A model generated the notes under the pieces. The model searched no databases, was not told the origin of the DNA, and saw nothing but the letters and a program-made list of their open reading frames with translations. From positions 151,102 through 179,724 of the forward strand of contig PBDP01000002.1 in assembly GCA_002718095.1 (NCBI GenBank): a DNA stretch of 28,623 bases, in the 5' to 3' direction. The translations under genes were made by a program, and so were the position numbers. The stretch comes from Chloroflexota bacterium. GTDB lineage: Bacteria > Chloroflexota > Dehalococcoidia > Lucifugimonadales > UBA826. Shown here piece by piece: positions 1 to 28,623 of this stretch (its first letter is position 1; every line of letters starts with the position of its first letter).

Positions 1-903
1 ACACCATTATTTAGACATTTAAATTCAGATAATAAATATATGCTACCTGTACCAATGATGAATATATTGAATGGTGGTAAACATGCAGAAGGGTCTACTG
101 ATATTCAAGAATTTATGATTGTCCCAATAAAATTTAATACATTTTCTGAATCATTACGTGCCGGATGTGAAGTTTATCAGACACTTAGATCCCTTATACA
201 TAAAAAGGGAATGGACACTGCCGTCGGAGATGAAGGTGGTTTTGCACCAAAACTAAATTCAAATAAAGCTGCTATTGAATTAATATTAGAGTCTATTGAG
301 TTATCAGGCTACATACCAGGAGAACACTTTTTATTAGCACTAGACTGTGCAGCATCAGAGCTATATGACGGATCAAAATATACCCTCAAAGTAGACCAGA
401 AAAATTTAAATGGTGTCGAAATGGTAAACCTGTATAATGATTGGATTTCAAAATACCCAATCATTAGTATTGAAGATGGCCTAGATGAAGATTCCTGGAC
501 TGACTGGAACTTATTAACAAAAACAATTGGTTCAAAAACCCAAATAGTTGGAGATGACTTGTTAACAACAAATCCAACTAGGATTCAAAAAGCTATAACA
601 GATAATTGTGCTAATGCATTACTAGTTAAACCTAACCAAATAGGCACTTTGTCTGAGACCATCGAAGCAACCTCCTTAGCTAAAAAATCTAATTGGGGAA
701 CCATAATGAGTCATCGTTCAGGTGAAACTGAAGACACTTTTATTGCTGATCTTGCAGTAGGGATAGGAACAGGTCAAATAAAGTGTGGCGCTCCTGCTAG
801 AGCTGAAAGAACAGCAAAATATAATAGATTGTTAAGAATTGAGGAAGAACTTTCAGGAAATTCTTCATATGCAGGGTTATATGTATATGAAACTTATATT
901 TGA
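1..903 (+). CDS. eno: Enolase (phosphopyruvate hydratase), 5'-truncated by window edge
   Basis: Catalyses 2-phosphoglycerate to phosphoenolpyruvate in cytosolic glycolysis. The frame is open from base 1 and reads enolase sequence before the first in-frame ATG at 40, so about 130 N-terminal residues lie outside the window. Visible family motifs, in order, are LPVPMMNILNGG, the DIQEF stretch, VGDEGGFAP, ALDCAASE with a metal-binding Asp, SIEDGLDEDSW with a metal-binding Glu, VGDDLL with a metal-binding Asp, LVKPNQIGT with the catalytic Lys, the signature SHRSGETED, and GQIKCGAPARAERTAKYN with the second active-site Lys. The C-terminus ends normally at a TGA. GAPDH follows 36 bases downstream on the same strand, so the two glycolytic genes are probably co-transcribed. 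Family assignment is secure; only the start is missing. Confidence 0.97.
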   Translation, partial: TPLFRHLNSDNKYMLPVPMMNILNGGKHAEGSTDIQEFMIVPIKFNTFSESLRAGCEVYQTLRSLIHKKGMDTAVGDEGGFAPKLNSNKAAIELILESIELSGYIPGEHFLLALDCAASELYDGSKYTLKVDQKNLNGVEMVNLYNDWISKYPIISIEDGLDEDSWTDWNLLTKTIGSKTQIVGDDLLTTNPTRIQKAITDNCANALLVKPNQIGTLSETIEATSLAKKSNWGTIMSHRSGETEDTFIADLAVGIGTGQIKCGAPARAERTAKYNRLLRIEEELSGNSSYAGLYVYETYI

Positions 904-939
904 TATCATCTTCTAATATTAATAAAAAGTGTTATAAAA

Positions 940-1962
940 ATGACTGAAGCTAAAGCTCGTATAGGTATAAATGGATTTGGAAGAATCGGAAGATTAGCGT
1001 TACGCGCAATCCTTAGTAATTCATATCCAGATTTAGAAATTGTTGCAATAAACAGTAGAACCTCAGACCCTGAAACTATTAGACACATGTTTATGTATGA
1101 CAGTACGTATGGGGTTTTCAATCAGAAGGTGTCCGTATCAGAAGATAGTTTAGAAACAAAAAATTCTTCTATTGCCTTATTGGCTCATTCTGCACCTGAC
1201 TTAATTCCATGGAAAAATTACGGAGTAGACATTGTATTAGAGTGTAGCGGTAAATTTACTGATCGTGAAAGTGCTGAATCTCATATATCTAATGGTGCTA
1301 AAAAAGTCATAATATCTGCTCCGGGTAAACAAGAAGACATAACCATAGTTATGGGTGTAAACCAAAGCGATTATAACCCTAGCAAGCATCACGTAATATC
1401 TAATGCGTCATGTACCACAAATTGTCTAGCTCCTTTAGTAAAAGTTCTTAATGATTCTTTTGGAATATCAGAAGGAATGATGACTACCATACATTCGTAT
1501 ACAAATGATCAACAAATATTGGATAAAACGCATAAAGATCTACGAAGAGCACGAGCCGCTGCATCTAATATAATTCCTACATCTACCGGTGCTGCAAAAT
1601 CTATTGGGAAAATTATCCCCTCATTAAATGGAAAAATAAACGGCATGGCATTCCGTGTGCCAACTTCTACGGTTTCAGTAATAGATTTTGTATCCACAAT
1701 AAACTCAAAAGCTACTTCTGAAGACATCAATAATGCATACCACGAAGCCTCTATCAAAAGTATGAAAGGCATTCTAGATATATCATCAGAACCTTTGGTA
1801 AGTTCAGATTATAAACAAAACCCATATAGTTGCATTATTGACGGACTATCAACCATGACATTAAGTAAAAACATGGTCAAAGTCATTGGATGGTATGACA
1901 ACGAATGGGGATATGCACTAAGAACAGTCGATTTAGCCCGATACATACATAGCCACAAATAA
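940..1962 (+). CDS. gap: Glyceraldehyde-3-phosphate dehydrogenase, type I
   Basis: Oxidises and phosphorylates glyceraldehyde-3-phosphate to 1,3-bisphosphoglycerate, or runs in reverse in gluconeogenesis. The 340-residue protein has the usual family length. It shows the N-terminal Rossmann motif GINGFGRIGR, the catalytic SNASCTTNCLAP with the active-site Cys, HSYTNDQ with the catalytic His, the S-loop RARAAASNIIPTSTGAAK, and the C-terminal WYDNEWGY. At the end of the second beta strand, where NAD-specific enzymes carry Asp (Bacillus Asp32, in VND), this protein reads INSRT: Ser then Arg. That leaves room for, and could contact, the 2'-phosphate of NADP. The Pro corresponding to Bacillus position 188 is kept. 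No clear Shine-Dalgarno precedes the ATG. The gene follows enolase closely. The family is certain; cofactor preference is inference. Confidence 0.96.
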   Translation: MTEAKARIGINGFGRIGRLALRAILSNSYPDLEIVAINSRTSDPETIRHMFMYDSTYGVFNQKVSVSEDSLETKNSSIALLAHSAPDLIPWKNYGVDIVLECSGKFTDRESAESHISNGAKKVIISAPGKQEDITIVMGVNQSDYNPSKHHVISNASCTTNCLAPLVKVLNDSFGISEGMMTTIHSYTNDQQILDKTHKDLRRARAAASNIIPTSTGAAKSIGKIIPSLNGKINGMAFRVPTSTVSVIDFVSTINSKATSEDINNAYHEASIKSMKGILDISSEPLVSSDYKQNPYSCIIDGLSTMTLSKNMVKVIGWYDNEWGYALRTVDLARYIHSHK

Positions 1963-1982
1963 CTTTAATTTTACTATCGAAT

Positions 1983-2012
1983 TTGAATAGTTAAATAAGT
2001 ACATCGTATAAT
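1983..2012 (+). promoter_or_regulatory. Candidate sigma-70-type promoter for pdxST
   Basis: TTGAAT at 1983-1988 and TATAAT at 2007-2012 are separated by 18 bases, in the 89-base gap between GAPDH and pdxS. A strong ribosome-binding site (GGAGGG, 2042-2047) lies 4 bases before the pdxS ATG. The -10 hexamer is a consensus match and the -35 matches 4 of 6. In AT-rich DNA such matches arise by chance, so confidence is moderate. Confidence 0.45.
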
Positions 2013-2051
2013 TTATATATACTTCTTAATTATTCGTATTCGGAGGGCATC

Positions 2052-2951
2052 ATGGCTACTGAAACAAAACCTGATACAGCTACTTGGACAGTTAAAACAG
2101 GCTTGGCACAAATGCTTAAAGGCGGGGTTATTATGGATGTAGTAACACCTGAAGAAGCCAAGATAGCTGAAGATGCTGGAGCTTGTTCGGTGATGGCTTT
2201 AGAACGAGTACCTTCTGATATACGAAAAGATGGTGGGGTTGCGAGAATGTCAGATCCTAGCATGATCGCTGGAATCTTAGATGCAGTTACCATTCCAGTA
2301 ATGGCAAAAGCTAGAATTGGTCATTTTGTTGAGGCCCAAATATTACAATCTATGGGCGTTGATTATATAGATGAGTCTGAAGTTCTCACACCTGCTGATG
2401 AAAACAATCACATAAACAAACATGACTTTAAAGTACCATTCGTGTGTGGATGTAGAGATTTAGGGGAAGCTTTAAGACGTATTGGCGAAGGCGCAGCTAT
2501 GATAAGAACCAAAGGGGAAGCCGGAACAGGTAATGTTGTCGAAGCAGTTCGTCACGCTAGAAATGTTTTAGGAGAAGTTAAAAGAATTCAAACAATGGAT
2601 TCAACTGAGTTAATGGCATTAGCAAGAGACCTTAAAGCTCCGTACGAATTAATAAAAGGCATACATGACACCGGAAAACTTCCAGTGGTTAACTTTTCTG
2701 CTGGAGGAATAGCATCCCCTGCTGATGCTGCCCTTATGATGCAAATAGGCGTTGAAGGGGTATTCGTAGGTTCTGGAATATTTAAATCAGAAAACCCTTC
2801 CGAAATGGCAAAGGCTATAGTAAAAGCTACAACACATTATAATGATCCAGAGATGTTAGCAGAAATATCTAAAGGATTGGGTTCCTCAATGCCAGGACTA
2901 GATATAAGATCAATGGATGAGGTTGACAAGCTCGCAAATCGAGGTTGGTAA
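2052..2951 (+). CDS. pdxS: Pyridoxal 5'-phosphate synthase, PdxS (Pdx1) lyase subunit
   Basis: Makes pyridoxal phosphate from ribose 5-phosphate, glyceraldehyde 3-phosphate and ammonia supplied by PdxT, in the DXP-independent B6 pathway. The 299-residue (beta/alpha)8 protein shows [10 protein letters not shown] (Asp29), [10 protein letters not shown], the catalytic Lys86 in KARIGH, and the second Lys154 in [14 protein letters not shown]. The 68-residue spacing of the two lysines matches characterised Pdx1 enzymes. The C-terminal part has the phosphate-binding FSAGGI and GVFVGSGIF segments. The ATG at 2052 has a GGAGGG ribosome-binding site. pdxT follows directly, as expected for the two-subunit complex. 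GAPDH upstream handles one of its substrates, which may be coincidental. Confidence 0.98.
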
Positions 2952-2953
2952 GT

Positions 2954-3532
2954 TTGCCTAAAATAGGTGTTTTAGCAATACAAGGTGATTACCAAGAGCA
3001 TAAAAATATGCTTGAAGGCGTCGGAGCTGTTACTAAAGAGATTCGACTTCCTAATGAATTAGAAGATATTGACGGTTTGATCATCCCTGGTGGTGAAAGC
3101 ACAACTATCATTCAACTAATTGATATATATGAGATGCGAAATCCAATTATAGAAAGAGTTACCTCTGGAATGGCAATATGGGGAACTTGCGCAGGAATGA
3201 TATCGATTGCAAAAACCTTAAAAGATAAACGGCCTGACCCTCTACATCTGATGGATATAGAAGTATCTAGAAATGCTTTTGGAAGACAAATTGACAGTTT
3301 TGAAACTTATCTAGATATTAAAAATATTGAAGGGCCTCCTGTAAGAGGAATATTTATTAGGGCCCCCGTTGTTACAAATATAGGTAAGGGAGTAGAAATA
3401 TTATCAGAAATAGAATCAGGCAAACCCGTAATGGTATTGCAAGATAAAATGCTAGCTACTTCATTTCATCCAGAATTAACTGACGACACTAGAATACACG
3501 AATTTTTTAAGAATTTATCATCTGCTAAGTGA
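2954..3532 (+). CDS. pdxT: Pyridoxal 5'-phosphate synthase glutaminase subunit PdxT
   Basis: Class I-type glutamine amidotransferase that hydrolyses glutamine and channels ammonia to PdxS. Visible motifs are the N-terminal KIGVLAIQGDYQEH, the oxyanion segment IPGGESTT, the nucleophile in GTCAGM, and the catalytic His-Glu pair in SFHPELT. I chose the TTG at 2954, giving a 192-residue MPKIGVLAIQGD start. It lies 9 bases after GAGG at 2941-2944 and fits the usual PdxT N-terminus. An upstream in-frame TTG at 2945 would overlap pdxS by 7 bases but leaves no room for that ribosome-binding site. The gap to pdxS is 2 bases, so translational coupling is likely. Function is certain; the start is probable. 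Confidence 0.96.
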   Translation: MPKIGVLAIQGDYQEHKNMLEGVGAVTKEIRLPNELEDIDGLIIPGGESTTIIQLIDIYEMRNPIIERVTSGMAIWGTCAGMISIAKTLKDKRPDPLHLMDIEVSRNAFGRQIDSFETYLDIKNIEGPPVRGIFIRAPVVTNIGKGVEILSEIESGKPVMVLQDKMLATSFHPELTDDTRIHEFFKNLSSAK

Positions 3533-3580
3533 TTGTTAGTATGGTTACTATAAAATCAAGTAAAATAATTAATATTAAAT

Positions 3581-5125
3581 ATGATAGTTGACAACATAGA
3601 CGCTGACTTGTCAGCATTAATTGAAGTAATACCTAAACCAATACAAGATAAATTGTTACTAAATAAAGAGGTTAACGATTTGTTAGAAGTTGTGTTGGAC
3701 CTCGGCAGGCTTCCTGAAGCCAGATTCTTAAACAAAACTGAACTACTGGATGTTAAAGAAGTGAATTCAAAAGACATTGATTTTGCTTTATCGAAAATTG
3801 GTATATTTGGTGCTGATAACAGAGCAGGACTTGAACGAACCCTTCATAGAATATCTGCCATTAGAAATAGAAGCGGGAAAATTGTCGGATTAACATTTAG
3901 AGTTGGAAGAGCAGTATTGGGAACTATTAAAATCATTGAAGATTTAATATATTCCGGTAAAAGTATACTTCTACTAGGACGTCCTGGCATAGGCAAAACA
4001 ACAATGTTGAGAGAAATTGCCCGCGTTTTATCCGATGATGCAGGCAAAAGAGTAATAGTAGTTGATACTTCCAATGAAATAGCTGGAGATGGGGATATCC
4101 CTCATCCAGCTATTGGCAGAGCTAGGAGAATGCAAGTTCCATCCCCTACAGAACAACACGGGGTGATGATAGAAGCTGTTGAAAATCATATGCCAGAAGT
4201 AATCATAATAGATGAAATAGGGACTGAGCTTGAAGCTAATGCTGCAAGAACAATAGCGGAGCGAGGAGTTCAATTAGTAGCAACAGCACATGGCAATGAA
4301 TTGGAGAACCTGCTTTTAAACCCTACTCTATCCGATCTTGTTGGGGGCATACAGACCGTTACTCTAGGAGACCTAGAAGCTAGAAGACGCAAATCTCAAA
4401 AAACGGTTCTAGAACGTAACGCACCTCCCACATTCGATATAGTAGTTGAAATTCAAGGTCGCGATACTGTAACTATACATGCAGATGTAGCTACAACTAT
4501 TGACAAAATGTTAAGAAAACAATCTATCCCGTCAGAAATAAGGAGTATCTCATCAGAAGGCAAAATAGAAAAAGAGATTTCAAGTCCTGCTCCTAATAAT
4601 ACGAACACTTATGGTAATGATAAAAATGAAACCGACCACCAGTTTAATCAACCATTATCAGTTACCAGAGTACTACCATATGGAGTAAATCGAGGAAGAA
4701 TAGAACAAATTATCAATGCTATGAACGCCCCCATAACACTTGTTACTGATATGAATATGGCTGACATAGTTGTAACAACAAAGAATTATCATCGCAGAGG
4801 TACTAAGGCACTCCAAAATGCTGAAGAAATGCGCAAACCTGTATTTGTATTACGAAGGAATACAGTTAACCAAATAGAACAATTTGTTAAAACAGTTGTA
4901 CGTGACAATGAAGGAAAATCCTTATCGTCAGCAGAAAGATCTCTTGCAATATTAGAAACAGAAAAAGCTATATATAGAATAAACAATGGGGAAAAAGAAA
5001 TAAAACTCAAAGCCCAAAATTCGCATATTAGAAAATTGCAACATGAACTGGCAACAGAACATGGGCTAGGATCATCAAGTATTGGGAGAGAGCCCACAAG
5101 AAGAGTAGTCTTATATGCCAACTGA
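3581..5125 (+). CDS. Ycf45-like AAA ATPase with C-terminal R3H domain
   Basis: A 514-residue P-loop ATPase of the Ycf45 / SpoIIIAA-like group found in cyanobacteria, plastids and several other bacteria; its cellular role is not established. The N-terminal part (about 30-50) carries the VVLDLGRLPEARF element. The ATPase core has Walker A GRPGIGKTT (133-141), VDTSNEIAGDGD, and Walker B VIIIDEIG (207-214). After a linker of about 330-360 comes a second conserved region with VLPYGVNR. The C-terminus (about 450-514) is an R3H single-stranded nucleic-acid-binding domain, with an Arg and His in IRKLQHEL and the GREPTRRV end. The gene overlaps tmk by 11 bases, suggesting coupling with nucleotide or DNA metabolism. 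No good ribosome-binding site precedes the ATG at 3581. Family confident; function unknown. Confidence 0.9.
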   Translation: MIVDNIDADLSALIEVIPKPIQDKLLLNKEVNDLLEVVLDLGRLPEARFLNKTELLDVKEVNSKDIDFALSKIGIFGADNRAGLERTLHRISAIRNRSGKIVGLTFRVGRAVLGTIKIIEDLIYSGKSILLLGRPGIGKTTMLREIARVLSDDAGKRVIVVDTSNEIAGDGDIPHPAIGRARRMQVPSPTEQHGVMIEAVENHMPEVIIIDEIGTELEANAARTIAERGVQLVATAHGNELENLLLNPTLSDLVGGIQTVTLGDLEARRRKSQKTVLERNAPPTFDIVVEIQGRDTVTIHADVATTIDKMLRKQSIPSEIRSISSEGKIEKEISSPAPNNTNTYGNDKNETDHQFNQPLSVTRVLPYGVNRGRIEQIINAMNAPITLVTDMNMADIVVTTKNYHRRGTKALQNAEEMRKPVFVLRRNTVNQIEQFVKTVVRDNEGKSLSSAERSLAILETEKAIYRINNGEKEIKLKAQNSHIRKLQHELATEHGLGSSSIGREPTRRVVLYAN

Positions 5126-5726
5126 AAAAAAATCTAAATTTATAGTATTTGAAGGTATTGATGGCAGTGGGAAATCCACCCAAGTTAAACTTTTGGCAAG
5201 CAAACTTTTAAAAAATAATATATCTCATGTTTTAAAAAAAGAACCTGGGGATACAATAATTGGTGACAAAATTCGTAAATTATTATCTGAAGATTCAGAT
5301 ATGTCTTCATTAACTGAATTATTTCTGTTTTCAGCTGCTAGAAAAGAATTAGTTGATAAAGAGATAATACCTGCACTTGAAAATGAAACATTAGTAATCT
5401 TAGATCGATATATATATTCAACGATCGCATATCAAGGTTATGGTCGCAATATTGACCTAGAATATATCCATCATTTAAACAAAATGGCGACCAGTGATTT
5501 AAAACCCGACATAGTATTTTTACTTGATATACATCCAGAAATATCATCTTCTAGAATAGACTCAAAAAAGTTAGATCGGATTGAATCAGAATCAATAGAA
5601 TTTTATAGTCGCGTTAGAAATGGCTATTTAGAAATAGCTGAAGCTAACCCTAACACTTGGATGATTGTAGACGCTTCGAAGCAACCTGAACAAATACATA
5701 CACAAATTTGGGACAGAATATATTAA
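5115..5726 (+). CDS. tmk: Thymidylate kinase (dTMP kinase)
   Basis: Phosphorylates dTMP to dTDP for DNA synthesis. The 203-residue protein has the P-loop FEGIDGSGKST (residues 12-22), the nucleoside-monophosphate region around LKKEPGDT (most bacterial enzymes read REPGGT, so Arg to Lys and Gly to Asp here), the DR[YH] motif as LDRYIYSTIAYQG (96-108), and a LID/Mg region with KLDRIESESIEFYSRVRNGYLEIA-like residues typical of the family. The ATG at 5115 lies inside the end of the Ycf45-like gene (11-base overlap), so it is probably translated by coupling; no strong ribosome-binding site is seen. It meets the oppositely oriented phosphatase gene tail to tail with a single intervening base. Confidence 0.95.
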   Translation: MPTEKKSKFIVFEGIDGSGKSTQVKLLASKLLKNNISHVLKKEPGDTIIGDKIRKLLSEDSDMSSLTELFLFSAARKELVDKEIIPALENETLVILDRYIYSTIAYQGYGRNIDLEYIHHLNKMATSDLKPDIVFLLDIHPEISSSRIDSKKLDRIESESIEFYSRVRNGYLEIAEANPNTWMIVDASKQPEQIHTQIWDRIY

Positions 5727-5727
5727 A

Positions 5728-6453
5728 TTAATCTATATTTAACAATATCCTAGGGTTATCTGACACTAATTCCCTAGCAGCTTCTTGCCCAATAAGTTTT
5801 TTAGCCGTTTCAAATCCCTTAATCAAATCTTGTTCCCTTTGCCCAAATGCCATATGTGTATCAGATGCAATAATATGACAAAATCCATCCTTTAATATTT
5901 CATGTGAAAAAACCTTAGCTTCATTTCCAAACTTACCATACAGACTACTAGATGTAAGTTGCATTAGCATTCCCCTACCCACTAATTCTTTAAGATATTC
6001 ATAATCATTCTTAAATATTTCCATTCTTTCTGGGTGAGCTATAACAGGAATCAAATCCATTTCCTTAACTTCATCTAAAACATCATCTATGTATTTTTCT
6101 TTACGCGCCTCATCCCATGGCATTTCCAATAAAATATAAGGTCCATAATTCATAGTGAGTGCATAACCAGTACGTATATCCTCAGGTAAGGTTATGTCGA
6201 TATGATTTTCCATCCCTAATTTTATTTTTGTTAAATATCCTTTTTCTAAAGAAATATCATTTATTTGGTCAGTTAATTTTTTTATATGTGCAACAGAATG
6301 CAATTCTGTTACATCTTTTCTATGAGGTGTGGCTAAAATAAATTCAATATTCTGATCTGAGGAAATTCTTACTATTTCTAAAGATTCATTAATATCGCCA
6401 GGTCCATCGTCCACAGATGGCAATAAATGGTTATGTAAGTCATAAATTTTCAT
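5728..6453 (-). CDS. PHP-family phosphatase, CpsB/CapC/YwqE-like
   Basis: A 241-residue metal-dependent phosphatase of the polymerase-and-histidinol-phosphatase fold. Homologues such as YwqE and CpsB dephosphorylate tyrosine kinases that control capsule or exopolysaccharide synthesis. Metal-ligand motifs are in order: DLHNHLLPSVDDGP (His7, His9, Asp15-16), ATPHRKD, GMENHID, YILLEMPW, PVIAHPER and ASDTHM. No bacterial tyrosine kinase or capsule gene lies in the window, so the natural substrate cannot be deduced. It is a single gene, with tmk one base away at its 3' end and a divergent GNAT gene 87 bases from its start. No good ribosome-binding site is visible upstream of the ATG at 6453. Confidence 0.85.
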   Translation of the reverse strand: MKIYDLHNHLLPSVDDGPGDINESLEIVRISSDQNIEFILATPHRKDVTELHSVAHIKKLTDQINDISLEKGYLTKIKLGMENHIDITLPEDIRTGYALTMNYGPYILLEMPWDEARKEKYIDDVLDEVKEMDLIPVIAHPERMEIFKNDYEYLKELVGRGMLMQLTSSSLYGKFGNEAKVFSHEILKDGFCHIIASDTHMAFGQREQDLIKGFETAKKLIGQEAARELVSDNPRILLNID

Positions 6454-6473
6454 AATTTAATAAATACTATTCG

Positions 6474-6502
6474 TTTACATTTTATTTTCACTAAATTATA
6501 GT
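6474..6502 (+). promoter_or_regulatory. Candidate promoter for the GNAT gene
   Basis: TTTACA (6474-6479) and TATAGT (6497-6502) with exactly 17 bases between them; each matches the sigma-70 consensus at 5 of 6 positions. It lies in the 87-base divergent gap and faces the acetyltransferase gene that starts at 6541. The predicted transcript would start near 6509. Not tested. Confidence 0.5.
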
Positions 6503-6540
6503 CTGATTAGCTATTATAGTTTTGAGGAATTTTTAGAATT

Positions 6541-7467
6541 ATGCAATCTAATATATCAATATCATCTTTTAGGTGGGAAGACACAGATGATGTAGTTGAA
6601 TTTTTGAATGAAATAGATGATTTAAAAAATACCGAAAAAGAAATATCAAAGGAATTTTTTACTCGATCCCACAAACTTCCCGAATCAAATCCTGAAGTAG
6701 ATTCATTTTTGGCAAAAACACAACAAAACGAAATAATAGGATTTATGCATTTAATTTTTGAAAAAAAAATTAATCGTCTTGTTGTAATAACTAAAATAGC
6801 ACCGGTAGATCAAAAAAATGAAATATTTATAAAATTTATGGATATAGCTCAAGATTTCGCTATATCTAATAAAATAAATGTAATTCACACTCAGATAGAT
6901 AAAAAAGATTCCTTATACATCAATTATTTAAAGAAGGACTGGTCTTTAGTTAAAGAATATTGGAACTTAAAGTGTAACTCTCTAAAGTTGTCTAATCCAG
7001 AAATTTTACAAATACCTGATGAATATACTGTAGAACATTTAGACCCTAACAAGGACATATCAAACTTGACTCATATCCAAAATATATCATTCAAAGATCA
7101 TTGGGGATTTTGCCCTAATACTGAAGAGGAAATAAGAGCTCGGGTAGAGATGACCAATAACAATCCTGAAGGGATATTATTGGTCAAAAATAAAGAAGAA
7201 GTAGCAGGATACAATTGGACAATATTTGCAAGTAAAAACAATCAGGCAACCGGTTGGATTAGTATGACCGGAGTGTCTCCGAAGTATAGAGGCTTAGGAC
7301 TAGGGAAACTAGTTGTTCAATTAGGTATAGAATATCTATTTAGAAAAGGTGCCAATTCGATTGAATTAGAAGTCGACTCAGCAAACACCCCAGCTTTAAC
7401 GTTATATGAAAATCTGGGATTCAAGAAACATTCAGAAACAATATGGTTTGAAAAAACTAATTTATAA
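6541..7467 (+). CDS. GNAT-family N-acetyltransferase with two GNAT-like domains
   Basis: A 308-residue acyl-CoA-dependent acyltransferase. The N-terminal half (about 1-150) resembles a degenerate GNAT fold. The C-terminal half (about 165-305) is complete, with the acetyl-CoA pyrophosphate-binding stretch GVSPKYRGLGLGKLV, the beta-5 segment SIELEVDSANTPALTLYENLGF, and the final aromatic strand. The duplicated layout, the length and the VDSANTPA-LYENLGF segment resemble mycothiol synthase MshD, and a GT4 gene resembling MshA lies tail to tail one base away. Many uncharacterised GNAT proteins share these features, so a thiol-synthesis role is only a suggestion. GAGGA lies at 6524-6528, about 12 bases before the ATG. 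Substrate unknown. Confidence 0.82.
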   Translation: MQSNISISSFRWEDTDDVVEFLNEIDDLKNTEKEISKEFFTRSHKLPESNPEVDSFLAKTQQNEIIGFMHLIFEKKINRLVVITKIAPVDQKNEIFIKFMDIAQDFAISNKINVIHTQIDKKDSLYINYLKKDWSLVKEYWNLKCNSLKLSNPEILQIPDEYTVEHLDPNKDISNLTHIQNISFKDHWGFCPNTEEEIRARVEMTNNNPEGILLVKNKEEVAGYNWTIFASKNNQATGWISMTGVSPKYRGLGLGKLVVQLGIEYLFRKGANSIELEVDSANTPALTLYENLGFKKHSETIWFEKTNL

Positions 7468-7468
7468 A

Positions 7469-8689
7469 TTATCCTGCTTTCATCATATGAAATTTAGATA
7501 ACAATCCTTCATAATAATCCATTAATCTTAGGGCCGTAGTTTCCCAATTCATAATTTTTGCTTTACTTAATGCCGCATCACCCATATTTTCTCTTAGATC
7601 TTGATTAGACAATAATATTTCTAGTTTATCTATAAACGGATCCGGACATCTCATAGGAATAAGATAACCGGTTTCAGCATCATCAATAAAAGACGGAATG
7701 CCACCAACACGTGACGCAACAACGGGAGTCCCACATGCCATTGATTCTAATGCCACTAGACCAAAGCTCTCGTAATGTGAAGGAAATACAAAAATATCTG
7801 CAGCAGAATAATAGTATCTCAATTCTTCTTGAGGAACTGACCCCACAAATCTAACTTTGTTTAATATCCCTAATTTCTTCACATAAGTCTTTAGTCGTTT
7901 TAACTCAACATCGTCCCCCTCCAAACTGCCACCTACAATTATAAGTTGAGCATCCAAATTCGCCTGAATAGCATTAAAAGAATCTACTAGTATATCTAAT
8001 CCTTTTATAGGTTCTATTCTACCTGCATATAAGAGAGTAAGTTTATTTGGGATATTTATTTGCTCCCTTGAAGTTATTTTATCTTCAGGATAAAAAGTTT
8101 CTGTATTAACTCCACCAGGAATAACTTTTATCTTATCTAAAGGAATTTTATACAATCTATTTATATCTAATCTTTCAGCTTCAGTTAAAACTAAAATACC
8201 AGTAGCTGAGGCCATAATTCCAAGTTCTGATTCTGACCTAATAAGTCCTTCTTCTTCCCCTGTTCTAGCCCTTACTTTTGTTTTTGCAAGAGTATGGAAA
8301 GTGACAGTGTGAGGAATATTCCATATATCACTTAATTTTCCTGCCACTAAGCCAGAAAGCCAATAGTGACTATGAATGTAATCATAAATATAACTATTTG
8401 ATTTGGAGTAATCCAATACTCCTTCAACAAAATCATCAATATATTCATGTAGATTATGTTTCTTTTCAGAAATAAGTCCAGCAGGTATATGTATAACTCT
8501 AGAATTTTCGGATAATGGAACAATTTGTGGGTCTGTAATATCGTGACGTCGAGTAAATACGTCAACATTATTGCCTAATTTAGACAATTCCTTAGCCATA
8601 TTAAGGACGTAAACGTTCATTCCACCTGTATCTTTTTCTCCTAATCTAGCTACAGGGCACCCATGATAACTAACAATAGCAATATTCAC
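7469..8689 (-). CDS. GT4-family glycosyltransferase, MshA-like
   Basis: A 406-residue retaining glycosyltransferase of the GT-B fold. The N-terminal domain has SYHGCPVARLGEKDTGGMNV, the glycine-rich acceptor-side loop of the MshA/sucrose-synthase group, and HSHYWLSGLVAG. The C-terminal domain has VIPGGVNTETFYPE, YAGRIEPIKGLD, and the nucleotide-sugar EX7E motif in SHYESFGLVALESMACGTPVVAS. MshA makes N-acetylglucosaminyl-inositol phosphate in mycothiol synthesis; other members make sucrose phosphate or cell-surface glycans. No MshB or MshC is present here. The start codon is GTG at 8689, 10-11 bases after a GGAGG (complement of 8701-8705). It is the last gene of the block that begins with thrC. 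GT4 membership is certain; the exact product is not. Confidence 0.88.
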   Translation of the reverse strand: MNIAIVSYHGCPVARLGEKDTGGMNVYVLNMAKELSKLGNNVDVFTRRHDITDPQIVPLSENSRVIHIPAGLISEKKHNLHEYIDDFVEGVLDYSKSNSYIYDYIHSHYWLSGLVAGKLSDIWNIPHTVTFHTLAKTKVRARTGEEEGLIRSESELGIMASATGILVLTEAERLDINRLYKIPLDKIKVIPGGVNTETFYPEDKITSREQINIPNKLTLLYAGRIEPIKGLDILVDSFNAIQANLDAQLIIVGGSLEGDDVELKRLKTYVKKLGILNKVRFVGSVPQEELRYYYSAADIFVFPSHYESFGLVALESMACGTPVVASRVGGIPSFIDDAETGYLIPMRCPDPFIDKLEILLSNQDLRENMGDAALSKAKIMNWETTALRLMDYYEGLLSKFHMMKAG

Positions 8690-8752
8690 TAATTAAGATT
8701 CCTCCAAGTTCAATTTAGAACACTCAATTATACCAAATTACTCAATCATACA

Positions 8753-9730
8753 TTAGCGACTGATCTTTAAATCAAAAACACTATAATCTGAAGCACCTAA
8801 ATGATATTTGTATCGTTCAACTCCCTTCAAGAAATTGAATTCAGATTTATCTTTTTCAATAGCATCTTTAATGGAGAAAGCTTTGTTAATTAAACTTACG
8901 CTCAAACTGGAAAATTCTGGATTGTACCCACTGTTATAAAGTAAATATTTATTGTCATAATCAAAACAAATACACGCAGCAACCTTTTTTTTATCTATCT
9001 CCATAAAAAAAAGTTTAAATTGATCTTTTTTGGTCAGTTGTTTAGCTATATCAATAAAAAATGATTTGTTTTTAGATATTAAAAATGTTTCTTTATCTTC
9101 CATACTAGAAGACATTAACAAAAAAAAATCATCCATTATTTGTTCTACATTATCATCTGTGATAACAGCCTCATATTGAATATATTCAACATTAGAATCC
9201 AACCGTCTTATTTTTCTACGTAACTCATGCCTATATTTTTTAGGCAAATTTGCTATATACGTTTCCCAATCTGTACTTAAGTTAGACAAAGGAGTTTTTT
9301 CACTTTCAAATAAATCTACCTCGTACCCCATCCCAGAGGCCAATTTAGGTAAAATTTTCATTGTCGGAGATGATTCAGGTATAGAATTTAATGACATAAC
9401 ATTCCAGTCTAATGACGTTAAATATTTCCATGCCAGTTGATAGAATTTTTCTTCGTGGCCTAATGCAACAGGAAAGTCCATATAGTCATACAAATCAGGA
9501 TCTCCAATGAATGTTATTTCATTTGAATCTAATAACGTAGGAATTATTCCTAATATTTGATTATTTTCTTTAATTGTATGAATTTTTAATTGTTTATCTG
9601 ACACAAATCTTTTGTACCAAATTGACTGCCACTCAGGAGTTATAAAAATAGTATTAACAACACTGTTACTTAAAATTTGATTCCAATCATCAATTATTTT
9701 ATGGCTCACTCCTTCAAAAAGATCACTCAT
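8753..9730 (-). CDS. CelD/BioF2-type GNAT acyltransferase (Acetyltransf_6-like)
   Basis: A 325-residue protein resembling the family annotated as GNAT-like 'cellulose biosynthesis protein CelD'. Supporting segments are the N-terminal [27 protein letters not shown], the central basic stretch [16 protein letters not shown] typical of the family, then the GNAT-like second half with [38 protein letters not shown], and the terminal [16 protein letters not shown]. The family is usually found with exopolysaccharide or lipid-conjugate genes, and the next gene is a glycosyltransferase. The ATG at 9730 overlaps the end of folE by 8 bases and has GGAGA just upstream inside folE. Substrate unknown. Confidence 0.75.
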
Positions 9731-10319
9731 TCATATTCTCCAATTCATTAGGATATTCAGAATATATCGCCATACGCAACTTATCGACTCCATCCGAATC
9801 TCCTCTTTCTGAAAATGTAGTTAAAGAAGCGCCTGGCTTTTCTACTCCCCTCAGTGTCATACACATATGTTCTGCTGATATAACAACAAACACTGACAAA
9901 GCATCCAAAGAGGCATTTATAGTATCTGCAATTTGAGAGGTCAAACGTTCCTGAATCTGAGGCCTTTTCGCAAGTACATCTACAACTCTGGCAAGTTTAC
10001 TAACACCAACTACTTTTCCTTGAGGGATATACCCTATATGGGCTTTACCAATGAAAGGCAACAAATGATGTTCACATATAGAAAAGAATGAAATATTAGT
10101 CAATAACACCGGATCATAATAATTTTCAGAAAATCCTATCTCCAAAAATTCTTTTGGATCTTGACCTACTCCAGAAAATAATTCTGAATACAATTCTGAT
10201 ATTCTCTTAGGAGTATCTAACAATCCCTCTCTAGTAACATCTTCTCCGATAGACTCTAAAATACTTTTAATCGCAGATTGAATAATTCGATTGTTTTCTT
10301 CATTCTCATTTGATTTCAT
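9723..10319 (-). CDS. folE: GTP cyclohydrolase I
   Basis: Converts GTP to 7,8-dihydroneopterin triphosphate, the first step to folate and other pterins. The 198-residue protein has the Zn ligands Cys82 and His85 in [20 protein letters not shown] and Cys153 in [11 protein letters not shown]; the 3- and 71-residue spacings equal those of E. coli Cys110/His113/Cys181. [20 protein letters not shown] and [13 protein letters not shown] complete the signature. Its start codon overlaps the thrC stop as ATGA (4 bases), and its 3' end overlaps the CelD-like gene, so all are probably one transcript. Downstream folate use fits glyA nearby on the other strand. Confidence 0.97.
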
Positions 10320-11371
10320 GTCAAATCTAGGGCTCTTTCAACATCTGAAATATCTGCTGAATATTCATTCATAGAAACTGGTTCTATTGTACTGGATATA
10401 TCCGGATCTTTAAGTCCATTACCAGTTAAGACACAGACTATCGACTTTCCTGAAAAATCTTCTCCTGCATTAGCTTTTTTCAATAGGCCCGCCAAAGATG
10501 CTGCAGAAGCAGGCTCACAAAATATTCCTTCCATAGAAGCTAATTTTTTATACGCTTCTAAAATATCTGAATCAGATACACTATCAATAATACCGTTAGA
10601 TTCATCCCTGGCATTAATAGCTTTTTCCCAACTAGCAGGATTACCTATACGTATAGCTGAGGCTATAGTTTGAGGATTTTTAACAATTTGGTTATTAACA
10701 ATTGGAGCTGAACCTTCTGCTTGAAAACCATTCATAACAGGTAAAGTAAGTTTTTTATTTCTTCTTTTTGCTTCTAAAAACCCTTTCCAGTATGCGGTAA
10801 TATTACCTGCATTTCCAACTGGTATAAATAAGTGGTCTGGAGCAGAGCCTATATCATCAATTATCTCAAAAGAAGCTGTTTTTTGACCTTCTATTCTGTT
10901 AGGGTTAATCGAATTTACTAGCTCTATAGGATGTTTTTCACAAAGTTCTTTCACTATATTCAATGCTTGATCAAAATTACCATCAATCATTGCAATGTGT
11001 GCCCCGTATGCAACAGCTTGAGCTAATTTCCCTTTAGCAATTTTACCTTTAGGCACAATTATTGTAGTTCTCAAATTGTAGTGAGCTCCATAAGCAGCAG
11101 CAGACGCACTTGTATTTCCAGTAGAGGCACAAGCTATACTGGACACACCCTTTTCCATAGCTTTTGCAACGGCAACAACCATCCCCCTGTCTTTAAATGA
11201 ACCTGTTGGGTTACAACCTTCTAATTTAAAAAACAGCCTTTCGCATCCAACTTCATCAATTATTCTATTTGAAGCAACAAGAGGGGTATCCCCTTCACCA
11301 AGTGATATAAGGGGAGTATTACTGGTAACCGGTAAAAATTCTTTGTATCTTTCTAGAACACCCAAATTCAT
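10316..11371 (-). CDS. thrC: Threonine synthase
   Basis: PLP-dependent conversion of O-phosphohomoserine to threonine. The 351-residue length matches the short bacterial form. The PLP lysine is Lys60 in the fold-type II motif [11 protein letters not shown]. Other signature parts are [19 protein letters not shown] (the phosphate-binding region), a [11 protein letters not shown] loop, [15 protein letters not shown], and [11 protein letters not shown] near the C-terminus. It lacks the N-terminal extension of the long threonine synthases. It is the first gene of the minus-strand block ending with the GT4 gene and is divergent from glyA across 171 bases. Threonine dehydratase is a distant alternative, but GNGLKDPD favours ThrC. 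No strong ribosome-binding site was found. Confidence 0.95.
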
Positions 11372-11462
11372 ATTAATAAAAATACCTAATCATTATTATC
11401 CCCTTAATTTAACTCACGAATCTGAGTACTGCAAGAACAAATCGTTTTAACAATTTTTGAGA

Positions 11463-11485
11463 ATATTACCTTGCAAAGGTAATAT
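11463..11485. promoter_or_regulatory. Perfect 10-bp inverted repeat upstream of glyA (candidate operator or hairpin)
   Basis: Arms ATATTACCTT (11463-11472) and AAGGTAATAT (11476-11485) flank the 3-base centre GCA in the thrC-glyA divergent gap. The half-site AGGTAATA recurs at 11508-11515, 31 bases (about three helical turns) downstream of its copy at 11477-11484. There is no U-run after the repeat, so it does not look like a terminator. A dimeric repressor or activator site is the likeliest reading; the regulator is unknown. Confidence 0.55.
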
Positions 11486-11542
11486 ATATACATATCTTAC
11501 TCTTGTCAGGTAATAATTATTATTCAAAAAGGATTCTGACTT

Positions 11543-12775
11543 ATGAATTTAGATGTTATTGATCCCGAAATACATATCGCAATATCAAATGAAAAAAAAC
11601 GCCAATTAGAAAATATAAATTTGATAGCTTCAGAAAATTATGCAAGCTCTGCTGTAATGGAAGCTCAGGGGAGTGTATTTACGAATAAATATGCTGAAGG
11701 ATATCCTGGAAAACGTTACTATGGAGGGTGTGAATTTGTTGATGTGGTAGAAAATTTAGCTATTGATCGCGCTAAAGATTTATTTCACTGTGAATACGCT
11801 AATGTCCAACCTCATAGTGGGGCTCAAGCTAATATGGCAGCATATTTTTCTTGTTTAAACCCTGGGGATGTGGTTTTAGGAATGCAATTGGACCACGGAG
11901 GTCACTTAACGCATGGCAGTAAAGTAAATTTCTCATCTAAATTGTATACATTTATTGGGTATGGAGTAGAACGAGAAAGTGAAACAATCGATTTCACTCA
12001 AATTGAGGATTTAGCAAAAAAACATACTCCAAAACTAATTATTGCAGGGGCATCAGCATATACTCGAGTCATAGACTTTAAAAAATTCCGTGATATATGT
12101 GATTCTATTGGAGCAAAACTAATGGTTGATATGGCACACATATCGGGATTAGTTGCGACTGGAGCTCACCCTTCACCCATTGAATATGCAGACATAGTAA
12201 CAACTACAACTCATAAGACTTTAAGAGGTCCAAGGGGTGGAATGATACTATCAAAGTCAGAATTAGGTAAAAGCCTTAATAGTGCCGTTTTCCCAAACAT
12301 GCAAGGTGGACCAATGGAACACACCATCGCTGCAAAAGCAGTTGCATTTCAAGAAGCCTCAACGGAAGCATTTGCTAATTATCAATCTCAAATAATAAAA
12401 AATGCAAAAAAATTAGCTGCAATATTACAGGCTGGGGGATTAAGAATAGTCTCCGGAGGCACTGATAATCATATGGTGTTGGTTGATTTGACAAGTATCA
12501 AACTACCAGGAAAGTCTATCGAAGAATCGTTAAGTAGAGCAAATATAGTAGTCAACAGAAACGCAATACCATATGACCAAAGACCCCCTAGAGAAACAAG
12601 TGGAATAAGACTAGGAACGGCAGCAATTACCACACGTGGAATGACAGAAGATGCTGTATCTGAAATAGGATCGTATATATTAGAAATAATTAATAATCCA
12701 CAAGATGAATCTCAAGAATCTAATACAAAAAAGAAAGTTCTAGAATTATTAAAGTCGTATCCTATTCCAAGCTGA
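11543..12775 (+). CDS. glyA: Serine hydroxymethyltransferase
   Basis: Interconverts serine plus tetrahydrofolate with glycine plus 5,10-methylene-tetrahydrofolate, the main source of one-carbon units and of the methyl group for dTMP (tmk is in this window). The 410-residue protein has [35 protein letters not shown], the PLP-contacting [12 protein letters not shown], and the PLP lysine Lys225 in [15 protein letters not shown]-terminal [13 protein letters not shown] is conserved. The ATG at 11543 is preceded by AAAGGA at 11528-11533 with suitable spacing. Its TGA abuts the stop of the convergent ThDP enzyme with no intervening base. Confidence 0.98.
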
Positions 12776-14422
12776 TTATTGCTCTGACCCTGAACCTGTC
12801 CAAGCCTTAGAAACGCCAGCTGCGGTAGGTTCAACATGAACATTAACAACTGATGGTTTACCGCTGTCAAATGCCCTTTGTAATGCCGGTTTTATTTCAT
12901 TAGGTTTTACCACTTTTTCGCCATATCCGTGTAAAGATTTTGCCATCTCATCAAATTCTGTAAATCCAAGTTCACGGCCAGGTCTTTTCCATTGAGGATC
13001 TCTAGCAAACCAACCTTCATTATTACTCACAACTGTAACTACTGGAAGATTATGTCGTACCGCTGTATCAATTTCCATTGCATTCATCCCCATAGAACCG
13101 TCACCATGCAAAACTAGAACTTGTTTATCAGGCTTTGCAATTTTTGCTCCTAATCCATAAGGTAAGCCTACACCCATAGTTCCTGTAACTCCAGAATTTA
13201 ATCTATGTCCCGGATAGTATGTCGGAATAGATTGTCTAGCAAAATGTAATATCTCATTACCATCTACTACTAAAATAGCATCTCTATCTAAAAACTCTGA
13301 AATTTCTTTACACAGCCTCAACGGGTGAATTGGTACTTGATCTGAATTCAAAATACTATGATTTTTTTCTTGCCTATCTTTTTCTTTCATTTTAAGTGTC
13401 TCGACCCAACTAGGGTTAGATGAAATATTTGCAGATTCAATCCTATTTTTCGCTTCATCAACAAGTTGCATCACTACTGTATTAGCATCTCCAACAATTC
13501 CCAGCTCTAAACTTTTATTATGCCCTAGTTCAGATTCATCTAGATCAATCTGAATGATTTTTGCAGATGGGTTAAATCTATCGCCATAACTCATCATCCA
13601 GTTCAATCTTGAACCGACAACAAGTACAGCATCAGCTTCGCGCATTGCTGTTGAACGAGCAGCCGGAAAAGAAAAAGGATTATCTTCAGGTATGAGCCCT
13701 CTAGACATGGGAGATGTGTAAAAAGGAATCTGCAATGTATTAACTAGCTCTTCTAAAGCCTCTGATGCTCCTGAAAAAAATGCACCACCGCCAGCAAAAA
13801 TAATTGGCTTTTTAGCATGCAATAAAATATCTAGGACTTTATTTATTACATGGTTTTCAGTAGCTGGTTTAGAAGTTATTAAGGTTGCCGAATAAGGTGG
13901 TATAGATTCGACATCGACTTTCTCATCTAAAACATCTACCCCGCAATCAATATATACAGGGCCCGGTCTTCCTGATACAGATTTCCTATACGCCATACTG
14001 ACTATCTCTGGAAATCTTGATGCTTGAGTGGGTCTATGAGAAAACTTACAAAGTGGATCCATTATCCCCATTTGATCAACTTCTTGAAAAGTATCTTTAC
14101 CTCTCTCATGTACGGCGCTCGCTCCTCCTAACACAATCATTGGAGCACAATCTACAGAAGCTGCATAAATACCAGTTAATAAATTTAAAGTACCAGGCCC
14201 TGATGAGGCAGTGACAACACCTGGTTTACCAGTAATTCTAGTATATGCATGAGCAGCAAAAGCTGCAGCCTGTTCATGTCTGAAGTCTACTGTTCTGATT
14301 CCCAATTCTTCACAACCAGAGATAATATCAAAACTTGGGCCGCCAGTTAAATAAAAAAGAGTGTCTACTCCATGTTCTTTCAATGTCTTAGCTATTAAAT
14401 GGCTACCCGTTACTATCGTCAT
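12776..14422 (-). CDS. ThDP-dependent enzyme of the acetolactate synthase superfamily (2-hydroxyacyl-CoA lyase / oxalyl-CoA decarboxylase-like)
   Basis: A 548-residue enzyme with three domains: N-terminal pyrimidine-binding domain with the catalytic Glu50 in DFRHEQAAAFAA and SSGPGTLNLLTG; central domain with the IIFAGGGAFFSGA and VGSRLNWMMSYGDRF segments; C-terminal diphosphate-binding domain with the GDG...NN motif, about residues 440-468. The RLNWMMSYG stretch and GTMGVGLPYGLGA resemble 2-hydroxyacyl-CoA lyases and oxalyl-CoA decarboxylases (RLNW..., GTMGVGL) more than anabolic acetolactate synthase. No ilvN small subunit or ilvC is adjacent. The ATG at 14422 has GAGGGG 6 bases upstream. 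It lies 41 bases after rnc. Superfamily certain, reaction unassigned; acetolactate synthase or sulfoacetaldehyde-type enzymes remain possible. Confidence 0.85.
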   Translation of the reverse strand: MTIVTGSHLIAKTLKEHGVDTLFYLTGGPSFDIISGCEELGIRTVDFRHEQAAAFAAHAYTRITGKPGVVTASSGPGTLNLLTGIYAASVDCAPMIVLGGASAVHERGKDTFQEVDQMGIMDPLCKFSHRPTQASRFPEIVSMAYRKSVSGRPGPVYIDCGVDVLDEKVDVESIPPYSATLITSKPATENHVINKVLDILLHAKKPIIFAGGGAFFSGASEALEELVNTLQIPFYTSPMSRGLIPEDNPFSFPAARSTAMREADAVLVVGSRLNWMMSYGDRFNPSAKIIQIDLDESELGHNKSLELGIVGDANTVVMQLVDEAKNRIESANISSNPSWVETLKMKEKDRQEKNHSILNSDQVPIHPLRLCKEISEFLDRDAILVVDGNEILHFARQSIPTYYPGHRLNSGVTGTMGVGLPYGLGAKIAKPDKQVLVLHGDGSMGMNAMEIDTAVRHNLPVVTVVSNNEGWFARDPQWKRPGRELGFTEFDEMAKSLHGYGEKVVKPNEIKPALQRAFDSGKPSVVNVHVEPTAAGVSKAWTGSGSEQ

Positions 14423-14463
14423 TTAAATCCCCTCGTAAAATTTATTTTTTTGAGATCACATTA

Positions 14464-15162
14464 TTATATTATGGTATCTCTTATTTTAAACAATGCTTGA
14501 GTTGCTGCTTCCATTTCAGATACTAGTTTACTAGCCCCTTCTCCTCTAGCATATTTTTCACCATTAACAATAACTTCAGAAATAAAAAATGTAGAGTGAC
14601 CTTCTCCGGTCTTAGACACCACATTGTATTCAGGTACTTCTCCCGTTTGAGATTGAACAATTTCCTGAAGTTCAGTTTTAGGGTCTTTCATAGTTTCACT
14701 AACAACATTATCGATATCATATTCTAAAATGTTTAAAATCACATCACATGTTACATTAAAGCCTTTATCAATAAATACAGCTCCCAATAAAGCCTCTAAG
14801 GCAGAAGATAGAATTGATGTTTTAGCCCGTCCTCCATTTTTATCTTCTCCTTTACCTAATAATAAATAATCCCCTAGGCCAAATCTTTTAGCAGATTGTG
14901 ATAAAGCTGAACCATTAACAATTTTAGACCTCATAATTGTAAGTTGACCTTCTGTAAAATCTGGATATTTATTAAATATCAGATGAGATATAGCTGCATC
15001 TAACACAGCATCTCCGAGAAACTCCAACCTCTCATTATTCATAGAAACATTTGGAGTTTCTGAAGTGTATGATGAATGAGTTAAAGAACTAATCAATAAA
15101 GACGGGTCATTAAATTGAATCCCTAAATAATTTTCTAATTGAGAGATATTATTTACTGTCAT
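14464..15162 (-). CDS. rnc: Ribonuclease III
   Basis: Double-stranded RNA endonuclease for rRNA and mRNA processing. The catalytic domain (about 1-150) contains the signature NNERLEFLGDAVLD with Glu44, Glu47 and Asp51. The second acidic cluster reads SILSSALEALLGAVF: the essential Glu is kept, but the Asp three residues before it (E. coli Asp114) is Ser. A dsRNA-binding domain follows (about 155-230), opening DPKTELQEIVQ and containing GEGASKLVSEMEAATQAL. I chose the ATG at 15162 (232 residues), which leaves an 8-base gap to the upstream DsbA-like gene. A TTG at 15192 in frame would add ten non-conserved residues and overlap that gene without a ribosome-binding site. Middle gene of a three-gene minus-strand run. 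Confidence 0.93.
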   Translation of the reverse strand: MTVNNISQLENYLGIQFNDPSLLISSLTHSSYTSETPNVSMNNERLEFLGDAVLDAAISHLIFNKYPDFTEGQLTIMRSKIVNGSALSQSAKRFGLGDYLLLGKGEDKNGGRAKTSILSSALEALLGAVFIDKGFNVTCDVILNILEYDIDNVVSETMKDPKTELQEIVQSQTGEVPEYNVVSKTGEGHSTFFISEVIVNGEKYARGEGASKLVSEMEAATQALFKIRDTII

Positions 15163-15170
15163 ATACGTAG

Positions 15171-15797
15171 TTATATCGCCCCTTTTGGCCAAGGTGGTTG
15201 AGGCCTTTTTACTTCTCCAAAATATGAACGTTCTGAAAAAAGTCCCACAAAATGTTCGAAGGCCTCCAGTGAATCCTCTAGTGGAGGGATAAATGTTTTA
15301 AGATATATCGACTGCCCATTATTGAAAAGAAATGTAGGAGTCCCAAAAGCCCCATGTGTTTTTGAAGCATCTTGATGATCCCCAGCAATAATATTTACTA
15401 ATTCAGGATCTAAAATATCTTTCTTAAATTTATCTACATCTAGTCCACATTCAAGAGCCACATCAATAAATATTTCGTTATCATTTAAAGGAACTCTTTG
15501 TTCGTGACGTTTTTTTAGTAAATTTAGGAAAAATTTATTGAAAGCTTCTTCTCCTTGACGCTTTGCTGCTTCCCCTGCAATTGAAGCCATAAGTGCTTTA
15601 GTTTGAGTAAAATCTGAAACTTCCCAAACTTTCCAATCGTCATCGCCTTTGTAATTGATTTGTTCTAAGGAAAAATTTCTCCAATTTATTTTTATATCGT
15701 CACCAATTAATTTTCTAACTTCATCCAGCCAAACTGCTGCATTATAGACAAAAGGTCAAGAAAAATCGTAAAAAACATCACAATGTAATTTAGTCAT
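15171..15797 (-). CDS. DsbA-like (FrnE-type) thioredoxin-fold oxidoreductase with in-frame TGA at the active-site Cys position; candidate selenoprotein
   Basis: Read through one TGA at 15758-15756 (codon 14), this is a 208-residue DsbA-family protein. The ATG at 15797 has a perfect AGGAGG (complement of 15803-15808) 5 bases upstream. Codons 1-13 read MTKLHCDVFYDFS, then TGA, then PFVYNAAVWLDEVRKLIG, and the frame stays open to the stop at 15171. In related proteins the residue after DFx is the redox Cys of a CPW/CPF motif, so the TGA sits on the catalytic residue; the resolving position is Val. The C-terminal half has FGTPTFLFNNGQ with the fold's cis-Pro, and ends KRPQPPWPKG. An internal ATG at 15590 has no ribosome-binding site and would delete the active site. 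Selenocysteine insertion is the favoured reading; TGC/TGT-to-TGA mutation or a sequence error would make it a pseudogene. Upstream of rnc. Confidence 0.72.
15711..15753 (-). promoter_or_regulatory. Candidate bacterial SECIS hairpin 3' of the in-frame TGA
   Basis: On the coding strand, counting from the base after TGA: stem CAGC (17-20) / GCTG (27-30) closes a six-base loop AGTTTG (21-26) with G at loop position 2. Below it lie a G.G mismatch and AT/AT (14-15 with 32-33), then after an internal loop CTA/TAG (9-11 with 39-41) and TTTT/AAAA (3-6 with 42-45). A short stem with a small loop carrying G in the first two positions about 16-37 bases after UGA is the general form of known bacterial SECIS elements. 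Not folded by software; SelB recognition is inferred. Confidence 0.45.
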
Positions 15798-15965
15798 TTG
15801 GTCCTCCTAACTCAAAAATTCCAGACAAAGAATGTCTCATATATAGTATAAGTGTAACAATAATTTAACAATGTAATAGTAAGATTACCCAAATATAGTT
15901 CTATGATAATAGACAAGAATAAAATTCCTTAATCGAAAAAGTAATGTAAATATTAGGAGCATTAA
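15798..15965. promoter_or_regulatory. Divergent intergenic region between the DsbA-like gene and glnA
   Basis: Holds the AGGAGG ribosome-binding site of the minus-strand gene (15803-15808), a small inverted repeat AGACA-aagaa-TGTCT (15823-15837), and the AGGAG of glnA (15955-15959, 6 bases before its ATG). Promoter-like AT-rich hexamers occur on both strands (for example TATGATAAT at 15902-15910 facing glnA) but none has a convincing partner. The two transcripts must start within these 168 bases. Confidence 0.4.
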
Positions 15966-17399
15966 ATGGCAAAATCAGCAGCCGGAATATTAAAATTAAT
16001 GAAAGAGAATAATTGCGATATCCTCGATCTGAAATTCACGGATCTACCCGGGACTTGGCAACATTTCTCAGTCCCAATTGGACAAGTTGACGATTCGCTT
16101 ATAGAGAAAGGAGTCGGATTTGATGGGTCTAGCGTAAGAGGGTTTCAGTCAATTGAGCAATCTGACATGTTAATAGTCCCGGATCCTTCAACAGCAAGAA
16201 TAGATCCGTTTTATACAGGACAAATAACTTGTATTGCAGATATTAAAGATCCTATTACTGGAGAAAATTACAGTCGAGACCCTAGAAATATTGCGAAAAA
16301 AGCTGAAGCATACCTTAAATCTACAGGGATAGGTGATACTTCATTTTGGGGTCCCGAAGTTGAATTCTTTATATTTGACTCAGTTCAATTTGATTATGGC
16401 TCTAACTTTGGTTTCCACAAAGTTGACTCTAATGAAGGTATTTGGAACTCAGGTGAGCCATACATGTTAGACGGGGTCACATTAAACCAAGGTTACAAAC
16501 CTAGGCATAAAGAAGGTTATTTCCCTACATCGCCTACCGATTCTTTCCAAGACTTAAGAAGCGAGATGGTAAGGTCACTCGTTAATGATTTTGGGCTAAC
16601 AATAGAAGCCCAGCATCACGAAGTTGCATCAGGAGGACAAGCTGAAATAGATATGAAGTATGACACATTATTAACGACAGCAGATGCTGTTATGTCTTAT
16701 AAGTATGCTGTGCGTAATGTAGCTAAACAATATGGCAAAACTGTCACATTCATGCCAAAACCTCTTTTTGATGACAATGGAACAGGTATGCATACACATC
16801 AATCAATATGGAAAGATGGGGTTCCTTTATTTGCTGGAGACGGATATGCAGGTTTGTCAGAGTTAGCGTTAAATTATATAGGTGGAATAATCAAACATGG
16901 TAAGGCTTTAATGGCATTAGCAGCACCAACAACTAATTCATATAAAAGACTAACCCCTGGATTTGAAGCTCCTACTATTTTGGCTCTATCAGCTAGAAAT
17001 AGATCTGCAGCATGCAGGATACCAATGTATTTCCCTGATCCAAAAGCAAAAAGATTAGAGTTCAGGTCTGCTGACCCTACGTGCAATCCATATCTGACAT
17101 TTTCAGCAATGCTAATGGCAGGATTAGATGGAATCGAAAATGGATACGACCCTGGTGAACCACTAGAACAAGATCTTTTTGAATTATCTCCAGAGGAAAC
17201 AGCAGGATTCCCTCAGGTACCTAGTAGCCTTGAAGAAGCCCTTCAAGCTCTTCAAGATGATCATGAATTTTTATTAAAAGGTGACGTATTCACAAAAGAT
17301 GTCATTGAAAATTGGATCAGTTATAAAACTGAAAATGATGCAGATCCTGTAAGGTTACGTCCTCATCCATATGAGTTTTACCTGTCTTTTGATGCTTAA
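15966..17399 (+). CDS. glnA: Glutamine synthetase type I (GSI-beta-like), lacking the adenylylation Tyr
   Basis: ATP-dependent synthesis of glutamine from glutamate and ammonia. The 477-residue length and the insert-bearing layout match GSI-beta enzymes. Motifs: VGFDGSSVRGF, FWGPEVEFFIFD with metal-binding Glu, HHEVASGGQAEID, the ATP-region MPKPLFDDNGTGMHTHQS, the NSYKRLTPGFEAP flap, and RSADPTCNPYL. The adenylylation region reads QDLFELSPEE: Phe405 occupies the place of the modified Tyr397 of enteric GS (NLYDLPPEE), so this site cannot be adenylylated. The ATG has AGGAG 6 bases upstream. It is followed by a terminator-like hairpin and a second GS gene, then gltBD. Function certain; loss of adenylylation follows from the residue seen. 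Confidence 0.97.
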   Translation: MAKSAAGILKLMKENNCDILDLKFTDLPGTWQHFSVPIGQVDDSLIEKGVGFDGSSVRGFQSIEQSDMLIVPDPSTARIDPFYTGQITCIADIKDPITGENYSRDPRNIAKKAEAYLKSTGIGDTSFWGPEVEFFIFDSVQFDYGSNFGFHKVDSNEGIWNSGEPYMLDGVTLNQGYKPRHKEGYFPTSPTDSFQDLRSEMVRSLVNDFGLTIEAQHHEVASGGQAEIDMKYDTLLTTADAVMSYKYAVRNVAKQYGKTVTFMPKPLFDDNGTGMHTHQSIWKDGVPLFAGDGYAGLSELALNYIGGIIKHGKALMALAAPTTNSYKRLTPGFEAPTILALSARNRSAACRIPMYFPDPKAKRLEFRSADPTCNPYLTFSAMLMAGLDGIENGYDPGEPLEQDLFELSPEETAGFPQVPSSLEEALQALQDDHEFLLKGDVFTKDVIENWISYKTENDADPVRLRPHPYEFYLSFDA

Positions 17400-17448
17400 A
17401 CTCAATAAATAAAGCTTATCCTTATAATATAATAAGGGTTTATACTAT

Positions 17449-17491
17449 CTATGGTCTTCACATTTTTATTATGAGAAGACCATAGTTTTTT
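17449..17491 (+). terminator. Strong intrinsic terminator / possible attenuator between the two GS genes
   Basis: A perfect 11-bp stem, CTATGGTCTTC (17449-17459) with GAAGACCATAG (17475-17485), encloses a 15-base loop and is followed at once by six T residues (17486-17491). It begins 50 bases after the first glnA stop, and the T-run ends 17 bases before the second GS ATG. It can end the first glnA transcript. Since no promoter fits after it, the second GS needs readthrough or a start upstream (TATAAT at 17423-17428), which would make it an attenuator. Confidence 0.85.
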
Positions 17492-17508
17492 ACAGGAATT
17501 AAATACTT

Positions 17509-18852
17509 ATGTCTTCAATAATCAGAAATGATGATGCTATCGAATATGCTTTACGTGAAGCACACGATAATGACGTGAAATTTATACGATTATGGTTTAC
17601 TGATATTCTAGGAACAATCAAAGGGTTTGCAATAACGATTGACGAATTGGAAAACTCACTAAATCGTGGAATGGGATTCGATGGGTCTTCTATCGAGGGA
17701 TATGCACGTAGTGATGAAAGAGATTTATATGCTCTCCCTGACCCAACAACATTCAGCATACTTCCATGGAGACCAAGAACCAACGCAGTAGCCAGAATGT
17801 TTTGCGATATAGTGACTCCAGAAGATAAATATTTTGATGGTGACCCAAGAGAAGTTTTAAGACAAAACTTAAAAAGAGCTAATGAAAAAGGTTTTACTTA
17901 TTATGTTTCTCCAGAACTTGAATATTTTTATTTTAAAGATTCTGATAATACAAAACTATTAGATTCAAGTGGATACTTTGATCAAGAAAATTCTGATTTA
18001 GGAACAGATTTAAGAAGAGAGACAGTTCTCACCCTAGAGGAATTGGGAATACCCGTTGCTTCAAGTCATCATGAAGCGGCACCAAGCCAGCATGAAATAG
18101 ACCTTAGGCATACAGATGCCTTAACAATGGCAGACACAGTTATGACTTATAAAACAGTAGTAAAAGAAATAGCAATGAAACATGGATATTTTGCTTCTTT
18201 TATGCCAAAACCATTATCTAATATTAACGGAAGTGGAATGCACACAAACGTATCGCTTTTTAAAGGCGATGAAAATATATTTTATAGTTCTTCTGAGAGT
18301 CATCATATTTCTGAAACTGCAAGGCAATTTTGCGCAGGGCTATTGAAACATGCCAAAGAAATAACCCTCGTGACTAATCAATGGGTTAATTCGTATAAAC
18401 GACTTGTCCCTAGTTACGAGGCTCCTACATATATAACCTGGGCAGAGGTTAACAGATCTGATCTCATACGAATTCCCTCTTACAAGGAAGGACGTGAATT
18501 ATCAAGACGAATAGAATATAGAGCTCCAGATCCTGCTTGTAATCCTTATTTGGCATTTAGCGTTATTTTAGCAGCTGGACTAGAAGGAATCGAAAACGAA
18601 TATAAATTACCAACATCATTCGAAAAGAATGTACATGCTATGACATCAACAGATCGAATAAATGAAGGCATCGAATCCTTACCACAGAATATGTGGGAGG
18701 CGATTCAAATCACTGAAAACAGTTCTTTAGTCAAAAATTCTCTAGGGGAACAAGTATTCAACAGTTTCATCAAGAACAAAAAAATTGAATGGGAAGCATA
18801 TAGTTCGCAAGTATCTCAATATGAATTAGACCGTTATCTTACAATGTTATAG
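17509..18852 (+). CDS. Glutamine synthetase family protein (GSI-alpha-like)
   Basis: A second 447-residue GS, 30 residues shorter than its neighbour because it lacks the GSI-beta insert and adenylylation segment. Conserved parts: FTDILGTIKGFAI, GMGFDGSSIEG, SPELEYFYF, SSHHEAAPSQHEIDLR, SFMPKPLSNINGSGMHTN, the NSYKRLVPSYEAP flap and YRAPDPACNPYLA. The C-terminal control region (VHAMTSTDRINEGIESLP) differs from the usual NIYxMTxEER pattern. True glutamine synthesis is likely given intact metal and substrate motifs and the adjacent GOGAT, but some GS-like paralogues act on other amines. AGGAA at 17494-17498 is the probable ribosome-binding site, directly after the terminator T-run. Base composition matches neighbours. 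Confidence 0.92.
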   Translation: MSSIIRNDDAIEYALREAHDNDVKFIRLWFTDILGTIKGFAITIDELENSLNRGMGFDGSSIEGYARSDERDLYALPDPTTFSILPWRPRTNAVARMFCDIVTPEDKYFDGDPREVLRQNLKRANEKGFTYYVSPELEYFYFKDSDNTKLLDSSGYFDQENSDLGTDLRRETVLTLEELGIPVASSHHEAAPSQHEIDLRHTDALTMADTVMTYKTVVKEIAMKHGYFASFMPKPLSNINGSGMHTNVSLFKGDENIFYSSSESHHISETARQFCAGLLKHAKEITLVTNQWVNSYKRLVPSYEAPTYITWAEVNRSDLIRIPSYKEGRELSRRIEYRAPDPACNPYLAFSVILAAGLEGIENEYKLPTSFEKNVHAMTSTDRINEGIESLPQNMWEAIQITENSSLVKNSLGEQVFNSFIKNKKIEWEAYSSQVSQYELDRYLTML

Positions 18853-18868
18853 AATTCTATAGAATTTT
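18851..18868 (+). terminator. Weak hairpin at the end of the second GS gene
   Basis: AGAATTC (18851-18857), TATA loop, GAATTTT (18862-18868) can form a 7-bp AT-rich stem with one G.T pair, followed by GTTTTG. It starts within the TAG stop codon. A low-stability possible terminator; the AT-rich composition could give this by chance. Confidence 0.3.
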
Positions 18869-18952
18869 GTTTTGTAATTAAGATAATCATTTTAGTCTAC
18901 TAGATCGCTATATATCTATGATGATAAAATTTACATTTATACCTAAACTTTT

Positions 18953-21900
18953 ATGACGAAAAATAAACAACATAAATTGCCAAAATTGGTAAAGCAGGGG
19001 CTCTATGATCCATCATTTGAACATGATGCATGTGGAGTAGCTATGATTGCACACATCAAAGGTGTTAAGAATCATGACATTATCGAGAAAGGGCTTGAGG
19101 CACTAGAGCATTTAGGCCATAGAGGTGCAGCTGGAGCAGATCCTAAAACAGGCGATGGTGCCGGAATAATGACTCAAATCCCTGATGCTATATTTCGTGA
19201 TGAATTAAAAAAAGATTTGCCTCCATTAGATGAATATGCCGTAGGGATGGTCTTTTTACCCGCCCAAAAAACTGATAGAGATACTTGTATAAAATTAATT
19301 GAAGAATCTATATTAGATGAAAACATGCAATTAATTAAATGGCGTGAAGTACCTGTTAATCCTAATTCGATAGGCAATACTGCTAAAGATTGTATGCCGT
19401 ATATTTCACAATTCTTTGTTACACCTAAGTCAAGTCTTAAGGAAGATGAATTTGATTTTTCTCTTTTTGCCCTCAGGCGAATTATAGAGAAAAAAATTGA
19501 CCGCTCAAATATAAGCGAAGATGATTTTTATATATGCTCTTTGTCTAAAAACACTATTGTATATAAAGGTTTATTAATGACTGATCAAGTGCGGACGTTT
19601 TACCTTGATCTTCAGAATGAATCATTTGTTTCATCTCTAGCATTAGTACATTCAAGATTTAGCACTAACACTTTAGGTAGCTGGAGGCTAGCCCATCCAT
19701 ATAGATATGTTATTCACAATGGTGAAATAAATACTCATAGAGGTAATGTGAATTGGATGTCAGCAAGAGAAAAAGTGTTTGACACACAAAACAACAACAA
19801 AGATATTTCTAAATTGATCCCAATAATAAAAGAGGGTCAAAGTGATACAGCCTCATTAGACAACGCACTGGAATTGCTATTATCAACCGGACGAAGTATT
19901 GAACATTCTATGATGATGTTAATCCCAGAAGCTTGGGGAGATCACATCCCTATGAGTGAAGAGAAGAAATCATTCTATGAATATCATTCAAGCATGATGG
20001 AACCCTGGGATGGGCCAGCGCTTGTTATAGGTACAGACGGTAAAAAAGTTTGCGCTGTTTTAGATCGTAATGGACTACGACCTTGCAGGTATTTGGTTAC
20101 ATCAGATGATTTATTAGTGATGGGATCAGAAACTGGAATTATCGATGTAGACGACAAAAAAATAACCTATAAAGAAAGAATCTATCCTGGTCGAATGTTT
20201 CTGTTGGATACAAAAAAAGGTGAGATTATAAACGACACAGAATTAAAAGAGAGCCTATCTAATAGGAAATCATATTCTAAGTGGTTAAAAGAAAATAGAG
20301 TTTTTATTGAAGATCTCCCAAACCCTACAAACATTGTTAAAAATGAATCAGAGAGTTTAATAAATAGACAAAATGCATTCGGATATTCACTTGAAGACAT
20401 ACGAATGCTTCTGGAACCCATGGCACTAAATGCATATGAGCCTACTGGATCAATGGGAAACGACACTCCACTAGCATTCCTTTCTGACCATAATCCTTCT
20501 TTATTTAACTACTTTAAACAATTATTTGCACAAGTAAGTAATCCTCCTTTAGATTCAATAAGAGAAGAATTAGTAACTTCTATTACAGCTACATTAGGAG
20601 AGGAAAAGAACATTTTTGAAGAAACTCCTGCACATTGTAGGCAATTAACGTTAAAAAATCCTGTAATTTCAAATAAAAGTTTACAAAAATTAAAAGAATG
20701 TTCTTTAAATGGATTAAAATCCACTACAATAACTGTTCTGTTAAACGTTGCAAATGACGAATCACTTGAATCAGCAATAGATCGAATATGCAATGAAGCA
20801 ACTAAAGCAATAATTTCAGGGGCTTCTATTCTTATATTATCTGATCGGGGGGTTAATAAATCATATGCTCCGATACCAATCCTTTTAGCAACTTCTGCAA
20901 TACATCACCATTTAATTAGATCAGGTCAAAGAACCAAAGTTGGAATTGTTATTGAAACAGGAGAAGCACGAGAAGTATCTCACTGTGCATCACTAGTAGG
21001 ATTCGGCGCTGGAGCAATAAATCCTTACCTAGCATTAGAAACCATAGAGGAGCAAGTAACATCCAAAACTATAGATACAGATTTACCTGTTGAAGAATTA
21101 CTTGATAATTACATAAAGGCTTGCAATAAAGGCATATTGAAAACTATGTCTAAGATGGGCATTTCTAGTATTCAAAGTTATAGAGGAGCTCAAATATTTG
21201 AAGCCGTCGGACTAAATGCCGTATTTATTAATAAATACTTTACAGGCACTTCTTCCAGAATAGGAGGGATAGGAATAGAAGAAATACAAGAAGAGACATT
21301 AAACAAGCATTCTAAAGGATTTACTGAAAGTACTATCCCAGGAAATTTAAAAATATCTCCAGGTGGCGACTATCAGTGGCGTAGAGATGGAGAGTTTCAT
21401 ATGTGGAACCCGAAAACAATATCTTCTCTACAGCACGCAGTTAAATCAAATAGTTGGGAAACTTATGAAGAATTTGCAAACTATGTTGATTCTGAAACCA
21501 AAAAACTAAGCACTATAAGAGGATTGTTAGATTTTAAAGATGTTCCTTCTATTTCGATAGATGAAGTAGAACCTGCATCAGAAATAGTAAAACGTTTCGC
21601 CACGGGTGCTATATCGCTAGGATCAATTAGTAGAGAGGCTCATGAAACCATGGCAATTGCCATGAATAGAATTAATGCTCGTAGCAATACTGGAGAGGGT
21701 GGAGAAGACCCTGCACGATATACTCATGATCCCAATGGTGATTCCCGAAATAGTGCAGTTAAGCAAGTCGCGTCAGGTAGATTCGGAGTTACTATTGAAT
21801 ATTTGAGTAACGCCAAAGATATTCAAATCAAAATGGCACAAGGAGCCAAACCTGGGGAAGGTGGCCAATTACCAGGGCATAAAGTAGACAAATATATAGG

Positions 21901-23482
21901 CAAGGTACGTAATTCTACACCTGGCGTAGAATTGATATCCCCTCCCCCACACCATGATATTTACTCTATTGAAGATTTAGCTCAATTAATCCACGATTTA
22001 AAAAATGCTAATCCTGAAGCTCGTATACATGTAAAATTAGTAGCTGAATCTGGAGTCGGTACTATTGCTGCCGGTGTATCAAAAGGTCATGGAGATGTTG
22101 TATTAATAAGTGGTCATAGTGGCGGTACAGGCGCATCACCCGAATCATCAATAAAACATGCAGGATTACCTTGGGAACTAGGCGTTGCTGAAACGCAGCA
22201 AGTTCTAGTAATGAATGATTTGAGAGGAAGAATAGTAGTTCAGACAGATGGGCAATTAAAAACTGGTCGAGATGTAGCAATAGCTTGTTTATTAGGAGCA
22301 GAAGAATTTGGTCTTGCCACAGGTCCGCTCATATCTATGGGTTGTATTATGCTTAGGAAATGCCATTTAAATACTTGCTCAGTAGGTATAGCAACACAAG
22401 ATCCTGAATTAAGAAAGAAATTTACAGGTACTCCTGAAAATGTAATAAATTACTTTTTCTTCATAGCAGAACATTTACGAGAAATAATGGCTTCTCTAGG
22501 ATTAAAAACTATAAATGATATGGTTGGAAGAGCAGATTTATTAGATTCTAGATCTGCGATTGATCATTGGAAAACTAAAGGATTGGATTTAAGTAATCTT
22601 TTACATGTTCCCGATGTTCCTAAAGAAGTTGCTAAACATTGTGTAACAAATCAAGACCATAATCTTGAGGCCGCGATTGATTATGATCTCATTAAACAAT
22701 CTAAACCGGCGATTGAAAATAAAGAAAAAGTAATTATCACTAGATCTATAACAAATGCAAATAGAACTGTAGGGACCATACTTAGTCACCATATTGCTAA
22801 AAAATATGGTCTAAAGGGATTACCTGATGAAACAATAAATTTGCGATTTGACGGGGCCGGCGGACAAAGTTTTGGGGCCTTCTTAAGCTCAGGAATTACA
22901 GTAAATCTTGAAGGTGATGCAAATGATTACTTTTGTAAAGGATTATCCGGCGGTAAGGTGATAATAATCCCTCCTCAAGAATCAAGTTTTGTTCCTGAAA
23001 AAAATATCATAATAGGGAATGTAGCGTTATACGGAGCAACAGGAGGTCAAGTATTTATTAATGGCATAGCAGGAGAAAGATTTGCTGTTAGGAATAGTGG
23101 GGCAGAAGCAGTCGTGGAAGGGGTAGGTGACCACGGATGTGAATATATGACAAGAGGAACAGTTGTTGTCTTAGGACCCACTGGTAGAAATTTTGCAGCA
23201 GGAATGAGTGGTGGACAAGCGTATGTTCTGGATGAATCAGGAGATTTCTCATCTCTTTGTAATACAGGATTAGTAAGCTTAGAAACCATTAAATCCGAAG
23301 AAGATATTCAAAGATTATACAGATTAATTAATGATCACAAAAATTTAACTAATAGCTCTAATGCAAAAAAAATAATAAACAATTGGAATAAATACGTACC
23401 AAAATTTGTGAAAGTAATGCCTAATGATTACAAAAAAATATTAGAACAAATGAAAGAAAAAAGTTCTGAGGAAAATCAATAG
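18953..23482 (+). CDS. gltB: Glutamate synthase (GOGAT) large (alpha) subunit
   Basis: Transfers the amide nitrogen of glutamine to 2-oxoglutarate, giving two glutamates; it completes the GS/GOGAT cycle with the genes before it. The 1509-residue protein begins with a 26-residue propeptide ending before Cys27 (HDACGVAMIAHIKG), the N-terminal nucleophile of the class II glutaminase domain (to about 430). A central domain follows, then the FMN-binding synthase domain (about 820-1200) with ARSNTGEGGEDP, GAKPGEGGQLPG and SPPPHHDIYSIEDL. 3Fe-4S ligands are Cys1131, Cys1137 and Cys1142 in GCIMLRKCHLNTCSVG. The C-terminal GXGXG beta-helix domain (about 1270-1480) includes MSGGQAYV. The ATG has no clear ribosome-binding site. 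gltD follows without a gap, so this is the NAD(P)H-type enzyme. Confidence 0.98.
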   Translation: MTKNKQHKLPKLVKQGLYDPSFEHDACGVAMIAHIKGVKNHDIIEKGLEALEHLGHRGAAGADPKTGDGAGIMTQIPDAIFRDELKKDLPPLDEYAVGMVFLPAQKTDRDTCIKLIEESILDENMQLIKWREVPVNPNSIGNTAKDCMPYISQFFVTPKSSLKEDEFDFSLFALRRIIEKKIDRSNISEDDFYICSLSKNTIVYKGLLMTDQVRTFYLDLQNESFVSSLALVHSRFSTNTLGSWRLAHPYRYVIHNGEINTHRGNVNWMSAREKVFDTQNNNKDISKLIPIIKEGQSDTASLDNALELLLSTGRSIEHSMMMLIPEAWGDHIPMSEEKKSFYEYHSSMMEPWDGPALVIGTDGKKVCAVLDRNGLRPCRYLVTSDDLLVMGSETGIIDVDDKKITYKERIYPGRMFLLDTKKGEIINDTELKESLSNRKSYSKWLKENRVFIEDLPNPTNIVKNESESLINRQNAFGYSLEDIRMLLEPMALNAYEPTGSMGNDTPLAFLSDHNPSLFNYFKQLFAQVSNPPLDSIREELVTSITATLGEEKNIFEETPAHCRQLTLKNPVISNKSLQKLKECSLNGLKSTTITVLLNVANDESLESAIDRICNEATKAIISGASILILSDRGVNKSYAPIPILLATSAIHHHLIRSGQRTKVGIVIETGEAREVSHCASLVGFGAGAINPYLALETIEEQVTSKTIDTDLPVEELLDNYIKACNKGILKTMSKMGISSIQSYRGAQIFEAVGLNAVFINKYFTGTSSRIGGIGIEEIQEETLNKHSKGFTESTIPGNLKISPGGDYQWRRDGEFHMWNPKTISSLQHAVKSNSWETYEEFANYVDSETKKLSTIRGLLDFKDVPSISIDEVEPASEIVKRFATGAISLGSISREAHETMAIAMNRINARSNTGEGGEDPARYTHDPNGDSRNSAVKQVASGRFGVTIEYLSNAKDIQIKMAQGAKPGEGGQLPGHKVDKYIGKVRNSTPGVELISPPPHHDIYSIEDLAQLIHDLKNANPEARIHVKLVAESGVGTIAAGVSKGHGDVVLISGHSGGTGASPESSIKHAGLPWELGVAETQQVLVMNDLRGRIVVQTDGQLKTGRDVAIACLLGAEEFGLATGPLISMGCIMLRKCHLNTCSVGIATQDPELRKKFTGTPENVINYFFFIAEHLREIMASLGLKTINDMVGRADLLDSRSAIDHWKTKGLDLSNLLHVPDVPKEVAKHCVTNQDHNLEAAIDYDLIKQSKPAIENKEKVIITRSITNANRTVGTILSHHIAKKYGLKGLPDETINLRFDGAGGQSFGAFLSSGITVNLEGDANDYFCKGLSGGKVIIIPPQESSFVPEKNIIIGNVALYGATGGQVFINGIAGERFAVRNSGAEAVVEGVGDHGCEYMTRGTVVVLGPTGRNFAAGMSGGQAYVLDESGDFSSLCNTGLVSLETIKSEEDIQRLYRLINDHKNLTNSSNAKKIINNWNKYVPKFVKVMPNDYKKILEQMKEKSSEENQ

Positions 23483-24940
23483 ATGGGTAAAATAACTGGA
23501 TTTAAAGAATACAATAGGCAGAATCCTCCTAAGTTGCCAGTTAACGTTAGGATTGGTAATTATGAAGAATTCTATGAAGATTGGGATGAAAAAATAGTAC
23601 AAAATCAAGGCAGTAGATGTATGAACTGTTCTGTTCCGTTTTGTATGGGCGGATGCCCTTTAGGTAATATAATTCCTGATTTTAATGATCTTGTATACAG
23701 AGGATTATGGGAAGAAGCTTTAGAAGAATTACATTCAACTAATAATTTTCCTGATTTCACAGGTAGGATATGTCCTGCACCATGCGAAGCTTCATGTGTA
23801 TTAAATATAAATGCAGATCCTGTCACTATTGAAAATATTGAACGTGCAATATCTGACCGAGGATGGAAAGAAAATTGGATAAAACCACAACCTCCTAAGC
23901 TGAGAACAGGAAAAAAAGTGGCAATAGTTGGATCTGGTCCAGCCGGGTTAGCTGCAGCACAACAACTGAACAGAGCGGGACATACAGTTACAGTCTATGA
24001 GAAATCAGACCGCATTGGAGGTCTTTTAAGATTAGGTATACCCGACTTTAAATTAGGGAAAGAGGTTGTTCAAAGACGTGTTGACCAAATGGAAAAGGAA
24101 GGTGTCACATTCTTGGTAAATTCTTATATCGGTAAAACAATTCCTATCGAATCTATCACTTCAGAATCAGACGCTGTTTTACTAACAGGTGGATCAACCA
24201 TACCAAGAAATCTTGATATAGAAGGTCGGGATTTAGATGGAGTCCATTATGCGATGGAATTTTTAACCCAACAAAATAAGTTAAATAGTGGCGATTCATT
24301 AAATGGAATTGACCGCATTGATGCGAAAGATAAAAATGTCATAATTCTTGGTGGTGGAGACACAGGTTCAGATTGTCTTGGAACATCAATTAGGCAAGGT
24401 GCCAAAGCTATTTACCAACTGGAACTACTTCCTCAACCTCCTAAAAATCGACGTGATAATGACATGTGGCCAAATTGGCCTATGGTGCTAAGAACTTCTT
24501 CTTCACACGAAGAGGGTGGGGAAAGAGATTACAACGTATTGACGAAAAAATTTTCTGGCACCAATGGGGTTTTGAAAAAACTTCATGGTGTACGATTAGA
24601 ATGGGGTGAACCCGATGAATCAGGAAGGCCTAAAATGATCGAGGTAGAAGGTAGCGAATTTGAAATGGATGCCGATTTGGTATTGTTAGCAATGGGATTC
24701 TTACATCCCGAACAAGACGGAATGTTAAAAGATTTATCCTTAGACTTAGATCCAAGAGGAAATGTAAAAACAGATATCAACAAAATGACCAATGTACCAG
24801 GTGTATTTGCAGCTGGAGATATGGCTCGAGGGCAGTCTTTAGTTGTATGGGCACTTGCTGAAGGAAGAGAAGCAGCAAGGGGTGTAGACCAATTCCTTAT
24901 GGGCAAAACAAATTTGCCAAAATCAGCCAGCACTTACTAA
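23483..24940 (+). CDS. gltD: Glutamate synthase small (beta) subunit
   Basis: FAD-dependent electron-input subunit that oxidises NADPH and passes electrons through iron-sulfur clusters to GltB. The 485-residue protein shows N-terminal cysteines Cys46, Cys49, Cys54, Cys58 (RCMNCSVPFCMGGCPLGN) and Cys97, Cys101, Cys105 (GRICPAPCEASC), the FAD motif AIVGSGPAGLAAAQQL, GGLLRLGIPDFKL, the pyridine-nucleotide motif IILGGGDTGSDC, and the C-terminal GVFAAGDMARGQSLVVWALAEGR. The ATG directly follows the gltB TAG, with GAGG (23468-23471) as ribosome-binding site inside gltB, so translation is coupled. Paralogous GltD-like subunits occur in other oxidoreductases, but the adjacency to gltB settles the role. 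Confidence 0.97.
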   Translation: MGKITGFKEYNRQNPPKLPVNVRIGNYEEFYEDWDEKIVQNQGSRCMNCSVPFCMGGCPLGNIIPDFNDLVYRGLWEEALEELHSTNNFPDFTGRICPAPCEASCVLNINADPVTIENIERAISDRGWKENWIKPQPPKLRTGKKVAIVGSGPAGLAAAQQLNRAGHTVTVYEKSDRIGGLLRLGIPDFKLGKEVVQRRVDQMEKEGVTFLVNSYIGKTIPIESITSESDAVLLTGGSTIPRNLDIEGRDLDGVHYAMEFLTQQNKLNSGDSLNGIDRIDAKDKNVIILGGGDTGSDCLGTSIRQGAKAIYQLELLPQPPKNRRDNDMWPNWPMVLRTSSSHEEGGERDYNVLTKKFSGTNGVLKKLHGVRLEWGEPDESGRPKMIEVEGSEFEMDADLVLLAMGFLHPEQDGMLKDLSLDLDPRGNVKTDINKMTNVPGVFAAGDMARGQSLVVWALAEGREAARGVDQFLMGKTNLPKSASTY

Positions 24941-25039
24941 TATTTTAAATATAATTCATTTATTTCTTTAAGATTATAGATATGTTACCCTCGTACTCAC
25001 TCACCATTCTAGAAATAAAAGCTCAAACTTGGAGGAAGA

Positions 25040-26071
25040 ATGTCAAATACATTTAAAGCATTAGTAGCTAAAGTTGAATCTGAGGAATTTCAAATTTCCT
25101 TACAAGATAGGGTTTTGGAAGATTTACCTGAAGGAAATACCATAATAGAAACTAAATATTCATCTCTTAACTATAAAGATGGTATGGCTATAGACGGAAA
25201 TAAGGGAAAAATATTACGGTCTTTACCTATGTCACCAGGAATTGATGCTGCTGGAATAATAAAATCATCCACAGATAAATCATATTCTCTCGGAGATGAA
25301 GTAATAATCACAGGATGGGGATTTGGAGAAACTCATTCTGGAGGGTATTCGCAAGTAATTAGGGTAAATAGTGACTGGTTAGTAAAAAAACCAAAAAACC
25401 TTTCTTTAAAACATTCTATGACTATCGGGACTGCAGGCTTAACAGCGATGCTTTGCATTATGGAGTTAGAAAATGCTGGAATAAGTCCAGAAAAAGGTGA
25501 AGTATTAGTAACAGGGGCTTCAGGAGGTGTTGGAAATATTTCAGTGATGCTTCTTAATAAACTAGGTTACTCAATAACAGCTGTAACCGGAAGGACCGAA
25601 TTAGAATCATATTTAAAAGATATAGGAGCAACAAATATAATCAGTCGAAACGAAATATTGGAAATGACGCGGCCTCTAAATTCAATAAAATGGGCTGGAG
25701 CAATTGACTCTACCGGAGGGGAGATATTATCAAACCTTATTTCAGCGATAGATTTTGAAGGTCCAGTAGCTTGCTGTGGAAATGCAGCAGGAATCAAATT
25801 GTCTACAACTGTAATACCCCTAATAATACGCGGTATAAAGCTACTTGGAGTAAATTCTGTTCAATGCCCAATAGAAAAACGTGTTATTGCTTGGCAAAGA
25901 TTAAGTGATCTGATAGGTAGTGATGAATTTGAAAAAATAACCCAAGAGATAACATTAAATGATATTTATGCGGCTGCCAATGATATTTTAGGTGGTCAGA
26001 TAAGAGGAAGAACAATTATAAATATTTCAGCATCTGAAAATGATTCGTATGAGGAAATATTTAAAGGATAG
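25040..26071 (+). CDS. YhdH/AcuI-type zinc-independent MDR oxidoreductase (acrylyl-CoA reductase-like)
   Basis: A 343-residue NADPH-dependent medium-chain reductase. It begins with the substrate domain motifs YSSLNYKDGMAI and MSPGIDAAG, then GDEVIITGWGFGETHSGGYSQ, IGTAGLTAMLCI and the coenzyme-binding loop VTGASGGVGN (157-166). The C-terminal SVQCPIEKRVIAWQRL is typical of the YhdH/AcuI family, which reduces acryloyl-CoA to propionyl-CoA and protects against acrylate from DMSP breakdown or other routes. The usual catalytic-zinc cysteines are absent, as expected. GGAGG (25031-25035) lies 4 bases before the ATG. It is followed after 4 bases by the amidohydrolase gene. Family firm; exact substrate inferred from the family. 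Confidence 0.88.
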   Translation: MSNTFKALVAKVESEEFQISLQDRVLEDLPEGNTIIETKYSSLNYKDGMAIDGNKGKILRSLPMSPGIDAAGIIKSSTDKSYSLGDEVIITGWGFGETHSGGYSQVIRVNSDWLVKKPKNLSLKHSMTIGTAGLTAMLCIMELENAGISPEKGEVLVTGASGGVGNISVMLLNKLGYSITAVTGRTELESYLKDIGATNIISRNEILEMTRPLNSIKWAGAIDSTGGEILSNLISAIDFEGPVACCGNAAGIKLSTTVIPLIIRGIKLLGVNSVQCPIEKRVIAWQRLSDLIGSDEFEKITQEITLNDIYAAANDILGGQIRGRTIINISASENDSYEEIFKG

Positions 26072-26075
26072 TAAT

Positions 26076-26918
26076 GTGCCGGTAATAGACTCCCATACCC
26101 ACATTCTACCTAAAGATGTTAAAGATAATATCCATAAATATTTGGATATCGACTCTACTTTTAATACTCTGTTTAGTAATTCAGAAAGTATAAGTACTGC
26201 TGAGGAATTAATTGACTCAATGGATAGATTAAAAATAGATACTTCGATTATTTTAGGAATGGGTTGGAATGATAATAAATTTAATGAATATATCAATGAT
26301 TATATTATAGAATCGGGTAAAAAGTATCCTGAAAGATTTATCCCTATCACTGGAATTATCCCTAATGGTGATAATGAAGCAATATATGAAGCGGAAAGAT
26401 GTGTTACTTTAGGAGCAAAGGGATTTGGAGAAATCCATGCAGATGCTCAAAATATAAATATAATAGACAAAAAAAAATTTTCCCCTTATGTAGAAATACT
26501 ACAGTCAAAAAATCTTCCTATAATACTCCATAGTTCAGAACCCGTCGGACACAAATATCCTGGGAAAGGTTCAAGTACTCCAAATAAAATCGAACGTTTT
26601 GTATATAATTTCCCTGAATTGAAAATTATCCTTTCTCACTGGGGTGGAGGAATGTTTTTATATGAATTAATGCCAGAGATATCCAGCTCATTTAAAAATG
26701 TTTACTATGATTCTGCTACCTCTCCATTTCTATATGATCAGAAAATATTTCAAATAGCGATTGAAACAGTCACTTCTGACAAAATATTGTTTGGCAGTGA
26801 CTTCCCCATAATTTCACAAAGTCGTTTATTACAAGAATTACATAATGTCATTATTAATGATAAAGACAAACAAAATATAATCTATCAAAATGCTAAATCA
26901 CTGTTTTTGACAAATTAA
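26076..26918 (+). CDS. Amidohydrolase_2-family metal-dependent hydrolase or decarboxylase
   Basis: A TIM-barrel metalloenzyme of the group that includes ACMSD and related decarboxylases. I chose the GTG at 26076 (280 residues): AAAGGA (26063-26068) is 7 bases upstream, the previous gene stops 4 bases before, and the N-terminus then opens MPVIDSHTHILP, as is usual. ATGs at 26040 and 26049 in frame lack a ribosome-binding site and overlap the reductase. Metal and catalytic residues visible are His7 and His9 (DSHTH), His152 (ILHSSEP), His188 (LSHWGGG) and Asp242 (GSDFP). The YYDSATSPF segment is also typical. Probably co-transcribed with the reductase, but no shared pathway can be named. Substrate unknown. 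Confidence 0.85.
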   Translation: MPVIDSHTHILPKDVKDNIHKYLDIDSTFNTLFSNSESISTAEELIDSMDRLKIDTSIILGMGWNDNKFNEYINDYIIESGKKYPERFIPITGIIPNGDNEAIYEAERCVTLGAKGFGEIHADAQNINIIDKKKFSPYVEILQSKNLPIILHSSEPVGHKYPGKGSSTPNKIERFVYNFPELKIILSHWGGGMFLYELMPEISSSFKNVYYDSATSPFLYDQKIFQIAIETVTSDKILFGSDFPIISQSRLLQELHNVIINDKDKQNIIYQNAKSLFLTN

Positions 26919-26991
26919 TAGACTTTTACAATCTAATATTGATAGAATTTACAGGTGACAATTTTAAGGAATGAGAACAGGAGGAGGAAGA

Positions 26992-27204
26992 ATGTCAGAA
27001 AATGCGTTCCCAAAATGCCAAGAATGTGACTCTGGTATATTATTACCCCTTTCAGATTTTGGAAGCCAAGGTGCCCCTATTCAATATAAAGCTTGGGTTT
27101 GCAATAAGCCAAGTTGTGGGTACAACTTAAAAATACGAAATGGAGACGTTTATCTTAATGAACCAATAGCAAGTGGTGCATCTCACTCCCCAAGAGTAAG
27201 ATAA
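26992..27204 (+). CDS. Small zinc-ribbon protein of unknown function
   Basis: A 70-residue protein with two Cys pairs, CQEC and CNKPSC, separated by 31 residues including the aromatic YKAWVC stretch; this is a plausible four-Cys zinc ribbon. The C-terminal tail is short and Ser/Arg-rich. The ATG at 26992 follows an AGGAGGAGG at 26979-26987 by 4 bases, one of the strongest ribosome-binding sites in the window, which argues for high expression and that the gene is real. An ATG at 26971 would add seven Gly/Arg-rich residues that are in fact the ribosome-binding site, so I reject it. I do not recognise a named family. It lies between the amidohydrolase and a strong hairpin. Confidence 0.75.
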   Translation: MSENAFPKCQECDSGILLPLSDFGSQGAPIQYKAWVCNKPSCGYNLKIRNGDVYLNEPIASGASHSPRVR

Positions 27205-27206
27205 GT

Positions 27207-27237
27207 TATAGAACGTGGCCCAATACCACGTTCTATA
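27207..27237. repeat. Perfect 12-bp inverted repeat (hairpin) between the zinc-ribbon and sortase genes
   Basis: TATAGAACGTGG (27207-27218) and CCACGTTCTATA (27226-27237) enclose the 7-base loop CCCAATA. It starts 2 bases after the zinc-ribbon stop and ends 21 bases before the sortase ATG. No T-run follows on either strand, so it is not a textbook intrinsic terminator. It may stabilise the upstream mRNA 3' end, end transcription in a non-canonical way, or serve as an operator for the sortase gene. Confidence 0.7.
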
Positions 27238-27258
27238 TAAATCACATTTAGGTTGAAA

Positions 27259-28014
27259 ATGAATCGTTTACTTTTAAATAAAATTTCAATTTCAATTATT
27301 GTAATAGGTTCTGTTATATTCTTAATCACAGCATCATACTTGAGCTACGGTTTATATTCGGCAAATCGACTAGATAAATTAAATGTTTCTCAGGAAATTA
27401 ATATTATCGATGGGTACTCATCTGATATATACGCCAACTTGTTACATCCTAAAGATTGGGCTTTCCCAATATGGGGAGAAAAAGACCATATCAGTAACAC
27501 ATTCAACAACCCTAATAAAAAGTTGGGGGATTCATCAGAAACATCTAACCTAATAAATTTGGACCTTGTGGGCCCTGCGATCCAAATAGTAATTCCAAGT
27601 ATACGTGTGGATTCTGAGGTTCAACAGCTAAATATTACTGTAGAAAATGGGGTCTCAAAATATGAAACTCCTAAAAATATGGTCGGACGAGTATCAACTA
27701 ATATTGAAAGGATGAATAGCATATCAGGTTGGTATTTTGGGCATTTTGACAGCCCTATTCAAAGAGAAGGTAATGTATTTCAAAATCTGCCAGAGGTCGC
27801 AACTCACATTAAAAATGGTGATCCAGTATTTATATATATAAGAAGCCTAGAAAATGAATATATTTACCAGGCTATTAGTTCTAAAGTAATTCACGAGTCC
27901 GAAGTTGAACTATACGATGCCGGAATTGACCATGTCATCTTAGTAACTTGCGCAAATAAGCCTTTATATAATTATAGGCAGTTAGTAAAAGCTAAACTTA
28001 TATCGATCAATTAA
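27259..28014 (+). CDS. Sortase-family transpeptidase
   Basis: A membrane-anchored cysteine transpeptidase, 251 residues. A short basic N-terminus is followed by one membrane segment (about residues 9-31, ISIIVIGSVIFLITASYL) and an extracytoplasmic domain. The sortase core begins AIQIVIPSIRVDSEVQ, with the catalytic His162 in WYFGHFDSP, Cys231 in VILVTCAN and Arg240 in YNYRQLVKA, the complete catalytic triad of the family. Subclass cannot be fixed by eye. No LPxTG-type substrate gene is seen in the window. I chose the ATG at 27259, 6 bases after an AGG; a TTG at 27253 in frame would destroy that site. Its 3' end overlaps the convergent LysR-type gene by 8 bases. Confidence 0.88.
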   Translation: MNRLLLNKISISIIVIGSVIFLITASYLSYGLYSANRLDKLNVSQEINIIDGYSSDIYANLLHPKDWAFPIWGEKDHISNTFNNPNKKLGDSSETSNLINLDLVGPAIQIVIPSIRVDSEVQQLNITVENGVSKYETPKNMVGRVSTNIERMNSISGWYFGHFDSPIQREGNVFQNLPEVATHIKNGDPVFIYIRSLENEYIYQAISSKVIHESEVELYDAGIDHVILVTCANKPLYNYRQLVKAKLISIN

Positions 28015-28623
28015 TTCCCGAAGTTACGTGCAAAGTATCTCTCATAACTTTAAGAAATTTCTCTGCCGGATTTGAAAGGTTTTTACCAGGCAATGTAATT
28101 ACACCAGCCTGATGAACAGGTAGGAAATTAGCCAGACTAACAATACCTAAATCACTAAGATCAGATTGTTCTATAGCCAATTTTGGGCCCACAGAAATTC
28201 CCATTCCTAAAGCCACATACTTTTTTATCATATCCAAACTATCTAATTCCATAATTACTTCATACTTTCGACCTAATTTTTGTAGTTGAGCCTCAAGAAT
28301 TTCTCGAGTGTGTGAAGGAAAGGCCATTAATATCAATGGATATTCTGATATAACATCAAGTGATTTAATTGGACGAGTTAGTAATTCATGTCCTTTAGGG
28401 GCTATTAAAACTCTTTCATACAAAAATAGTCCTTCAAAATTTAAATCTTCAGTTTTATCGGTATGTTGAATGATTCCAGCATCAATTTCACCTGTCTTTA
28501 CCATATTAATTATATTGACTGTAGAAGATGACTTAATTTTTAAAAATACGTTCGGATATAAATTATTGAATACCCTGACTACTCTTAATAAAGTATGAGG
28601 GATTATATCTGGGGTAGCAGCAA
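28007..28623 (-). CDS. LysR-type transcriptional regulator, N-terminus cut by window edge
   Basis: The visible 205 or so residues are the effector-binding (periplasmic-binding-protein-like) domain of a LysR regulator. The frame is open to the right edge: upstream of the ATG at 28504 it reads ATPDIIPHTLLRVVRVFNN then LYPNVFLKIKS, the typical first strand and helix of the domain, so that ATG is not the start. Later landmarks are MVKTGEIDAGIIQH, LIAPKGHELLTRP, EYPLILMAFPSHTREILE and VALGMGISVGPKLAI. The DNA-binding helix-turn-helix lies outside the window. Neighbouring targets cannot be judged since LysR genes usually regulate the divergent gene, here beyond the edge. Confidence 0.88.
   Translation of the reverse strand, partial: AATPDIIPHTLLRVVRVFNNLYPNVFLKIKSSSTVNIINMVKTGEIDAGIIQHTDKTEDLNFEGLFLYERVLIAPKGHELLTRPIKSLDVISEYPLILMAFPSHTREILEAQLQKLGRKYEVIMELDSLDMIKKYVALGMGISVGPKLAIEQSDLSDLGIVSLANFLPVHQAGVITLPGKNLSNPAEKFLKVMRDTLHVTSGIN

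Follow-up and report, generated by a model that had tools for sequence, protein, structure and literature searches.

Can a reading frame that is interrupted by a stop codon at its active site nevertheless encode a working enzyme? The question is raised by a single frame in the window, by which we mean the whole 28,623-nucleotide stretch of Chloroflexota DNA analysed here. The original prediction had described a frame opening at an ATG at 15797, preceded by AGGAGG at a spacing of five bases and broken only by a TGA at 15756-15758, which it proposed to be read as selenocysteine (Sec). All of these elements were found as described:

15171..15797, minus strand: predicted DsbA-like selenoprotein gene, 208 codons plus TAA, with Sec at codon 14, delimited by its read-through translation, a Pfam DSBA match (3e-15) and homologues across the order
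15756..15758, minus strand: in-frame TGA, the only one in the 208-codon frame, predicted to be read as Sec and aligned, among the 62 copies read, with TGA (49 copies) or with TGT or TGC (13 copies)
15803..15808, minus strand: ribosome binding site AGGAGG (15808-15803), recognised from sequence, five bases before the ATG at 15797-15795

The frame closes with TAA at 15173-15171 (minus strand). A standard ORF caller reports only 15590..15171, a product of 139 residues from which the active site has been lost, so that the truncation expected of annotation software does take place. The read-through protein scores 56.9 bits against Pfam DSBA (PF01323), above the curated cut-off of 25.6, and falls just below the cut-off of the Rv2466c-like family (PF22234; 26.5 bits against 27). 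Because of the DSBA match, and because 181 of the 250 genomes from its order encode a homologue, the frame is not a product of chance; nearly all of the matches listed contain one internal TGA.

That the TGA is a true stop, and the gene a pseudogene or the result of a sequencing error, is suggested by there being one stop in one frame and by ORF callers beginning at 15590. The conservation of both codon and frame refutes this reading. The same TGA occupies the same codon in dozens of genomes, followed by full-length downstream frames at 36-68% identity, and a constraint resembling that of a SECIS element is present in the TGA forms only. Codon 14 was read at base level in 62 copies and is either TGA or a cysteine codon, with nothing else observed, and the gene is full length across the order, with no decay in relatives. 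We therefore regard a pseudogene or error as extremely unlikely.

A second way of reading through the codon would be insertion of tryptophan or cysteine, by a changed genetic code or a near-cognate tRNA, and the cysteine carried at codon 14 by the Cys forms could be taken in its favour. Against this, TGA is the ordinary stop of eno, pdxT and glyA in the window, as originally noted, and also of folE and thrC, and tryptophan is encoded by TGG in the genes checked; since several ordinary genes end in TGA, the code is standard. Furthermore, the genome (1.44 Mb, 95% complete) encodes every component needed to decode UGA as Sec. A search for selA, selB, selC and selD recovered all four, with the tRNA-Sec (69.5 bits, anticodon TCA) and selB (314.6 bits) on contig C2, which is the window's own, and selA (541.9 bits) and selD (362.9 bits) on contig C5. 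As part of the machinery lies on the same contig as the gene, mis-binning is unlikely. Together with the hairpin described below, which is retained after TGA but not after TGT or TGC, these observations leave a tryptophan or cysteine reading with a negligible probability. The selD gene (L016, G000:C5:336900-337820, minus strand) itself has a TGA in frame in the loop of its active site (AACAG-U-ASKL), which makes SelD a predicted selenoprotein too. The bacterium is a marine one of SAR202 type, and the nearest named relatives of its genome are SAR202 and other Chloroflexi metagenome-assembled genomes.

On a maximum-likelihood tree of 67 proteins the Sec/Cys label changes about five times, at least four of these changes being forced by well-supported branches, and the Cys clades are mostly nested among Sec forms on long branches. 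The closest relatives of the window gene include, with weak support, a Cys clade of its own family (G228-G230). In a comparison compiled by hand, and covering genomes that are at least 90% complete and have a copy read, selA scored over the cut-off in 33 of 33 genomes with the TGA form as opposed to four of six with the Cys form, the two without it being G088 and G135. Outside the order, the family extends through the phylum, mostly without an internal stop, with some TGA forms. Two related genomes carry the selenoprotein gene in two tandem copies, both with TGA (L042, L043), and distant homologues in G557 and G541 were reported with TAG or TAA inside the match. Homologues with long open frames around them (670 residues in G006) do not appear to be fusions, as a stop follows the gene and the upstream frame, judged by eye, does not seem protein-like.

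Evidence for local recoding also comes from the RNA immediately behind the TGA, in which a further feature was placed:

15723..15742, minus strand: predicted bacterial SECIS hairpin, from its minimum free energy fold and from synonymous constraint and pairing seen in Sec forms only

In the window this hairpin lies 20 nt after the TGA and consists of a 4-bp stem, CAGC/GCUG (15739-15736 paired with 15729-15726), with the loop AGUUUG (15735-15730) and an additional outer helix of two base pairs, AU/AU. The loop has G and U at positions 2 and 3, and so fits the published bSECIS model, and the folding energy is -8.5 kcal/mol for +1 to +45 and -6.7 for +10 to +40. Taken by itself, the window fold is no better than that of shuffled sequences (z -0.39), folding of single sequences being non-discriminating here. 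Across the family, Sec forms typically contain CAGCC-GUGU-GGCUG and variants of it, with strong base-level conservation between positions +13 and +33 behind the TGA that includes synonymous sites. For most codons between +5 and +12, the synonymous constraint in Sec forms reaches a z of about 6-11, values that are inflated by the common descent of the Sec sequences. Individual codons are strongly preferred over the expectation from the same genes: GCA at codon +6 (34 of 41 Sec forms, 7.7 expected), GCC at +7 (36 of 41, 14.5 expected), GTG at +8 (35 of 44, 12.8 expected) and CTG at +10 (40 of 48, 17.1 expected). The same excess was absent from the codons behind codon 14 in Cys forms.

Pairing follows the same division. 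Each of the four core base pairs (17-30 to 20-27) can be made by 46-49 of the 49 Sec sequences as opposed to 3-9 of the 13 Cys sequences, with mean local energies of -9.4 and -3.0 kcal/mol, respectively. A change from G-C to A-U that preserves pairing at 19-28 occurs in five sequences, compensatory changes being few overall; since the stem hardly varies, consensus folding is weak, and RNAalifold returns three consensus pairs only. The window core is itself weaker than those of its relatives (-6.7 compared to about -9.8 kcal/mol), with an A-G mismatch at 21-26, and L081 is a poor case. In one Sec form, L066, the predicted hairpin, GGCUGGC-AUUUG-GCUGGCC, differs from that of the family and is possibly a shifted SECIS. 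The Rfam SECIS_1 model found no match over the genome; it was equally silent in all control genomes and its silence here therefore says nothing, while cmscan of the region gave chance matches only. As the Sec forms retain both this hairpin and the synonymous constraint, and the Cys forms neither, we identify the hairpin behind the TGA as the bacterial SECIS of this family.

Taken together, the Sec machinery, the alternation of TGA and Cys at codon 14, and a hairpin and codon constraint confined to Sec forms bear out the proposed recoding, and each of the originally suggested checks that was run gave a favourable result. On this comparative evidence it is very probable that the gene encodes a selenoprotein, in which SelB and tRNA-Sec would decode the UGA at codon 14 as Sec, guided by the downstream SECIS.

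The gene has these neighbours in the window:

14464..15161, minus strand: rnc (ribonuclease III), downstream neighbour, given for context; in the other members of the family that were read, rnc does not adjoin the gene
15966..17399, plus strand: glnA, lying upstream in divergent orientation and conserved as a neighbour in the family, likewise given for context

The original prediction placed the gene upstream of rnc, which is true in the window and peculiar to this genome. On these grounds we rejected any functional connection with rnc; the neighbours that the family keeps are instead glnA and, in several of its members, a TPP enzyme. With the TTG at 15192 as its start, the rnc frame as listed (14464-15192) would run into the selenoprotein gene, and the likelier start is ATG 15161.

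What kind of enzyme, then, would carry this selenocysteine? In an alignment of 35 members D11, Sec/Cys14, P15 and V17 are invariant, as are an FG(T/V)P cis-Pro loop (FGTP) and a C-terminal KxPxPxWP signature. The active site reads DFSUP in the window protein and UP(F/Y/W)V in the family, with D11-x-x-U14-P15 in every TGA row. An AlphaFold model made with three sequences, which has a pLDDT of 70 and weak stretches at 48-61 and 187-208, has DR2335 as its best structural match (Z 19.6), followed by YjbH, Rv2466c and HCCA isomerase, with FrnE and kappa GST also among the matches. The protein is probably cytoplasmic, since the stretch ahead of the active site is too short to hold a signal peptide.

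The DSBA domain, the DsbA fold and the structural match to FrnE could all indicate an enzyme that uses two redox residues to exchange disulfides, like a classical DsbA or FrnE. However, the position three residues after Sec, where DsbA has its second Cys, is Val in 35 of 35 aligned rows, neither a second active-site Cys nor any other conserved Cys column was present among these members, and the C-terminal CXXXXC of drFrnE is missing. A classical two-residue mechanism is thus quite improbable, and the assignment as a DsbA-like oxidoreductase holds for family and fold while the protein is not a classical UxxC DsbA. A second possibility is that Sec serves to activate or to bind a small thiol without redox turnover, in the manner of kappa GST or 2-hydroxychromene-carboxylate isomerase. 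Both are among the structural matches, at Z about 14-15, and neither is known to have a CXXC. The closest protein in sequence and fold is nevertheless the single-Cys DR2335, with the thiol oxidoreductase Rv2466c further off, and exchange between Sec and Cys is typical of redox sites, making a non-redox role unlikely.

As there is no conserved second Cys, and the best match has a single conserved Cys, a one-selenol oxidoreductase is the reading that we favour. In this model, the sole conserved redox residue of a DsbA/thioredoxin-fold enzyme would be the Sec at the start of helix 1, whose selenolate would attack a peroxide, a disulfide or a small thiol bound in a mixed disulfide. The Se-S or Se-O intermediate formed in this way would then need an external thiol for its resolution, as happens in one-Cys redoxins. 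Judged from the active-site composition, this sequence of selenolate attack and external resolution is somewhat favoured. More tentatively, the family may constitute a nearly order-wide one-selenol DsbA enzyme without an internal resolving thiol, for which SAR202-type Chloroflexota would supply a small thiol or redox partner, and in which Sec and Cys have been switched independently several times.

Relatives of this protein have been catalogued previously. DsbA-like selenoproteins of the UxxC type ('form 1') were described from the Sargasso Sea in 2005 (PMC1088965); they share with our family the fold of DsbA, a Sec in the first of the redox positions and an origin in marine bacteria, but the UxxC motif is replaced here by UP(F/Y/W)V with no second Cys. 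A 2026 review lists a 'DsbA-like form 2' in PF01323 with the motif DxxUP and the reference MDP6049977.1 (PMC13188914). Based on shared motif and Pfam family, through which the comparison was made, our family is most likely this form 2. It is thus well supported that the gene is real and belongs to a sort already catalogued, as opposed to a new kind. DR2335 of Deinococcus radiodurans (PDB 7dk9, 7dka), whose function is not reported (PMC8945050), is also the best match by sequence (E 4e-25); it resembles the family in its single conserved Cys (CPYA) and an RRPxP-like C-terminal end, and differs in having Cys in place of Sec and in an identity of about 25-28%. Rv2466c, a mycothiol-dependent DsbA-like reductase of Mycobacterium, shares the fold and aligns over its full length (Z about 15), but has a CPWC dithiol site. 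FrnE proteins are defined by an N-terminal CXXC, often with a C-terminal CXXXXC (PMC8945050), and the N-terminal motif is lacking in the window family. Literature searches combining SAR202 with selenoprotein or with DsbA found no paper, and in a search combining SAR202 with selenocysteine neither word stood in the title or abstract of any paper found.

The gene merits correct annotation, as standard annotation truncates it and so removes its active site from view in a large group of ocean bacteria, with the consequence that selenium use in these bacteria is probably undercounted. With the partner Cys absent, one may ask which thiol reduces the enzyme in these organisms. Finally, Sec and Cys lineages stand side by side, with the SECIS kept in one and lost in the other, and these natural experiments make both the cost and the benefit of selenocysteine testable.
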